The notes beneath the pieces were generated by a model. That model saw only the letters and a list, made by a program, of their open reading frames with translations. It was not told the DNA's origin and did not search any database. The position numbers and the translations under genes were made by a program. A DNA stretch of 64,000 bases from an uncultured Myxococcales bacterium. Its GTDB lineage: Bacteria; Myxococcota_A; UBA9042. This document shows, piece after piece, positions 1 to 64,000 of this stretch. Each line of letters starts with the position of its first letter. Position 1 is the first letter of the stretch. Location: contig CAIMLR010000002.1 of assembly GCA_903842345.1 (NCBI GenBank), positions 186,001 to 250,000 on the forward strand. Reading direction: 5' to 3'.

Positions 1-1
1 G

Positions 2-922
2 GATGAAGTGATCGCGCTGTACGAGCAGCCGCTTTTGGAGCTCGTGTGGCAAGCCGCGGCAGTGCACCGCCAGCACCACGATCCGCTGGCGATCCAGCGC
101 AGCACGCTGCTGTCCGTGAAGACCGGCGGCTGCAGCGAAAATTGCGGCTATTGTCCGCAGAGCGCGCACCACGACGGTCCGGCGCGCAAATCCCAGGGCA
201 TGATGAGCCTGGACGACGTGCGGCTGGCGGCGACGCGCGCCAAGGAATCGGGCGCCTCGCGGTTTTGCATGGGCGCGGCGTGGCGCGAGGTCAAGGACGG
301 CGCGCAGTTCGACAGCGTGATTGAGATGGTGGAGACCGTTTCCGGGATGGGCCTCGAAGCGTGCGTCACCCTCGGCATGGTCACCGCGCCGCAAGCTGTT
401 CGGCTCAAGGCGGCGGGGCTCACGGCGTACAACCACAACCTGGACACGTCGAGCGAGCATTACGGGGCGATCATCTCGACCCGCACCTACGAGGACCGGC
501 TGCAGACGCTCGCCAACGTGCAGCAAGCCGGGCTGCAGGCGTGCTGTGGCGGCATCCTCGGCATGGGCGAGACGGCCAAGGATCGCTGCATGCTGCTGCA
601 AACGCTGGCCAGCCTGGACCCGCAGCCGGAGTCTGTGCCGCTCAACGTGCTGGTGCGCGTGCCGGGCACGCCGCTGGCGGACGCGCCCGATTTTGACCCG
701 TTGGAGCTGGTCCGTGCGGTCGCCTTGGCGCGGCTCCTGATGCCCAAGTCGCGGGTGCGGCTGTCCGCGGGTCGCAGCGATCTGAGCCGCGAGGCCCAAG
801 CGCTGTGCTTCCTCGCCGGTGCCAATTCCATCTTCTTTGGCGACCAACTGCTGACGACAACCAACCCACAAGTCGCCGCCGACGAACAGCTGATGCGCGA
901 CCTGGGGCTGCACGCGGCATGA
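2..922 (+). CDS. bioB: Biotin synthase BioB (5' end cut by window edge)
   Basis: BioB is a radical-SAM enzyme that inserts sulfur into dethiobiotin, the last step of biotin synthesis in the cytoplasm. The motif [11 protein letters not shown] is the CxxxCxxC [4Fe-4S]/SAM site, followed by the family segments [16 protein letters not shown] and a C-terminal [13 protein letters not shown] lies at base 8, but the frame is open to the left edge and the preceding codons (Asp-Glu) continue the usual BioB N-terminal helix, so the true start is probably upstream of the window. The stop overlaps the bioF start by 4 bases (ATGA). It heads a bioB-F-D-A operon, which fixes the assignment. Confidence 0.95.
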
Positions 923-2046
923 CGGCCCAGGCGCGTTTTTTGGCTGACCTGACTGCCGGCCTGACCGAGCGCGCGGCGGCCGGGCTGCTGCGGACGCTGG
1001 CTTTGCCGGCGGGCATCGACGTCACGTCCAACGACTACCTTGGCTACGCAGCGGATCCACAGATTGCGGCGCAAACGGCCGATTTCGTCCGCACGCACGG
1101 CGCAGGTTCAGGCGCGGCCCGACTGCTGCGCGGGCATCTGGACCTGCACGCGCAGGCGGAAGCGGCGTTGGCGGCGTATTCCCAGCGCGAGGCAGCGCTC
1201 CTCTTCAGCTCCGGCTGGGCCGCCAACACCGGACTGTGGCCCGCGCTGGCCGGCAAGGGCGACCGCGTCTTCTCGCACGGCGCCAACCACGCCAGCATCA
1301 TCGACGGCCTGCGCCTCAGCAAAGCGGACCGCGCGATCTTCCACGACCTGCCCCAGCTGCAGCAGTTGTTGCAGGCGCCGCGCCCCGGCCGGGCGTTCGT
1401 CGCCGTTGAATCCGTCCAGTCCATGTCCGGGCAGCTGACCGACGTGGCGGCGATCTGCAAGTTGGCCGCGGCGCACGACGCGCTGGTCGTTGTCGATGAG
1501 GCCCACGCGACCGGGCTCTATGGTCCGTACGGCGCGGGACGGGTGGCCGAGCTCGGGCTGCAAGCCCAGGTGCTGTGTACGGTGCACACCGGCGGCAAGG
1601 CGCTGGGCGTGAGCGGCGCGTGGGTTGCCGCGCCACAGCCGTTGATCGGCCATTTGCTCAATCATGCCCGCAGCTTTATCTACTCCACGGCGGTTGCGCC
1701 GGCGATGGTCGGTGGGCTGCTGGTGGTGCTGGCGCGCCTGCGTGCGGACGGCGCGGTCGTGACGCAGTTGCACGCCAAGGCGGGTTGGCTGCGCGATCGC
1801 CTGCACGGGGCGGGACTGGATCTGGACGGGAGCGCGTCGTGCATCGTGCCCGTGGTTCTTGGCGCACCGGAGCGCGCGCTCGCCGTCGCCCAGCAACTGC
1901 GCCTGGACGGCTTTGATGTGCGCGCCGTGCGGCCGCCGACGGTGCCTCAAGGCACCTCGCGCCTGCGTCTCGTCGTGCGCGCCCCGTTGGCAGAAGCTGA
2001 TCTGCGGCGGCTGGCCGATCGCGTCCTCTTCCACACCAAGGCCTGA
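919..2046 (+). CDS. bioF: 8-amino-7-oxononanoate synthase BioF
   Basis: PLP-dependent alpha-oxoamine synthase that condenses pimeloyl-ACP/CoA with alanine to give KAPA. The 375-residue product has the family landmarks [38 protein letters not shown] and [10 protein letters not shown], with the PLP lysine at about residue 227. The start is the ATG at 919, overlapping the bioB stop; a longer open frame to the left lies inside bioB and is unlikely to be used. The gene ends in TGA directly abutting the ATG of bioD in the same frame, which gives tight translational coupling. Length and motifs are ordinary for the family. Confidence 0.95.
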
Positions 2047-2694
2047 ATGCGCGGCGTTTTCGTCACAGGAACGGACACGGATGTCGGCAAAACGCGGGTC
2101 TGCGCGGCGTTGCTGGCGGGCGCGCCGGCGGCGTGGCGCTACTGGAAGCCGGTGCAGACGGGACTGGCCGACGACGCGGGCGATACCGCGACGGTGCGGC
2201 GGTTGGCGCGATTGTCGGCCGAGCGTGCGCCGGACGTGGGCGTGCGCCTCGGTCCGCCGGTGAGCCCGCATTTTGCCGCCCATCAGGCCGGCCAGTCGAT
2301 TGAGATTGCGACCCTCGCGGAGACCGCGCAGCTGGAGCTGGGCGCGGATGACTTCGTCGTCGTTGAAGGCGCTGGCGGTTTGCTCGCACCGCTCAACGAT
2401 CGGCACACGATGCTGGACCTCGCGCGCGCCCTGGGCTTGCCAGTGCTGGTTGTGGTCCGCGTGCGGCTCGGCGCCATCAACCACGCGCTGCTGACCGAGC
2501 GTGTGCTGCGGCAAAGCGGCGTGACCGCGCTGGGCTTTGTGCTGTCGGGCGCAGAGGACCCGTCCCTGGAATCCGCGCTGGCGGCGCACGCGGTGTTGCC
2601 GGTGCTGGGCCGATTGCCGGAATGTCCGCCCGACACGCCGCTTGCCGCGTGCGGCGAATCCCTGCGGCTGGCGCTGCTGGAGCACCTGCCATGA
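2047..2694 (+). CDS. bioD: Dethiobiotin synthetase BioD
   Basis: ATP-dependent carboxylase that forms the ureido ring of dethiobiotin from DAPA and CO2. The 215-residue product starts with the P-loop GTDTDVGKT, followed by KPVQTG (substrate lysine region) and VVEGAGGLLAPL, all typical of BioD. It begins at the base after the bioF stop and overlaps bioA by 4 bases (ATGA at 2691-2694). Position in the bio operon and motif order make the assignment secure. Confidence 0.94.
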   Translation: MRGVFVTGTDTDVGKTRVCAALLAGAPAAWRYWKPVQTGLADDAGDTATVRRLARLSAERAPDVGVRLGPPVSPHFAAHQAGQSIEIATLAETAQLELGADDFVVVEGAGGLLAPLNDRHTMLDLARALGLPVLVVVRVRLGAINHALLTERVLRQSGVTALGFVLSGAEDPSLESALAAHAVLPVLGRLPECPPDTPLAACGESLRLALLEHLP

Positions 2695-3992
2695 GCCTTG
2701 CTGATCGCGATCGCGCCGTTGTCTGGCACCCGTTCACCCAAGCCGCGACGTCGCCGCCACCGCTGCCTGTCGTCGCCGCGCGCGGTTCCTGGCTGCAGTT
2801 GGCTGACGGAACGCAGCTTTTTGACGCCATCAGTTCGTGGTGGACCTGCCTGATCGGCCACAGCCATCCGCGCATCGTCGAGGCCATCGCCGCCCAAGCC
2901 GCGCGCCTGGACCATGTGCTTTTTGCCGGCTGCACGCACCCGGGGGCTGTTGAATTGGCGGAGAAGCTCGTCGCGCGGGCGCCCGCCGGCTTGGCGCGGG
3001 TGTTCTATTCGGACGACGGTTCGACCGCCGTTGAAGTCGCGCTGAAGATGGCGGTGCAGTACCACGCGCAGAACCGCCAGCCGCAGCGCACGCGGTTTCT
3101 CGCCTTGGAGGCGGGCTATCACGGCGACACCTTTGGCGCGATGTCCGTGGGCGATCCGACCGACTACGCCGGGCCGTTTGCGCCGCTGTTGTGGCCCGTG
3201 GCGCGGATTCCGGTTCCGACTGTGGACGGCGACCCGCTCCTGACCGATGCCGACCTGGCGCCTGCGCTCGCCGTGCTGGATGGGCTGCTGGCGGCGCAAG
3301 GGGAAACGATCGCTGCGGTCATCGTCGAGCCGCTGATCCAGGGCGCGGGCGGCATGCGCATGCATCCACCGGCGTTCCTGCGGGCGGTCGCGGCGCGCGT
3401 GCGGGCCCACGGCGGGCTGGTGATCGCCGACGAGGTCATGACCGGCTTTGGTCGCACCGGCGCGCTCTTCGCCTGTGACCGCGCCGGGCTCGTGCCGGAC
3501 CTCCTGTGCCTGGCCAAGGGCTTGACGGGCGGCACCTTGCCCCTCGCGGCGACGCTGGCAACTGACGCGGTGTACGCCGCGTTTCGCGGTCCGGATGCCC
3601 GCACCGCGCTCCTGCATGGCCACAGTTTTACCGCCAATCCGATCGCGTGTGCCGCGGCGCTGGCGAGCATGCAAGTCGCTGAAGACGAGCAGATCCTCGC
3701 CAACGCGCAGGCGCTGCACGCGTTCTACGGCGATTTTCTGCCGCGCTGCCGCGACCTTCCCGACGTGCGCGCGGTGCGCTGGCTGGGCGGCGTTGGCGTC
3801 CTGGAATTGCAGGGCGGCGGCTATCACGACGCCGATCGATCGCGGCGCATCCGCGATGCGTGTCTCGCCCGCGGCGTGCTGATCCGCCCGCTTGGCCCGG
3901 TGCTGTACACGATGCCGCCGCTGGGCTCGGCGCTGTCTGACGTGGCGGCTGCGTGGGACGTGATTGCGGCTGCGGTGGCAGCGCACACCTAG
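2691..3992 (+). CDS. bioA: Adenosylmethionine-8-amino-7-oxononanoate aminotransferase BioA
   Basis: PLP-dependent class III aminotransferase that converts KAPA to DAPA using SAM as amino donor. The 433-residue product begins DRDRAVVWHPFTQ, and shows SSWWTCLIGHSHP (the BioA-specific SWW segment), ADEVMTGFGRTG with the cofactor aspartate, and the PLP lysine in LAKGLTGG near residue 276. The start at 2691 overlaps the bioD stop; an upstream in-frame start inside bioD is disfavoured. It is the last gene of the operon. The next gene is convergent and ends only 12 bases away, with no obvious terminator between them. Confidence 0.95.
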   Translation: MSLADRDRAVVWHPFTQAATSPPPLPVVAARGSWLQLADGTQLFDAISSWWTCLIGHSHPRIVEAIAAQAARLDHVLFAGCTHPGAVELAEKLVARAPAGLARVFYSDDGSTAVEVALKMAVQYHAQNRQPQRTRFLALEAGYHGDTFGAMSVGDPTDYAGPFAPLLWPVARIPVPTVDGDPLLTDADLAPALAVLDGLLAAQGETIAAVIVEPLIQGAGGMRMHPPAFLRAVAARVRAHGGLVIADEVMTGFGRTGALFACDRAGLVPDLLCLAKGLTGGTLPLAATLATDAVYAAFRGPDARTALLHGHSFTANPIACAAALASMQVAEDEQILANAQALHAFYGDFLPRCRDLPDVRAVRWLGGVGVLELQGGGYHDADRSRRIRDACLARGVLIRPLGPVLYTMPPLGSALSDVAAAWDVIAAAVAAHT

Positions 3993-4004
3993 CGAGGGCT
4001 TGGC

Positions 4005-5840
4005 CTACGCGGGCTCAGTCCCGTCGGCCGGGTCGCCTTCTGCCGACTGCGCCAGCCACACCCGCGCGTATGTGCCCGCCTGCGCCAGCAACTGCGCGTG
4101 GGTGCCGCGCTCGGCGACCTTGCCCTGCTCCAGCACGACGATCTCGTCGGCCGCCGCGAGCGCGGACAGCCGGTGGGAAATCAGGATCGCGCTCGTGCCC
4201 TTCGCCGCGATATCGGCCTGGATCGCCGCCAGCAGCTTGGCCTCGGTGTCGTGATCGACCGCTGACAGGACGTCGTCCAGGATCAGCAGGCGATACCCGC
4301 GGTAGAACGCGCGCGCCAATTGCACGCGCTGGCGCTGACCGCCGGAAAGCGTCTGGCCGCGCTCGCCGACGACCGTCTCCAGGCCTTGGGACAGCCGCGC
4401 GATGTCGCCAGTCAGGCACGCTTTCGCGACTGCCGCCTGAACGCGCGCGTCGTCGATGTCCGCTACGCGATCGATGTAGCCAATGTTCTCGCGCACCGAT
4501 CGTGAAAACAGGAACGCATCCTGCGGCACAACCGCCACGGCTTGGCGCAGGTCGTCGCGTGCCACGGCCAGCAGGTCCACGCCGTCCAGGGCAATCGTCC
4601 CCGCCGGCGGCAAATGCAGCCGCGCGAGAAGGGAGACCAGCGTCGATTTGCCCGAGCCCACCGCGCCATAAACGCCCAGCACCTTGCCCGGCGGCAGGTC
4701 CAGCGTCAGGCCATTGAGGACAAACGGCGCGTCGGGCGCGGCGTCCGGATGGCGGTAGCACAAGTTGTCGATGCGCAGGTGGATGCCGCGTCCGCCCGTC
4801 GGCAGGGGCGTGTCGCCCAGCGGCATGTCCGGCGTGAGTTCAATGACTTCCCACACGCGGCGCAGGGACACCATGCCGCGCTGCAGCACGCCGATCACCC
4901 AACCGCCGCTCGCCAGCGCGCCGACGAGGATCGCGACGTAGGAGGCGTAGGCCGCGACGTCGCCCAGCGTCATCCGGTTCTCCGCGACGTGCTGGCCGCC
5001 GATGAGCAAGAGGAAAAAGATGCAGACGTTGCCCACGACTGCGACGATTGGCATCAGGAACGTGCGTACGGCGACGACGCGGAGGTTCAGCGAGGTGAAC
5101 GCGTCGTTGTCGACATCGAACTTGGCCAAGAACGCGTGCTCTGCCGCTGCGCCCTGCACGACCGTGATGCCTTTGTACGTCTCCAGCACGGTATTGCTCA
5201 GCCGGCCGAGCGCCTGCTGCGTCTCCGTCATCATGCCAAAGGTCCGCGCAACGCCGACGCGCAGCGCCACGACCGCGATCCCCAGCGGCAGCACGCAGTA
5301 CAGCGTCAGCCACGCGTCGGTGTGCACCATGCGGATCAGCGCCCACGTTGCGGCGACCAGGATGTTGAGCACCATGATGGCGGCAAAACCGACGAACGCC
5401 CGCACGTACGTCGCGTCGTCGCCCGCGCGCGCCATGATGTCGCCGATGCTCCAGCGCTTGAAGAACTGCGGGGACATGCCCAGCAGGCGCTGCAGCATGT
5501 CGTTGCGGATGCGGAACTCGATGGCGCGGCCGGGATTGAAGAACAGGATGCGCGAGAACGTGCGGACGAAGATGACAAGCACAGCGGCGGCGGCAATCAG
5601 CCACACCAGCGGCCGCACGGTATCCATCGTCACGAGCTGCGCGGGCTCAAGCGCGGGCAGCAGCGCGTCAAAAGGCAGGAGGTTGCGCAGCGTGTCGAGC
5701 GCCGTGAGCGCGTCGAACACGTCTTTTTGCAGCGTGGGAATGGCGACCGTCAGGCCGATGGTCGCGACCAGGAAGCCGAGACCCGCGGCGTAGATGAGCG
5801 CGTAGCGGCGGGCATAGCGATCGAGGAAAAGGCGGAACAT
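4005..5840 (-). CDS. ABC transporter, fused permease and ATPase (exporter type)
   Basis: A 611-residue half-transporter. The N-terminal half has about six hydrophobic segments (exporter-type transmembrane domain). The C-terminal nucleotide-binding domain carries Walker A GAVGSGKST, the Q-loop in VVPQDAFLFS, the signature LSGGQRQRVQLARAF, Walker B LLILDDVLSAVD and the switch histidine in ISHRLSAL. These are all intact, so it should be ATP-active, either as a homodimer or with a partner not in this window. It resembles the MdlA/MsbA-like multidrug or lipid exporter group; the substrate cannot be read from sequence. I chose the ATG at 5838-5840 because the basic, hydrophobic N-terminus begins there; a longer open frame upstream looks non-coding. 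Confidence 0.88.
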   Translation of the reverse strand: MFRLFLDRYARRYALIYAAGLGFLVATIGLTVAIPTLQKDVFDALTALDTLRNLLPFDALLPALEPAQLVTMDTVRPLVWLIAAAAVLVIFVRTFSRILFFNPGRAIEFRIRNDMLQRLLGMSPQFFKRWSIGDIMARAGDDATYVRAFVGFAAIMVLNILVAATWALIRMVHTDAWLTLYCVLPLGIAVVALRVGVARTFGMMTETQQALGRLSNTVLETYKGITVVQGAAAEHAFLAKFDVDNDAFTSLNLRVVAVRTFLMPIVAVVGNVCIFFLLLIGGQHVAENRMTLGDVAAYASYVAILVGALASGGWVIGVLQRGMVSLRRVWEVIELTPDMPLGDTPLPTGGRGIHLRIDNLCYRHPDAAPDAPFVLNGLTLDLPPGKVLGVYGAVGSGKSTLVSLLARLHLPPAGTIALDGVDLLAVARDDLRQAVAVVPQDAFLFSRSVRENIGYIDRVADIDDARVQAAVAKACLTGDIARLSQGLETVVGERGQTLSGGQRQRVQLARAFYRGYRLLILDDVLSAVDHDTEAKLLAAIQADIAAKGTSAILISHRLSALAAADEIVVLEQGKVAERGTHAQLLAQAGTYARVWLAQSAEGDPADGTEPA

Positions 5841-6099
5841 GGTGCGCAAGCAGCCCGGGGCGTGGGCGGACGCGCGACTGTACCCGGCGCGGGAGATTTG
5901 GCAACGGCTGACGGCAAAACCGCGTGTGCGGTGAATGGCCTGCGCGGCGCACGGCTGCAGATCCGTCTGCGCAAGACGCGGAATTGCCGCGACAACGCCG
6001 TCGCTTGACGGGCCTTGTGCCGCCGGTGAGACTGCCGACACGGGCCCCGTCTCGCGCGCTTGTGGCACGCGTGCGTTTGGCGACTGGCGATGGGCGATT

Positions 6100-7053
6100 G
6101 TGGCAAACGAACCGGAACAGTACGTCCCAGCCCAGGCCTCGCCAGCCGGCATCGCCGCGCTTGACGCGCTGGTCTGGCGCGCGGGACATCGCGCGGTGGC
6201 CGTGATCGGCGCGAGCAAGAACGCGGGCAAAACGACGGCGCTCAATGCCCTGAGCGCGGCGCTGGCCGGGCGCAAGGAACGGGCAGGGCTGTGTTCCGTC
6301 GGCGTGGATGGCGAAGCGAGCGACGCGTGGCTGGCGACCCCCAAGCCAGCGGTGGCGGCGCATAAGGGCGCGCTCGTCGTCACGGCGCTGCAGGCGCTGC
6401 ACGCGGCCGATGGCCGTCTCAAGCTACTCCAGACGCTGGATTTCACGACCAGTCTGGGGCCGACGGTGCTGGCGGAGGCGCGCGTCGCGGGTCCGGTGAT
6501 GCTGTGCGGCCTGGCGCATCGCGGCCACCTCGCTCAGGCGATGGCGGCACTGCGGCGGGCGGGCGCGGATCGGCTGCTCGTCGATGGCGCGTATCACCGG
6601 CAGGCGGCGGCAGATGCGGCGGGCGTCGACGCGCTGGTGCTCGCGGTGGGCGCCGTGCTGCCGCTGGCGGACGCGGTGCCGACGCTCCGGGCGCTGGCGA
6701 CGCCCCAGGATCGCGACGAACCGCAGACGCTGGACGTGGTCGGCGGCTTGACGGATGCGCGGCTCAGCCAAATCCATCTTGCCGGCGTCGCGGTATTGCG
6801 CGTGGCGAGCCAGGGTGCGGTGCTGCTGAGCGCCGCCGGTCACGCGCGCCTGGTCCGTCTGGGCATTGCCCTGACGGCGCGGCAGACCCGGCCGCTGCTG
6901 TGCTTGACGGCCAATCCGCATCAGCCCGATGGGGCGCAGGCCGCGGCCGCGGACTTCGCCCAGCAGGTGCGAAGCTGGGCCGCCGAACAGGACGTGGATG
7001 TGCCGGTTGTCGACGTCGTCGCCGGCCTGCGCCGTGATGGGGAGAAAGCATGA
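6100..7053 (+). CDS. P-loop ATPase resembling the aminomutase reactivase subunit KamB
   Basis: A 317-residue protein with the P-loop GASKNAGKTTALN near residue 35, then a SVGVDGE segment, LDFTTSLG and LLVDGAYHRQAA. This pattern matches what I know of KamB-type proteins, ATPases described as reactivating B12-dependent lysine 5,6-aminomutase. No aminomutase gene is visible here. The start is GTG 6100, the only in-frame start between 5935 and the P-loop; the segment from 5935 to 6099 looks non-coding. Its stop overlaps the selA start (ATGA), so the two are almost certainly co-translated. KamB assignment is by motif memory only; the role with selA is unknown. Confidence 0.6.
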   Translation: MANEPEQYVPAQASPAGIAALDALVWRAGHRAVAVIGASKNAGKTTALNALSAALAGRKERAGLCSVGVDGEASDAWLATPKPAVAAHKGALVVTALQALHAADGRLKLLQTLDFTTSLGPTVLAEARVAGPVMLCGLAHRGHLAQAMAALRRAGADRLLVDGAYHRQAAADAAGVDALVLAVGAVLPLADAVPTLRALATPQDRDEPQTLDVVGGLTDARLSQIHLAGVAVLRVASQGAVLLSAAGHARLVRLGIALTARQTRPLLCLTANPHQPDGAQAAAADFAQQVRSWAAEQDVDVPVVDVVAGLRRDGEKA

Positions 7054-8471
7054 GCCAACTGCTGCGCCACCTGCCGGCCGTGGAGACGCTGCGCCAACAG
7101 CCGCCGCTTGTCGATGTGCCTGAGGCGCTCGCGGTGACGCTGGCGCGCGAGGCGATTGCGGCCGTGCGCGCGCAGGTGGCCGCCGGCGCGATCGCGACGG
7201 CTCCGGCGATGGCGTTCGCGCTCAAGGTGGCGGTCGCCCAGCGGGTGGCCAAGCTGACGCAGCCGAGCTTGCGGAGAATTCTCAATGGATCCGGAATCTT
7301 GTTGCATACCAACGCCGGACGTGCGCCGTTGGCGGCTGGCGCGATCGCGGCGATCGCCGACACCGCCCGCGGTTACTGCAACCTCGAGTTGTCGCTGGAC
7401 GACGGCCGGCGCAGTTCGCGCCAGGACCACCTGAAATCGCTGCTGTGCTGGCTGACGGGCGCTGAAGACGCGCTCGTCGTCAACAATGGCGCCGCGGCCG
7501 TGCTGCTGGCCCTGCACGCGCTCGCGGCGGGTCGGCAGGTTGTGGTTTCGCGCGGTGAGCTGGTTGAGATCGGCGGCGGTTTCCGGATTCCAGAGGTCAT
7601 GACGGCGGCCGGCGCCGCGCTGCTGGAAGTGGGCACGACCAACCGCACGCATGTGCGCGACTATGAGAAGGCGCTGACCCGCGACAAGAACCACCAGATC
7701 GCCGCGCTCCTGCAGGTGCACCGCAGCAATTTCGCGCTTGTCGGCTTTACCAAGACACCGGATTTGGCCGAGCTGGCGGCGCTGGCCCACGCCCACGATC
7801 GGCCGCTGATCGTGGACGTCGGTTCCGGCGCGCTTGGCGGACTGTCGGCGGCGGTGCACGGCGCTTTTGAGCGTGAGCCGCTGGTGGCTGACGTCCTGCG
7901 TCAGGGTGCGGATCTGGCGCTTTTCTCGGGCGACAAGCTGGTCAGCGGTCCGCAGGTTGGCATCCTGGTTGGCAAACGCGCGTTTGTGCAGTTGGCCGCG
8001 CAGAGTCCGATGGCGCGGGCGCTGCGGGTCGACAACCTGACGATCGCCGCGCTGGAGCACGTGCTGCGCAGCCACCTGCTCGGCCACGCGTCGACTGAAT
8101 TGCCCGTGCTCGCGGCGCTCGGCCAAAGCCAGGAAGCCGTCGCGCAGTGGGCGGAACGCATCGCCCAGCGCATGCGGGATCGGCTCCCCAATGTCTGGCG
8201 CGTCGCGGTTGAGCCCAGTGAAGCGCAGTTGGGCGGCGGTACGGATCCGCTGGTGCGGCTGCCGTCGTCGTCGCTCGTGCTGCAGCGCGAAGGGTGGACC
8301 GGTCCGGCGCTGCAGGCGCACTTGTTGGCGGCTGCGGTGCCGGTGATTGGCCGGGTGCGCGGCGATCGCCTCTGGCTGGACGTCCGGACGCTGCTGGCGG
8401 GCAGTCACGGCGCGGCGGAGACCGCGGTTGCGGACGAATTGCTGGCCAGCGCGGAGCCATCGCCAAGGTGA
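7050..8471 (+). CDS. selA: L-seryl-tRNA(Sec) selenium transferase SelA
   Basis: PLP enzyme that converts seryl-tRNA(Sec) to selenocysteinyl-tRNA(Sec) with selenophosphate. The 473-residue product has the SelA N-terminal domain (RHLPAVETL), ILNGSGILLHTNAGRAPL, a long conserved EVGTTNRTH and the PLP lysine in FSGDKLVSGPQ at about residue 296, close to the known position. Length is standard. In many bacteria selB follows selA; here it does not, and neither selC nor selD is in the window, so the rest of the pathway must lie elsewhere. The ATG overlaps the stop of the KamB-like gene. Confidence 0.93.
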   Translation: MSQLLRHLPAVETLRQQPPLVDVPEALAVTLAREAIAAVRAQVAAGAIATAPAMAFALKVAVAQRVAKLTQPSLRRILNGSGILLHTNAGRAPLAAGAIAAIADTARGYCNLELSLDDGRRSSRQDHLKSLLCWLTGAEDALVVNNGAAAVLLALHALAAGRQVVVSRGELVEIGGGFRIPEVMTAAGAALLEVGTTNRTHVRDYEKALTRDKNHQIAALLQVHRSNFALVGFTKTPDLAELAALAHAHDRPLIVDVGSGALGGLSAAVHGAFEREPLVADVLRQGADLALFSGDKLVSGPQVGILVGKRAFVQLAAQSPMARALRVDNLTIAALEHVLRSHLLGHASTELPVLAALGQSQEAVAQWAERIAQRMRDRLPNVWRVAVEPSEAQLGGGTDPLVRLPSSSLVLQREGWTGPALQAHLLAAAVPVIGRVRGDRLWLDVRTLLAGSHGAAETAVADELLASAEPSPR

Positions 8472-8524
8472 CGCAGATCCTCCGCAACTTCTGCGCGTCA
8501 AAGACCGGGCGGTGGTCTGCAAGA

Positions 8525-8553
8525 TTGCGTCCCCCAACCGCTTGCGCCATACT
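8525..8553 (+). promoter_or_regulatory. Putative sigma70-type promoter for the GltF/GltG-like genes
   Basis: TTGCGT at 8525-8530, a 17-base spacer and CATACT at 8548-8553, in the gap after selA. This would start transcription near 8560, about 30 bases before the TTG start at 8589. By-eye match only. Confidence 0.35.
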
Positions 8554-8588
8554 GTCAGCCGGTTTGTCTTGCCCCTCAGGAGGCACCC

Positions 8589-8888
8589 TTGAAAACGCCG
8601 CATTTTTCCGATTTTGCCTCCCTGCTGAAGTTGCGCATGACTGCGCGGCTCGTCGCCCTGCTGGTGCTGATGGCCGCCGCGCTGTCCGTGCCCGCCGCGG
8701 CGCAAGCGCAGACCAAAGGCAAGGGCAAGGGCGCCCGCACGCTGACTTTTGAAGACGACGTCATCGAGACGGCGTACATCAAGCCTGAGGGCGGCGCGAT
8801 CGACGTGAAGCAGAACCAGCGCCAGAGCTTGATTCGCATTCGCACGAACTTCTTTGCTGAGCTTTTCCGTTCGGCGGAGGATCTGTAG
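8589..8888 (+). CDS. Small secreted protein, GltF-like
   Basis: A 99-residue protein starting at TTG 8589, which is preceded by a perfect AGGAGG (8578-8583) at 5-base spacing. An ATG at 8637 would leave a cleaner signal peptide, so the start is uncertain. Residues about 17-41 form a hydrophobic signal ending in AQAQ; the mature part is a short basic linker, then TLTFEDDVIETAYIKPEGG and a C-terminal helix. It sits 3 bases before a GltG-like gene. In Myxococcus the small GltF is encoded directly before GltG, and the sequence is compatible with that, but I cannot confirm homology without a search. Confidence 0.6.
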   Translation: MKTPHFSDFASLLKLRMTARLVALLVLMAAALSVPAAAQAQTKGKGKGARTLTFEDDVIETAYIKPEGGAIDVKQNQRQSLIRIRTNFFAELFRSAEDL

Positions 8889-8891
8889 ACG

Positions 8892-10592
8892 ATGGCCAAG
8901 AAGAGCCGGACCGCTGGCACGCCCGCGAACCCCCCTGACGCAGCTGCAAGTAGCGCCGCGACGCGCACTGATTTGCCCGCTGCCGGCTTGCCGGACGACG
9001 CAACCGTGATGCTCGACGTTGTTCCGCTGCCGGACGACGACGGTCCGATCCCCGGCGACGATGCGACCCAGATGCTGCAGGCCGTGATCCCGCCCGTGCT
9101 GGCCGCCGCGCCGATCGCCAAGCCGCCCGTCGCCAGCAAGCCCGCCGCGCCAGCGAACAAGCCCGCGCCGAAGTCCAGCGCGCCTGTCCGCGACCCGTTT
9201 CCGCAGCCGGCCGACGAGCCGATGACCGGGCCGCTTGGCTTGGACGTCCGCATGTTGTGGCGCGGCGATACCCACGCAGCGCGCTTCTTTCCGCGCCCGG
9301 TGCCCGTGACGCTCGGCGAGGATGGCACGTTTGCCCTGCCGCCTGACGCGATGGGCAAGAAAGAGCACGAAGTCACGCTGCTCGTTGAACCGCACGCGAC
9401 CGCGGGTTTTGCCCTGCGGATCGACAATCCCAACGCCACGGGCAACCTGCTTGTCGATGGCAAGAGCTACGATCTGGCGGCTATCCGCGCGGGCACTGAG
9501 AGCCTCAAGGGCCCGGCCATCCCGATTACGGCGACGACGCACGCCTACATCCAGTTTGACGAGTTCACGTTCCTGCTGAGCCGCGCCGCCGTGCCGCCGC
9601 CGCCGCCGGTGAGCCTGTGGGACCGCGAGAACACGATTTTTCTGCTGTGCCTGCTGCTGGCGCTGGCGTTCATCGGTGGACCGCTGTTTGCCGGTTTCAA
9701 CTCGGCCGAGTTTCGCAACCGCGCCAAGCTGAGCTACCTGGAGCAAGTCGAGCAGGATCTGCGCAAGCCGGAGACGATCGAAGTTCTCATCCAGGAAGAA
9801 AAAGCCAAGGAAGAGAAGCCCGAAGAGCTGGCCAAGGAAGCGGACAAGAAGGAAGCCGAGGCTGCGCCGCTGCAGGCGCCCGCGCCCAAGGAAGAGAAGA
9901 AAGCCGAGCAGGTCAAGGACGAGCTGGACAAGCTCAATGAAGAAGACCGCAAGGCCAAGGTGACCGACATCGTCAAGGACGAGCTGGCCAGGAACACCGC
10001 GGCGATTGACGACGCCTTGAAAGATGTGGGCGGACCGTCGACGAAGCTGTTTGCGGAGGATGACGGTTCGAGCGGTCAGCCGATCGCCGGCGTGGCGGCG
10101 GATTCCAGCGATCGCGCGGCGGGTGCGTTGGGCGGTCCGGGCGGACGGCGTGGAGCGGGCGATGGCTCGGAGACCGGGCGGCAGGTCGCGTCAGGCTTGG
10201 GCAAAGACGCCAACGCGGGCGGCAAGGACCCGAACCTGGAAGTGCACGAGAAGAAGCAGAGCTTGGTGCGCGTCGGCGGCAGCGTGGGCGACACGGCGGG
10301 CGAATTGCCCAAGGCCGTCATCCGCGCCTACATCGCGACGAAGATGGGCGCGATCAAGGCGTGCTATCAGAAGGGACTGCAAAGCAATCCGGACCTGAGC
10401 GGCAAGATCAAGGTCAAGTTCCTGATTCAGCCCAACGGCGCGGTCAATCCGGCCAAGGTCGACGAATCGACGATTGGCAACGACAGCGTGGAAAGTTGCG
10501 TGTTGAACAACGTCAAAGCATGGAAGTTCCCGCAGGCCAAGGGCGGCGGCGTGACGACCGTCGTGTATCCGTTCGTGTTCGCATCACACTAG
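8892..10592 (+). CDS. GltG/PglI-like gliding-motility protein with AgmX/TonB-like C-terminus
   Basis: A 566-residue trans-envelope protein. Residues 1-110 are Pro/Ala-rich. Residues 115-230 look like an FHA-like beta domain (VTLGEDGTFALP, then IDNPNATGNLLVDG). A single membrane helix lies at about 249-268. It is followed by a charged Lys/Glu coiled coil (about 280-375), a Gly-rich linker, and a C-terminal AgmX/PglI domain (about 470-566, GAIKACYQKGL and FLIQPNGAV) of TonB-C type. The architecture fits GltG/PglI of the Glt gliding and energy-transduction machinery, where such proteins link an inner-membrane motor to the cell envelope. The motor proteins (AglRQS) are not in this window. Confidence 0.7.
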   Translation: MAKKSRTAGTPANPPDAAASSAATRTDLPAAGLPDDATVMLDVVPLPDDDGPIPGDDATQMLQAVIPPVLAAAPIAKPPVASKPAAPANKPAPKSSAPVRDPFPQPADEPMTGPLGLDVRMLWRGDTHAARFFPRPVPVTLGEDGTFALPPDAMGKKEHEVTLLVEPHATAGFALRIDNPNATGNLLVDGKSYDLAAIRAGTESLKGPAIPITATTHAYIQFDEFTFLLSRAAVPPPPPVSLWDRENTIFLLCLLLALAFIGGPLFAGFNSAEFRNRAKLSYLEQVEQDLRKPETIEVLIQEEKAKEEKPEELAKEADKKEAEAAPLQAPAPKEEKKAEQVKDELDKLNEEDRKAKVTDIVKDELARNTAAIDDALKDVGGPSTKLFAEDDGSSGQPIAGVAADSSDRAAGALGGPGGRRGAGDGSETGRQVASGLGKDANAGGKDPNLEVHEKKQSLVRVGGSVGDTAGELPKAVIRAYIATKMGAIKACYQKGLQSNPDLSGKIKVKFLIQPNGAVNPAKVDESTIGNDSVESCVLNNVKAWKFPQAKGGGVTTVVYPFVFASH

Positions 10593-10637
10593 GCGCCTGA
10601 AGAGGTGCGGACTTCGGTCATTTCTGGGGAGGTGTCG

Positions 10638-11495
10638 ATGTTCTTGCGCGCTTTGCCCCTGCTGCTCGTCACCGCGCTCGCGGTCCTTCCAGCGTGCGAT
10701 GACACGGAGAAGCGCTTTGTCGCGGCGAGCAACCTGGCCGTGGAAGCGCTGGAACACGATGACCTGACCCGCGCTGAGAAGTTCCTGAATGAAGCGCTGC
10801 TGTTGCGGCCAACCGACGCCGAGACGCTGTACTACCTTGGCGCGCTGCAGCTGAAGCGCGACAAGCCCAAGGATGCGGCCGATGTGCTGCAGCGGGCGGT
10901 GGCCGCGGACCCGCAATTCGCCGACGCGTGGCTGAATCTGGCCAAGGCGCGCTACGACCTGCACGACGCCAAGGGCACGCTCGAGGCGGTGCAAGCGCTG
11001 CTGAAGCTCGATCCCGGGCATCCAAACGGCCACATGCTGGCGGCGCGCGTGGCGATCGATTCCAAGGACCGCGTGACGGCGGACAAGGAGCTGCGCGCGG
11101 CGATCGCGGGCGATGCCGGTTTTGCCCCGGCGTACGTGTTGCTCGCGCAGGTCTATGGCGATGTTGAAGCTTTTGAAGCGGCGCGCGACGTCCTGACCGA
11201 AGGCCAGCGTTTTGCCCCGCAGAGCGTGGAGATCCAGGAAGCTCTGGGCCTGACGTGGCTGGATCTGGGCCGCCCGGACCGCGCCAAGACCGTGCTCGCG
11301 GCGGCGGCGGCGCATCCCAAGGCGCGACCGGGTCTGCACCTGAATTACGCCAGCGCGCTGTTGCAGTTGGGCGAGAAGGACGCGGCGATTCAGGCGCTGC
11401 GCACGTTCATCCTGCAATCGCAGGGCACCGCGCACCAGAACGACGAGGCGGTGCAGACCGCCCTGCGGATGCTGCGGCACTTGAAGGGCTCCTAG
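10638..11495 (+). CDS. TPR-repeat lipoprotein
   Basis: A 285-residue predicted lipoprotein with signal MFLRALPLLLVTALAVLPAC; the lipidated cysteine is residue 20. The rest is helical hairpins typical of tetratricopeptide repeats (for example ALLLRPTDAETLYYLGAL and AADPQFADAWLNLAKARY), about seven repeats. The ATG at 10638 has a good ribosome site (GGGGAGGT, 10626-10633). It lies 45 bases after the GltG-like gene on the same strand, so co-transcription is likely and it may be a scaffold for the same envelope complex; that role is inferred. Confidence 0.8.
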   Translation: MFLRALPLLLVTALAVLPACDDTEKRFVAASNLAVEALEHDDLTRAEKFLNEALLLRPTDAETLYYLGALQLKRDKPKDAADVLQRAVAADPQFADAWLNLAKARYDLHDAKGTLEAVQALLKLDPGHPNGHMLAARVAIDSKDRVTADKELRAAIAGDAGFAPAYVLLAQVYGDVEAFEAARDVLTEGQRFAPQSVEIQEALGLTWLDLGRPDRAKTVLAAAAAHPKARPGLHLNYASALLQLGEKDAAIQALRTFILQSQGTAHQNDEAVQTALRMLRHLKGS

Positions 11496-11499
11496 GCGT

Positions 11500-11649
11500 G
11501 TGTCGGAGAACCTCCGACACATTCCGCCCAAGCCGCGGCTGCGGCTTGGCAGCGGCGTGAAACCACGCGAATTCACTTCGCGGGGTTCTTGCGCCGATGA
11601 CCCAAACACCGAGCTGGGAGCCGGTCGGAACCATTTTCCGACAGGCTCC
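11500..11649 (+). other. Four consecutive RNA hairpins (structured intergenic element)
   Basis: Four inverted repeats follow one another in this 150-base tract. H1 is 11500-11508 with 11512-11520 (9/9 pairs, 3-base loop). H2 is 11528-11536 with 11541-11549 (9/9, loop GGCT). H3 is 11561-11571 with 11577-11587 (10/11, loop TTCAC). H4 is 11617-11630 with 11636-11649 (13/14, loop CCATT). No T-tract follows H1, so it is not a simple terminator. It lies 28 bases before the start of the cysteine-rich lipoprotein, as a 5' leader or a separate small RNA would. An open frame runs through it from 11500 but is unlikely to be translated. Confidence 0.65.
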
Positions 11650-11676
11650 TGGGCCCGCAGCTATCGGAGACAGTTC

Positions 11677-12795
11677 ATGCTTTGCATTCGCACCGGCGTC
11701 GCCCTCTTGGCGTTGACCGCCCTCGCCGCTTGCGGCACCAGCACCACGAGCACGACCACCGGCGCGGATGCGATCGACGACGCCAGCACGGCGACGGACG
11801 CGACTGGCACCGATGCCGCCACCGGCACGGATGCGACAGCCGACATCAAGGACGTCGCTACCAAGGACGTCCCCGCGCCCAGCTGCGCATCCCGCGTAGG
11901 CGCGTACGCGATCGACGGCACGTGCACCGGCGGCGCTTCCTCCATCACGTTTGGCTGCATGCTGGCCAAGGACTGCGAACTCACCTGGGTCGGCGACTAC
12001 CGCGCGTGGAGCGGCCCGCTCAAGGGCAACGACTTCACGCTCGCCAGCGCGGACGGCTCGGAGAACTTCACCGGCAGCTTTGATTCCGCCAGCACCGGCT
12101 TCTACCACTACGACAACGGCGGCCTGACCTGCGATGCGACAATCGCCTACGTTGATCCGACCGCGGCGGACAGCCTGTGCTGCGACGTCTTGACCAATGA
12201 CTGCAAGAGCGGCGATGCCTGCGTCGTCGTGCAGGAGACCGTCAATACCGTGCCCGTCCTGACCACCGGCTGCGTGCCGCTGGCCGCAAGCCCGACGGCC
12301 GAAGGCGCCGCTTGCACCCAGTCCGCGACCGAAACCGGCTGCTCGGTGGGCAACCTCTGCGTGCGCAACACCGGCAGCACCGGCGCGGACGGCACGTGCC
12401 AGCACCTCTGCCAACAGGTCAGCGACTGCAAGGGTGGCCAGCAGTGCGACATCGTCGCCGACGCGCCGCGCGCTGGTCTCTGCGACAAGGCGTGCGCGCC
12501 ATTTGCCGATGAAGCCGGCGGCGACGCGTGCCCCACCGGCCAGAACTGCCTGCCGACGCTCATCTCCGGCGACAAGTACGCGCGCGCCATCAGCACTGCG
12601 TGCGGCAACGCCGGCACGGCGACCGCGGGCCTGAAGTGCGGCAATGGCGTCGCGTGCGGCCTTGGCCTGGTCTGCGTGAAGAGCGCGTGCACGCCGATCT
12701 GCGACACGAAGCACGCCTGCGCCAAGGGCACCTGCACCGGCTTTGGCCTGCCCAACGCCAGCAGCACGCCGGCTGGATTTGGCTACTGCCAGTGA
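11677..12795 (+). CDS. Cysteine-rich lipoprotein, function unknown
   Basis: A 372-residue predicted lipoprotein: signal MLCIRTGVALLALTALAAC, lipidated cysteine at residue 19, then a Thr/Ser/Asp/Ala low-complexity linker. The body contains over 20 cysteines, many in short CxxG or DCxxGxxC spacings resembling the disulfide-rich modules of Myxococcota surface proteins (SDCKGGQQC, EGAACTQSATETGC). I chose ATG 11677 because it gives the signal peptide and has CGGAGA upstream; the in-frame extension back to 11500 crosses the hairpin tract. The stop overlaps the protease start (GTGA, 12792-12795), so the two are translated together. I do not recognise a function. Confidence 0.75.
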   Translation: MLCIRTGVALLALTALAACGTSTTSTTTGADAIDDASTATDATGTDAATGTDATADIKDVATKDVPAPSCASRVGAYAIDGTCTGGASSITFGCMLAKDCELTWVGDYRAWSGPLKGNDFTLASADGSENFTGSFDSASTGFYHYDNGGLTCDATIAYVDPTAADSLCCDVLTNDCKSGDACVVVQETVNTVPVLTTGCVPLAASPTAEGAACTQSATETGCSVGNLCVRNTGSTGADGTCQHLCQQVSDCKGGQQCDIVADAPRAGLCDKACAPFADEAGGDACPTGQNCLPTLISGDKYARAISTACGNAGTATAGLKCGNGVACGLGLVCVKSACTPICDTKHACAKGTCTGFGLPNASSTPAGFGYCQ

Positions 12796-13661
12796 AGACG
12801 CTGTTGGGGCTGCTCCTGCTGCTCGTCGCGCAACCCGCGGCGGCTTGGGATCAGTACCGCACGCTGCCGCCCGGCGACAACGGCGAGCCGCGCGGCTGTG
12901 GGATTCGCTGGGCAGCCAACGAGGTCCCGCTGGCGCTTGAAGCGACGCCGTTGGACGGGCTGGTGACGGTCGACATCCAGGCCATCGCGGCTGCGTCTGG
13001 GGCGACGTGGCAGAATGTGCGCTGTGGCCTGTGCCAGGTGTGCCAGAACGGCCAGGAAGCGCCGCAAGCGTGCGCGCTCAATCCGCTGGGACTGCAACTG
13101 CGGTGGTTGCCGCGCGGCAAGCCCACGGTCATCGGCGCCACGTGCACGAGCGTCAAGTCGAACGGCCTGTGCGACACCGTTTCCGGCAACGGCAACTGGG
13201 TCAACATCGTCCACGACAAAGAAGTTTGGCAGGCGCAGGGCGTCAGCAGCCTCGTTGTCGCGCTGACCGTGCTGACCTACGACCGCACCGCCGGCGAGAT
13301 CCGCGACGCCGACGTGTTGCTGGACGATTGGGGCCATGACTTCTGCGTGGCGCCGGATTGCACGTCCGGGGAATACGACCTGCAGAGCACGCTGACGCAT
13401 GAGTTCGGCCACGTGCTGGGGCTCGATCACACGACCGATCTGGAGGCGACGATGTACGTCGGCGCCGACCCGAAGGAAAGCAAGAAGCAGACGCTCAATG
13501 ACGACGACATCAGCGGCATTTGCCACGCCTACCGCACCACGTGCTACGCCTGCACGGACGCGCCCGCGCCGAGCGGCTGTCAGGCCGGCAGCATGGGCAA
13601 CGGCTGGAGTCTCCTGCTTTTGGCGCTCGTTTGGGCTAGAATCCGCCGCGCGCGCAATTGA
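12792..13661 (+). CDS. Secreted matrixin-type zinc metalloprotease with MYXO-CTERM-like tail
   Basis: A 289-residue secreted protein with a GTG start overlapping the previous stop. The signal peptide is residues 1-18. The zinc site HEFGHVLGLDH (residues 203-213, HExxHxxGxxH) with a following Met-turn (EATMYV) marks a metzincin, matrixin-like protease. Six or more cysteines suggest disulfides. The last 30 residues contain a Cys, a Gly/Asn/Ser bend, a hydrophobic helix (WSLLLLALVW) and an Arg-rich end (ARIRRARN), the layout of MYXO-CTERM sorting tails that are thought to be cut by a myxosortase. Substrate unknown; coupling to the cysteine-rich lipoprotein suggests a partner. Confidence 0.82.
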   Translation: MKTLLGLLLLLVAQPAAAWDQYRTLPPGDNGEPRGCGIRWAANEVPLALEATPLDGLVTVDIQAIAAASGATWQNVRCGLCQVCQNGQEAPQACALNPLGLQLRWLPRGKPTVIGATCTSVKSNGLCDTVSGNGNWVNIVHDKEVWQAQGVSSLVVALTVLTYDRTAGEIRDADVLLDDWGHDFCVAPDCTSGEYDLQSTLTHEFGHVLGLDHTTDLEATMYVGADPKESKKQTLNDDDISGICHAYRTTCYACTDAPAPSGCQAGSMGNGWSLLLLALVWARIRRARN

Positions 13662-13725
13662 CTTTGCCGGCCTCGACCGATAGAAGCCGCAGCGGTCTTT
13701 TTGGGCCGTTTTCGCTGGGAAGTGC

Positions 13726-16263
13726 ATGACAGAATTGTCCCAATCCGCAGAAGACCACCTCGACGTCGCGCCTTCCGCACCGACGGCCGATCCTGCGCCC
13801 GTCGCGGATCCCGCCGCGCGCCGCGCCATCCTGCCGCTGCTCGCGCATCCGCTGGATATTGCGCCGTTTGAGCCCGGTCCGCGGGATCGCCTGATCCGCT
13901 GGCTGGCGATCGGCGCCGTGTTCTTTCTCTACGTGCTGAACTGCGGCTCGTTTGGCCTCTGGGATCCGTGGGAAACCCACTACGGCGAAGTCGCCCGCAC
14001 CATGTACGAGAGCTACGACTGGGTGAATCCCTGGTGGGGCTACCGCACGCAGATCGGCACCGAGCCGATTGGCGGCGAATGGTTTTACTCCAAGCCGATC
14101 TACATCTTCTGGTCCGAGCTGACGTTCCTCAAGCTCATCGGCCTGACCGACTGGGCGCTTCGCCTGCCGCAAGCCCTGCTCGGCGCGTCGATGTGCTCGG
14201 CGATCTACCTGGCGCTGGAGCGCATCGTCTCCCGGCGCATGGCGTTGATTGCCCTGGCCGTCACCGCACTTTCGCCGTTCGTCTACATGGTCAGCCGCCA
14301 GGCGCAGACGGACAACCCGTTCGTCGCCACGCTCACCATTGGCCTCTGTTTCTTCGCCCTGGCCATCTTTGGCAAGCGCGAGCAGCTCACGCCGCGCGGC
14401 TTCCTCGTTGCGACCCTCGGCTTCCTTGGCTTCCTCGTGCTGAACGTGGTGCCGCAGCTCGTCATCATCTCCACGGACCTGTATCAGGCCAACGCGGGCC
14501 AGGGCTTGACCGGCATCGCCGCGTGGGGCGACATCATCCAGCAGAACGGCGTGTACCACCTGCTGTTCTACGTCCCCGTGTTCCTCGCCATCGCCGCGTC
14601 CGTGCTTCTCCCCGTGTGGCAGCAGCGCAAGACGCCGGAAGGGTGGGATCTGGCCTTCCGCGACCGTTGGCTGCGCAAGTACCTCCTGCTCTGCGGTTTC
14701 ATGCTGTTGGCGCAGGCGACGTACGCCAAGGGCCTGCTGGGCTTCATGCTCCCGGGCGCGATCCTGCTCGTCTACCTCGCCGTCTCGCGGCAGTGGGGCC
14801 TGCTGGCCAAGCTGGAGTTGGCGCGCGGCGTGCCGCTGTTCTTCCTGACCGTGCTGCCGTGGTACGTCGCGATGTTCTGCCGCCACGGCATGCCGTACTA
14901 CCAGCGGTTCTTCATCCACGATCACTTCAACCGCGTCGGCGCGGGCGTCCACCAGATCGACACCGGCACGTTCGAGTATTTTGTCGAATGGCTGGGCTAC
15001 GGCCTGTTTCCCTGGTCGGCGCTGGCGCCTTTGGCGTTGATCGCCGCGGTGACGTCGATCCGCGCGGATCGCGATCTGCCGGGCGATGCGACCCATGCGC
15101 AGTCCACCGCCGGCACCGTGCAGCACTGGAAAGCCTTCTTGTTCACGTGGTTCCTCATTTCCTTCCTCGTCTTCACGGCGAGTTCCACGCGCTTTCACCA
15201 CTACATCCTGCCCGGCGTGCCGGCGTTGACCGTGCTCATCGCGTTCCTGCTCGATGAAGCGCTCGACGATCGCCGCCCGCGTTCGCGCCTTGTGATGCTG
15301 CTGGGCCTGCTGATCTTTGGCGCCGTGGTTGTGAACCTGCTGGGCGATTACCAGAACCTGCGCAACCTGTTCACGTACAAGTACGACCGGCCGATGCCGG
15401 AGAACATGCCGTTTGACATGAACGGCGTCATCAAATGGAACCAGGATCCGGTCCCGGCGCAGACCTGGGGCGAGGCGCCGTTTGGCCGCCACGTGGGGCC
15501 GATGGTCGCCAACATCCTGACCATCCAGTGGTTTCGCTTTGACACGTTCATTCCGGTCGCAGCGTCCCTGGGCGGCGTCGCGATGCTGCTCCTGCTGTGG
15601 CAAAAGCTGCGCCGCGTGGGCCTCTGGCTGATGACGGCGACCGCGGCGCTCGTGGCGTTTTGGGCGCTGAATTACTACATGCCGTCGCTGGCGCCGCACT
15701 GGAGCCAGAAGTACCTGTTTGAGGCGTACTACGGCGACTGCCACCTCCACCCGAATCCGCCACAGATTACGGAAGCCTATACGCCGCTGCTGTCGCGCGT
15801 GGGCCTGGGCGCGATTCCGGAGTTCCTCGACAGCCGCACCAAGCGCGTGTGTCAGGAAGACATCGTCAGCTGGCTGATCACGTGGCGCGGCGAGACGTTC
15901 TATTCCAACAACGAGATCCGCCCGCTGAACAAGGCCACGCAGCTGGAGCCCTACCTGAAGGACTTCAACCACGGCAAGAACTTCTATGCGCTCCTGGAAC
16001 GCGGCCGCTTGAACGGTTTTGAGTCCAAGGTCAAATCCGAGTCCAAGAAGCTGCGCGACGCCAAGACGCCCGGTTTTGACAAGATCAAGGACTGGGATTG
16101 CCGGCTCATCAGCAACGATTCCGCCTATTTTGAGCTGGCCAAGTGCATGTTGGAGGAAGGCGATCCGGCCGACCTCAAGCCGTCCGTCAAGCCGGCCAAG
16201 CCGCGCGCGCCGGTCAAGGCAGACAAAGACGATGAGGCGAGCTCGCCCAACCCCAGCTTCTGA
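13726..16263 (+). CDS. ArnT/PMT-family glycosyltransferase, integral membrane
   Basis: An 845-residue polytopic membrane protein. After a cytoplasmic N-terminus (residues 1-60) it has about 11-13 hydrophobic segments. The first periplasmic loop carries DPWETHYGEVARTM, the acidic motif of GT-C transferases (ArnT/PMT family) that use polyprenyl-phosphate sugars. The C-terminal 200 residues are a hydrophilic periplasmic region with a Lys/Pro tail. It probably transfers a sugar to lipid A, a glycan or a protein; the acceptor cannot be inferred. The ATG at 13726 is preceded by GGGAAG. A weak -10 (TAGAAT, 13637-13642) lies in the end of the protease gene. Confidence 0.85.
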   Translation: MTELSQSAEDHLDVAPSAPTADPAPVADPAARRAILPLLAHPLDIAPFEPGPRDRLIRWLAIGAVFFLYVLNCGSFGLWDPWETHYGEVARTMYESYDWVNPWWGYRTQIGTEPIGGEWFYSKPIYIFWSELTFLKLIGLTDWALRLPQALLGASMCSAIYLALERIVSRRMALIALAVTALSPFVYMVSRQAQTDNPFVATLTIGLCFFALAIFGKREQLTPRGFLVATLGFLGFLVLNVVPQLVIISTDLYQANAGQGLTGIAAWGDIIQQNGVYHLLFYVPVFLAIAASVLLPVWQQRKTPEGWDLAFRDRWLRKYLLLCGFMLLAQATYAKGLLGFMLPGAILLVYLAVSRQWGLLAKLELARGVPLFFLTVLPWYVAMFCRHGMPYYQRFFIHDHFNRVGAGVHQIDTGTFEYFVEWLGYGLFPWSALAPLALIAAVTSIRADRDLPGDATHAQSTAGTVQHWKAFLFTWFLISFLVFTASSTRFHHYILPGVPALTVLIAFLLDEALDDRRPRSRLVMLLGLLIFGAVVVNLLGDYQNLRNLFTYKYDRPMPENMPFDMNGVIKWNQDPVPAQTWGEAPFGRHVGPMVANILTIQWFRFDTFIPVAASLGGVAMLLLLWQKLRRVGLWLMTATAALVAFWALNYYMPSLAPHWSQKYLFEAYYGDCHLHPNPPQITEAYTPLLSRVGLGAIPEFLDSRTKRVCQEDIVSWLITWRGETFYSNNEIRPLNKATQLEPYLKDFNHGKNFYALLERGRLNGFESKVKSESKKLRDAKTPGFDKIKDWDCRLISNDSAYFELAKCMLEEGDPADLKPSVKPAKPRAPVKADKDDEASSPNPSF

Positions 16264-16265
16264 AG

Positions 16266-16283
16266 AACGCGGTTCGCCGCGTT
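16266..16283 (+). terminator. Hairpin with UUCG loop after the glycosyltransferase gene
   Basis: AACGCGG (16266-16272), loop TTCG, CCGCGTT (16277-16283): a perfect 7-pair stem 2 bases after the stop. No T-tract follows, so it may be a weak terminator or an mRNA-stabilising end. The next promoter begins at its 3' edge. Confidence 0.4.
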
Positions 16284-16310
16284 GTCAGTAGCCCACGGCC
16301 GCGTCATACT
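16282..16310 (+). promoter_or_regulatory. Sigma70-type promoter for the zinc-ribbon pseudokinase gene
   Basis: TTGTCA (16282-16287), spacer of 17, CATACT (16305-16310). The predicted start near 16317 leaves a leader of about 20 bases and supports translation from GTG 16340 rather than from TTG 16319. Confidence 0.5.
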
Positions 16311-16339
16311 CATCGCGGTTGTCGTTTGGAGCGATGTTC

Positions 16340-17833
16340 GTGGCAAAAATCTGCCCTAAATGCCATGCCACCCAACCCGACGGCGTCGAGTATTGCCCCG
16401 TTGACGGCACGCACCTGCAAGTCCCGCCGCATCCGGTTGCCGCGCCTGCGCACGGGCCCTCGGGCGACCGGCAGTTTCAAGCGACGCTCGTGGGCGTGGG
16501 CGGCGATCAGGCCCAGAAGCTGGCGGCGGCGCTTGATGCCCATGAACACGAAGGCGCGGCCGATGCGACGCAGGCGTTTGACCTGAGCGCGCTGCAGCGC
16601 CCGCAGCTGGTGCGGGTCGTTCCGCCCCCGCCGCCGCAAAAGACGATTCCGCCGATCCAGCGACCCGTCACCAGCCAATTGAAGCCCGTGCCTGCGCCGA
16701 TGCGGCCGGTCTCCACGGGAGTGCCCGTTGCGCCTGTTGCGGCATTGCCGCCGGCAGCGCCGGTCGCGGTGACGCTGGCCAAGATCATTGAGAACTCCGG
16801 CGCGCTGCCGACCAACCTGGCGGTCGCGCGCCTCTGCGACATCGCCGAACTGCTCACGCGCGGCCGGCCGGCGACCGCCCTGACGCCCGCGCACGTGGCC
16901 TACGGCGACACGACGGGGAGCGGCAAGCCGCGCTGGACGGAACGCGGCCAGCTGGACCCCGGCTACCTCGCGCAGTACCGTCCGCCGGATCTGGAACAGG
17001 GCGCGACTCCGGCGACGGACGTGTACATCCTCGGCTGCCTCCTGTTTGAGGCGCTGACGGGGAAGGCGCCGTTTCGCGGCAAGACGGTCGAGGAGATCGC
17101 CCGCAAGCAGGCGATGGCCGCGGCGCCCGCCGTGCGGCAAATCAGGATGGATTGCGACCTGCCGCCGGCGCTGGAAATTGAGCTGCAGCGGGCGCTGAAG
17201 AAACGTCCGGGCGATCGCCATCCGTCGGTTGCGGCGTTTGCCGAGGCGATTCGCCATGCCGTTCGCGAAGACGACCGGTCCACGACGGCGCTCGACGTCA
17301 GCGAGTCTGCGTACCTCCAGGCGCTGCTGCAAGGTGGCCAGGCGCCGGCGCAGCAGTCCAATGGCACGCCGTGGCCCCCGGGCGCGCCACCGGTCAAGGC
17401 GCTCGTGCCGCCTGCGCCGCTTGCCGCACCGCGCGCTCCTGTGCCGCAGCAGGTGGCTGAACTCGCGCCGCCGCCGCCCGCCGCGCGTCGCACGGGCTTG
17501 GTCCTCGGCCTTGTCGCTGCTGGCGTCGTCGTGATGGGCGGCGGCGTCTTTTTGGCCCTGCGCGGTGGCACGCCGCCTGCCGTGTCGCCCGCCGTCGTCC
17601 CGGTGCCGCCGCCCCAGCCCGAGGTGGCGCAGCCCGATGTGCAGTCCGCGCCCGATATCCAGCCCGACGTGCGCGACGTCGCGGACGAGCCGGACGTGCA
17701 GGTCGAGCCGGACGCCGACAAGCCCAAGCCCAAGCCACTGCTGCACAAGCCGGAAGTGAAGCCGCCGGAGAAGAAGCCGGACGAGAAGCCGCCGGAAAAG
17801 AAGCCGGATATCAACCGCCCGCCCGTGTTCTAA
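16340..17833 (+). CDS. Zinc-ribbon pseudokinase with single TM helix and periplasmic tail
   Basis: About 497 residues. The N-terminus is a zinc-ribbon-like module (CPKCHATQPDGVEYCPVDG, three cysteines plus Asp). A Pro-rich linker follows, then about residues 155-310 resemble the C-lobe of a Ser/Thr protein kinase: YRPPDLEQGATPATDVYILGCLLFEALTGKAPF and a final helix ending KKRPGDRHPS. The catalytic HRD and DFG motifs are absent, so it should be catalytically dead. A TM helix (about 386-407) precedes a Pro/Glu/Lys/Asp tail likely outside the inner membrane. GTG 16340 is chosen from GGAG at 8-base spacing and the promoter position; ATG 16334 is an alternative. Confidence 0.7.
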   Translation: MAKICPKCHATQPDGVEYCPVDGTHLQVPPHPVAAPAHGPSGDRQFQATLVGVGGDQAQKLAAALDAHEHEGAADATQAFDLSALQRPQLVRVVPPPPPQKTIPPIQRPVTSQLKPVPAPMRPVSTGVPVAPVAALPPAAPVAVTLAKIIENSGALPTNLAVARLCDIAELLTRGRPATALTPAHVAYGDTTGSGKPRWTERGQLDPGYLAQYRPPDLEQGATPATDVYILGCLLFEALTGKAPFRGKTVEEIARKQAMAAAPAVRQIRMDCDLPPALEIELQRALKKRPGDRHPSVAAFAEAIRHAVREDDRSTTALDVSESAYLQALLQGGQAPAQQSNGTPWPPGAPPVKALVPPAPLAAPRAPVPQQVAELAPPPPAARRTGLVLGLVAAGVVVMGGGVFLALRGGTPPAVSPAVVPVPPPQPEVAQPDVQSAPDIQPDVRDVADEPDVQVEPDADKPKPKPLLHKPEVKPPEKKPDEKPPEKKPDINRPPVF

Positions 17834-17863
17834 ACCGCCCGCCGGCACTGCGACCACGCCACC

Positions 17864-18478
17864 ATGCCTGACGCGTATTTCTCCCTGCCGCGATCGCTCA
17901 AGCCCGCGGTGTTTTTTGAACGGCACCTGCCGACGTTGCCGCTGCGTTTGCCGGCGATCTCGCTGCCTGATCGCGTTGTCTACCACGTGCACGGCGCGGG
18001 CGTGTGGTCGGTGGCGCTCGTCGAGGGCCGCGTCGACGTGCAGCCGGGCGTCGTCGGGCCCATTGGCCTGCAGATCAGCGCGACCGAGGCGCATTTTCGC
18101 GAAGCTGTGACCGGCTCCCTGCGGGAACGGCAGATTGAAGTGCTGAAGCGCCAAGGCCAGCCGGTGGAAGTGCCGGACCTGCGCGGCCTGCGCGTGGACG
18201 TGGCGCGCCTGAAGGCGGCGATCGCGGTGGGCGGCAGCATTGCGCTTGTGATCCACGACCGTGAGTACGGCGATCGCTACCGCTACGTCCTGACGATTGG
18301 CGCGGGACCGGCGGCGTATGAGAAGGCGACGACGACGATCGAGGTGGATGCCGACGACCTCGTCGCGCTTGGCGCCGCCCGAACACCGCCGATGGGGGTG
18401 CTGGTGAGCGGGAAGCTGCGGCTGGCGGGCGACATTGGCCTGCCTGGGCGGCTGCTGTCGGCGCTGCTTGGCCCTTAG
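17864..18478 (+). CDS. SCP2-like (sterol-carrier/lipid-binding) domain protein
   Basis: A 204-residue soluble protein with no signal peptide. The C-terminal segment TTIEVDADDLVALGAA, then MGVLVSGKLRLAGDIGL, matches the last strand and helix of the SCP2 sterol-transfer fold, in which a hydrophobic cavity binds lipid or fatty acyl groups. The N-terminal half is not recognisable to me. It begins 30 bases after the pseudokinase gene on the same strand and may share its transcript. Its end is only 6 bases from the convergent SGNH-lipoprotein gene. Lipid binding is inferred from the fold and no ligand is known. Confidence 0.55.
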   Translation: MPDAYFSLPRSLKPAVFFERHLPTLPLRLPAISLPDRVVYHVHGAGVWSVALVEGRVDVQPGVVGPIGLQISATEAHFREAVTGSLRERQIEVLKRQGQPVEVPDLRGLRVDVARLKAAIAVGGSIALVIHDREYGDRYRYVLTIGAGPAAYEKATTTIEVDADDLVALGAARTPPMGVLVSGKLRLAGDIGLPGRLLSALLGP

Positions 18479-18484
18479 CGGCGA

Positions 18485-19342
18485 CTACGGATTCTGGGTC
18501 GCCGCGCGGCACATCGCGCGCAGCGCACTCGCCTGGGGCGCAGGCAGATCGACCGGCGCCCACGTCACTGCCGCGGGATCGACGTGGAAAAGCGCCGTCG
18601 CAAAAACGCACGCGGCCAGATACGTGCCGGCGACAACCGGATGCGATCCGTCGTCCTGATAGAGATTAATTTCAGGATGTTGTGTCAGCGTCAGCAGCCA
18701 CGCATCGCCCACCGGCACGCGCACGCCGGCATTTTGCACCGCCGCCTTGTCGTAGCCGTCGTGCAGCAGCTTGGCCAACGCCTGCGGCGTGCCGCCCGTC
18801 CACGCCTCGCTGTATAGCGCGTCGCCGGCCTTGCGCGGCCACGTCTGGTAGAACGCCACCGCCGCGCCCACTTGCTTCGCGTCCTCGGCGAGCGTCTTGG
18901 CGCTGGCGAGGAAGTGGGTCAGGTCCGCTGCCGGTTCCACGGATTGGCCCTGCAGCACCACGTACGTCCAGCCGCCCTGGCCGATCGCCGCGACCGCCTG
19001 CGTCTGCGCGATCATCACCGCCAGCGTCGCGCCGCCTTGCGTCACAGCGGTCGGGTGGATTGTCACGCCGCCAGCGTGCGCGAACTGCGCCGTCATCGTC
19101 GGCAAATCGTTGACGTACGTGTAGCTGTTGCCGATGAAGAGCACGTTGGTCGGCGCGGCAACCGTCACATCGCCAGGCAGCGCGTCGCTTGCGCTCGGCG
19201 CATCCGCCAGGGCGGCCACTTCCGCGTCCTCGCCCACATCGGGTTCATCCGCCTGGACCTCGGCGTTCGCTGCTGGCGCCCTGTGGCACGCCGCCACCGC
19301 GACAAGCGCGGCAATCCACCGCCATTTTCCGCGTCCCACCAT
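18485..19342 (-). CDS. SGNH-hydrolase-like lipoprotein
   Basis: A 285-residue predicted lipoprotein (signal ending VAAC, Cys 19, then an acidic linker). The core begins TNVLFIGNSYTYVNDLP, an SGNH-type GNSYT block with Ser 73 as presumed nucleophile, and ends with DGSHPVVAGTYLAA, giving Asp 231 and His 234 of the catalytic triad. This order matches GDSL/SGNH esterases of the DUF4886 type. It should act in the periplasm or at the outer membrane on an ester substrate, perhaps an acetylated glycan. The start overlaps the stop of the upstream tandem-AAA gene by one base (TGATG), so the two are coupled. Confidence 0.72.
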   Translation of the reverse strand: MVGRGKWRWIAALVAVAACHRAPAANAEVQADEPDVGEDAEVAALADAPSASDALPGDVTVAAPTNVLFIGNSYTYVNDLPTMTAQFAHAGGVTIHPTAVTQGGATLAVMIAQTQAVAAIGQGGWTYVVLQGQSVEPAADLTHFLASAKTLAEDAKQVGAAVAFYQTWPRKAGDALYSEAWTGGTPQALAKLLHDGYDKAAVQNAGVRVPVGDAWLLTLTQHPEINLYQDDGSHPVVAGTYLAACVFATALFHVDPAAVTWAPVDLPAPQASALRAMCRAATQNP

Positions 19343-21495
19343 CAGTAATCCCGCTCCCGCGCGGCGCGGAACACCTTGCCGGCGTTCTTGCATTCCTGCC
19401 GCGCGGCAAATTCCAGGTGCCGCGTCGCCAGCGGTGCGCCTTCCGCCGCCGCTTGATACGCCGCCCGCAGCACCGCGTTCTTGATGTGACCGCCGGACAG
19501 CTCAAAACGCTCGCCGATGTCGTCCCAGTCGATCCCGTCGTCCACCGGGCACGCCTTGGGAATCAGCGTCTGCCAGATGTGGGCGCGGTATTCGCGCTCC
19601 GGGAACGGAAAATGCACCTTGAAGCCGATCCGCCGCTGGAACGCCTTGTCGATGTTCTTCTCCAGGTTTGTCGTCAGCAGCACGATGCCTTCAAAGTTCT
19701 CGATCTCCTGCAGCAGGATGTTCGTCGCCATGTTGCTGTAGCGATCGACGGATGAATCCACCTTCGTACGGCTCGCGAACAGCGAATCCGCCTCGTCAAA
19801 CAGCAGGATCCCGTGCGCCGCGCGCGCCGATTCAAAGATCTTCTCGATGTTCTTCTCGGTCTCGCCGATCCACTTGCTGACAACGCGCGGAATGGAAATT
19901 TGGAACAGCTGCTGGTCCAGTTCATGCGCCAGGATCGTCGCGCACAGGGTCTTGCCCGTGCCCGGCTCACCGGAAAACAGCGCGATCAAGCCCTTGCCGG
20001 TCGACATCTTCTGGCCAAAGCCCCAATGATGCAGCACGGTTCCGCGGTGCTTGGCGGCGGTAAACAGCTCCTCGATGTCCTCGCGCGTCTCCGGCGGCAC
20101 CACGAGGTCCGCCAGCGTCAGGTCGTACTTCCGCCGCACCGCGTATTCGTCCAGGCTCGCGCGGATCTGCTCCTGGCAGGCGCGCCGCAGGATCTCGTGG
20201 GTGAGGGTCGGGTGGAGCGGATCGGCCGCCATCGCGCGGTTGACGGCGACCTGCATGGCGTTGCGGATGAGCGCGCCCGGAAACGCGTATTGGCCCGCGA
20301 GCGCTTCCACGTCGCAGTCCGCGGCGATCGCCACGCCTTGCGGCTTGTGCAGCCGGAAAATCCTGGCGCGCTCGATGGCCGCGGGCGTCTCCAGCAACAG
20401 CCGCTGCACCACGAAGCGATCGACGAGCGAATCCAGCGAACCGGTGTCGCGCGACGTCAGCACGACGATCCCGGCATGGCCGGCAAACGCCTCCTGCAGC
20501 AGTCCTAGCCGCGTCGAGCCCTTGCCGCACAGCGTGTCGACGCCATCCAACACCAGGACCGCGTCGCCGAGCCGCGCCTGATCCAGCGAGCTGTAGAGGT
20601 TGCGCGCCAGATCCGCGTCGTGCTGTTCCGCCAGCCGCATCGCGTCGATCTCCAGCAGCGGCTTGCCGAGGTGCTTGGCCAGCGCGTGCACAAGCAGCGT
20701 CTTGCCCGTGCCCGGCGGCCCGGAGATCTCCACGACGAGCGCCGCCGGCAAGCCAAACGGCGCGTTCTGCGGCGTCTTGGCCGGCCGCGAATTGTGCTGT
20801 TGCAGCAGGCTCAGCAGCGGCTCGATCGTCCCCGCTGGCAGCACGACCGCGTCCAGATCGACCGTCGGCCACGAAAACGCCGCCATGCCGGCCATCGACG
20901 TGTCCAGCAAACCCTGTTCGCCAAGCAGCAGCTGCATCGCCCGCGGCGCCGGCACGATCTCCTGGCCCAGCAGGTTGTCCGCGTTGCCGTCCCGCGGCCG
21001 GTCCATCGCGATCAGCCGCGCGGCCCGCAGCGGGCCATCGGGGGCAAAACGCGCGCGCACTGCCAGCCGCTCGACCGGATCCTGCACCAGAAACTCGAGG
21101 CACAGCCGCACGTCAACCGCGTTGGCCAGCAGGTTGTCGTTGAAGCGCGCGATCGCGTCGCGCATGTCGACGTCGACGTGCGGGGCCACAGCCAGCGTCA
21201 GGATTTGCTGGTCCAGGGCGTCCAGTTGGTGCTGTTCCGCCAGCGCCGCGATGGGCAACTGCAGGCCGAGCACCAGCGCCTCCGCCTCCACGTGCGCCAG
21301 CGCCTCCGCCAGCGCGTTCACTTCCGCGCGTGCGGGATCCGCTGATTGCAGCGCCTCGTCGTCGGTCAGACCCGCCGCGCGCGCCTGCCGCACCTGCGTG
21401 GCCAGCATCAACCGCGTGCGCAGCAGGCGACACGCCGTCGCCAGCCACTGCAGGCAAAGGCGCAGACGGGTCTGGGCGTCGGGCAAAGACGGCAT
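19342..21495 (-). CDS. Tandem AAA ATPase (CDC48-like)
   Basis: A 717-residue cytoplasmic protein with two AAA modules after a helical N-terminal domain. AAA1 has Walker A GPPGTGKT (259-266) but its Walker B reads VLVLDGVD, with Gly where the catalytic Glu belongs, so it may bind but not hydrolyse ATP. AAA2 is complete: GEPGTGKT (509-516), LLFDEADSLF (about 564-573), sensor LLTTN (606-610) and arginines at about 621-622. Proteins like this occur in Myxococcota and in some contractile-injection loci, where they remodel proteins. No such locus is visible here. It is coupled to the SGNH lipoprotein downstream. Confidence 0.85.
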   Translation of the reverse strand: MPSLPDAQTRLRLCLQWLATACRLLRTRLMLATQVRQARAAGLTDDEALQSADPARAEVNALAEALAHVEAEALVLGLQLPIAALAEQHQLDALDQQILTLAVAPHVDVDMRDAIARFNDNLLANAVDVRLCLEFLVQDPVERLAVRARFAPDGPLRAARLIAMDRPRDGNADNLLGQEIVPAPRAMQLLLGEQGLLDTSMAGMAAFSWPTVDLDAVVLPAGTIEPLLSLLQQHNSRPAKTPQNAPFGLPAALVVEISGPPGTGKTLLVHALAKHLGKPLLEIDAMRLAEQHDADLARNLYSSLDQARLGDAVLVLDGVDTLCGKGSTRLGLLQEAFAGHAGIVVLTSRDTGSLDSLVDRFVVQRLLLETPAAIERARIFRLHKPQGVAIAADCDVEALAGQYAFPGALIRNAMQVAVNRAMAADPLHPTLTHEILRRACQEQIRASLDEYAVRRKYDLTLADLVVPPETREDIEELFTAAKHRGTVLHHWGFGQKMSTGKGLIALFSGEPGTGKTLCATILAHELDQQLFQISIPRVVSKWIGETEKNIEKIFESARAAHGILLFDEADSLFASRTKVDSSVDRYSNMATNILLQEIENFEGIVLLTTNLEKNIDKAFQRRIGFKVHFPFPEREYRAHIWQTLIPKACPVDDGIDWDDIGERFELSGGHIKNAVLRAAYQAAAEGAPLATRHLEFAARQECKNAGKVFRAARERDY

Positions 21496-21555
21496 CCTAT
21501 CCTGAGGGGCGCGAAGGCCGCGCCGGTGCGATGGTAGCGTATGCGGCCGACGAGG

Positions 21556-22536
21556 TCAGCCCGGTGTTTCCGTGCGCGGCGGGGCCTGACGCGGAATCGG
21601 CGGCGGCGGCGCCTTGGGCAGCGTGTTCAGTTGGTTCATCGCCATCATCTCGCGCATTTGCCGCTGCATGCCTTCCGTTGAACCGTCGAGGAAGATCACG
21701 TTGCCCTTGCCCTGTTCCGCAAAATGCTTGAGCGATTCCGTCCACATGAAGAACAGCAGAAAGCCCGGATCCAGGCCCGCAGCCTTCATCTGCTCCACCG
21801 ACTGCCGCACGCCCTTGGCCATTTCCTCGCGGAACTGCGCCACGCCCTGGCCCTGCAGCTTGCTCGCCTCCCGCTGCGCTTCCGCGGAAATCTGGATCGC
21901 GCGGCCCTCCGCTTCAGCCGCCTTGGTCTTGGTAATCAGCAGCGCCTGGCCCTCGTTCTCGGCCGCCGCACGCATGTTGGCGGACGCCACGACTTTGGCC
22001 ATGGACGTCATGATCACGTCGTCAAACACGATGTCATTCATCTGCAGGTCGATGAGGTGATAGCCCCATTCCTCCAGGCTCGCGTCCAGCTGCGACTTCA
22101 CTTCATGGACGATTTCCCGCCGCAGCCCGAGGATCTCCGACTGCCGCTTGGTCGCGACAAACGAGCGCACGCTGCCTTCCACGGTGCGGATCATGGCCTG
22201 CATGAACGAGCGCTCGTCGATGAACTTGAACGCGACGTTCTTGATCGTCTCCTCGTCCTGGTTCAGCACGGCGTAGAGCAGCATCGCCTTGAAACCGACG
22301 GTCGCCTGATCGGCGGTGATGGCCTGGAATTCCAGCTCGACGGAGCGATTCTGGATGGAAATGCGCCGGTAGATCGCTTCAATCAGCGGCAATTTGACGT
22401 TCAAGCCGGGGCGCATAACGCGGCCGTACTTGCCGAACATGGTGATGACGGCGACGGTGCCCTGGCCGACCGTCACGAACGACGAGAACAGCACGACGAG
22501 ACCGACGACGATTGCGAAGCCTAGCAGCGGGATCAT
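21556..22536 (-). CDS. SPFH/band-7 domain membrane protein (stomatin/HflKC-like)
   Basis: A 326-residue protein: a hydrophobic N-terminus (MIPLLGFAIVVGLVVLFSSF) followed by a band-7 domain (VTVGQGTVAVITMFGKYGRVMRPGL, then RSVELEFQAITADQATVG), a coiled-coil Ala/Glu-rich region (AEAEGRAIQISAEAQREA) and a Pro-rich tail. SPFH proteins form rings or cages in the inner membrane and help organise proteases or membrane domains. The ATG at 22534-22536 is preceded by GGAGG. It is separated from the upstream yceI-like gene by a strong terminator, so it is likely a separate unit. Precise partner unknown. Confidence 0.83.
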   Translation of the reverse strand: MIPLLGFAIVVGLVVLFSSFVTVGQGTVAVITMFGKYGRVMRPGLNVKLPLIEAIYRRISIQNRSVELEFQAITADQATVGFKAMLLYAVLNQDEETIKNVAFKFIDERSFMQAMIRTVEGSVRSFVATKRQSEILGLRREIVHEVKSQLDASLEEWGYHLIDLQMNDIVFDDVIMTSMAKVVASANMRAAAENEGQALLITKTKAAEAEGRAIQISAEAQREASKLQGQGVAQFREEMAKGVRQSVEQMKAAGLDPGFLLFFMWTESLKHFAEQGKGNVIFLDGSTEGMQRQMREMMAMNQLNTLPKAPPPPIPRQAPPRTETPG

Positions 22537-22596
22537 GACGCCTCCGGAGTGGGCGGCGATCGTACGCCGCTTGACGGAGGTTGGCAAAATGCCAGC

Positions 22597-22649
22597 AAAA
22601 ATGACCGCGGCGACCTTCCGGGGGAGCACAATCCCGGAGGGTCGCCGCG
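22597..22649 (-). terminator. Rho-independent terminator after the yceI-like gene
   Basis: A 17-pair stem (22606-22622 with 22633-22649, one wobble pair) encloses a 10-base loop. Reading on the minus strand it is followed within 5 bases by five T residues (A-tract at 22597-22601). It ends the yceI-like transcript 40 bases after its stop and insulates the SPFH gene. Confidence 0.8.
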
Positions 22650-22689
22650 TGACCTCGACGGGCGAGGCCGTTCAGTCAGGACGAGCGCC

Positions 22690-23397
22690 TTACGGCAGCG
22701 TCGCCTTGACGTCGATCTTGAGGACCACGCCGTCGCGGATCAGGTTGTCCGGCATGCCGGCGTAGACGATCCCGAAATCCTTGCGGTTGATCGAGAATTC
22801 GGTCTTGCCGGAGATGTCCTTGCCGGCCACCGCGATGGTCGCCGGGAACTCGACGTCCTTGGTCACGCCGCGCAGGGTCAGCTTGCCCTTGATGGTGTGG
22901 GTCGCGCCGTTCGGTCCGCCCGCGGCGATTTCCGTCGAGGTGAAGGTCGCGGTCGGGTACTTGGCGACGTCAAAGAAGTCCGGGCTCTTCAAGTGGCCCT
23001 CGAGCTTCTCGCGCATCGGGTTCTCGTCGGTCGTGAACAGGCTCGCCGTCTGCACGGTGAAGTCCAGGTGGCCGCCCTCGGGCTTGCCATCCTTGAGCGC
23101 GACGGTGCCGGTGAACTCCTTGAAGTGGCCAAAGTGCGAGCCGGTGACCTTGGAGCCGATGAAGTCGATCGCGCCCGTGAGCGGCAGGGCAGCGGCGGGG
23201 GCAGCGGCAGTCGGCGACGGAGCAGCAGCAGCGGCGACTGGCGCGGGAGCCGGCGCGGGCTCAGCGGCCTTCTCTTCCGGGGCAGGTTCCGAGACCTTCG
23301 CGGCCGGGGCGTCCTTGGACGGATCCTTGGCGCAACCGGAAAGCGCAGCCAGCGCGGAAATGGAGGCAACGAGGATCAAAGAGCGATAGAGGGACAT
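22690..23397 (-). CDS. YceI-family lipoprotein
   Basis: A 235-residue predicted lipoprotein: signal with lipobox LSGC, then an Ala/Pro/Glu linker to about residue 75. The YceI domain follows: TGAIDFIGSKVTGSHFGHFKEFTGT, LKSPDFFDVAKYPTATFTST, KGKLTLRGVTKDVEFPATI and GKTEFSINRKDFGI. YceI proteins are beta-barrel lipocalin-like folds that bind polyisoprenoids. The start at 23397 was chosen because it creates the signal peptide; a longer frame to 23517 crosses a promoter. The gene has its own promoter and terminator and is therefore monocistronic. Confidence 0.88.
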   Translation of the reverse strand: MSLYRSLILVASISALAALSGCAKDPSKDAPAAKVSEPAPEEKAAEPAPAPAPVAAAAAPSPTAAAPAAALPLTGAIDFIGSKVTGSHFGHFKEFTGTVALKDGKPEGGHLDFTVQTASLFTTDENPMREKLEGHLKSPDFFDVAKYPTATFTSTEIAAGGPNGATHTIKGKLTLRGVTKDVEFPATIAVAGKDISGKTEFSINRKDFGIVYAGMPDNLIRDGVVLKIDVKATLP

Positions 23398-23497
23398 GAC
23401 GGGATCTCCAGTGCGAAAGTGGGCGCTTTGGGAAAGGGTTGCCCGCGCAAACGGCGGACAACAGGAAACCAAGGCGAGTGCGTTGAGTCGCATCCCT

Positions 23498-23525
23498 AAG
23501 ATAGCGCCCTGTCCCACAGGATCAA
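23498..23525 (-). promoter_or_regulatory. Sigma70-type promoter for the yceI-like lipoprotein
   Basis: On the minus strand TTGATC (23525-23520), spacer 16, TATCTT (23503-23498). The start near 23491 gives a leader of about 95 bases. The spacer contains CCTGTGGGACAGG, a small inverted repeat that might be an operator. Confidence 0.5.
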
Positions 23526-23604
23526 GGGCCAGAAGCGGGAAGCATCGTTTCTACAGGCGAACAATCGCGCGTGGCCCCGTGGACTTGTTCTCGTTGGCGC
23601 GGTT

Positions 23605-24414
23605 CTAGCGGCCCTGGAACTGCGGCGGACGCTTGGCGAGCAGCGCAGCGACGCCCTCCTTGGCGTCGTCGGTCTCCACCGTTGCGGCTTGGGCAAAGGC
23701 TTCCCGCCACGCCGCCGTCCGCGGATCCCAGCCCAGACCCTGGTAGATCGACTTCTTCATCATCCGCACCGCGATCGGCGCGCTCTGGGCGATCTGTTCA
23801 GCCAGCGCCATGGTTTCCGCCAGCACCTGGTCGGCCGGCACCGCGCGCAGGAACAGGCCCATCGCCACGCCCTCCCGACCCGAAAACAGCCGACCGGTGA
23901 ACAGCAGCTCGCACGCGCGGGGCACGCCGGTCAGCCGCGGCAGCAGGTAGCTGATCGCCATGCCAGCGTGCAGGCCGAGGCGGGCGAAGTTGGCGCCATA
24001 CTTGGCGTCTTCAGCGACAATCCGCATGTCGGTCATCAGCGACAGGCCAAAGCCGCCGCCGACCGCGTGACCTTGCAGCGCGCCGAGCACCGGCACTTCC
24101 ACGTCGCCCAGGGACAGGAACGGGTCGTACATCGCCGCGGATCGTTCCGGCGACACCAGATGCCCACTGTCGCGCTGGATCTGGCTGCGGAAATCGGCGC
24201 CCGCGCTGAAGCATGCGCCCGTCCCGGTCAACACGACGCACCGCACGTCCGGCATCGCCCGTACGTCCCGCACCGCCTGGGCAAAGCCATCCAGCAGCTC
24301 CGGCGTCATGCTGTTGCGGTTGTCTGGCCGGTTGAGTTGCAGGATCGCGATCGGGCCTTCGCGGCGCAGGAGCACCGCGGCGTCGGACGGTTGCGCGTTG
24401 TTGGACTCGGTCAT
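23605..24414 (-). CDS. Crotonase-fold protein (enoyl-CoA hydratase/isomerase family)
   Basis: A 269-residue protein of crotonase length. LNRPDNRNSMT, CFSAGADF (oxyanion hole), GHAVGGGFGLSLMTDMRIV and FTGRLFSGREGVAMGL are family landmarks. The two catalytic glutamates of classical enoyl-CoA hydratase are not in their places: GGGFGL replaces GGGCEL, and the second position reads ANFARLGL. It is therefore more likely an isomerase, hydrolase or another crotonase activity. The start at 24414 gives a sensible N-terminus. No fatty-acid genes adjoin it and it appears alone. Confidence 0.8.
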   Translation of the reverse strand: MTESNNAQPSDAAVLLRREGPIAILQLNRPDNRNSMTPELLDGFAQAVRDVRAMPDVRCVVLTGTGACFSAGADFRSQIQRDSGHLVSPERSAAMYDPFLSLGDVEVPVLGALQGHAVGGGFGLSLMTDMRIVAEDAKYGANFARLGLHAGMAISYLLPRLTGVPRACELLFTGRLFSGREGVAMGLFLRAVPADQVLAETMALAEQIAQSAPIAVRMMKKSIYQGLGWDPRTAAWREAFAQAATVETDDAKEGVAALLAKRPPQFQGR

Positions 24415-24637
24415 CTCAGCCTCTTTCAGGTGCGGACAAGGTGGCGCGATGCGGGGCAAGCGGCGGACCGCGATCGCGCGCGGGAGTGTAGCGCGGCGCG
24501 CGCCCGCGGCAAAACGCCAGACGAAGCGGCCGACGGGGCAGCGTGCCATTTTCGCGCATGGGCGGTCGGTCGGGTGGATCGCATGAGACCTTCAGCCGAC
24601 CCGCACCAAGCGCAGCGTTCAGCACAGCCCGGTGCCT

Positions 24638-26350
24638 TCAGTTCGTCTCGGCGACGAGCAGGATCAGCGCGACCCGCCCGTCCTCCCGCTGCGCCGCCGC
24701 CACGCCCAGCGCCCGCGACGCCGGCAGTTTCACCGCGTCCGGCCACTGCAATTGCGCCAGGTCCGCCGTCACGGCGGTCCACACCCGCAGCCGGCCATGC
24801 ATCGCGTGCCGCTCCTGCGCCAGCGCCAGCGCGCGGTTCGATGCGTCCTGCAGCTGATCGTTGACGGCAAACGCCAGCGCCTGATCGGCCACATCATCCA
24901 GCGCCGCGTCGCCGGCAAGTTCGGGCAAATCCAGGTCGTGCCGCTGCGCCGCCAGCTGCCGACGCACCTCCGCCACAGCCGCTTCAGGTGTCAGGTGCGG
25001 CGTCGGGCGGGCAAAAAGCTGGGTGACCCACCACCGCATCCGCCCTTGATCGTCCTCCGCGCCCGCCACGCCGATGCCGACGTGTGTCAGCTCCGGGTCG
25101 AGGATATTGCGGCGGTGGCCCAGGCTGTGCATCAGACCCAATTCCGCCTCAAAGATCGACGGGTTGTGCGCGACGTTCTCCGCCGATGCGATCGCCAGGT
25201 ATTTGGCCTTGGCCAGCCGATCCGGGTGCATGCCCGTCGTCGGCGATACGTGGCCAAAGAACTTGTTGTCCCGCATGTCCGCGCTGTGCTCTTTTGCGAT
25301 GTCGGCGAGCGCCACGTCCCAGGACAGGTGCGGCACCTTGTGCTTCTGGCGATCCGCGTTCAGCAGTTGCATCGCGTACGCCGCAGCGGCGCTGGCGGTC
25401 TTCAGCGCCGATTCGTCAGGCGGCAGTGTCGCCTCGTACCGCGTCGGCAGCGGCTGGCCCACTTCCACGCGCACTTGCACAAGTTTGCCCGGGCCGTCCG
25501 GACCCTCGCCCACGACCTGCAGCTCCACCGCGCCGGGCATGTCCTCGCCACTGACCGCGACTTCCAGCCGATCGCCCGTCAGTTGCACGGGCAGCTTGTC
25601 CAGCGCGCCATTGGGCCGCAGCACCAGCGCTTCCAGGTTGCGCCATTGCGCGCGCAGCCGTCCGCTGAGCCGCCAACGCTCACCGAGCGCGACCCGCCGC
25701 TCCATTGGATCCACGTCGATGCCCAGCTTGGTGCCAACCACGCCGATGTGGCGCATGAGGCTGGCGCCGGGCTGATACACTTCGCCGATGCCGAGGTGCA
25801 AAAGGCCAGCGCCGGTCGTCGAAGCATCGAGCACCGCGCGAATCGCCTGTCGCAGCGCGGATTCGGCGTCCGAGTTGCTGCGCAGGTGCTGGAACACCGT
25901 GTCAGCGGCGATCGCGCCAGACGACGTGGTCAGGAACGTGCGCACGTCCGACGGCGGGTCCATGCCGAGGTTGCTGAACTGGTAGACGAATTCGCGTGCC
26001 GCGCGGCCCAGCGACGGGTCAAATACCGCCCGGCCGTGGCTCTCCTCGCGCACGAGCCGCCCGTAGAACTCGTCATTGCCGTCCGTCTTGACGCTCAGGT
26101 AGCGCGGCGCCGGCGGCTCGGTCAGCTCGATCATCACCTGCTGGCCCGGGGCGAATTCCGGTGGCTGCGGCGCGGCCACGTTGGCCTCCGTCTGACCCTC
26201 CGGCGATGCCGGCATCCCGCCGCGAATGCGCGGTTGCCGGAGCGGCGCGGCTTCCGGGTCGTGCAGCGCCGCCACGGTCGGCGACCACAGCCGCGCGCCC
26301 ACCAGCACGAGCATCCCAATGGCCATCAGCATCACGACGAAACGCTGCAA
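24638..26350 (-). CDS. CAP-domain (SCP/PR1-type) exported protein
   Basis: About 570 residues. A hydrophobic N-terminus (VVMLMAIGMLVLVGA) anchors or exports it. The middle is a long beta-rich region. The C-terminal third contains a CAP domain: NADRQKHKVPHLSWDVALADIAKEHS, then FFGHVSPTTGM and AENVAHNP, with the conserved histidine and glutamates of the family. CAP proteins are extracellular and their activity varies. The start is probably TTG 26350, which has GGAGG six bases upstream; GTG 26356 sits directly on that site and ATG 26332 is also possible. The next gene upstream on this strand ends 6-13 bases away, so they may be co-transcribed. Confidence 0.75.
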   Translation of the reverse strand: MQRFVVMLMAIGMLVLVGARLWSPTVAALHDPEAAPLRQPRIRGGMPASPEGQTEANVAAPQPPEFAPGQQVMIELTEPPAPRYLSVKTDGNDEFYGRLVREESHGRAVFDPSLGRAAREFVYQFSNLGMDPPSDVRTFLTTSSGAIAADTVFQHLRSNSDAESALRQAIRAVLDASTTGAGLLHLGIGEVYQPGASLMRHIGVVGTKLGIDVDPMERRVALGERWRLSGRLRAQWRNLEALVLRPNGALDKLPVQLTGDRLEVAVSGEDMPGAVELQVVGEGPDGPGKLVQVRVEVGQPLPTRYEATLPPDESALKTASAAAAYAMQLLNADRQKHKVPHLSWDVALADIAKEHSADMRDNKFFGHVSPTTGMHPDRLAKAKYLAIASAENVAHNPSIFEAELGLMHSLGHRRNILDPELTHVGIGVAGAEDDQGRMRWWVTQLFARPTPHLTPEAAVAEVRRQLAAQRHDLDLPELAGDAALDDVADQALAFAVNDQLQDASNRALALAQERHAMHGRLRVWTAVTADLAQLQWPDAVKLPASRALGVAAAQREDGRVALILLVAETN

Positions 26351-26362
26351 ACGCACCCTCCG

Positions 26363-27343
26363 CTACCGCACCTGCAGGATGATTTTGCCGATATGCGCGC
26401 CCGATTCCATGCGCGCGTGGGCCAGCGCGGCGTCTTCCAGCGCAAACACCTGATCGATGACGGGCGCGATGATCCGCCGCGCCAAAAGCGGCCAAACGTG
26501 CGTCTGCAGCGCCGCGGCGATCGCGCTCTTGAACGCCACGGGCCGCGACCGCAGCGCTGATCCGGTCAGCGTCAGGCGCCGCCGCAGGATCTCGCCGGCC
26601 GGAATCTGCGCCTTGTTGCCGCCGAGCGTCGCGATGATCACGATGCGGCCGTCGTCAGCCAGGCAGGCGATGTCGCGCTCCACGTAGCTGCCGGCGACCA
26701 TGTCGAGGATGACGTCGACGCCGCGGCCTGCGGTCCATTCCTTTGCGACGGCGACAAAGTCTTCGCTGTGGTAGTTGATGGCCCGCTCAGCCCCCAGCGC
26801 TTCGCACGCTTGGCATTTTGCCGCCGTTCCAGCCGTGACAAGAACGCGCGCGCCCATGGCTTTGGCCATCTGGATCGCCATCACGCCGATGCCGGAGCTG
26901 CCGCCATGCACCAGCAACCACTCGCCGGGCTGCAAACGGCCGCGGTCAAAGACGTTGCTCCAGACGGTGAACGCAGTCTCCGGCACGCCGGCCGCCTCCG
27001 TGAACGTCCAGCCCTGCGGCACGGGCAAGCACTGACCTTCGGGCGCCACGCACGCGTCCGCGTAGCCCCCGCCCGCGACGAGCGCGCACACCGCGTCGCC
27101 CAGCTGCCAGCGCGTCACGCCCGCACCGAGCGCATCGATCACGCCCGCGACTTCCAGACCCAGCACGGCGGTCACGCCCGGCGGCGGCGGATACAGCCCC
27201 TTGCGCTGCAGCACGTCCGGCCGGTTCACGCCCGCCGCGTGGACGGCGATGCGCACTTCGCCCGGCCCCGGCTCAGGCAGCGGCCGCTCGGCGATGCCCA
27301 GCACTTCGGGCAGCCCGGGCTCGCGGGTGACAATGACACGCAT
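26363..27343 (-). CDS. NAD(P)H quinone oxidoreductase, zinc-independent alcohol-dehydrogenase family
   Basis: A 326-residue medium-chain dehydrogenase/reductase of the quinone-oxidoreductase (PIG3-like) group. The N-terminal catalytic domain has VNRPDVLQRKGLYPPPPG; the nucleotide fold has LLVHGGSSGIGVMAIQMAKAMGARV; RPVAFK follows near the end. No zinc-ligand pattern is present, so it should reduce quinones or enones with NADPH. The ATG at 27341-27343 gives the standard N-terminus MRVIVTREPG, preceded by GGAGG. It is the first gene of a possible two-gene minus-strand unit with the CAP protein. Confidence 0.87.
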   Translation of the reverse strand: MRVIVTREPGLPEVLGIAERPLPEPGPGEVRIAVHAAGVNRPDVLQRKGLYPPPPGVTAVLGLEVAGVIDALGAGVTRWQLGDAVCALVAGGGYADACVAPEGQCLPVPQGWTFTEAAGVPETAFTVWSNVFDRGRLQPGEWLLVHGGSSGIGVMAIQMAKAMGARVLVTAGTAAKCQACEALGAERAINYHSEDFVAVAKEWTAGRGVDVILDMVAGSYVERDIACLADDGRIVIIATLGGNKAQIPAGEILRRRLTLTGSALRSRPVAFKSAIAAALQTHVWPLLARRIIAPVIDQVFALEDAALAHARMESGAHIGKIILQVR

Positions 27344-27431
27344 CAAGCACACCTCCGCCGGACAAAATAGCACGTCTTGCGGCGATGCGTTGTGGCGTCT
27401 ACGCTCCGGCGAGCTCAGCCCGAGGCAGCCG

Positions 27432-29222
27432 ATGTCAGAGAACGCCGTCCAGAAGAAAACTTGGCTCCCGCCGATTGGCTCGCGCAACTACTACCTGCTG
27501 CTCGGCGCGGTGGCGATCCTGGTGCTGGGGCCGCTGGGCGGCATCACCGCCGCGTACATGAACTTCTCGCTGGGCTTTTTCGTCGGCGGCCAGGTGCTCG
27601 CCGGCATTCTCGGCTCCGCGGTCACCTTTGGCTACGGCGCAGAAGGCAAGCACGGCGCCAACTACATGCAGACCATGGCCGCGTCCGTCAGCGGCATGGC
27701 CGGCATGGCGGTGCTCATCCAAGCGATGGTCTGGCTTGGCCTGCCTGAGCCGCCCGCGTGGCACCTGATCCTCTACTTCCTCTGCATCGGCATGTTCGGC
27801 GTCGGCGTCGGCATGCTCTACACGCCGGTGCTCGTCGACCGCATGCAGCTGACCTATCCGTCCGGTTTTGCCGTCGCCAACATCCTGCGCGCCCTCACCG
27901 ATCTCCGGCTCCTGCGCCGCTCCATCGGCCAGCTCGCCAGCGGCACCGTCGGCGGCATCGTCGTCGGCCTCGCGAGCACGTACAACGCCACCGTCGAGGC
28001 CAGCGGCATTTCGGCCGCCAACATCGGCGCGGGCATGATCGTCGGCTGTCGCATCGCGGTTTCCGGCGCGGTCATGGGCGCGGTCGGCCTGTGGCTGACG
28101 CCGTGGTTGAACGAGATTGGCTGGCTGGAACCGGGCAAGCCGTTTCGCAAGATCGGCTTCATCATCGCGCTCGGCATGATCATGGGCGCCGCGATCGTCG
28201 ACTTGACGCTGATTTTCCGGCAGGCGATCGCCCGCTTTCTCGATCGCCACAACCTCGCGCCGCAAGCCACCGAGGCGTGGGCCAAACGCGACATGCGCCG
28301 CCTCATCGCGTGGGTCGTATTCTGGGCGCTTGCGGTCATCGTCGTCGCCACTCAGCTGATGCACACGCCGCTGATGTTCGTGCTGATCGCCATCGGCCTG
28401 GTGTTCCTGTTCGTGCTCATCAACGGCATTTCCTGCGGCATTTCCGACTCCAATCCCATCTCCTCCGCGTTCGTCATCACCGTCTTCGTGCTCGCCACAG
28501 TCGGCCTGACCGACGCGGGCACCGGCCTCATGGCGGCGTCCATCCTGCTCATCTCCACAAGCGTTGGCGTCGACATGCAGCAGGACCGCTCGACCGGCTG
28601 GCGGCTCGGCACCAACCGCAACATCCAGTTCCGCTTTCAGGTCATCGGCATTGTCATGGGCGCGGTGATGTCCGTCGTGCTCGCGCGGCTGTTCATGCGC
28701 GCGTACCCGGTCCTGCGCGCCAACCAATTCACCGGCCACGTGGCAGGCGCGGAGAAGTGGGGCAGCGCGATGACCTACAAATTCGTCGGCGCGCTGGATG
28801 GCCTGGCGCACCCCAATCCGCACGTCATGAAGGCGCTGGGAATCGGCGTGGCGGTCGGGCTCGTGACGGAAATCGCCCGCAAGGCGCTGAAGGGCCACGC
28901 TGGCTGGCAGACCTGGATCAAGACCTCCAGGGCCGGCTACGTGACCGATTTGGCCCTGGATTGCGCGATCCTGCCGAGCCCGTACGCGTCCAGCTTTGGC
29001 GGCTTCGTCGAGTTTCCCGTCACACTCTGGTACGCCGGCGGCGGCGTCATTTCCAGCGTGTGGCAGACGATCCTGGAGCGGCAGGCCAAGAACGTGCCGC
29101 AAGAGGACGACCTGCCGGAGGACATGAGCGTGACGAGCCTCGTCGGTGGCGGCTTCATTGCCGGCGACTCGCTGGCGGCGCTGGGGATGGGGATCTACGG
29201 GCTGCTGCAGACCATCGTGTGA
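27432..29222 (+). CDS. OPT-family oligopeptide/metal-chelate transporter
   Basis: A 596-residue polytopic membrane protein with about 14 hydrophobic segments. The N-terminus (RNYYLLLGAVAILVLGPLGGITAAYMN) and the repeated Gly-rich helices (GGIVVGLAS, GLTDAGTGLMAASILL) match OPT permeases, which import peptides or iron-siderophore/metal complexes by proton symport. The ATG at 27432 is the first start that leaves a normal cytoplasmic N-terminus. It is transcribed away from the quinone oxidoreductase and is convergent with the FG-GAP lipoprotein gene, 3 bases apart. Substrate unknown. Confidence 0.82.
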   Translation: MSENAVQKKTWLPPIGSRNYYLLLGAVAILVLGPLGGITAAYMNFSLGFFVGGQVLAGILGSAVTFGYGAEGKHGANYMQTMAASVSGMAGMAVLIQAMVWLGLPEPPAWHLILYFLCIGMFGVGVGMLYTPVLVDRMQLTYPSGFAVANILRALTDLRLLRRSIGQLASGTVGGIVVGLASTYNATVEASGISAANIGAGMIVGCRIAVSGAVMGAVGLWLTPWLNEIGWLEPGKPFRKIGFIIALGMIMGAAIVDLTLIFRQAIARFLDRHNLAPQATEAWAKRDMRRLIAWVVFWALAVIVVATQLMHTPLMFVLIAIGLVFLFVLINGISCGISDSNPISSAFVITVFVLATVGLTDAGTGLMAASILLISTSVGVDMQQDRSTGWRLGTNRNIQFRFQVIGIVMGAVMSVVLARLFMRAYPVLRANQFTGHVAGAEKWGSAMTYKFVGALDGLAHPNPHVMKALGIGVAVGLVTEIARKALKGHAGWQTWIKTSRAGYVTDLALDCAILPSPYASSFGGFVEFPVTLWYAGGGVISSVWQTILERQAKNVPQEDDLPEDMSVTSLVGGGFIAGDSLAALGMGIYGLLQTIV

Positions 29223-29225
29223 CGG

Positions 29226-31274
29226 CTATTTCACCAGCGGATAAGCGGGCTTCGCCTCGCCCTGCGTCAACTTCACCAGGTAATTCGCCCGCACGTTGTT
29301 CCACGTCTGCGTCGTCAGGCTGCCGTCGGGCCAGCGCACTTTCACCTCGTCGATCGCGCACGCGCTGCCGAGGCCAAAGTGCAGGACCAGCTCGTTTTGC
29401 TGGCCGAACAGGCCGTAGCCGCCGCTGACTTCCGCCATTTGCGTTACGCCGCCCGCTTTGACCCAGACGTGCGCGCCGATGGCTGAGCGGTTGCTGCCGC
29501 CGGTGCCTTCCAGCTGGATCTGCACGTAGTTGCCCGGCGCCAGGTCATTGCGGAACACGTGGACTTCCTCAGTCTTGAAGCATTCTGACGGCGACAGGTT
29601 GCAGCGCATCGTGCTGTGGCCGAGGACGACGTCCAGATCGCCGTCGCGGTCAAAATCCGCCACCGTCGCGCCGTGCGAATGCTTGAAGTCGATGCCGAGG
29701 TCGATCGGCACCTCCTCAAACGTCCCGTCGGCCTTTTGGTGGAACAGCAGCGCGTGCGTCCCGGGGTAGTCGGACGACGCGATGAGCACGTCCTGCCTGC
29801 CGTCGTTGTCAAAATCGAACACCGCGCCCGCCATGTCGCCAACATCGTCCGCCTGGCCATTGGCCCACGTGCGCTGCAGCCCGGACACGTCGCCGTGGAG
29901 GTGCGTGAACTGCGGAATGTCCTTGCCGCCATCGTTGCGGAGGATGCGCGTCGGATCGGACGACGGTCCGACGTCCGGGTGCACGATCGTCCCCTCCACC
30001 AGATCGAGATCGCCGTCGTTGTCGATGTCCGCGCACGTCAGCAGCCCGGTATTGCCACCCAGGCGGTAGGGCTTGCGGTCGGTCGGATGGTTCCAGCGGT
30101 AGGTGCCGCCAAAAGCCGCCTTCAACTGCACGCAATCCACTTCCGGCGGGCCGCACTTGGCGCACTCGTCCGCAGTCGGATTGTCGTGGCAATAGCACTG
30201 CGCGTTCACGTTGGTCGTCCAATCGTCATTGTCGTCGCGGTCCAGATGCGACTCGTGCATCTGCTGGACAAACCGCGCGTTGCCGTCGCCCTTGAAGCCG
30301 CCGTGCCAAAACGTGTTGAAATCGCGGCCATAGCTCGTCGTCAGGAGGTCGGGCTCGCCATCGTTGTCCACATCGCACGCCGCGGTGCACCACGTGTGAT
30401 GCGGCGCCGAACCTTCTTCCACGTGGCTCTGCGTGTAGGTTGTCGTCGCGAGGCCTTCGGCCACCGTCGTCGCGAGGAAGTCGCCGGCGCCGTTGCCCTG
30501 CACCAGTTGGTCGGGAATCGGCGTGCTGCCAGCGCCCCACGTCATGTAGCCCAGCCACAGGTCGAGCTTGCCGTCGCGGTCATAGTCGACAAAAGACGCC
30601 GACCCGAGCGAGCGCCGCAGATCCTTCGTGGCGAAAGACGCGGTCGGCGGCAGCGAAAAGTGGCCCTTGCCGTCGTTCAGCATCAGCTCGGAGCTGTCCT
30701 GCTTGAACTGGTCCTTGGTCTGGTCGCTGAGCATGCTGTTGCCGCAGAACATGTCGACGTCGCCATCGTTGTCGGCGTCGCCGAACACGACGATCTGCAT
30801 TTCCCGCCCGTCAGCGCCGTCGCGCGTCGTCGTCAGACCGGACGCCTTTGTCACGTCGCTGAACTGCATTCCTTTGCTGCCCGTCACGTTTTTCAGCAAC
30901 CAGATCGAGCGCTTGCCCGGCGTCCAGTCTTCGCGCTTGCCCTGGCCTGATGCGCTGCGAATGCTGAGATCGGGGAACGAGTCGCCGTTGATGTCGGCCG
31001 CGGAGATGCTCGTGCCGGTGACCTGCGTGACGTCGACGGAGAACGCCAGCGGGGTGACGTCGCTGAACGCCTTCTGGTCGGACCAGATGCTGGCCGCGCG
31101 GCAGAGGGCGGGCGGGGCGCCGAGGAAGGGGTCGCTGGCGTCGTCCGTCGTTTCTCCGCCGCTGGGCGCAGTGTCGGTGACGCTGGCGGCGTCACTCGTG
31201 CCCGCGGCGGTATTTGCGCCGCACGCGGCGACGCTGCAGGAAAAACTGACGATCATCAAAAGTGGCCTGCGCAT
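29226..31274 (-). CDS. FG-GAP/VCBS repeat lipoprotein with ASPIC/UnbV C-terminus
   Basis: A 682-residue predicted lipoprotein (lipobox SVAAC, Cys 18). It contains at least six calcium-binding-like repeats of the form DxNxDxDxD (ADINGDSFPDL, GDADNDGDVDMF, DYDRDGKLDLWL, DVDNDGEPDLLT, DIDNDGDLDLVE, DFDRDGDLDVVLG) typical of a seven-bladed FG-GAP propeller, and a C-terminal ASPIC/UnbV domain (VRWPDGSLTTQTWNNVRANYLV). Two Cys-rich insertions occur near residue 385. Such proteins (CRTAC1-like) are secreted and bind Ca2+; the function here is unknown. The start was set at 31274 to form the signal peptide. Confidence 0.83.
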   Translation of the reverse strand: MRRPLLMIVSFSCSVAACGANTAAGTSDAASVTDTAPSGGETTDDASDPFLGAPPALCRAASIWSDQKAFSDVTPLAFSVDVTQVTGTSISAADINGDSFPDLSIRSASGQGKREDWTPGKRSIWLLKNVTGSKGMQFSDVTKASGLTTTRDGADGREMQIVVFGDADNDGDVDMFCGNSMLSDQTKDQFKQDSSELMLNDGKGHFSLPPTASFATKDLRRSLGSASFVDYDRDGKLDLWLGYMTWGAGSTPIPDQLVQGNGAGDFLATTVAEGLATTTYTQSHVEEGSAPHHTWCTAACDVDNDGEPDLLTTSYGRDFNTFWHGGFKGDGNARFVQQMHESHLDRDDNDDWTTNVNAQCYCHDNPTADECAKCGPPEVDCVQLKAAFGGTYRWNHPTDRKPYRLGGNTGLLTCADIDNDGDLDLVEGTIVHPDVGPSSDPTRILRNDGGKDIPQFTHLHGDVSGLQRTWANGQADDVGDMAGAVFDFDNDGRQDVLIASSDYPGTHALLFHQKADGTFEEVPIDLGIDFKHSHGATVADFDRDGDLDVVLGHSTMRCNLSPSECFKTEEVHVFRNDLAPGNYVQIQLEGTGGSNRSAIGAHVWVKAGGVTQMAEVSGGYGLFGQQNELVLHFGLGSACAIDEVKVRWPDGSLTTQTWNNVRANYLVKLTQGEAKPAYPLVK

Positions 31275-31278
31275 CGGC

Positions 31279-32007
31279 TTAGTCCTTGAGCGAGAAGGGC
31301 GTGAATTGGGTGTCGGTGTCAAAGAAGTCCTCGTTCTCGGCGCGTTTCAGGAAGCCAACCAATGCGTAGGTAATGGGCGTCATGACCACCTCGACGCAGA
31401 CCTTGAACACCCAGTTGAACGCGATGACCTGAAACATCGTTTCCGTAGACCAAGCGGCCGCGAAGGCGATCGGGTAGAACAGCAGGCTATCCACGCCTTG
31501 GCCAACGGCGGTAGACCCAATGGTGCGGGTCCAGAGCCACTTGCCCTGCGTCGCGACTTTCATCTTGGCCATGACCCAGCTGTTGATGAAGTCGCCCGCC
31601 CAGAACGCAAGCATCGACGCCAGGACGATCCGCGCCGTGTTGCCAAAGACGGTCTCCAGGCCAGGCTGGATGATCTTGTTGTACGGTTCTGATGGGTTGA
31701 GCGGCAAGTGGATGACGACCCAGCTCATCAAAGTCGCGAAGATCATCGCGGCAAAGCCGGCCCAAATCACCTTGCGGGCGCGGGCGTAGCCATAGACTTC
31801 GGTCAGGACGTCGCCAAAAACGTAGGAGATCGGGAAGAAGACGTTGCCGGCACCGAACACGAGGTTGTGACCAAAGAAGTCGATGGCACAGGACTTGCCG
31901 GGGCCGATCATGTTGGAGCAGAGCAGCACGGTCACGAACGCCGCCATGAGCAGGTCGTAGAACCGGTAGTGGCGCCCGCGGACGGGGTGGCTTGGCAGTG
32001 GCGTCAT
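31279..32007 (-). CDS. Queuosine precursor transporter (VUT family, YhhQ-like)
   Basis: A 242-residue inner-membrane protein with about six hydrophobic segments. Family landmarks are YDLLMAAFVTVLLCSNMIG, FFPISYVFGDVLTEVYGYARARKVIWAGF and FINSWVMAKMKVATQGKWLWTRTIGSTAVGQGVDSLLFYPIAF. These define the VUT/YhhQ family that imports preQ0/preQ1 for queuosine in tRNA. The start at 32007 has GGAG eight bases upstream; a start ten codons earlier (32037) is less favoured. It sits divergently from the receiver gene. Confidence 0.88.
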   Translation of the reverse strand: MTPLPSHPVRGRHYRFYDLLMAAFVTVLLCSNMIGPGKSCAIDFFGHNLVFGAGNVFFPISYVFGDVLTEVYGYARARKVIWAGFAAMIFATLMSWVVIHLPLNPSEPYNKIIQPGLETVFGNTARIVLASMLAFWAGDFINSWVMAKMKVATQGKWLWTRTIGSTAVGQGVDSLLFYPIAFAAAWSTETMFQVIAFNWVFKVCVEVVMTPITYALVGFLKRAENEDFFDTDTQFTPFSLKD

Positions 32008-32150
32008 CCAGGGGCTCCAGCAAAGGTCGGGTGTCATGGTGCCGCAAGTTGGGCAACGCCACAAACGCTGCGTCGCGCGTTCGCGTTGCGGGGTCACATT
32101 CCTTGACGTAGCATGATGGAGCGCAGCCTTGCGCCGTTCGCTTTCAGCTC

Positions 32151-32567
32151 ATGCAAGACTTCAGAAATCCCCGCATTTTGGTGATTGACGATGAACCGCT
32201 CATCGGCGGCCTGATCGTGCGCGTGTTGGGCACGGCCTACACCGTCGTCCCCGTGCAGCACGGCAAGACCGGCCTCGACCTGCTGGCCGCCGACGATGAC
32301 TTTGACCTCGTGCTGTGCGACCTGATGATGCCTGGCCTGACTGGCATGGATGTCCACGCGGCGCTTGAAGCGCGGCGCTCGCCCCACGCGGCGACAATGG
32401 TGTTCCTGACAGGTGGGGCGTTTGCTGGCCACGCTGGCGAGTTTCTCGGCCGCGTGCCCAATCCGTGCCTGGAGAAACCGTTCCTGGCGGAGGAGCTGCG
32501 CGCTGCTGTGCGTGAGGCCTTGGCGGCGCGGCGTCCGGCGATGGACCTTGTGCAGTCGCCGTCCTAG
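32151..32567 (+). CDS. Stand-alone response-regulator receiver domain
   Basis: A 138-residue CheY-like protein: ILVIDDEPL (acidic pocket), LVLCDLMMPGLTGMD with the phosphoacceptor aspartate, FLTGGAFAG (Thr switch) and CLEKPF with the conserved lysine. There is no output domain, so it acts by protein contact or as a phosphorelay intermediate. No histidine kinase is near. It lies between the VUT transporter and dnaA, whose stop is only 12 bases from its stop in convergent orientation. Confidence 0.88.
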   Translation: MQDFRNPRILVIDDEPLIGGLIVRVLGTAYTVVPVQHGKTGLDLLAADDDFDLVLCDLMMPGLTGMDVHAALEARRSPHAATMVFLTGGAFAGHAGEFLGRVPNPCLEKPFLAEELRAAVREALAARRPAMDLVQSPS

Positions 32568-32579
32568 CCGAGTCGCGCG

Positions 32580-34178
32580 CTACTTGCCGAGTGCGGTCTC
32601 GATCGCCTGAATCGCCGCTTGCACGGCCGGATCGGTCTGCACCAGCCAATCGATTTTCTGGCAGGCATGGATCGCCGTCGAGTGATCGCGGCCGCCAAAC
32701 GACCGGCCGATCTCCGGGAACGACGCCTGCGTGTGCTTGCGCGTCAGCCACACCGCCACCATGCGCGGCACGACGACGCCCCGGTGCCGCTTGGCGCCCT
32801 TCAGATCGGTGACGCGCAGGCCATAGTGCTGCGCCGTCACGCGCTGGATGACTTCCACGGTCAGGTGGCGCGACGGCAACTCGATGATCGGCCCGAGCGC
32901 GGCGCGCGCCAACGCCAGGTCGATCGGCCGCTTGCCCAGCCGCGCGTGGGCGTACAGCTTGTGCAGCGCGCCTTCCAACTCTCTCACATTGTTGCGCAAG
33001 TGGTCGGCGAGGTAATAGATAACGTCCAGCGGCACGTGGTGATTCTGCGCGTTCGCGCCGCCATCGGGCTGTTGGGCGTTGTGGGATTGCTGCGCCGCGC
33101 TCGCTTGGCCGTTCGCCGCGTGTTGGGCCGCGCGTTGCCGCAGGATCGCCACCCGCAGATCGCGATCGGGCGGCGAGATGCCGGCGGTCAGGCCGTTCTC
33201 AAAGCGCGAGCGGAGCCGTTCATGAAAGTCGTGCAGTTCGGTCGGGAAGCGATCGCAGGTCAGCACGATCTGCTTGCCGGCCAGATACAGCGCGTTGAAG
33301 GTGTGGAAGAACTCTTCCTGGGTCGCGGCCTTGCCTTGCAGGAACTGCACGTCGTCCAGCAGCAGCACATCGACGTTGCGGTAGAACGCCCGCACGTCCA
33401 CGCGCACCGAGGCATCGCGCGATCGCATCGCCGCGATCGTGTCGTCAGCGAACGTCTCCGCCGGCACGTAGCGCACGCGCAGATTGGGGCGGCGCGCGGC
33501 GATCGCGTTGCCAATCGCATGCAGCAGGTGGGTCTTGCCCAAACCGACGCCGCCGTACAGGAAGACCGGATTGACGGTCTCGCCCGGGTGTTCCGCCACC
33601 GTGCGCGCGGCCGAGAGCGCGAGCTGGTTGGACTCGCCTTCAACGAAATTGCCAAACGTGAAGCGCGCCACCAGGGAGCTGCTGGCCTCCAAGGTATTCC
33701 CGACGTCCACGGCTTCAGCCACCGTGGCGTTGGCAAAGCGCGGATCGGCGGCAAACAGCGGATCGGCGGCGTACGCGGCGTGTACAGCCAAGTGTGCGGC
33801 GGCAAAAGGCGCCGGCAAGTCGGCCTCAGCGTCCTGATTGCCCAGGTCTTCGGCGACGCGCAGTTCGATCGGCGGCTGGCCAAGGCCATTGGCTTCGATC
33901 GCCCGGCGCAGCGGCGCAAGGTGCTGCAGCGCAATGACATCGCGAAAGTGTTCGTCCGGCACTTCCAGCACGAAGCCGTCCGCGCTCGCGGCGTGGACGA
34001 TCACCTTGTCAAACCACGCGTCGACGACGGAGCGGCGGGTGATCGTGCGCAGCCGGGCCAGCGTCGCCTGCCAAACGACGCGATCGTCGTCGGTAGCCTC
34101 GACAACGCCCGCCGGCACAGCCTGAGCCTCGCGCGGCAGCGCAGTCGTCTCAGGCAGGTTGGCGGGGCGAGTTGGCAT
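32580..34178 (-). CDS. dnaA: Chromosomal replication initiator DnaA, with an insertion in domain III
   Basis: A 532-residue DnaA. Domain I (about 35-110) is normal; a linker follows. Domain III has FTFGNFVEGESNQLA, Walker A GGVGLGKTH (209-217), LLLDDVQF (272-279) and LTCDRFP (306-312). Domain IV has the DNA-recognition segment FGGRDHSTAIHA (494-505). Between about residues 351 and 381 there is an unusual Ala/Gln/Asn/His-rich insertion, just before VPLDVIYYLADHLRNNVRELEGAL where other DnaA proteins run straight through. It points away from rpmH, with the presumed oriC between them. Confidence 0.96.
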   Translation of the reverse strand: MPTRPANLPETTALPREAQAVPAGVVEATDDDRVVWQATLARLRTITRRSVVDAWFDKVIVHAASADGFVLEVPDEHFRDVIALQHLAPLRRAIEANGLGQPPIELRVAEDLGNQDAEADLPAPFAAAHLAVHAAYAADPLFAADPRFANATVAEAVDVGNTLEASSSLVARFTFGNFVEGESNQLALSAARTVAEHPGETVNPVFLYGGVGLGKTHLLHAIGNAIAARRPNLRVRYVPAETFADDTIAAMRSRDASVRVDVRAFYRNVDVLLLDDVQFLQGKAATQEEFFHTFNALYLAGKQIVLTCDRFPTELHDFHERLRSRFENGLTAGISPPDRDLRVAILRQRAAQHAANGQASAAQQSHNAQQPDGGANAQNHHVPLDVIYYLADHLRNNVRELEGALHKLYAHARLGKRPIDLALARAALGPIIELPSRHLTVEVIQRVTAQHYGLRVTDLKGAKRHRGVVVPRMVAVWLTRKHTQASFPEIGRSFGGRDHSTAIHACQKIDWLVQTDPAVQAAIQAIETALGK

Positions 34179-34989
34179 CAGACGGGTGGCGCTCGGGTTC
34201 AGGCTTCGGCTTCAAGACACAAGCGTATCCAGCAGCCAGGCACTCGCCTGGGCTGCGCTGATCGGACGCGCCACAGGCTCCCCGAGCGTTGTGTGCTTCG
34301 GCGAGGTCTGCCCGCATTCAGTAGGGTCGTTGTGCGGCGACGGGGCGGAGGCCAAGTCGGGCGTTGCTGGTGCTTGCGGCGATCCCAGCGCAACGGTCAG
34401 CAGCCCGGGACGTGATCCCCGTTGGAGGGGGGGCGTCGCCTGACCCTTGGAAGGTCGTGCGCTGCCAAGGCCGGCTGACGAGGCGATAGGTATCGCGCTG
34501 CCCGCAGGTCGACAAGGGGGACGGCCAAAGTTTGCCGTCTGGAGGCTGCGCGCCACCACCTAACTACCTGAACAGACTGGTCATATAGGTCGTGCGTTGA
34601 CAATTCGCCAGACGCCCCGTTGACACTTCTGGCCGCAGAGACAGAGGTAACTCGCTGATGCGGCGCATCATTGCCTTGGCGTTTGCTAAGTCTATGAATT
34701 CGCGTTGTATTGTTAGATGCCTTGAGAATCATGGGGTTGTCGCGCAGATGTCACACGCCTCTCACCGCGCGATCGCTATGGCGATCGTTTTGCCAGCGTA
34801 TGGCGATCCGGGGCGGCGTGCGCCGGCGATCAAGGGACTCGCATTTTCCGCCAGTTGGTGTAAACTTTCGCCCCCGCTGCTTTTGCAGATGTGTGCTGAA
34901 CGAACGCCCAGTTGGAATCTCAAAGTGAGCTGACTGTGTTCTTTGGCGCCAGCAAATGCCGCGACAACCCATGAACCGAGGAACGTAAC
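34179..34989. other. Long non-coding gap between dnaA and rpmH: candidate oriC
   Basis: This 811-base gap is the largest in the window and has no convincing gene. In several proteobacteria oriC lies exactly between divergent dnaA and rpmH. Features by eye: an AT-richer stretch at about 34683-34734 (possible unwinding element), palindrome GCGATAGGTATCGC (34483-34496), palindrome TGATGCG-G-CGCATCA (34656-34670), two TTGACA boxes (34597-34602, 34620-34625), and GCGATC at 34769, 34781, 34803 and 34826 (steps 12, 22, 23). TAAACT (34861-34866) may be the rpmH -10. I found no TTATCCACA-type DnaA box, so the assignment rests on position and composition. Confidence 0.55.
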
Positions 34990-35136
34990 GTGAAGAAAGG
35001 TCTAGGCAATCCCAGCAAAGTCTCCCGTCTCCGCACCCACGGCTTTCGCGCCCGCATGGCCACCAAGAATGGCCGCGCAGTGCTGAACCGCCGCCGCGCC
35101 AAAGGTCGCCTGCGCATGTCGGTCTCGACGAAGTGA
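34990..35136 (+). CDS. rpmH: Ribosomal protein L34
   Basis: A 48-residue basic protein starting at GTG 34990 with AGGAA six bases upstream. The segment [26 protein letters not shown] is the L34 core. The N-terminus reads [14 protein letters not shown] instead of the common KRTFQPS block, an atypical start for this otherwise conserved protein. It binds 23S rRNA in the large subunit. Its stop overlaps the rnpA start (GTGA), as in the classic rpmH-rnpA operon. A 5-codon open frame (34971-34988) lies just upstream and is probably chance. Confidence 0.93.
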
Positions 35137-35549
35137 TCGCGCCGTTGCCGCCGGTTGCGCCGAATCTTTCGGCACCGGATGGCGAGACACCGGCGCCACG
35201 CGGGTCGTTTCGTCGCCACAACCGGTTGCAGCACAAGCTCGATTTCGACACGGTCTTTCAGCGCGGACGGCGGGCCCAAGGCCGCCATTTCAACCTGATC
35301 GCCTGTTTGGTTCGGGATCCCGACGCCCAACCGCGTTTGGGTCTGGCCGTGGCCAAAGGCGCCGGTCACTCGCCGGCGCGAGCGCGCTTGCGCCGCCTGA
35401 CGCGTGAAGCGTTCCGGGCGATCCGGCCCGCCTTGCAGCGCCCGGTCGACCTGGTGGTCAGCGCGCGGCAGCCGTGGCCTAATGCGCAACTGGCTGATGT
35501 CGTTGAGGAACTGTTGTTTCTCAGCAAGAAACTGCGCCTGATCGCCTGA
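35133..35549 (+). CDS. rnpA: Ribonuclease P protein component
   Basis: A 138-residue small basic protein: [20 protein letters not shown], then [33 protein letters not shown]. This is the RnpA fold with its arginine-rich RNR-like helix, here modified (SPARARLRR instead of AVRRNRIKR). It binds the RNase P RNA and helps process tRNA 5' ends. GTG 35133 overlaps the rpmH stop. The N-terminal 30 residues are an extension before the conserved core. Synteny makes the call firm. Confidence 0.9.
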
Positions 35550-35564
35550 ACGGAGTCGGCCACC

Positions 35565-35957
35565 TTGACGACCGCGCCTCTCTCGACACCGTCTGATTCG
35601 CGTGTGGGTCGTCTCGACTACTGGCTGGCCTTGGCGTTTTTGGCCGTGATTCGCCTCTACCAGCGCACGCTGTCGCGGCTCCTGCCGCCCGCCTGCCGCT
35701 TTGAGCCGAGCTGTTCGCACTATGCCGCCGCCGCCCTCCAGCAACATCGCCTGCCGCGCGCGCTTGCGTTGACGACGTGGCGGCTGCTGCGCTGCCAGCC
35801 CCTGTGCACCGGCGGCTGCGATCCGGTCCCGCCGGGTCCCTGGAATGGCCGCTGGCTCGCCGTGCCGGCCTCGAACGCATCGTCCCGCGTCACCGCTTTG
35901 GCGGGCGCCCATTCCCCGCCCATCGCCATCCGTTCGCACTGTGAGACTCCGCAATGA
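35565..35957 (+). CDS. yidD: Membrane-insertion efficiency factor YidD
   Basis: A 130-residue protein with TTG start 35565. The conserved core IRLYQRTLSRLLPPACRFEPSCSHYAAAAL, then WRLLRCQPLCTGGCDPVPPG is the YidD family, with its conserved cysteines. It helps YidC-dependent insertion of membrane proteins. The C-terminal 35 residues are less conserved. Its stop overlaps the yidC start (ATGA, 35954-35957). The order rpmH-rnpA-yidD-yidC is the standard one. Confidence 0.92.
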   Translation: MTTAPLSTPSDSRVGRLDYWLALAFLAVIRLYQRTLSRLLPPACRFEPSCSHYAAAALQQHRLPRALALTTWRLLRCQPLCTGGCDPVPPGPWNGRWLAVPASNASSRVTALAGAHSPPIAIRSHCETPQ

Positions 35958-37786
35958 CTGCCATCCGATCCAGTTTCCTGATGATGTTCGCCTTGTTGGC
36001 GATCCTGCCGGCAAAAACGGCGCGCGCCGATCTGGCCGCCGCGGTCACGCCGACCGTGGCCGCCGTCAAGCCGTTCGTGGCGACGCCGGCTGGACCGTGT
36101 CGTCCCGGCACGCCCGGCGTGAAGCTGAACAGCGGTGAGGCGATCTGGACCCTGTCGCCGTGCTCCGGTGCGCTCGAGTCGATCCACCTGACTGCCGCGC
36201 AATTTCGCGTTGCCGCGCGGCCCGAGCCAGCCGGTCTGCCGGCGTGGGCGCGGGGCAAGTACGCCGCCGGCCAGCTCGATTTGGTGCCGACGTGGGATGC
36301 GCCGTGGGATCCCTACCAGGACACGATCGTGCAGGCGCTCGTCGGCGGCCAGGCGTCCGTGAAGATCCAGCGCAAAGAAGGCGCAGCGACGACCGTCCAA
36401 AACGTGCCGAGCATGCAGGCGCTGCAAAAAGCCGAGCCGCAGTGGACGGTGCTGCGCCAGGATGCGACGCAAGTGGCGATGATCTGGCCGGATCCGCAGA
36501 AGGTGTCGGCGCCGCTCTACCTCGTCAAGACGTGGAAGCCGGCGGGCAAGAGCGCGGCGGGCGCGGCCCAGCCGTTGTCGCTGGATGTGGAAGTGGCGGT
36601 GTGGAACGTCAGCGGCCAGCCCGTGCAGTTGACGCTGCAGTCCCAGGTCAGCAGCTTTCAGGATCCGACCGCGGGTTCAGGCGGCTTGATGGGCATGTTC
36701 TCGGCGCCGCCGGACAACAAAGGCGCGGGCCTGTGGCAGGACGGCGCGCTCGTGCATCAGGATCTGGCGGGCTTGAGCAAGGCCGATTTGCCGGATCGCC
36801 AGCGCACGGGCAAGCCCGACTGGTTTGGCGTCGACTCGCGCTACTTCCTGCTGGCGACGATTCCGCAGAACGGCTACGACGCCAAGTCGACGACGCTGCT
36901 GGTGCCGCGCGGTTCCGGCGGCGTGCAGGCGCAGCTGACGACGACCGCGACGACGATTCCAGCCGCGACCTGCATGCCCAGCTGGTACCAGAAGGCGTGG
37001 GGCGGCGTGGCGTGCGCGGACGACAAGGGCGCGGGCAAGACCTGGAGCTACCAGACGTACGCGGGGCCCAAGCAGCTCGATGCGCTGAAGAACGTCGGCC
37101 ACGATCTGGTCGGCAGCGTGGATTTTGGCTGGTTTACGGTCATCGCCAAGCCGATGATTTGGGTCCTGCGCTGGGCTTACGACATGACGGGCCTGTGGCC
37201 GTTGGCGATTCTCATCCTGACGCTGCTCGTCAAGGTGCTGTTGTGGCCGGTGACGGCGCGCAGCATGAAGTCGATGAAGAAGATGCAGCAGCTCAAGCCG
37301 GAGCTGGACAAAGTGCGCACGGAGCTGGAGGCGAAGGCCAAGAAGCTCGGCCAGGACAAGGCGGATCCGCAGGAGCTGAACCGGGCGACTTTTGACCTGT
37401 ACAAGAAGCACGACGTCAATCCGCTGGGTGGCTGCCTGCCGATGCTGCTGCAGATGCCGGTCTACATCGCGCTGTACCGCACGATCAACAGCTCCGTGGA
37501 ACTGTTCAACCAGCCGCTGTTTGGCTGGGTGACGGACCTGACCGCGAAGGATCCGTACTACGTGCTGCCGTTGGTGCTTGGCGGCGTGATGTTTGCCCAG
37601 CAGAAGCTGACGCCGCAGGCCGGCGGCGACCCGACGCAGCAGAAAATGATGCTGTATTTCATGCCGATTCTGTTCACGGCGATGATGCTGCAGTTGCCTT
37701 CTGGCCTGACCCTGTACATTCTGGCCAATACGGTGCTGAGCGTGTTGCAGACCTTGTACGTCAATCGTTCCGTCAAAGGTTCGTAA
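35954..37786 (+). CDS. yidC: Membrane protein insertase YidC
   Basis: A 610-residue inner-membrane insertase. It starts with a hydrophobic helix (FLMMFALLAIL), then a large periplasmic region (about 30-395, the P1 domain of Gram-negative YidC). The conserved insertase core follows: WPLAILILTLLVKVLLWPVTARSMKSMKKMQQLKPEL, NPLGGCLPMLLQMPVYIALYRTI, and a last pair of helices ending in QLPSGLTLYILANTVLSVLQ. The hydrophilic groove arginine is in VTARSMKSM. It acts with YidD and SecYEG or alone. Coupled to yidD and followed by the Jag-like gene after 15 bases. Confidence 0.95.
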   Translation: MTAIRSSFLMMFALLAILPAKTARADLAAAVTPTVAAVKPFVATPAGPCRPGTPGVKLNSGEAIWTLSPCSGALESIHLTAAQFRVAARPEPAGLPAWARGKYAAGQLDLVPTWDAPWDPYQDTIVQALVGGQASVKIQRKEGAATTVQNVPSMQALQKAEPQWTVLRQDATQVAMIWPDPQKVSAPLYLVKTWKPAGKSAAGAAQPLSLDVEVAVWNVSGQPVQLTLQSQVSSFQDPTAGSGGLMGMFSAPPDNKGAGLWQDGALVHQDLAGLSKADLPDRQRTGKPDWFGVDSRYFLLATIPQNGYDAKSTTLLVPRGSGGVQAQLTTTATTIPAATCMPSWYQKAWGGVACADDKGAGKTWSYQTYAGPKQLDALKNVGHDLVGSVDFGWFTVIAKPMIWVLRWAYDMTGLWPLAILILTLLVKVLLWPVTARSMKSMKKMQQLKPELDKVRTELEAKAKKLGQDKADPQELNRATFDLYKKHDVNPLGGCLPMLLQMPVYIALYRTINSSVELFNQPLFGWVTDLTAKDPYYVLPLVLGGVMFAQQKLTPQAGGDPTQQKMMLYFMPILFTAMMLQLPSGLTLYILANTVLSVLQTLYVNRSVKGS

Positions 37787-37801
37787 AAGAAAGAGGAAAT
37801 C

Positions 37802-38443
37802 ATGTCTGAGCAGGAACTGATTGCGACCGAAGCCCCCGCTGCGGCTGAAGACGATGCGTCCGAGGAAAGCAGTGCGCCCAAGCAACACGTGTCGTTGACC
37901 GAGAAGGTCGCGATCGCGCAGGAGACGGCGCAGCGGCTGTTTGAGCTGCTTGGCGCCAAGATGCCGACGGTTGAATGCCGTGCGGACGAGGATCAGGTCA
38001 TCGTCCAGCTCTCCGATCTCGACCCGGCGCTGCAGCCGCAAGGCGACACGCGGGTGCTGGAGTCGATGCAGTTCATCCTCAACAAGGCGATCAACCGCTT
38101 TTCGATGGACCGCACGCGCCTGTCGCTGGACACGGACGGTTTCCGCCGTCGCCGGCCGGAAGGTCTGGACAAGGTTGCGGCGGCGCTGGCGGAGAAGAGC
38201 AAGCTGCTGGGCAAGTCGCTGGCGATTGGTCCGCTGGGCCAGGGCGATCTGCGGTTCCTGACGGCGCAGCTTTCCCGCACGCCGGGGCTGGCGCTCGTGC
38301 ACCACGGAGCGCCGGAGCGCCGCCGGTTGGTCATCGCGCCCAAGTCGCTGCTGGCGGATGCGCCGCGCGAACAGGATAATGGCGGGGAAGAAGCACGCGG
38401 TGAGGGTGTTGGCGGCCATCGCCGTCGGCGTCGTCGCCGCTAG
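37802..38443 (+). CDS. Jag/KhpB-like RNA-binding protein with degenerate R3H domain
   Basis: A 213-residue protein after yidC, the position where jag (khpB) sits in many bacteria. An acidic N-terminal 30 residues precede a KH-like fold (ETAQRLFELLGAKMPTVECRADEDQVIVQLSD) and a region corresponding to R3H (about 140-190). The R3H signature RRxIH is missing: the sequence reads GDLRFLTAQLSR, although the final ERRRLVIAP matches. It ends in a run of seven arginines. RNA binding is likely, but the R3H site is probably altered. A typical mnmE does not follow. Confidence 0.75.
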   Translation: MSEQELIATEAPAAAEDDASEESSAPKQHVSLTEKVAIAQETAQRLFELLGAKMPTVECRADEDQVIVQLSDLDPALQPQGDTRVLESMQFILNKAINRFSMDRTRLSLDTDGFRRRRPEGLDKVAAALAEKSKLLGKSLAIGPLGQGDLRFLTAQLSRTPGLALVHHGAPERRRLVIAPKSLLADAPREQDNGGEEARGEGVGGHRRRRRRR

Positions 38444-38551
38444 ACATGCCTGCCACGGGCGGCCATCAACCCCGGGTTGGCGGCTGCGCGCGGCCAAGGC
38501 AAACGGTCCCTTCCAGGCTCCAGGGAGCGCGGTCGGGGACTCGCGTGGGCG

Positions 38552-39070
38552 CTACTTCTTCAGCTCGCCCAGGTACGCGGACAGGTCGTTGACCAAGCCG
38601 CTCATCGACTTGCCGAACTTCTGGTCGTCTTCGCCCCACTGGACGATCGCCTGTTCGCGCTCATCTTCCTTGGCTGACTTCAGGCGGTCCACGAGCTTCT
38701 TGGTGCTCTCCGCATAACGGCTCAGCGTCGTCTGCAGCCCCTGGTGAATGTCGCCGAGCTTGCCGTTGGGCACCTTCTCCGCGCTGGCAGCCTTGTTCAG
38801 CTCTTCAATGCGCGGCAGCAGGCTGTCGCGAAACAACGGCAGCATCTGCTCCGGGTCGCTGACCTGGTACAAATCCTCGCGCGCCTTGTTCATCCCGGTC
38901 AGCGCAGGCTTGGCACCCTCAAGGAACAGCTTATACTGCCGCACGTCGTCGAACTCGTGGCTGCCACAGGCCGCCAGCGTGAGCATGCCGACCGTCAGCA
39001 ACGCCATCAGGCAGCGATGGACGAACCGGAAGTGCGTCGATCGATCGGTCGAAAAAGAGCGATTTTGCAT
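38552..39070 (-). CDS. Lipoprotein of unknown function
   Basis: A 172-residue predicted lipoprotein. A long N-region (about 20 residues) is followed by MALLTVGMLTLAAC, with lipidation at Cys 35. The mature part is alpha-helical and charged, without a recognisable domain; there are stretches like LNKAASAEKVPNGKLGD and VDRLKSAKEDEREQAI. ATG 39070 is used; a start at the later Met (39007) would give a shorter, more usual signal. It is convergent with the Jag-like gene. I do not recognise its family. Confidence 0.68.
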   Translation of the reverse strand: MQNRSFSTDRSTHFRFVHRCLMALLTVGMLTLAACGSHEFDDVRQYKLFLEGAKPALTGMNKAREDLYQVSDPEQMLPLFRDSLLPRIEELNKAASAEKVPNGKLGDIHQGLQTTLSRYAESTKKLVDRLKSAKEDEREQAIVQWGEDDQKFGKSMSGLVNDLSAYLGELKK

Positions 39071-39230
39071 GTTCTCATCCGCGCGGACTTGCATTGGCGC
39101 CCGCCCAAGGTCCAAGGTACGCCCAAGGTCCCAGTTACCTTAGCCCAGCACCGCTGCCGTGTCGAGCCAGCGCGCCGTTTCCCCCTTCGCATTTTGCCCG
39201 CCGCCCGGGCGCCCTCCGAGGAGATTTTCA

Positions 39231-39650
39231 ATGGCCGTCCCGCCGATTTCGCCTTTTGGCATCCACCACATGGCCGTCCAGTGTTTTGACCTGCCGGCGA
39301 TGGCGCACTTCTACGAGAAAGTCCTGCGCCTGCGCGTTGAGCGGCGTTGGCCCGCCGATGACGGCAGCGATCGTTCCGTTTGGCTGCGATCTGGCAATTC
39401 TGTCATCGCGTTGGAGCGCTGCGCGCTGACGCCCGTGCCGGACGAATGGCAGTCTGACGAACCGGGCTTGCACCTGCTCGCGCTGGAAATTGCCTGGCAA
39501 AACCGCGATACGTGGCTGAAATGGCTGGCACATCAGGAGGTTTCGGTCGTGTTCGAGTCGGCTTGGACGATCTACGTCCACGACCCCGAGGGCAACCGCA
39601 TCGGCCTCTCGCATTTCCCGTTCACCGCCGACGGTCAGCGCACCGCCTAG
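39231..39650 (+). CDS. VOC-superfamily protein (glyoxalase/bleomycin-resistance fold)
   Basis: A 139-residue single-module VOC protein. GIHHMAVQCFDLPAMAHFYEKVL is the first half, with a metal-ligand-type histidine; FESAWTIYVHDPEGNRIGLSHF is the last strand. The usual terminal metal-ligand Glu (GNxxEL) is Gly here (GNRIGL), so metal binding may differ from classical glyoxalase I. The ATG at 39231 has GAGGAGA upstream. It is flanked by the lipoprotein gene (divergent) and the large pseudokinase gene. Substrate unknown. Confidence 0.82.
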   Translation: MAVPPISPFGIHHMAVQCFDLPAMAHFYEKVLRLRVERRWPADDGSDRSVWLRSGNSVIALERCALTPVPDEWQSDEPGLHLLALEIAWQNRDTWLKWLAHQEVSVVFESAWTIYVHDPEGNRIGLSHFPFTADGQRTA

Positions 39651-39669
39651 CCAAGAACTGGGTGATTGC

Positions 39670-39699
39670 TTGCCGTTTCCTGCAACGCCCCCCTATGAT
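39670..39699 (+). promoter_or_regulatory. Sigma70-type promoter for the large pseudokinase gene
   Basis: TTGCCG (39670-39675), spacer 18, TATGAT (39694-39699). The start near 39706 precedes GGAGG and the ATG at 39756 by about 50 bases. The -10 is close to consensus. Confidence 0.55.
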
Positions 39700-39755
39700 A
39701 CCGTGCCCGAGCCACTGTCTGGCACGGAAACAGTCGCTTCTGGAGGACCTGTCGC

Positions 39756-42482
39756 ATGACAGATCAGCGGATTGCCCAGCGTTTCAGCGTGCATGCTACT
39801 CTTGAGGAGAGCAAGCTCGGAACCCTGTTTTTGACTACCGACGAAGAGCGGGGTGCGCCAGCGCTGCTGCTGTTGCTGGCGACTGCCACGCAGTCGGACG
39901 ATGCGACCCTGCAGGCGATTGTTGCCGATCAGCTGACGGCTCCGCACGTGTTGGCGACCTATGCTTTTGGCCGCACGGATGAGGCCGCCTGGCTGGCCAC
40001 GGATGCGCCTGCGCTGACGGCCGATGCTGCGACCTTGGAAGCGGTGCTCAAGCGCCGCGACCGTCTGGAACTCGCACAGCTCCTGCGGCTGGCTGTGGCG
40101 CTGGCGCGCGGCGTGGAAGCGCTGAGCACCGGCGGGAAACAGCATTTGGACATTCAGCCCAATCGCGTGTGGCTCGACACGGGCGCGCTGACGACGGGCG
40201 CGCCGCAGCTGTTTGGCATCGGCTGGTGGCGGTTGCTGCCCGCGTACAGCACGACGGCGAGCGCTGAGGCGTTCTACGGCAATCCTGAGTACCTGGCGGC
40301 GGAACTGTGCAAAGGCCAGCCGGCGAGCGCGACCGCGGACGTGTATGGCGCGGCGACGACGCTGTGGGCCATCGCGGCCGGCAAGCCGCCGTTCCCCTCC
40401 AATCAGCCGCTGATGGCGCTCAAGCGTCAGGCGGTTGAGAAGCCCCTGCGCCTCGATCTCGTCAAGCCGGCGCTGCAGGGCGTCAAGGATCTGCAGGCTG
40501 TCGTCGCCGAGGCGCTGGACAAAGAACCGGCCAAGCGCCCTTCGCCCACCGCCTGGCGCGCGCTGGTTGAGGCGCTGGCGGCCCAGAAGGCGGCCGATGT
40601 CCTGGACCAGTCGCAAGCCCCGACGGCTGCGGCGCAAGCCCCAGCTTCGGTCGCCGCGCCGGCACCAGAGCGGATCGCGGACGCCCCGGCGGCAACGTCG
40701 CCGACGCCTGTGGACCTGCGCGGGACCATGCAGTTCACCGGCGCCGACGTCGCGGCTGCGCTGGCGGCGGCCGTGGCTTCCGCTGAAGGTCCGACGGCCC
40801 AGGCCCCGATGGACGACGCGGCGGCGTTGGCCTCCTTGCCCGAAGTCCTGGCTGCAGGCGCCGAGGACGGCGATGACGACGATGAGGGCGCGGAAGGCGC
40901 GGAGGGTGCGCCACGCCAAGGTCGCCGCCGCCGTGAGCGCCGAGAACGCCAGACGGTTGCCGGCATTGGCATCGCGGCGGCGCTGGCGGAAGCCAACCTC
41001 GCCGACCAGAAGTCGGGTGGCCCGGGCCTCGCGGGTCTCACCCCCAACAGCACGCCGAGCCTGACCGGCATCGCGCGGCCCGACAGCGCGCCCGCCGGGG
41101 CGCCGCCGAGTCCGCTGTCCGCGGTTCCTGCGGCCCCCAGCAAGCCGACGCCGCACGGCAAAAAGGTCGACGCCGCGCCGCCGAAGCGTCCCGATTCCCA
41201 GGCGTCGCAGAAGGTCATCGTCAATCAGCCGGCCAAGGGCCCGTCCAATGCGGCGGTTGCCCGCACCGGTCGTTCCTTGACCGTGCAGCTCGCCGAAGGC
41301 GCGTTCTTTGACGAAGACGCGGTGGCGCCCAGCGCGGCGGCCGACCTGGGTGACCAGGTTCCGCCGGTCCCGCCCAAGGAAAAGCTCAACCGCAAGGCGC
41401 TCCTCGCGATCGCCACTTTTGCCGCGCTGATGCTGGGTGTGTCGTTGTGGATGTCCCAGCATTCGCCGCTGCCCGATGGCCCGACGCAGCCGGAGACCCC
41501 GCCCGCGACCGACGAGGCGGCGCTTGAACCCGCAGCCGACGCCACGACCGCTGTGGCCGCGCCCGCCGTTGAACCGACGCCCGTCGCGGCTGCCGCGGCG
41601 CTGACGCCGACTGCCGTTGCGCCCGCGCCGGTTGAGGCAGCGCCCGTCAACACTGCGCCCGTCAACACCGCGCCCGATGCCGGCAACGCCGCTGACACCG
41701 CCGTCGCACCGGCGCTGGTGCCGATCGATGCGGCGCATCAGGCCGAAGTGCAGCGCTTGGTTGCGGAAGGCAATTCTGCGCTCATGACCAAGGATCCGGT
41801 GACGGCGTTGGCCAAGGCGCAGGAAGCCCTCAAGGTCAATGCCGGCCACGCGCCCGCGTTGTTGCTCAAGGAACAGGCGCAAAAGGGCGTGGACGCGGCG
41901 ATCGCCGAAGCGAAGGCCGCGGAAGCCAAGGCTGCCGAAATCAAGGCTGCGGAGGCCCAGGCGGCTGCCAGCAAGGCGGAAGCGGATGCGGTAGCCAAGT
42001 CCGCTGCGACCGCCAGGCGCGAACAGAAGGCGCAGAGCAAGCGGGAAGCGCAGAAGGCGGCGGTCAGCCGGGCGCAGGCGCTGAAGGCGGAACGCCTCGC
42101 AGCGGCCAAGGAAGCGTCAGCGGCCAAGGCCAAGGCGGCGCGGGAACGCGCGGCGGCCAAGAAAGCCGAGAAAGACACGCCCGCCAAGAAGACCGACAGC
42201 CCGGTCAAGAAGACCGACAGCGAAGCGACGGCCAAGAAGAGCGACAAGGAAGCGTCCACGCGCGCGCCGCGTCCGGACGCGCGGCCGGTGGAGAAGCCGG
42301 TCGATGACGGCAATTCCGCGTCGCAGGAGGCCAGCAAGTTCGCCGCGCTGGCCCAGAAGGCGAGCAAGGCCAAGTTGAAGGTCCTGTATCTGCAGAAGGC
42401 CGTGAAATTGGACCCAGCCAACGCGGGCTACAAGTCGCAGCTCAAGGCGGCGGACGAGCAACTGAAGACGGAAGGACCGTAA
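39756..42482 (+). CDS. Large kinase-fold protein (pseudokinase) with TM helix and coiled-coil/TPR tail
   Basis: A 908-residue protein. Residues 1-270 follow the protein-kinase fold, but the catalytic loop reads HLDIQPNRVWLD (HRD Asp lost) and the DFG position reads LFGIG; the activation-segment PE (GNPEYLAAEL) and ADVYGAATTLWAIAAGKPPF are kept. There is no evident Gly-rich loop. It is thus a predicted pseudokinase. A low-complexity region with acidic and arginine-rich patches (375-398) leads to a TM helix (548-566). The periplasmic side has a Pro/Ala linker, a TPR-like segment, a long Ala/Lys/Glu coiled coil (about 720-805) and a final TPR-like hairpin. It shares its plan with the zinc-ribbon pseudokinase at 16340. 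Confidence 0.72.
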   Translation: MTDQRIAQRFSVHATLEESKLGTLFLTTDEERGAPALLLLLATATQSDDATLQAIVADQLTAPHVLATYAFGRTDEAAWLATDAPALTADAATLEAVLKRRDRLELAQLLRLAVALARGVEALSTGGKQHLDIQPNRVWLDTGALTTGAPQLFGIGWWRLLPAYSTTASAEAFYGNPEYLAAELCKGQPASATADVYGAATTLWAIAAGKPPFPSNQPLMALKRQAVEKPLRLDLVKPALQGVKDLQAVVAEALDKEPAKRPSPTAWRALVEALAAQKAADVLDQSQAPTAAAQAPASVAAPAPERIADAPAATSPTPVDLRGTMQFTGADVAAALAAAVASAEGPTAQAPMDDAAALASLPEVLAAGAEDGDDDDEGAEGAEGAPRQGRRRRERRERQTVAGIGIAAALAEANLADQKSGGPGLAGLTPNSTPSLTGIARPDSAPAGAPPSPLSAVPAAPSKPTPHGKKVDAAPPKRPDSQASQKVIVNQPAKGPSNAAVARTGRSLTVQLAEGAFFDEDAVAPSAAADLGDQVPPVPPKEKLNRKALLAIATFAALMLGVSLWMSQHSPLPDGPTQPETPPATDEAALEPAADATTAVAAPAVEPTPVAAAAALTPTAVAPAPVEAAPVNTAPVNTAPDAGNAADTAVAPALVPIDAAHQAEVQRLVAEGNSALMTKDPVTALAKAQEALKVNAGHAPALLLKEQAQKGVDAAIAEAKAAEAKAAEIKAAEAQAAASKAEADAVAKSAATARREQKAQSKREAQKAAVSRAQALKAERLAAAKEASAAKAKAARERAAAKKAEKDTPAKKTDSPVKKTDSEATAKKSDKEASTRAPRPDARPVEKPVDDGNSASQEASKFAALAQKASKAKLKVLYLQKAVKLDPANAGYKSQLKAADEQLKTEGP

Positions 42483-42606
42483 GCGTTTTTCGCTCCGGGC
42501 CACACGCTTGCATCCACCGTCGGCGATGTTCACCATGCAGGCTGCCACCGCGATGACAAGGATGTCAGGCGGTGCAACGGCCAAGCGGCGTGCCGGACGG
42601 GGCTGG

Positions 42607-43212
42607 ATGGCTGATCGACCTCGCGTCAGGCACAAGAAAACGCTGATAATTCAGCGACTTGTCGGCTGTTTCGCGGCGATTGCCGGACGCGCTGGCACGG
42701 TTCATGCACAACCTCAGCCCGGTACGCGGCAGCGGCAGTCGCTGCACACTGGGTGGTTGATCGTGTTGTCCACATGCCTGCTGACCAGCTGTGTCGTGCT
42801 TCCCCCGACTGCGGATCCCCCCGCTGACGTGCCACCGCTCTTGAACATCGCCCAGGTGACGCCGGTCCTGTTCACGCCCTTTGAGATCGACAAGCCGCTG
42901 GCGGGCATCGACTTCAAGATAGAGAAGCTGGCGACGCAGAGCATCGATCCAACAAGCCTGCACTATTACTGGTATTTTGACTGGGACGGCAGCAATCCGA
43001 TGCTGGACATCTTTGCGGTGTGCCAGAGCAAGCCGACCTGCACGATCTTTGTCTGCGATCACGCCTACAACAAGCGGGCCGATCACACGGTCCTGGCGGT
43101 GGTCAGCTCCGCCGCGCAACTGGATGGCGCCGTGACGCCGACGGACTTTCCGCCCAACACCGTGTACGACGCGGTCGAATGGCGGATCGACAACAAAGGC
43201 AGCTGCCCTTAG
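42607..43212 (+). CDS. Predicted lipoprotein, unknown function
   Basis: The mature part is clear: LIVLSTCLLTSCVVLPP (lipobox LTSC), then a beta-rich domain ending in FVCDHAYNKRADHTVLAVVSSA and several cysteines. The start is not. ATG 42607 gives a long N-region before the hydrophobic segment; in-frame TTG 42757 or GTG 42763 would make very short signals. The gene stands after the large pseudokinase gene on the same strand, 124 bases on. No domain is recognised. Confidence 0.55.
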   Translation: MADRPRVRHKKTLIIQRLVGCFAAIAGRAGTVHAQPQPGTRQRQSLHTGWLIVLSTCLLTSCVVLPPTADPPADVPPLLNIAQVTPVLFTPFEIDKPLAGIDFKIEKLATQSIDPTSLHYYWYFDWDGSNPMLDIFAVCQSKPTCTIFVCDHAYNKRADHTVLAVVSSAAQLDGAVTPTDFPPNTVYDAVEWRIDNKGSCP

Positions 43213-43320
43213 CGAACATGCGGCAAAACTGGATCGCTGCGCGGCGATCCGTAGGCTGCCGCCCGACGATCGCCCCTGAAGGCAAACGCAAGCGGCTGAG
43301 ATGGCCCGAGGAGAACGACG

Positions 43321-45063
43321 GTGAACCGGTCAACGATGGCAATCTGGACATGGCGACGCCTGCTGGCGAGCGTGCTCGGTTTGGCCGCGTTGGGCTGCAC
43401 CGCCGCGGATCTCCCGGCCGGCGAATGCGCCGTCGATGCCGACTGCGTCGCCGGCTTGAAGTGCTACGAGAGCCGGTTCTGCGTCGCCGCCAGCGTTGCC
43501 GACACGCCCGTCGTCATCCGCGTTTCGCCGCCTTCAGACAGCGGATTCGTCGTGGAGCAGTTCAAGGTCACGTTGACCGGCGCGAGCCAGAACGAGCCGC
43601 GCAAGTTCGTGTTGACTGAACCCGCGGTCGTCCGCGGCACCGTCACGCAGAAGGGCAACCTGCTCTCGGCATCGATCCCCGGCACGCTGCTCGTCACCGC
43701 GCCGGGCGACGTGGAAGGCCGGGAGCTGACGTTCCAGACGACCTCCTTTTCCGCGCTCAAGCGCTTTCCAGGCAGTGAGACGGCGCAGGGCTACGAACTG
43801 CGCGTCCAGAAGGGCCACGATTACGCGCTGGCGTTCTGGCCGCAGTCCGATGAGATTCCGCCGCACTATTCGACTCTGACCGCAGGCGATTCGATCGACC
43901 AGTGGAACCTCGTCCTCCCGGCGGAGTCCGAGCTGAAGACGCTGACGGGGCGCATCGTCGCGGGCGAGGACAAGCCGGTCGTCGGCCTGAGCGTGTGGCT
44001 GCGCGACGGCGATGGCCAGGCGTGGTCGACGCGCGGCAAGACGGACGCCAAGGGTCAGTACGCATTCAAGGTCGACCCGACGGCGCCGCCCGCGCGCCTT
44101 GTGTTTGCCCCTGACGCGAGCGTGCCGCCGGCGGACGCGGGCGTGATCCTGCCGTCCGGTGAAGTCGCCGCGCCGCTGGAGGTGACGACTGTAACGGGCG
44201 AACTGCCGGTGATCCACCTGGCGGAATTGCCCACTGTGACGACGACGATGCTGCACATCCGCGGTCCCGATGGCCAGCCGGTGGCGGGCGCCGCCGTGCG
44301 CTTGACGATGAAGCTGGCGGACTTGCCCGATGACGTGACGCTCGCGCGGCTGAGCGCCGACTGGGACGCCGTGACGGACGCGACGGGGACTGTGCGGTTG
44401 CTCGTGCCGCCGCTGATCGGCGATCTGACCGTGATGCCGCCGCCCAAGTCGACGGCCGCGCGGCAGCAGCAGCTCGCCACTTCGCTGAAGCCGGGCGATG
44501 TGACGATCGATCTCGTGTCGCGCATCCGCGTCACCGGCACGGTCACGGACTTTGCCTCGCGCAGCGTGGCCGACGCGGAAGTGACGCTGCGGGAAGTGGA
44601 ATCGGATGGCGAGGCGCCCGACACGGATGGCGACGAGGCGACGTTTACCGTCAAGCCTGACGCGGCGGGCAATTTTGCGGTCTGGGCCGATCCCGGCAAG
44701 TACGCCGTGTGGGTCGAGCCGCCGCCTGGTACTTCGCTCGCGCGCGTGATGGCGCGGATTGACGACGTGACCGCGGATACGGCGGCAAACCCGTGGCACC
44801 TCGTGCTGCCGCCGCCCATGGTGCTGGCGGGCGAGGTGCGCGGTCAGTCCGGCGTGGCGCTGACGGGCGTGCAAGTCGATGTGCTGGCGGTCAAAGTGCA
44901 GACGCCCAATGGCACCGGCAGTCGGCGCGGCGGCGACACGCAATTGGGAAGGAAGCCGTCTGGAACCGTGGTGCTCGACAGCCATTTGCTCGGCTCGGCG
45001 CTTTCGACCAGCGATGGCCATTTTGAGGTGCTGTTGGCGCCCGGACAGGTTGCGACGGAGTAG
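43321..45063 (+). CDS. Lipoprotein with carboxypeptidase-regulatory-like (Ig-type) domains
   Basis: A 580-residue predicted lipoprotein: signal ending AALGC, a short Cys-rich segment (CAVDADCVAGLKCYESRFC) like those in Myxococcota surface proteins, then at least three beta domains. Each carries a TGRIVAGEDKPVVGLSVWL, RVTGTVTDFASRSVADAEVTL or AGEVRGQSGVALTGVQVDV segment, the pattern of carboxypeptidase regulatory-like folds that act as adhesion or carbohydrate-binding modules. It starts at GTG 43321 with GAGGAG upstream. Function unknown. Confidence 0.72.
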   Translation: MNRSTMAIWTWRRLLASVLGLAALGCTAADLPAGECAVDADCVAGLKCYESRFCVAASVADTPVVIRVSPPSDSGFVVEQFKVTLTGASQNEPRKFVLTEPAVVRGTVTQKGNLLSASIPGTLLVTAPGDVEGRELTFQTTSFSALKRFPGSETAQGYELRVQKGHDYALAFWPQSDEIPPHYSTLTAGDSIDQWNLVLPAESELKTLTGRIVAGEDKPVVGLSVWLRDGDGQAWSTRGKTDAKGQYAFKVDPTAPPARLVFAPDASVPPADAGVILPSGEVAAPLEVTTVTGELPVIHLAELPTVTTTMLHIRGPDGQPVAGAAVRLTMKLADLPDDVTLARLSADWDAVTDATGTVRLLVPPLIGDLTVMPPPKSTAARQQQLATSLKPGDVTIDLVSRIRVTGTVTDFASRSVADAEVTLREVESDGEAPDTDGDEATFTVKPDAAGNFAVWADPGKYAVWVEPPPGTSLARVMARIDDVTADTAANPWHLVLPPPMVLAGEVRGQSGVALTGVQVDVLAVKVQTPNGTGSRRGGDTQLGRKPSGTVVLDSHLLGSALSTSDGHFEVLLAPGQVATE

Positions 45064-45187
45064 CCCTTGCCTCGCGCAATCCGTCGTCCTTTCGTAAGGA
45101 TCCCGCGCCGTCGTTGACGAGTGCGCGCGGCCATGCCAGAAAGCCGCTCGCACCCCCGTTCAAACGGTGCCGTCACCTGAGGTCCTC

Positions 45188-46150
45188 ATGCACAAAGTCG
45201 TCATCATCGGTGGAGGCCCCGCGGGTCTCACGGCCGCTATCTACACCGCCCGTGCCGATCTGAAGCCGATCGTCTTTGAAGGCGGCTTCCTGCCGTCCGG
45301 CGAATTGATGATGGCGGGCGGCCAGCTGATGATCACGACGGAAGTCGAGAATTTCCCAGGTTTTCCGGAAGGTGTCACCGGTCCCGAACTCGTCGAACGC
45401 TGCCGCACCCAGGCGCAGAAATTCGGCTCCGAACACCGCGATGAAGTCATCCAGGAAGTCGATTTTTCCGGCTTTCCGCTGCGCCTCCGCACCGATTCCG
45501 GCTGGCTTGAGACGGCGACGGTCATCATCGCGACCGGCGCCAACGCCCGCTGGCTGGGCATCCCCAGCGAGCAGACCTACCTGAACCGCGGCGTTTCCGC
45601 GTGCGCGACCTGCGACGGTGCGTTCTTCCGCGAGAAGAACGTCCTTGTCGTCGGCGGCGGCGACACCGCGATGGAGGAGGCCAACTTCCTGACGCGCTAT
45701 TGCCCGACGGTCACGATCGTCCACCGCCGCGAGAGCTTCCGCGCCAGCCGCATCATGGCCGAACGCGCGCTCAAGAACCCGAAGATCAAGGTCGAATGGA
45801 ACGCTGCGGTGGACGAAATCTACGGCGACGGCAAATTCGTCACCGGTGCGCGGCTGAAATCGACCGTCGATGGCTCCACGCGGGAAATCGCGTGCCAAGG
45901 CGTGTTCGTGGCGATCGGCCACCAGCCCAACACCGTGGTATTCAAGGATCACATCGACTTGCATGAGACCGGCTACGTCAAGCTCCACGGCTTGACCCAG
46001 ACCAGCGTCCCCGGCGTGTTCGCCGCGGGCGACGTGGCCGACAGCCGCTACCGCCAGGCGATCTCGGCGGCGGGCATGGGCTGCATGGCGGCGCTCGACG
46101 CTGAAAAGTTGATTGAGCAGTACGCCAGCGAAGGCAAAATGCCGCACTGA
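45188..46150 (+). CDS. trxB: Thioredoxin reductase TrxB
   Basis: A 320-residue flavoprotein that reduces thioredoxin with NADPH. GGGPAGLTAAIYTARADL is the FAD-binding fold, CATC (139-142) the redox-active disulfide, VVGGGDTAMEEANFLT the NADPH-binding fold with HRRESFRAS, and GVFAAGDVADSRYRQAISAAGMG the C-terminal FAD segment. The start at ATG 45188 has GAGGT upstream. It is convergent with murI, 36 bases apart. All motifs are standard. Confidence 0.94.
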   Translation: MHKVVIIGGGPAGLTAAIYTARADLKPIVFEGGFLPSGELMMAGGQLMITTEVENFPGFPEGVTGPELVERCRTQAQKFGSEHRDEVIQEVDFSGFPLRLRTDSGWLETATVIIATGANARWLGIPSEQTYLNRGVSACATCDGAFFREKNVLVVGGGDTAMEEANFLTRYCPTVTIVHRRESFRASRIMAERALKNPKIKVEWNAAVDEIYGDGKFVTGARLKSTVDGSTREIACQGVFVAIGHQPNTVVFKDHIDLHETGYVKLHGLTQTSVPGVFAAGDVADSRYRQAISAAGMGCMAALDAEKLIEQYASEGKMPH

Positions 46151-46186
46151 CTTGCGTGTCGCACGACCTGATCTTTTTGTCAGTGG

Positions 46187-47005
46187 CTACAGGTCGACGA
46201 GCTCGACGGCGGCCTTGCCGACCGGAAAGAACAGCCCGCCGACGCGCTGGAAACGTTCAACCGCATCCGTGGCGAGCAGGTCGATGTGGCCGTCGCCCGG
46301 CTGTGCTGGGCCAAGCATCTGCACCAGTTCCTGGGCGATCGCTTCCGCCGAGTCCACAAGCGCAACATCGCGGTCCAGCAAACGCCCAAGTACGCGCTTG
46401 AGCATCGGCTTGAAAACCGGATAGTGCGTGCAGCCGAGCACCAGCGTGTCGATCTTGCGCGCGCCGGCATCCGCCAACCACGGCGCGAGATAGGCCAGCA
46501 GCGTCGCTTCCGTCGCCGGATGGTCAAACCAGCCCTCTTCCGCCAGGCTGACCAGCAGCGGCGTGGCCAACGAGTGCACGCGCGCGTTGCCGTCCAGGGT
46601 CGCAATCGCGCCCGGATACGCACCCGACGCGATCGTCCGCTCCGTGCCGATGATGCCGATGTGCCCGGTCTTGCTGGCGCGCACTGCCGCCTCTGCTCCC
46701 GGCTCGATCACGCCGAGCACCGGAAACGGATACGCGGCACGCAGCGCCGGAATCGCACAGGAAGACGCGGTGTTGCATGCTACGACCAGCGCATCGACCG
46801 GCACTTCCACAAGTTTTTTGGACGCTTGGAGCGCGTACCGTTCGACCGTCGACGCGCTCTTGGTGCCGTACGGCAGCCGCGCGGTGTCGCCGAGAAAACG
46901 CAGATCAACCCACGGCAGCGCCGCGTGCACCGCGCCGAGCACCGTCAGGCCACCGACGCCAGAGTCAAAAACCGCAATCCGACGACGTTGGGGGGCGTTT
47001 GCCAT
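46187..47005 (-). CDS. murI: Glutamate racemase MurI
   Basis: A 272-residue enzyme making D-glutamate for peptidoglycan. AVFDSGVGGLTVL, VVACNTASS (first catalytic Cys) and LVLGCTHYPVF (second catalytic Cys) are intact. The start at 47005 removes a non-conserved upstream stretch. It is divergent from the DUF6178 gene and convergent with trxB. Standard length and motifs. Confidence 0.93.
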   Translation of the reverse strand: MANAPQRRRIAVFDSGVGGLTVLGAVHAALPWVDLRFLGDTARLPYGTKSASTVERYALQASKKLVEVPVDALVVACNTASSCAIPALRAAYPFPVLGVIEPGAEAAVRASKTGHIGIIGTERTIASGAYPGAIATLDGNARVHSLATPLLVSLAEEGWFDHPATEATLLAYLAPWLADAGARKIDTLVLGCTHYPVFKPMLKRVLGRLLDRDVALVDSAEAIAQELVQMLGPAQPGDGHIDLLATDAVERFQRVGGLFFPVGKAAVELVDL

Positions 47006-47121
47006 GCGCGGCAGTTTGTGCGGCCGGGGATCAACGGTCAAGTCCGCATCGGCGAGGCTCGACAAGCCCGCGTTGGCGTGCTTACTTGCCTCCGCCGCGG
47101 CGGACCGCGTTGGACGAGAAC

Positions 47122-49077
47122 ATGGCGCAACACGACGACGATCTGCCTGACGATTTCCGCGACGAGGAGAAACTTCTCGATGATGGCGAGGAAGGCCTTG
47201 ATGACGGAGAGGATTTTGACCTCGACGACGTCTGGGCGGACGGCGAAGACGACGCGGAGGAAGACGACGAGGAAGACGACGCGCTGGCCGAAGTGCGCCA
47301 CGCGGAAGAGAATCTCGAGCCGTGGGTGCCGCAAGCCGGCGAGGCGACGGATCCGTTTGCGGATCAGCCCGAGGCTCGCCAGCGCGCCTTGGCGCCGCTC
47401 CTGGATCGCGGTGGCCGCAACCTGACGTGGTCGTCGCTGCGGTTTTTGCGCGGCACGGGTGACGAGAAGCTCGATCTCATCTTGTCGCTGCCCGATCCCG
47501 CGCGCGCCGTGCAGGCGATGGCGCCGGAAGAGTTTGTCCTGCTGATCAAGGAAATTGGCCTGACCGACGCGGGTGACCTGCTGGCGCTGGCCTCGCCGCG
47601 GCAACTGCAGACGACCCTCGATCTGGATGCATGGCTGGCGGGCGAGCTGGACACGATGGCGGTTTCCGAATGGCTGATGACGGCCGAGGACGCCGGCAAG
47701 GACGTTGTCGATCGCTTCACCGCGGCGCAGGACGATGGCCTGCTGAGCTTCTACTTGAGCCAGTCGCTCAACGTCGTGATCCTGACGGAAGACGACATGG
47801 AGGGCGACTATCCGGACGACGCGGAGGTGTTCACTTCGCCGGACGGCGCGTTCCAGCTTGTCGCCAACGCCGACGATCCGAACTTGACGGCCGTGCGGCA
47901 GGTGCTCGCGTCCGTGTGGCGGCAATCGGCGGCGCGCGGGCGGGCGTTGCTGTTGGCGACGCGCTGGGAGTTGCCGGCGCAGCTGGAAGAGGACGTGTTG
48001 CAGTTGCGCAACGCGCGGCTGGAGGAGATTGGCTTTCTGGATCGCGAGGAGGCGCTGCAGCTTTACGGCTACCGCGACGCCCACGCGTGGAAGGCGGCGC
48101 TGCATGCCCGGTATCGCGGCACCGCGGCGGCTGAGCCGGAGACGCTGCAGCCTTACCTGCCGGAGGATGTGCCGGTGCGGCTGGGTCTGGCGCTGCGCGA
48201 AGTGCGGGACACCGGCTTCCTGGGCCGCGTCATGGCGCACTTGCCGGAAGCTGAAGTGGTGCGGATGCGCCTTGGGCTGGTCCGGCTGGGCTACGCCGTT
48301 CAGTCCGCGCGTGCGGAGCGGCCGTCGGCGGTGGATGAGCTGAGTCGCTGGAGCCGGCATGCCCTGATGACCGCGTCGCTGGCGCTGGAGTTCCTCAGCG
48401 ACGCCGACGTGACGTACGCCGGCCTCCTGTTGACCGTCGCGTCGCTCAAGGACCTGTTCACCGCGGGCCACAGCTTGGTGCTCGTCGAGGCGCAGCGCGC
48501 CCGCAAGCTCCGGCAGCAACTGGGCGGCAGCACGGGAATCGATCGGCTGGAGCCGGCCGATGCGCAGTTGGTCCGCGGCCTGACGCTGGCTTTCCCGCAG
48601 TATGGCCGCGACAACATCAGCGAGCCGGTGGCGACGCTGGACGAGCTGGCGGTGATCCGGCACCAACTCGCGGCCGTGGTTGCGGTTGTGCGGATGGCCC
48701 AGACGCTCTCGGGCGGCGATCTGCCGTCGACCGCGCCCGTGCCGCTGCGCGCGCTTGTGGGCACGGCGATCGCATGGCAGCTCGTGACGGGCGTCCCGCA
48801 ATTGGCGCCGCTGGACCGCGCGACGTTCCAGGCCTTCTTGCAGCGCGGTTTTGACGGCCCGCGCGGGAATAGGGTTGTGCGCAACGACCTGCGCCAGGCG
48901 TTGATTCGCGCGCTGTTGACCCGGCCGGATCTGGGCGACGACGACGTTGTCGCGCTGACGGCCTTCCTGGAGACGACGCTCGATCGGCTCGCCGACGAGC
49001 TGGGCGGTCTGGATCCGGAGAGCCCGATCGATCTGCGCTACGTCGGCGAAGGTCTGCGCGTCGCGACGCCGGATTGA
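47122..49077 (+). CDS. DUF6178 protein with acidic N-terminus
   Basis: A 651-residue protein I match to DUF6178 by its repeated helical phrases: LDLILSLPDPARAVQAMAPEEFVLLIKEIG, LLALASPRQLQTTLDLDAW, then FLGRVMAHLPEAEVVRMRLGLVRLGYA. The first 60 residues are almost all Asp/Glu. No enzymatic motif or membrane helix is evident; it is likely cytoplasmic and helical. It is divergent from murI and 55 bases before the XerC-like gene on the same strand. Function unknown. Confidence 0.7.
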   Translation: MAQHDDDLPDDFRDEEKLLDDGEEGLDDGEDFDLDDVWADGEDDAEEDDEEDDALAEVRHAEENLEPWVPQAGEATDPFADQPEARQRALAPLLDRGGRNLTWSSLRFLRGTGDEKLDLILSLPDPARAVQAMAPEEFVLLIKEIGLTDAGDLLALASPRQLQTTLDLDAWLAGELDTMAVSEWLMTAEDAGKDVVDRFTAAQDDGLLSFYLSQSLNVVILTEDDMEGDYPDDAEVFTSPDGAFQLVANADDPNLTAVRQVLASVWRQSAARGRALLLATRWELPAQLEEDVLQLRNARLEEIGFLDREEALQLYGYRDAHAWKAALHARYRGTAAAEPETLQPYLPEDVPVRLGLALREVRDTGFLGRVMAHLPEAEVVRMRLGLVRLGYAVQSARAERPSAVDELSRWSRHALMTASLALEFLSDADVTYAGLLLTVASLKDLFTAGHSLVLVEAQRARKLRQQLGGSTGIDRLEPADAQLVRGLTLAFPQYGRDNISEPVATLDELAVIRHQLAAVVAVVRMAQTLSGGDLPSTAPVPLRALVGTAIAWQLVTGVPQLAPLDRATFQAFLQRGFDGPRGNRVVRNDLRQALIRALLTRPDLGDDDVVALTAFLETTLDRLADELGGLDPESPIDLRYVGEGLRVATPD

Positions 49078-49132
49078 CCGCCAAAGTAGACCAATAACTC
49101 GACAGCGGAGCGCGCCGCGGCACACTTTGGCC

Positions 49133-50089
49133 ATGGACGCAGACATCCACGCCTTTCTCCGCTACATCCAGACTGAACGCCGCCTCTCCGCCCATTCCCA
49201 GCGCGCCTACACGCTGGACCTCGAGCACTACTACGACTGGTGCACGGCGGCGGACACGTCCACGCGGATGGCCACGCGCGAGCACGTGCGCGAGTACGTG
49301 ATGGACCTGCACGAGAAGCTGGCGCCGGCGTCCGTGGCGCGGCGGCTGTCGGCGCTCAAGAGCTTTTACCGCTTCCTCATCAGCTGCAATCGCCTGGATG
49401 CCAGCCCGGCCGACGGCCTGCATGGACCCAAGCAGGCCAAGCTGCTGCCCAAGATGCTCAGCGTGGACGAGATGATCGCGCTGCTGTCCCCGCCGCTGAC
49501 CGGTCAGGAGGGCGATCCGCTGCTGCAGCTGCGCGACCTCGCGATCCTGGAGATGCTCTACGGCGCGGGCCTGCGGGTTTCTGAACTGACCGGCTTGGAA
49601 GTCGTGCACGTCCAGCTGCCCGATCGGCTGGTGCGCGTCCGCGGCAAGGGCAAGAAGACGCGCATCGTGCCGTTTGGCACCAAGGCGCAGGACGCGATGA
49701 AGCGCTATCTCCCGGCGCGGCAGGCGCTGCTGGAACGCTGCCCGCTCGGGCTGCGCGCGGATGCGGAGAAGGCGCTGTTCCTCAACTGGCGCGGGAGTCG
49801 GCTGACGGCGCGGAGCGTCGCGCGGATGCTGGAGAAGCGCTGCCTGCAGGCAGGGCTGCACAAGACGACGCATCCCCACGCGCTCCGCCACTCGTTCGCC
49901 ACGCACTTGCTGGACGCGGGCGGCGACATCCGCGAGATTCAGGAGCTGCTGGGTCACGCGCGCCTGTCGACGACCCAGCGCTACACGCACGCGTCCATGG
50001 CCCACCTGATGCGCACGTACGATCGCGCGCATCCGCGGGCCAATCTCGATCACGCGCCGCAGACTGAGGCGGTGGAGGCCCTGCCATGA
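49133..50089 (+). CDS. Tyrosine recombinase XerC/XerD-type
   Basis: A 318-residue site-specific recombinase. The N-terminal core-binding domain is FLRYIQTERRLSAHSQRAYTLDLEHYYDW. Catalytic residues are present: Arg in GAGLRVSELTGL, Lys in RGKGKKTRIVPF, the HALRHSFATH block (His and Arg), the second His in LLGHARLST, and the tyrosine in TTQRYTH. It likely resolves chromosome dimers at dif. XerC versus XerD cannot be told from this gene alone. An upstream TTG (49127) is less likely. Its stop overlaps the next gene (ATGA). Confidence 0.88.
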   Translation: MDADIHAFLRYIQTERRLSAHSQRAYTLDLEHYYDWCTAADTSTRMATREHVREYVMDLHEKLAPASVARRLSALKSFYRFLISCNRLDASPADGLHGPKQAKLLPKMLSVDEMIALLSPPLTGQEGDPLLQLRDLAILEMLYGAGLRVSELTGLEVVHVQLPDRLVRVRGKGKKTRIVPFGTKAQDAMKRYLPARQALLERCPLGLRADAEKALFLNWRGSRLTARSVARMLEKRCLQAGLHKTTHPHALRHSFATHLLDAGGDIREIQELLGHARLSTTQRYTHASMAHLMRTYDRAHPRANLDHAPQTEAVEALP

Positions 50090-51399
50090 AGCGTGTCCTC
50101 GCGTGCGCCTTTGCCCTCTGCTTTGCCGCGCCGGCCTGGGCTGCGACGGCTGCCAGCGAAGTCGGTGGCGGTTTTGATCTCGGCCTCGGCGTCATCGACA
50201 GCGATTTCTACGCGCTGGCCGACGCGTCCGTCTTCTACCGGTCTGAGAGCCTCCAGCTCGGCGGGCATCTGCCCCTGCGCCTGATGCTCACGGGCGACGA
50301 CGGCGTGCGGATCCGCCGGCAAGACTGGGACGAGATCTCGGACGTCACGCGCCTCCTGCGCTATCTGGATTGGCATCCGAGCGACGAGGTTCACCTGCGC
50401 ATCGGCGAGCCGACCGGGGTCACGCTGGGCCACGGCGCGATCGTTGACCACTTCTACAATGCGACGGATTTGGACCACTACAAGACGTCCATGCGCTTCA
50501 GTTGGCAGGATCCGCGGTTTGGCCTGGAGGTCTTCAGCAACGACATGGTGCGCTGGGAAATCCTGGCCGCGCGCGCCAGCTTCAAGCCGCTGGGCGGGAC
50601 GACGTCCTGGGTGCGCGATCTGCAGGTGGCGTTGACGCTGGCTGTGGATCGCGCCGCGCCGACGGGATCTTCGGGTGGCTTGGACGAGACGAACCAGCCC
50701 ATCGTGCTGCGGTCGCCGATTTCACTCTATGGCGTGGATGCCGACATTCCGCTGTGGCGCGGTGCGCAACGCCAGGTGCTGCTGTACACAGACGTCGTGG
50801 GCATGCACCACAGCCCGGCGTTTGCCGAGGCCATGGGGCAAAATACCGGCGGCTGGCACTTGGGCGTCCGCGTCCAACTGCCGGCGATCGCGCCGAACAC
50901 CGATCTGACTGTCCGACTGGAGGGCGTCTACATGGGGCACGGCTACGTGCCGGGCTATTTTGACAACCTGTACGAAGTCGAGCGTTTTGAGGCGCAAGCG
51001 GCGCAAAACACCGACCAGCGCACCAAGGTGGCGTGGGCGGCGCAGAACAACGCGCCGTTTGGCTTGCGGGGGCAACTCGATCTGGTCGCGGAAAGAGGTC
51101 TGCGCCTGACCGTGCTGGCGGCGCTGCTGGGCGACGATGGCCTGAGCACGCAGCTGTGGCTCGCGACGCCGGAGTACGCCGGCATGACCCTGCGCGGGCA
51201 TTGGGGGCAGCAGCACCTGCAGTCGACAGCCGACATGCGCGCCATCGCCCGGACCGCCGCGCTCGCGGAGTTGCGGTACCGCATCGGCGCGGCGCTTTCC
51301 GTCGTCATGCAAGCCGGCACACGCTGGGAGGCCAAGGACGACGGCTACGCCGCCCGCCGCGAATTCATCGGCGCCGCCCGCCTCGAGTGGAAGCTGTGA
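50086..51399 (+). CDS. Predicted outer-membrane beta-barrel protein
   Basis: A 437-residue exported protein with a clear signal peptide (MKRVLACAFALCFAAPAWA). The body alternates short hydrophobic and charged strands (LQLGGHLPLRLMLTG, LRIGEPTGVTLGHG, GWHLGVRVQLPAI) and ends in an aromatic-poor but hydrophobic strand (ARLEWKL), typical of beta barrels. I do not recognise its family. It is translationally coupled to the Xer-type recombinase gene by ATGA, an odd pairing. A 176-base gap follows with no clear gene. Confidence 0.65.
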   Translation: MKRVLACAFALCFAAPAWAATAASEVGGGFDLGLGVIDSDFYALADASVFYRSESLQLGGHLPLRLMLTGDDGVRIRRQDWDEISDVTRLLRYLDWHPSDEVHLRIGEPTGVTLGHGAIVDHFYNATDLDHYKTSMRFSWQDPRFGLEVFSNDMVRWEILAARASFKPLGGTTSWVRDLQVALTLAVDRAAPTGSSGGLDETNQPIVLRSPISLYGVDADIPLWRGAQRQVLLYTDVVGMHHSPAFAEAMGQNTGGWHLGVRVQLPAIAPNTDLTVRLEGVYMGHGYVPGYFDNLYEVERFEAQAAQNTDQRTKVAWAAQNNAPFGLRGQLDLVAERGLRLTVLAALLGDDGLSTQLWLATPEYAGMTLRGHWGQQHLQSTADMRAIARTAALAELRYRIGAALSVVMQAGTRWEAKDDGYAARREFIGAARLEWKL

Positions 51400-51575
51400 A
51401 TCAAGTCGCGCGCGGGTGCGTTGTGCGATCAGGTGCATCGCTGTTTGACGCAGTGCGTTAGAACAGGCAGGCTCAGGAATTCGCCTGCGGACTTGATCGT
51501 CTGCGGCCGATCGCGGATGCTTCCGCGCCCGGGCACGGGCAATCCCGGGTAAACACAGGTTCTGGAGGTCTGGAA

Positions 51576-53897
51576 ATGGCGGTTCTTGAGCATTTGGCAA
51601 AGCGCGTTCTCCCGGCAGCGGCCATCCTGTTGTGCGCTGTGGTCGCGCAGCCAGCGTCGGCGGCCGACCGCGCGGAAGCCCTGCTGTATGTGCTCACGCA
51701 GGTCGATCTCGGCGGTGTGACGGTGCCGCTCATCGTGCCCGAATTGCAGAAGCAGTTGACCGATTCCGGCATGGCCAACCGGCCGCAGAAGGCGTTTGAG
51801 ATGCTGCGCGCGCGCTCGCCCAAGGCGTACGGCGCGACGAGTCTGCGCATCAACTCGGCGACGTCCGCGACGATCGTCCTCGACAAGGTGGCCGACGCCG
51901 ATCAGGTGCTGGCCGAGACGTTCTGGACGCTGGGCGCGCAGGGCTATTCTGATCTGACCGCGCCGCCGGACGTGCAGGGGCCGCTGACGGTGGAGAAGCT
52001 GAGCTACGGTTCGGCCGCGCCGGTCGTGTACTCATGGGATCTGCTGCGTTTTCACGAGTCGCCCTCGTCCCTGCAGTTTGCGATGGCGCTGATTGGCGGC
52101 CAGGCGATGCCCGCGGCTGAAGCGCTGAAGCGCCTGCAGCGCGGCGATGCGGGTGCCCGCAAGGATCTGACGGCGGCGGTGGAAGGCCAGGCGATGCGGC
52201 CCAAGCTGGCGATTCTGGACGCGATCGCGGATGGCGCGACGCGGACGGCGTTCAAGCTCAAGGCGGACGACGCCGTGCCCGGCTTGAAGGATCGCTCCGT
52301 GCAGGTGCGCGGCGCGGCGCTTGACGCCGTGATCGCGGCGGGTTTTGCCGGCCAGAAGACCGTGGTGACGGCGCTGGAAACGCTGATCGAGAACGACACC
52401 GACGTGGAGCTGAAGCTGCGCGCCGTGAAGGCGTTGTCCAAGAATGGGCCGACCAAGTACGCGGATCTGCTGGAGTCTGAGAAGCTGAAGACCGGCACGG
52501 CGCAGGAAGCGCTGGAAGCGGTGCACAAGCTGAGCAAGTCGTCGCAGACCAAGATCGCCGCGCCGGCGCTGGTGGGCGCGCTGTCGCACTCGGACGCGGT
52601 TGTGCGCGATGCCGCGTTTGCCGGTCTCGTCGAGATGAAGCAGTACGACCTGCTCTATGCCGCGATGGACGGCGATCAGCTGTCGGCGAAAATGCGCGAG
52701 CAGATCGCCAAGGTGCTTGTCGACAACGGCTCGCCGGCGGCGCAGGACGCCTCGCTCCTGTACCTCATCACCAAGGGCAGCGCGGACGGCGCGATTCTCG
52801 CGGCGCAAACGTATGGCAAGCGCGGGGCGAAGACCGCGTCGCCCCAGCTGATCGACGCGCTGAAGCACGATTCTGCGGAAGTGCGCGGGACCGCGGCGCA
52901 GGCGCTGGCGACGCTGAAGGACGAGCGGGCGATCGTGCCGTTGGCGGATGCGGCGGCGGCGCGGGCGCGGGACAAGGAAGTGATGATGAAGGCGGCGGTG
53001 GAGATCCTCGCCAGCCTGCGTCTCGATCAGGTCAAGCAGTTGGCTGACAGCAAGAACACGGACGTGCGGCAGATGGCGATTCGCGCGCTGGCGGATTTTG
53101 CCAAGGGCAGTCGGCCGAAGCCGGACGTCGTGGCGATTCTGCAGACGGCGCGGAAGGATACCGACCTGAACATCAAGCGCTCGGCGGTGTACGCGTTGGC
53201 GCGGCTGCAGGACGACGGGATTGCCCGCGATCTGGCGGAAATGAAGAAGGATCCGGACGCGGAGATTCGCCTGCAGGTTGCGATGGCGCTCGGCGCGGCG
53301 AGCAACAAGTTCACGGAAGCCGACGATTCGCTGGCGGAGATGGTCAAGGACACCGACAAGAAAGTGCGCATCGAGGCGATCAACGGCCTGTCCAAGCGCA
53401 AAGCGATGGCGGCGGTACGTGGCCTCATCGGCTTGGTGCAGCAGCCCGATCCGGAAGTGAAGCGCGCCGTGTTCAACGCGTTGCTGAACCTGCGCGACGC
53501 TTCAAACGCCGATCAGCTGCGGCCGATCTTCCGCAAGGGCATGGAGTTCAAGGATTCCCAGGTGCGCGCGACGTGCGTTCAGGCGCTGTCGGACAAGGTC
53601 ACGCTGGACGATATTGAGGCGTTGCGGCAGGCGGCGTTCGATCCGTCCAAGGACGTCAAGATCGCGGCGATCGCGGCGCTGCTGTCGACCAAGCGTCCGG
53701 AAGTGATGGATCCGATCGCCAACTTCTTCTCCGACAACGACATGGCCGTGCGCGAGAAGGCGATCGACGCGCTCTGTGGCATCGATCCGGGCGAGTCGGC
53801 CAAGGCCAAGCGCACGTACCTGAAGGACGCGATCGACTCCGCGGACATGCCCGAGGCGCTGAAGACCAAAGCCCAGGCGTGCCAGAAAGGGCTGTAG
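51576..53897 (+). CDS. Exported HEAT-repeat protein
   Basis: A 773-residue protein with a signal peptide (LAKRVLPAAAILLCAVVAQPASAAD). From about residue 190 it is made of HEAT/armadillo-like helical pairs, e.g. ALSHSDAVVRDAAFAGLVEM, ALKHDSAEVRGTAAQALATL, and AEMKKDPDAEIRLQVAMALG. Such repeats form solenoid scaffolds for protein contacts, here probably in the periplasm. The start at 51576 has GGAGG upstream. It is on the same strand as the OMP gene. Partner unknown. Confidence 0.8.
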   Translation: MAVLEHLAKRVLPAAAILLCAVVAQPASAADRAEALLYVLTQVDLGGVTVPLIVPELQKQLTDSGMANRPQKAFEMLRARSPKAYGATSLRINSATSATIVLDKVADADQVLAETFWTLGAQGYSDLTAPPDVQGPLTVEKLSYGSAAPVVYSWDLLRFHESPSSLQFAMALIGGQAMPAAEALKRLQRGDAGARKDLTAAVEGQAMRPKLAILDAIADGATRTAFKLKADDAVPGLKDRSVQVRGAALDAVIAAGFAGQKTVVTALETLIENDTDVELKLRAVKALSKNGPTKYADLLESEKLKTGTAQEALEAVHKLSKSSQTKIAAPALVGALSHSDAVVRDAAFAGLVEMKQYDLLYAAMDGDQLSAKMREQIAKVLVDNGSPAAQDASLLYLITKGSADGAILAAQTYGKRGAKTASPQLIDALKHDSAEVRGTAAQALATLKDERAIVPLADAAAARARDKEVMMKAAVEILASLRLDQVKQLADSKNTDVRQMAIRALADFAKGSRPKPDVVAILQTARKDTDLNIKRSAVYALARLQDDGIARDLAEMKKDPDAEIRLQVAMALGAASNKFTEADDSLAEMVKDTDKKVRIEAINGLSKRKAMAAVRGLIGLVQQPDPEVKRAVFNALLNLRDASNADQLRPIFRKGMEFKDSQVRATCVQALSDKVTLDDIEALRQAAFDPSKDVKIAAIAALLSTKRPEVMDPIANFFSDNDMAVREKAIDALCGIDPGESAKAKRTYLKDAIDSADMPEALKTKAQACQKGL

Positions 53898-54003
53898 CCG
53901 TTCAGTCGATTGCCGCAATTTCGCGCGCTTGATGGCCGGACCGTGACCGCACCGCGCGGAAACCGTAAGCTGCGCGTCCGGCGACTCCCGCCTTCGGATC
54001 GGC

Positions 54004-56682
54004 ATGCACGACCTCGGCACCGCGCTCCTCTACTGCGCCTTCTTCGCAACACTCGCCACTGGCGTCCTGGCCTATGGCGGCGCGGCGTTGCGCTCGCCCG
54101 GCATGCTCGCGGCCAGCCGCCATGGCCTGCTGACGACGTGGCTCCTTTGGCTGGCCATGGGCGCGTGCCTGTTCTACGGCTTGCTGAGCCACGACTTCTC
54201 CAACAAATACATTGCCGCCTACACCGATCAGGACATGCCGCTCGCGTACCTCCTCGCCGGCTTCTGGGGCGGTGAGAAAGGCGCGCTCCTCTTCTGGACG
54301 ATCGCGCTCACCACGTTTTCCGCCGTCGCCGTCTTGCGCAACCGCACGCAATCGCAGGTCTTCCTCGGATGGGTCACCGGCATCCTTGCGACCTCCATCC
54401 TGTTTTTTGCCGTGCTGATGGTTTTTGAATCCAATCCGTTTGAGATTTTTCAGGCCGGCGCGGGACCCGATGACGGCAAGGGCATGAACCCGCTGCTGCA
54501 GAATCCGCTGATGGCGATCCACCCGCCGAGCCTGCTCACCGGCTACATCAGCTTCACCGTGCCCTACGCGTTTGGCATGGCGGCGCTCATCACCGGGCAG
54601 CTGGACAGCCAATGGCTGCGCGACACCCGCAAGTGGACGCTCGTGTCGTGGCTGTTCCTGTCGCTCGGGCTGATTCTCGGCGGCGCGTGGGCGTACGAGG
54701 AGCTTGGCTGGGGCGGCTTCTGGATGTGGGATCCCGTCGAGAACGCCGGGCTCATTCCGTGGTTCACCGCGACCGCGTTCCTGCACAGCGTGATGATCCA
54801 GGAGCGCCGCAACATGCTCAAGCGGTGGAACGCGGTGCTGGTCTGCCTGACGTTCCTGCTGACGATCTTTGGCACGTTCCTGACGCGCAGCCAGCTCATC
54901 GACTCCGTCCACGCGTTTGCCGATTCGACCCTCGCCGGCTATTTCCTCTGGTACATGGCCGTCATCACCGTCGTTTCCGCGATCGCCATCGGCGTGCGGT
55001 GGCGCGCCTTGCGTGCGGATGCCGAGCTCGATTCCGTGATGAGCCGCGAAGCGTTCTTCGTGTTCAACAACGTGTTGCTGGTCGGCTGCGCGTTCGTCGT
55101 GCTGTGGGGCACGCTGTTTGGCCAGATCTCGGACGCCAAGGCCGTCCAGCAGCTGTACAGCGCGTTCGCGGGGCTGGTCGGTCACGTGGGCATCCATCTT
55201 CAGCCGCTGACCCAGAAAGTCCAGTTGGGCGAGCCGTGGTTCAATCAGGTCATGACGCCGTTGGGCCTCATCATCCTGCTGCTTACCGGCGTGGGTCCGC
55301 TGATTTCCTGGCGGCGCGCGACGCGCAAGAATTTCGAGAAGAACATGGCCCGGCCTCTCGTCGTGTCGGCGCTGATCACGCTGGCCGTGGCGCTGTGGTA
55401 CCTCGGGCGCGCGACGTGGATCGCGATGGGCGCGGGCGCGCTGGCGTTTGGCCCGGCGGTGCAGGAAGTGCTCGCGGATCTGGGGACCCGCGAGTGGTAC
55501 GGCGCGGCGACGATCTGGTTCGCGGCTTTTGTGTTCTGGGCGATCGCCGTCGAGTTCCACGTGGGCACGCGCGCCCGCCAGCGGCTCCACGGGCAGAGCT
55601 ATCCCATCGCGCTGGTGCTGCTGACGCTGCGCAACAAACGCCGCTATGGCGGCTACATCGTGCATTTGGGTGTGGTGTTCTGCTTTCTGGCGTTCGCCGG
55701 CAACGCGTTTCGCACCTACCAGCCGGAGATCGCACTGCATCCGGGCGACAAGGCGGAGGTCGGCGACTACACCCTGACGTTCGCCGCGGCGAGCGACTAC
55801 TACGAGGCGGACGGGGCGTACGCCGCGCACCGGGCGACGATGCTGGTGATGACGCGCGATGAAGCGGTGCCTGAGCCGGCGATCCGCGCCGTGGAAGCGC
55901 TGTTGCCGCCGGGCACCAAGGTCGAAACGTTTCCAGGCCAGCCGCGCGTCGCGGTGACGTTCGCCGAGGTCGCGGCGGGCAAGAAGTTCGCGTCGCGGCA
56001 GTTTGTCGGCACGCTGGGCAAGGCGATTGGCATCCTTGGCGCCGACAAAGCCGATCCGCGCGTGCTGCACCTGCAGCTGGGCAAAAATCTGCTGGACGTT
56101 GCCGCGATCTCGCCGCAGGTGGTGATGGCGTTCCTGGGCGACATGCGCGACTGGGCCAAGGAGGCGGCGCCGGAGCCCGTCGATGTGCGCACCAACAAGG
56201 GCCAGATGAATTTTGACCTGGCGTTTGCGACGCCCGCGGGCCTCCAGGCGTTCCTCGCGGACTGGCACGCCGGACCGTGGCCGGGGATGCGCTACGTCGG
56301 CGTGAACACCCACGTCACCGTGCCGGGCGGCGTGCGTGTGGACTGCGTGCCGCTGGGCGTGGGGGAAGTGCTGGAGCCGGAAGTCCGCTTCTACAAGAAG
56401 CACGCGTCGCCGACTACGGAAGTGGCCATCCAGTCGGCGTTTTCGCACGACCTCTACCTGGCGATGCGGCCGGCGCAGGGCCAGAAATTCATCCACCTGC
56501 TGGCTGTGGTGTTCCCGTTCGTGTCGTTCCTGTGGCTGGGTGCGATCACGATGCTGTTTGGCGCGGTGGTGGCGATGCTGCCCGCGCGCCGCAAAACCGA
56601 CGACAGCGACGAAACCGCTACTTCAGGCCGCGCTGAAACGTCACCTGCTGCAGAACCTGCGACCGCGCCGGCTGCTGACTGA
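54004..56682 (+). CDS. CcmF-like haem-lyase/cytochrome c maturation protein
   Basis: An 892-residue polytopic membrane protein with 14 or more helices. GGAWAYEELGWGGFWMWDPVENAGLIPW is the WWD haem-binding motif of CcmF/CcsA. The N-terminal VLAYGGAAL and MAIHPPSLL (periplasmic His) segments fit CcmF. A large periplasmic region (about 560-810) precedes a final helix. No other ccm gene adjoins it, so the system is dispersed or partial. Its last 22 codons overlap the convergent cyclophilin gene. Confidence 0.85.
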   Translation: MHDLGTALLYCAFFATLATGVLAYGGAALRSPGMLAASRHGLLTTWLLWLAMGACLFYGLLSHDFSNKYIAAYTDQDMPLAYLLAGFWGGEKGALLFWTIALTTFSAVAVLRNRTQSQVFLGWVTGILATSILFFAVLMVFESNPFEIFQAGAGPDDGKGMNPLLQNPLMAIHPPSLLTGYISFTVPYAFGMAALITGQLDSQWLRDTRKWTLVSWLFLSLGLILGGAWAYEELGWGGFWMWDPVENAGLIPWFTATAFLHSVMIQERRNMLKRWNAVLVCLTFLLTIFGTFLTRSQLIDSVHAFADSTLAGYFLWYMAVITVVSAIAIGVRWRALRADAELDSVMSREAFFVFNNVLLVGCAFVVLWGTLFGQISDAKAVQQLYSAFAGLVGHVGIHLQPLTQKVQLGEPWFNQVMTPLGLIILLLTGVGPLISWRRATRKNFEKNMARPLVVSALITLAVALWYLGRATWIAMGAGALAFGPAVQEVLADLGTREWYGAATIWFAAFVFWAIAVEFHVGTRARQRLHGQSYPIALVLLTLRNKRRYGGYIVHLGVVFCFLAFAGNAFRTYQPEIALHPGDKAEVGDYTLTFAAASDYYEADGAYAAHRATMLVMTRDEAVPEPAIRAVEALLPPGTKVETFPGQPRVAVTFAEVAAGKKFASRQFVGTLGKAIGILGADKADPRVLHLQLGKNLLDVAAISPQVVMAFLGDMRDWAKEAAPEPVDVRTNKGQMNFDLAFATPAGLQAFLADWHAGPWPGMRYVGVNTHVTVPGGVRVDCVPLGVGEVLEPEVRFYKKHASPTTEVAIQSAFSHDLYLAMRPAQGQKFIHLLAVVFPFVSFLWLGAITMLFGAVVAMLPARRKTDDSDETATSGRAETSPAAEPATAPAAD

Positions 56683-57646
56683 GCGCCTCGATCACGTCCA
56701 GCTCCTGACACAGACCAAACGGCAGGTGCTGGTCGTCCGCCCACGGCGCCGGCTTGGCAAACAGCGCGATCTGCGACGACGCCGTGTTCGCCTGACCCAG
56801 CGAAACCAATGACAGCGTGCCGGGCTTGTCGTGCCGCACGTTCAGCCGCAGCACGTCCGCGATGTGAAACCCGGCGCCGCCCGGGCCTTTCTGGCTCGGA
56901 TCGCCGGTCACCGCCCAGATGCCCGGCAGCGCGCGCTGAAACGGCAGGCCGTCGTACAGCGGCTTGTGCTGCCACGTGCCATCCTGTGCGCGCCACGCCC
57001 GCTTGCCGCGCGCCAGCCCGACGAAGTGCGCCACGAGCTCAGGCACTTCCCGCTCCAGCAGCAGGCAATGCACGGTGCCCTGACTCGTGTGCAGCACGGC
57101 GTAGAGCGCGCCGGCGCCCTGCAGTTCCGTCGTCGCTTCCGCGAGCGTCAGCGGCTGATTCTGCGGGTCGGCTGGACCGGGATCGGCCGGATGCCACGTT
57201 GCGGTGTTGGCCGCGTCCAGCCGCCAGTGGCCCTGTTGCAGATAGAACCACGCCGTCCGCGCGAAGCCCCGCTGCTGGCTGATGAGGCCCGCCCGCCCGC
57301 CGTCCAGCTGCACGCGCGCAAACGGCCCGGCGATTTGCGACTGCAACGTGACCGGCAACACCGCCAGCGCGCCGTTGGGCTGGCGCAAGCGCGTGACGGA
57401 CGCGGGCGTGAGCAGATCCGCGATCGTCGCCATGCCCGCGGGCGTCGCCCGGGCGCGCAAGGCCGCGACAACTTGCCCCAACGGCTCCAGCGCCGGCGGC
57501 TCCGTCTGGGTCGCCGCCCACGGCAGCGCGACGCTCGGCTGCGCAACCGGCTTGGCGACGGGCGCTGCCGGCTGGGGCGTCGTCGTCGGCTGGCGCTGAC
57601 AACCCAATGAGCCAAGAAGGAGCAACAGCGCGATGCGGTGAGTCAT
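56618..57646 (-). CDS. Cyclophilin-type peptidyl-prolyl isomerase lipoprotein
   Basis: A 342-residue predicted lipoprotein (signal MTHRIALLLLLGSLGC, Cys 16). After a Pro/Ala linker and an N-terminal module (about 60-170) comes a cyclophilin domain: VLHTSQGTVHCLLLEREVPELVAHFVGLARG, GLPFQRALPGIWAVTGDPSQKGPGGAG and GTLSLVSLGQANTASSQIALF. It would catalyse proline isomerisation in the periplasm. The start (57646) lies at the predicted transcript start, so the mRNA may be leaderless. The 3' end overlaps ccmF by 65 bases. Confidence 0.83.
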   Translation of the reverse strand: MTHRIALLLLLGSLGCQRQPTTTPQPAAPVAKPVAQPSVALPWAATQTEPPALEPLGQVVAALRARATPAGMATIADLLTPASVTRLRQPNGALAVLPVTLQSQIAGPFARVQLDGGRAGLISQQRGFARTAWFYLQQGHWRLDAANTATWHPADPGPADPQNQPLTLAEATTELQGAGALYAVLHTSQGTVHCLLLEREVPELVAHFVGLARGKRAWRAQDGTWQHKPLYDGLPFQRALPGIWAVTGDPSQKGPGGAGFHIADVLRLNVRHDKPGTLSLVSLGQANTASSQIALFAKPAPWADDQHLPFGLCQELDVIEALSQQPARSQVLQQVTFQRGLK

Positions 57647-57652
57647 GGCGTG

Positions 57653-57681
57653 AAGGTACGATCGGCGGTCGTTCTGTGCAA
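57653..57681 (-). promoter_or_regulatory. Putative promoter of the cyclophilin lipoprotein gene
   Basis: On the minus strand TTGCAC (57681-57676), spacer 17, TACCTT (57658-57653). The expected start, 6-7 bases on, falls at or next to the ATG (57646), and no ribosome site is visible, suggesting a leaderless transcript. Confidence 0.35.
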
Positions 57682-57721
57682 CGCGGCGGGCGCGGTGTAG
57701 GCTCAGCGGCTGGAGGCGGGC

Positions 57722-58282
57722 GTGGCGACAACCCATACAGTGCTGGCGATTGATCCGGGTTCGCGCAAGCTGGGCTGGGCGGTCGTGCTGCGCCGCGGTC
57801 AAACGCTGGAACGGCTGGCCAGCGGTACGCTGCGGATGGACGTGAAAGCGAGCGTGCCGGAGCGGCTGGGCGTGATCCTCACGGAATTGACCAAGCTCTT
57901 TGACCTGTACAAGCCCGACGCGCTGGCGATTGAGGCGGCTTTTGTCCACGAGAATGCCCACACGGCGCTCGTGCTCGGTCAGGCGCGTGGGCTGCCGATC
58001 GCCTTGGCCGCGGCGCGCGGGTTGCCGGTCGCGGAGTTTCCGCCGGCGACGGTGAAACGGATGGTCGTGGGCTCAGGTCGGGCGGAGAAGCATCAGGTGC
58101 AGGAGATGGTCAAGCTGACGTTCCAGCTCGCCGCGGCGCCGCAGGAAGATGAGGCGGACGCGCTGGCCGTGGCCATCACCTATCACCGCCAGCCGCTGCC
58201 GATGGCCGCGGGCAACGATCTGACCGACGCGCAAAAAGCCTGGCTGGCGGCGACCCAAGCCAGCAAACGGAAATCCGCATGA
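57722..58282 (+). CDS. ruvC: Holliday junction resolvase RuvC
   Basis: A 186-residue endonuclease. The acidic active site is visible: Asp in VLAIDPGSRKLGWAVV, Glu in ALAIEAAFVHENAH, and the later EDEADALAVAITY block. It resolves Holliday junctions made by RuvAB. It starts at GTG 57722; its stop overlaps the ruvA start (ATGA). First gene of a ruvC-ruvA-ruvB-DUF167 run. Confidence 0.93.
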   Translation: MATTHTVLAIDPGSRKLGWAVVLRRGQTLERLASGTLRMDVKASVPERLGVILTELTKLFDLYKPDALAIEAAFVHENAHTALVLGQARGLPIALAAARGLPVAEFPPATVKRMVVGSGRAEKHQVQEMVKLTFQLAAAPQEDEADALAVAITYHRQPLPMAAGNDLTDAQKAWLAATQASKRKSA

Positions 58283-58887
58283 TTGCATGGCTCTCAGGAA
58301 TCACCCGCTGGCTGGGCGGCGATCACGTGGTGCTGGACGTGCAGGGCGTGGGCTACCAGGTCTTTGTCCACGAGCGCGACGCGGAAACTACGCGCCTCAA
58401 CGAGCCGCTGGTCCTGCACATCCGCATGACGGTGCGGGAAGACGCGCTGACGCTCTACGGCTTCAGCAATCCGGCGGATCGGGAGGTCTACGACGCCTTG
58501 ACCGCCGTGCCGGGCGTTGGACCCAAGGCGGCGATGGCGCTGCTGTCGACGTACACGCCGGGGCAGCTGGCGAGCGCGATCCACCGCCAGAACGCCGCGG
58601 ACTTGACCAAGGCCAAGGGCGTGGGCAAGAAGCTCGCGGAGCTGATCCTGCTGAAGTTGAAGGACAAGTTGCCGGTGGCGTTGGAGGACATCCTCGCGAT
58701 CACGGCCAAGCCGCGGGCGGGTGACGACCCCGTGGCGAGTGAAGTGCTGAGCGCGCTGCAGAACCTCGGCTACCGGCCGAACGTGGCGCAAGAAGCGGTG
58801 ACGCAGGCCCGCGCGCTGCAACCGGCGGCCAACTTTGATGCCTTGCTGCGGGTGGCGCTGGCGTCCCTGCGTCGCCCCGTTTCCTGA
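58279..58887 (+). CDS. ruvA: Holliday junction DNA helicase subunit RuvA
   Basis: A 202-residue protein. MIAWLSGITRW begins the OB-fold; two helix-hairpin-helix segments follow (VPGVGPKAAMALLS and AKGVGKKLAELILLKL), then a C-terminal RuvB-contacting domain (SEVLSALQNLGYRPNVAQEAV). It binds four-way junctions as a tetramer. Start overlaps the ruvC stop, and ruvB follows after 18 bases. Confidence 0.94.
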   Translation: MIAWLSGITRWLGGDHVVLDVQGVGYQVFVHERDAETTRLNEPLVLHIRMTVREDALTLYGFSNPADREVYDALTAVPGVGPKAAMALLSTYTPGQLASAIHRQNAADLTKAKGVGKKLAELILLKLKDKLPVALEDILAITAKPRAGDDPVASEVLSALQNLGYRPNVAQEAVTQARALQPAANFDALLRVALASLRRPVS

Positions 58888-58905
58888 GCGTAAGGAAGAT
58901 TGTTG

Positions 58906-59943
58906 ATGCGCGATGACGACGACGTCCTGACTCCCCTGCCGCAAGTGACGGATACCGCCGATCGCGCGCTGCGGCCGCGGGCTTTTGCCGACTATGTGGG
59001 CCAGAAGGCGGTGCTGGACAACCTGCAAGTCTTTCTGGCGGCGGCCAAGGCGCGCGGTGAACCGCTGGATCACATGCTGTTTTCCGGGCCTCCTGGTCTG
59101 GGCAAGACGACCCTGGCCAACATCATCGCCAGTGAGATGCGCGCCAATCTTGTCGTGACGTCCGGGCCGGCGGTGGAGAAGAAGGGCGACCTGGCGGGCA
59201 TCCTCACGGGGCTGCAGGAAGGCGACGTGCTGTTCATCGATGAAATCCACCGGCTGTCGGCTGTGGTGGAGGAGAACCTGTATCCCGCGATGGAGGACTT
59301 CCGCTTCGACATCGTCGTGGGCGATGGCCCGCACGCGCGCACGGTGAAGCTGCCATTGCCGCGGTTTACGCTGCTGGGCGCGACGACGCGCACGGGGCTC
59401 CTGACCGGACCGCTGCGCGATCGCTTTGGCTACGTGGCGCGGCTGAACTTCTATTCGCCCGAGGAGCTGGCGATCGTGCTCAAGCGATCGGCGCTACTGC
59501 TGGGCATTCACCTGGAGCCGGGCGGCGCGGCTGAGATCGCGCGGCGTTCCCGGGGCACGCCGCGCATTGCCAACCGGCTGCTGCGGCGCCTGCGCGATTT
59601 TGCCGAGGTCAACGCGACGCCGCGGATTACCCGGGAGGTGGCCGCGGCTGCCCTGCAGATGCTGGAGATCGACGAGGCGGGCTTTGACCCGATGGACCGC
59701 TCCTACCTGCAGAAGCTGACGCAGCTGTTTGGCGGCGGGCCGGTCGGCGTGGAGACGCTGGCGGCGGCGCTGGGCGAACAGCGCGACACGCTGGAGGATG
59801 TCTACGAGCCGTACCTTGTGCAGCAGGGCTACGTGGCGCGGACGCCGCGTGGTCGCGTGGCGCTGGCGGCGGCGTGGCTGCATCTGGGACTGCCCGTGCC
59901 GCACAAGAAAGACGACGACTCCGGTCAAGGCAACCTGTTCTGA
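58906..59943 (+). CDS. ruvB: Holliday junction branch-migration ATPase RuvB
   Basis: A 345-residue AAA+ motor. Walker [16 protein letters not shown], Walker [31 protein letters not shown] (sensor and arginine finger) and a C-terminal winged helix ending in [13 protein letters not shown] 58906 is preceded by AAGGAAG at a good spacing; two TTG codons just upstream are less likely. The stop overlaps the DUF167 start (TGATG). Confidence 0.95.
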
Positions 59944-60251
59944 TGGCCCATCACCCTGCGGTCAGCGGCAAGGATGGCGATGTGCGCTTGGCCGTGCGCG
60001 CCCAGCCCGGCGCCAAGGTCAGTCAGGTGATCGGTATGCACGGCGATCGCTTGAGGATTGCCATCCACGCCCCGCCGGTGGACGGCAAGGCCAACGCCGC
60101 CCTCTGCGCTTTCGTCGCCGAGTGGCTGGGGGTGCCCAAACGCGCGGTGACGTTGGGCGCAGGCGAATCCTCCCGCGACAAGCGCCTCGACGTGGCCGCC
60201 GATCTGGCGCTGGTGCTCGCCCGCGTCGCGCCCTTTGCGCCGCCGCCTTGA
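59943..60251 (+). CDS. DUF167 (YggU-like) protein
   Basis: A 102-residue protein: VRAQPGAKVSQVIG, then LRIAIHAPPVDGKANAALCAFVAEWLGVPK and VTLGAGESSRDKRLDV. This is the DUF167/YggU fold, small, conserved and of unclear function. Its ATG overlaps the ruvB stop, so it is translated with the ruv genes. Confidence 0.88.
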   Translation: MAHHPAVSGKDGDVRLAVRAQPGAKVSQVIGMHGDRLRIAIHAPPVDGKANAALCAFVAEWLGVPKRAVTLGAGESSRDKRLDVAADLALVLARVAPFAPPP

Positions 60252-60302
60252 GGGCGCCGCCGAGGTCTGATTCGCGCACTTCCCCACTGGCCCCAGCCAA
60301 GC

Positions 60303-60308
60303 TATACT
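60303..60308 (+). promoter_or_regulatory. Putative -10 box for the TPR gene pair
   Basis: TATACT at 60303-60308, close to consensus, about 80 bases before the ATG at 60387. The -35 region (TTCCCC, 60280-60285) is weak. Confidence 0.35.
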
Positions 60309-60386
60309 CCCGCCTCTGAGACCCTGCGCGAGGTGCCGTTCGTGACCAGCCAGCTTGTGAACCTGACCAGCCAGCGTAGGAATGCG

Positions 60387-62264
60387 ATGGGGCAGCCTGT
60401 GAATTCGCTCCGCCGCTCGCTGCGGCCGGCGGTGCTGTGCCTGCTCGCCGTTTTGCTCGGCGTGGCCCTTCTCCCGGCTTTTGCCTCGCCCGCGTTCGCG
60501 CAGGCGGCTCGCGGACCGGCGATCCAGAACCCTGACGTTGCGGCGGCCAAGGAATTGGTCACGGATGAGCGCTATTACGACGCGTTTTCCAAGCTCGCCG
60601 ATCTGGTGCCGACGATGGCGCCCGACGATCCGGACAAGGCGCTGGGTCAGTTCCTGCTGGCGCGCGCGCTGTTTGGCCTCAATCTGTATCAGTCGGCGCT
60701 GCGCGCTTTTGACGCCGTGCAGGTGACGCCCGAGCATCCGCTGTACCGCGAAAAGATGCGGTATTACCTGCAGATTCAACGCAGTGTGCCGGGCGATCTG
60801 GCGACGGTTGAGCGCTTGATCGACGCGCCCGAGGGCACGTTGCGCAAGGACGACGCGGACGAAGTGCGCTTTCTCGTTGGCCGCTACTATTTCTCCATCG
60901 GCGAGCAAAGCTACGCGCTGGGCCATGGCCAGTGCAACGAGCAGTGCAAGGACTCGTTTGGCAAGGCGATCGGCCAGCTGACCGCGCTGCGTCCAGCGGC
61001 GGGCGAGACCTACCTGAAGGCCAAACATCTGCTGGGTGTGACGTTTGTGTACCTGAATCAGGCGCAGCCGGCGCTGGAAGCGTTCAAGGATCTGCTGCGC
61101 TTTGAGGAGCAGGTCGGCAGCCCAAAATACTACAAGCAGTACAAGGACCTGGCGTCGATGTCGCTGGGCCGGCTGTTCTACTCGATCGGCCAATTCGACA
61201 CCGCGGTCAAGTACTACGATCGCGTCGAGGAAGGCACGTCGCAGTGGCTGGACTCGCTGTTTGAGCTGGGCTGGACCTACTTCCAGCTGAACCGCGTCGA
61301 TCGCGTGCTGGGTTCGCTGCACACGCTGAACTCGCCGTATTTTGAGGATCGCTACTATCCGGAAGGGCAGGTGCTTGAGGCGCTGATCCTGTTCCGCACG
61401 TGCCGGTTCAAGGAAACGCTCGTCACCGTCCAGCGCTTTTTGCGCGACTACAAGCCGTTGAAGAAAGAGCTTGATGCGCAGCTTTCCGGCCAGCGTTCGG
61501 ACGCCGAGTTCTACGACTATCTGGCGATGCTGGCTGGCCAGAAGGCCAAGCTTTCCGTGCAGTTGCGGCGGATTTTCAACGCTGCGCTCAACGACAAGCA
61601 CCTCCAGCGGTCGTTTGGCTCGGTGCTGTTGGCCAACACGGAACTGGAAGGTTTGGAGAAGCTGGAGCGCAACACGACGGCGTCCGCGGCGGCCAAGCAG
61701 CTGTACGAGGACATGGGGCGCATTCGCGCGGTCATGGTGTCGGAAGCGGGCGGCCTGGCGCGTGCGCGTCTGACCCGGGTGCGCGAGGATCTGACGGAAA
61801 TCATTCGCCAAGGGCTGCGTATCAAGTACGAGTCGATGAAGGCGGGCCGCGGTTCGATCAGCGGCAGCGTGCGCAAGGACATGGCGGACACGGCCTTGGC
61901 CGTCAGCGAGCCGCGCGAAGAGGACTCGGAGCACGTGGTGTGGCCGTTTGACGGCACCTACTGGAAGGACGAACTGGGCGGCTACACGTACGACACACGG
62001 TCGCGCTGCACGTCCAACGAGCTGCCAAAGGAAGGCGCGAACGCGTCCAAGCCCAAAGGCAAAGGCGCTGCAGCGTTGAAGAAAGCTGGCGCGGGCGGGG
62101 CGGACAAGGCGGACGCTGCGGCGCCGGCCAAGGCCGCGCCTGCCAAGGCGGACTGGGGTGACGATCCCGCGCCCAAGAACGACAGTGCGCCCAAGAACGA
62201 CAGTGCGCCCAAGAACGACAGCGCACCCAAGACCGACAATGCCCCGAAAACGGAGAAGCCGTGA
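60387..62264 (+). CDS. Exported TPR-repeat protein
   Basis: A 625-residue protein with signal peptide (LCLLAVLLGVALLPAFASPAFAQA). ATG 60387 has AGGA five bases upstream; GTG 60333 is an alternative. Residues about 50-350 hold TPR-like helical pairs (GQFLLARALFGLNLYQSALRAF, MSLGRLFYSIGQFDTAVKYYDRV). A further helical region follows, then a Lys/Ala/Pro tail with a five-unit APKNDS repeat (62169-62258). Its stop overlaps the next TPR gene (TGATG). It may be an AglT/GltE-like envelope protein, but that is only by size and type. Confidence 0.72.
   Translation: MGQPVNSLRRSLRPAVLCLLAVLLGVALLPAFASPAFAQAARGPAIQNPDVAAAKELVTDERYYDAFSKLADLVPTMAPDDPDKALGQFLLARALFGLNLYQSALRAFDAVQVTPEHPLYREKMRYYLQIQRSVPGDLATVERLIDAPEGTLRKDDADEVRFLVGRYYFSIGEQSYALGHGQCNEQCKDSFGKAIGQLTALRPAAGETYLKAKHLLGVTFVYLNQAQPALEAFKDLLRFEEQVGSPKYYKQYKDLASMSLGRLFYSIGQFDTAVKYYDRVEEGTSQWLDSLFELGWTYFQLNRVDRVLGSLHTLNSPYFEDRYYPEGQVLEALILFRTCRFKETLVTVQRFLRDYKPLKKELDAQLSGQRSDAEFYDYLAMLAGQKAKLSVQLRRIFNAALNDKHLQRSFGSVLLANTELEGLEKLERNTTASAAAKQLYEDMGRIRAVMVSEAGGLARARLTRVREDLTEIIRQGLRIKYESMKAGRGSISGSVRKDMADTALAVSEPREEDSEHVVWPFDGTYWKDELGGYTYDTRSRCTSNELPKEGANASKPKGKGAAALKKAGAGGADKADAAAPAKAAPAKADWGDDPAPKNDSAPKNDSAPKNDSAPKTDNAPKTEKP
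62169..62258 (+). repeat. Five 18-base in-frame tandem units (APKNDS)
   Basis: Units begin at 62169, 62187, 62205, 62223 and 62241. The first three are nearly identical; the last two diverge (APKTDN, APKTEK). They encode the C-terminal tail of the TPR protein and could vary in copy number by slippage. Confidence 0.85.
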
Positions 62265-64000
62265 TGCGCAAGACCTGCTTCCGCCTCATCAGCTTTCTGA
62301 TCGCCGGCGTTTTGGCCGTGCCGGCCATGGCTCAAGCGCCCGGCAAGGCGGCCCCAAAAGACGAAGTCACGACGTTCAAGCGCGCGGCTGAGCCCAAGAA
62401 AGACGAAGCCAAGCCCGACGACAAGAAGGCGCCCGGTCCCGGCGCGCCTGAACAGCGGCGCTCCAAAGAGAACAAGACCATCCAGGACATCGAAGACGAG
62501 CTGGCGATTCTCGGCGAATTGCTGGAAATCGAACGCGGTTCAGACACGGAAGCCGACACGCTGCTGGAGCTGAGCTACGTGCTGTGGGATCGCGCGGAAG
62601 CGTACGAGATCGACGCGCACGATGAAGACCTGGAAGTCGGCATCTCCCGCTGCGAGGCCAGTGGCGACAAGGCCGAGTGCCGTCGCCTGAAAGTGCAGCA
62701 GGATCAGTGGCTGGAGAAGTCGCGCGCGGCCAAGCTGGACGTGATCAACCACTTGAAGCGCATTGAGCGCAACTTCCCGCGCTACGCCAGCCTGGATGAA
62801 GTGCTGTACTCGCTGGGCTTCCACCTGGCGGAAATCGACCGCGCCGGCGAGTCCGTGGACGCGTACATGCGCCTCGTGCGCAAGACGCCGAAGTCGAAAT
62901 TCCTGCCGGATGCGTACCTCGGCATCGGCAACTACTACTACGGCAAGAACCAGGGCGACGAAGCGCTCCGCTGGTACAACAAGGTCATCGAATTCCCGGA
63001 TTCCAGCGTCTACGGCTGGGGCCTCTATTACGTTTCCTGGGTGTACTACAACCAGCAGAAGTGGGAGACCGCGGTCAACAAGTTCCTGCGCGTGTTGGAC
63101 TATTCCAAGAAAGAGGCCAACGGCCGCGTGACGTTCACGGAAGACGCGACCCGTTACCTGGTCAAGTCGTGGGCGGAATACGGCAACCCCAAGAACGCCA
63201 ACGCGTTCTTCCACAAGGTCGCGGAAGGCTCGGAAGTCCTGTTGATGGAAGCGCTGGCGCGTCACTACATCGACGTGTCCGAGTTCACGAAGTCCAACGT
63301 TGTCCTCGACGACCTGATCGATCTGGCCAAGGACGACAAGCGTTTGATCACGTTCATGGTCCTGCGCCTGGACAACTCGTACAAGCTGCACGATCTGGAT
63401 GCGACGGTGTTCTCCGCGACGATGGTCGGCAACGCGCTGCGGCAGGGCGCCGAGGCACCGGCGCGGCTGGAACTGCTGATGGCGGAGATCGCGTCCACGC
63501 TTCACTCGGAATACGAGAACACGCTGAACATGCCGACGCTGGAATCCGCCGAGAAGATCTACCGCGTGTACAGCGAGCACTTCAGCAACGGCGAGCACGG
63601 CTACGACATGCTGTACAACCACGCGTTGGCGCTCTTCCAGTTGGCGGACAAGGCTTCGCGCGACACGGAAAAAGCCCGCAAGGGCAACAAGACGGCGGAG
63701 ACGGCGGCGCTGCAGGCGCGCGCGAACGAGTATTGGGAATTGTCGGCTGGCGCCTATGAGAAGGTCATCGACAAGGATGCCAACGGCAAGTATGCGGAAG
63801 CGGCGGCGCACCGCGCGTTCATCGCGTACTACAAGCTGGAGCGGCTGAACGCGGAAGTGCAGTCCAAGAACCTGGACGATGCCGACCTGCGCCCCATCGC
63901 GCTCAACAACAAAGAGCAGCGCGTGGCTGCGGGTTGCGAGCGCTACATCACCATCGCGCTCAAGCACAAGTCGACGGAAGACGTGCCGGAAGCGCTGTTT
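62264..64000 (+). CDS. Second exported TPR protein (3' end cut by window edge)
   Basis: An open frame of 579 codons with no stop before the right edge. The ATG at 62264 overlaps the previous stop. Signal peptide: LISFLIAGVLAVPAMAQ. After a Lys/Pro/Asp linker, TPR-like units follow: DEVLYSLGFHLAEIDRAGESVDAYMRLVRK, DAYLGIGNYYYGKNQGDEALRWYNKVI and WGLYYVSWVYYNQQKWETAVNKFLRVL. Size and layout would suit a GltD/AgmU-like periplasmic TPR protein, yet homology is not shown. It forms a pair with the gene before it. Confidence 0.75.
   Translation, partial: MRKTCFRLISFLIAGVLAVPAMAQAPGKAAPKDEVTTFKRAAEPKKDEAKPDDKKAPGPGAPEQRRSKENKTIQDIEDELAILGELLEIERGSDTEADTLLELSYVLWDRAEAYEIDAHDEDLEVGISRCEASGDKAECRRLKVQQDQWLEKSRAAKLDVINHLKRIERNFPRYASLDEVLYSLGFHLAEIDRAGESVDAYMRLVRKTPKSKFLPDAYLGIGNYYYGKNQGDEALRWYNKVIEFPDSSVYGWGLYYVSWVYYNQQKWETAVNKFLRVLDYSKKEANGRVTFTEDATRYLVKSWAEYGNPKNANAFFHKVAEGSEVLLMEALARHYIDVSEFTKSNVVLDDLIDLAKDDKRLITFMVLRLDNSYKLHDLDATVFSATMVGNALRQGAEAPARLELLMAEIASTLHSEYENTLNMPTLESAEKIYRVYSEHFSNGEHGYDMLYNHALALFQLADKASRDTEKARKGNKTAETAALQARANEYWELSAGAYEKVIDKDANGKYAEAAAHRAFIAYYKLERLNAEVQSKNLDDADLRPIALNNKEQRVAAGCERYITIALKHKSTEDVPEALF

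Follow-up and report, generated by a model that had tools for sequence, protein, structure and literature searches.

The hairpin tract at positions 11492-11652 (+ strand) of the window, the 64,000-nucleotide stretch of DNA from an uncultured Myxococcales bacterium analysed here, is very probably one insertion of a short, non-coding and non-autonomous mobile repeat of the MITE or BOX type, inserted at a CTAG and mobilised in trans. The data that support this are the dispersal of the element, its bursts in copy number, its CTAG boundaries, its intergenic location, the empty orthologous junctions, and the covariation of its inner stems between species. We conclude that this is a previously undescribed family of genomic parasites, known in kind, whose multi-hairpin fold is unusually well conserved; no matching description of a CTAG-bounded or myxobacterial intergenic repeat, nor of the element family, was found in the open-access literature.

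In agreement with the original prediction, a mechanical inverted-repeat search and the predicted fold both place four hairpins in this tract, all given here on the + strand. Hairpin 1, the left terminal hairpin (11499-11521; TGTGTCGGAG AAC CTCCGACACA), has arms at 11499-11508 and 11512-11521 with 10/10 pairs and a loop of 3 bases, one pair more than the 9/9 first given, while all other stem and loop counts stand. Hairpin 2 (11528-11549) consists of a 9 bp stem (11528-11536/11541-11549, 9/9 pairs) with the 4-base loop GGCT, and has the conserved core CGCGG(C/A)TGCGG. Hairpin 3 (11550-11599) is built from an outer stem (11550-11557/11592-11599), which is apparent in the predicted fold, an internal loop, and an inner stem (11561-11571/11577-11587, 10/11 pairs) closed by the 5-base terminal loop TTCAC (conserved GAATTCACTTC). 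A linker (11600-11616), which is A-rich in relatives, leads to hairpin 4, the right terminal hairpin (11617-11649; GGAGCCGGTCGGAA / TTCCGACAGGCTCC), with arms at 11617-11630 and 11636-11649, 13/14 pairs and a loop of 5 bases.

The extent of the whole dispersed element, 161 bp, is based on the empty orthologous junctions, a comparison of boundaries with 49 copies, and the paralogues in the genome. The place had been predicted correctly, but the true unit is slightly larger than the proposed 11500-11649. Its edges in the window, CTAG at 11492-11495 and CTGG at 11649-11652, correspond to the CTAG...CTAG of better-preserved copies. The statement that no stem matches another in sequence does not hold for the terminal hairpins: hairpins 1 and 4 have related arms, with 75% complementarity between 11491-11510 and 11634-11653, and in relatives a shared start CTAGGAG..TGTCGGA is possible for both.

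The hairpin density, which had been described as unusual, is indeed so. Counting stems of at least 9 pairs with at most one mismatch and loops of 3-6 bases, 13 hairpins were found in the window, 4 of them within one 160-base stretch, whereas the densest 160 bases in each of 40 Markov-simulated windows contained one hairpin in 23 runs, two in 16, and three, the maximum, in 1. Compared to dinucleotide shuffles, the fold has a z value of -5.42 on the + strand and -5.45 on the - strand, and 0/200 shuffles equal the tract.

In the element's own genome, five covariance-model matches at E<=0.01 were found. The paralogues on contigs C49 (92% over 130 bp) and C34 (81%) are accompanied by partial copies on C5 and C35, and the copies adjoin genes unrelated to the lipoprotein gene that follows the tract in the window, e.g. 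a TfoX-like gene and uvrA (named by eye). With a covariance model built on hairpins 2 and 3, the element was detected in 14/22 genomes of a single family of uncultured Myxococcales, with none in 8/22. By this model there are at least 150 copies in G018, 74 in G016, 58 in G013, 30 in G002, 16 in G006 and 13 in G004, while eight further family genomes carry 10 or fewer each. A sample of G018 chosen without regard to the element gave 45 matches in 781 kb; 5 clear copies are present in 400 kb of G016. Extrapolation from the 781 kb sample to 5.8 Mb gives ~330 copies for G018, which illustrates how far the DNA between genes of uncultured myxobacteria can be filled by a short non-coding repeat whose sequence turns over while its fold stays. 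Identical copies occur inside one genome, many of them at contig ends, which points to recent amplification.

The element was not detected by DNA search in 31 other genomes of the same class and phylum. A scan by pattern across 84,980 species gave true matches in records of uncultured Myxococcales or Deltaproteobacteria, the rest being chance matches, apart from one odd title. The non-Myxococcales matches L040, L055, L059 and L067 are missing stems or spacing and were taken as chance. The element is also present in the record CAMDBH010000006.1 (L048), whose title names a Klebsiella pneumoniae MAG. This record appears to correspond to contig 6 of G005, a genome placed in the myxobacterial family, and it seems to be mislabelled.

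An alignment of the copies shows a common plan across relatives, which consists of CTAG, hairpin 1, hairpin 2, the two-part hairpin 3, the A-rich linker, hairpin 4 and CTAG. Among the 49 copies with both edges, CTAG is found at the left edge in 44/49 and at the right edge in 40/49, bounding the terminal inverted repeats GGAG..TGTCGGA / TCCGACA..CTCC at both ends. The flanks of these 49 copies are mutually unrelated, and outside the CTAG they show no direct repeat beyond chance. Most G018 copies are 207 bp long and those of G016 181 bp, with an overall range of 161-219 bp. According to a simple and rough codon-usage caller, which calls ~75% of the DNA coding, 33/33 G018 copies are intergenic; the genes next to them point both ways, and the orientation is mixed. 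Several copies of a second dispersed repeat family (CTAGAGACCCGACCAATTAACG..., beginning CTAGAGACCCGACCAATTAACGCCGAACCTCAAAGAATTCCCAAACAAAACGGAG) adjoin the element, at either of its ends, via one shared CTAG, as would be expected if CTAG is the insertion target.

This second family has ~18 matches in the sampled G018 DNA (L140:5175, L178:18285, L180:6146, L192:2268, L197:6060, L209:16534 and others). A third CTAG-ended palindromic repeat, CTAGTAGGCGAAACC...GGTTTCGCCTACTAG, was seen in G016 at L222:9306-9381, adjoining a solo unit similar to hairpin 1 at 9380, and also beside an element copy in L229. Solo terminal hairpins, mostly CTAG-bounded and without the inner module, lie between genes at L222:7951-8006 and 9380-9437 (G016) and at L006:1501-1529 (own genome, C35); they are either remnants or separately mobile units. 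In one copy (L144:8867 onwards, G018), tandemly arrayed GCTAGCCGCCGGCCACGCCCCCAGATCTGGC units stand at the CTAG in place of hairpin 4. The tetranucleotide itself is strongly depleted in G016, with 103 occurrences in 400 kb against a Markov expectation of 330. G018, which is rich in CTAG-ended repeats, shows no such depletion, with 1210 against 1252 in 781 kb. Another high-copy dispersed repeat, at L138:4459-4807 (G018), has dozens of matches in G021 and G016 and is unrelated to the element.

In design and behaviour, the element stands nearest to the pneumococcal BOX and RUP repeats (PMC3049150) and to other bacterial MITEs (PMC2229807). BOX, RUP and SPRITE of Streptococcus pneumoniae are small, non-coding and interspersed, have a strong secondary structure and are judged parasitic; BOX is modular, with about a hundred copies per chromosome, and the repeats are often clustered and inserted into one another (PMC3049150). 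The element has the same small size, interspersed non-coding nature and strong secondary structure, a likeness of design only, for which no sequence relation is claimed. A BOX element is defined by its boxA-boxB-boxC sequence modules. While the terminal repeats of BOX and RUP pair with each other, each end of the element forms its own CTAG-bounded hairpin, with two further hairpins between them. Bacterial MITEs such as Correia/NEMIS, ERIC, RUP and CIR are ~100-200 bp long, non-coding and mostly intergenic, with TA termini and stable stem-loops, and ends in common with an autonomous transposon are known for few of them (PMC2229807). Likewise, the element is non-coding and intergenic at 161-219 bp, reaches hundreds of copies by extrapolation, and ends in inverted repeats whose termini carry 5'-TA-3', inside the CTAG. 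It differs from these MITEs in being GC-rich, in its covarying inner two-hairpin module, and in that the inspected Y1, DDE_3 and DDE_Tnp_1 loci did not show its ends.

The element could also be a classical MITE that belongs to a DDE transposon (IS630/Tc1-mariner or IS5-like) targeting TA or CTAG, with GGAG..TGTCGGA as the terminal inverted repeat and with incidental inner hairpins. This is possible, if on the unlikely side; the inverted repeats, the TA at the termini, the length of ~160-220 bp and the non-coding sequence resemble the listed bacterial MITEs (PMC2229807). The search for a partner enzyme covered three families, namely Y1 (RAYT/IS200), IS630-type DDE_3 and DDE_Tnp_1. According to the title of a 1991 report by Tenzen and Ohtsubo, as listed among the references of PMC2170065, IS630 is said to prefer the TA within CTAG, which would agree with the boundaries of the element. 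However, DDE_3 matches number 0 in G018, the genome with the most copies, and in G006, and 1-3 in G002, G013, G016 and G021. None of the DDE_3 and DDE_Tnp_1 loci examined is flanked by a pair of matching element ends, and IS630 and DDE_Tnp_1 were hence rejected as partners. A self-BLAST of 1.2 Mb of G018 and G016 revealed no transposon-sized long repeat with element ends. Furthermore, covarying inner hairpins and constant loops are unexpected for a passenger interior.

REPs are palindromes of 20-50 nt with an unpaired foot, GTAG or CGTC, and are linked to RAYT (PMC8266576, PMC3116915, PMC3733652). The element shares with REPs and REPINs a constant tetranucleotide foot on its palindromes, intergenic bursts, and solo as well as composite forms (solo hairpins at L222:7951-8006 and in the C35 copy), so that its terminal hairpins could be two inverse REPs moved by a RAYT (HUH, Y1) transposase. 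The absence of a target duplication outside CTAG and the two RAYT-like genes in G018 would fit, and single-strand recognition would explain the covariation. We nevertheless consider a REP/REPIN-type element unlikely, since the defining features, an unpaired GTAG or CGTC foot (PMC3733652), a short length and an association with RAYT, were not observed: the foot is CTAG at both ends and usually paired, the unit comprises four hairpins in 161-219 bp, and no link to RAYT genes was found at the loci examined. Y1 genes are present in most family genomes, but their counts do not follow the copy number of the element; 13 copies occur in G004 without any Y1 gene, and 4 Y1 genes in G011 without any copy. 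Neither the ends nor the core of the element were found beside the Y1 genes examined, and two RAYT-like loci of G018 have repeats of 26-42 bp in common with other places in that genome, other than the element. On these grounds RAYT was rejected as partner. The RAYT-like proteins of G018 (L127:700-1773 and L130:1189-2637) are long, ~300-480 aa, with weak Y1_Tnp matches; further such loci occur in G013, G020, G007, G008 and G011, with up to 15 matches in G013.

The partner enzyme may sit in an unsampled part of the genome, belong to a family outside Y1, DDE_3 and DDE_Tnp_1, or have been lost. For the mobile repeat proposed here, copies would be moved in trans by an enzyme whose gene lies elsewhere. 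As suggested by the covariation only, this enzyme may recognise the folded strand, either single-stranded DNA or an extruded cruciform, by means of its paired stems and constant loops, and it would insert the element at or next to CTAG. The structure would be kept because only well-folded copies spread, and a copy once inserted would then drift. We regard it as decidedly unlikely that the element represents a separate class of mobile element, in which the spreading unit is a folded nucleic acid and the two constant-loop inner hairpins are the recognition domain for a predicted recombinase or transposase; this enzyme would insert at CTAG and act on several repeat families of these genomes that end in CTAG and are otherwise unrelated.

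The conservation of the fold was evaluated with 44 distinct sequences from across the family, in an alignment that favours structure since it was fitted to the model. In the inner hairpins, 91.9% of the cells pair, and double-sided changes occur at 24/28 pairs of hairpins 2 and 3. Doubly changed cells number 271 versus 75 in shuffles, with 0/500 shuffles reaching any of five measures, and the signal is gone when the pairing partner is slid by 1-3 columns. An independent MAFFT alignment of 16 sequences showed double changes at 17/28 pairs and a covariation score that 0/500 shuffles reached. Compensatory changes in the stems, which the original prediction had asked for, were thus found, and not stems varying without compensation, the outcome it had named as contrary. 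The terminal hairpins are hardly alignable in sequence between subfamilies, but all of them are near-perfect palindromes, with 12-26 pairs each.

Within G018, 56 stem cells are changed on one side only, 4 of them so that a Watson-Crick pair forms again, versus 8 changed on both sides. From the covariation between species together with the one-sided decay within one genome, we read the structure as maintained in the spreading source elements, not at individual insertion sites. The same comparison separates structure for spreading from structure for the host; for REP, BOX and ERIC elements, this distinction usually stays unsettled. Templated repair of imperfect palindromes is another way in which pairing could be restored, with no selection involved. 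Hairpin-templated mutation is a known mutational process for quasi-palindromes, and the pairs change mostly from Watson-Crick to Watson-Crick with few G-U intermediates, as template switching would produce without any selection for the fold. Template switching as the source of the covariation is still very doubtful, as the decay inside G018 is mostly one-sided and unrestored, and as it would explain neither why the loops are constant nor why hairpin 3 keeps its two-part design.

The upstream gene, encoding a TPR protein (10641-11495, +), served to locate the orthologous junctions. Its TAG stop codon (11493-11495, +) lies inside the left CTAG boundary of the element, whereas the four orthologues end in TAA or TGA. 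Orthologues with 87-90% identity are present in all four congeners (G001, G002, G003 and G004), each with a lipoprotein start 3' of it, and the hairpin tract is absent from the TPR/lipoprotein junction in 4/4; two of the four orthologous lipoprotein genes start ~20 bases past the upstream stop codon. The ribosome-binding site of the lipoprotein gene in the window (CGGAG and ATG, 11665-11679, +) is outside the element and common to the orthologues without it. As the junctions of the four congeners are empty, the element is either an insertion in the lineage of the window or was lost in all four. These four, the empty junctions compared, are too diverged to read a TA or CTAG duplication.

The tract had been proposed to be a structured leader or regulatory element of the lipoprotein gene, or a new small RNA class, and covarying pairs upstream of homologous lipoproteins had been predicted. 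Such pairs do not exist, since all four orthologous genes are without the tract; a conserved cis-regulatory leader is ruled out for the same reason, and the other copies lie between unrelated genes in either orientation to their neighbours. The strong fold with its covariation, the constant loops and slightly more G-U than A-C exchanges in the stems (31 versus 19) would be in line with a structured RNA, be it leader, attenuator or small RNA, acting on the neighbouring gene or in trans, but this is most improbable given the empty orthologous junctions, the mixed orientation, the mostly uncompensated decay of single copies, a G-U excess too small to name the strand, and the lack of Rfam 15 matches in the window at gathering cut-offs, where the best of the far sub-threshold matches scores 24.6 bits against a cut-off of 55. 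A new small RNA class is likewise not favoured, also because both strands fold equally.

As part of the mobile-repeat explanation as a whole, which we hold with good confidence, the copy beside the lipoprotein gene is a passenger, perhaps with an incidental effect on the transcript of the upstream gene, as a hairpin at its 3' end. Densely packed hairpins in front of a gene need not be a riboswitch-like leader, and a comparison of orthologous junctions decides this quickly. Further downstream, an open reading frame at 12793-13661 overlaps the end of the lipoprotein gene and encodes a secreted protease-like protein with a hydrophobic C-terminus and the sequence HEFGHVLGLDH, a zinc metalloprotease motif as judged by eye.
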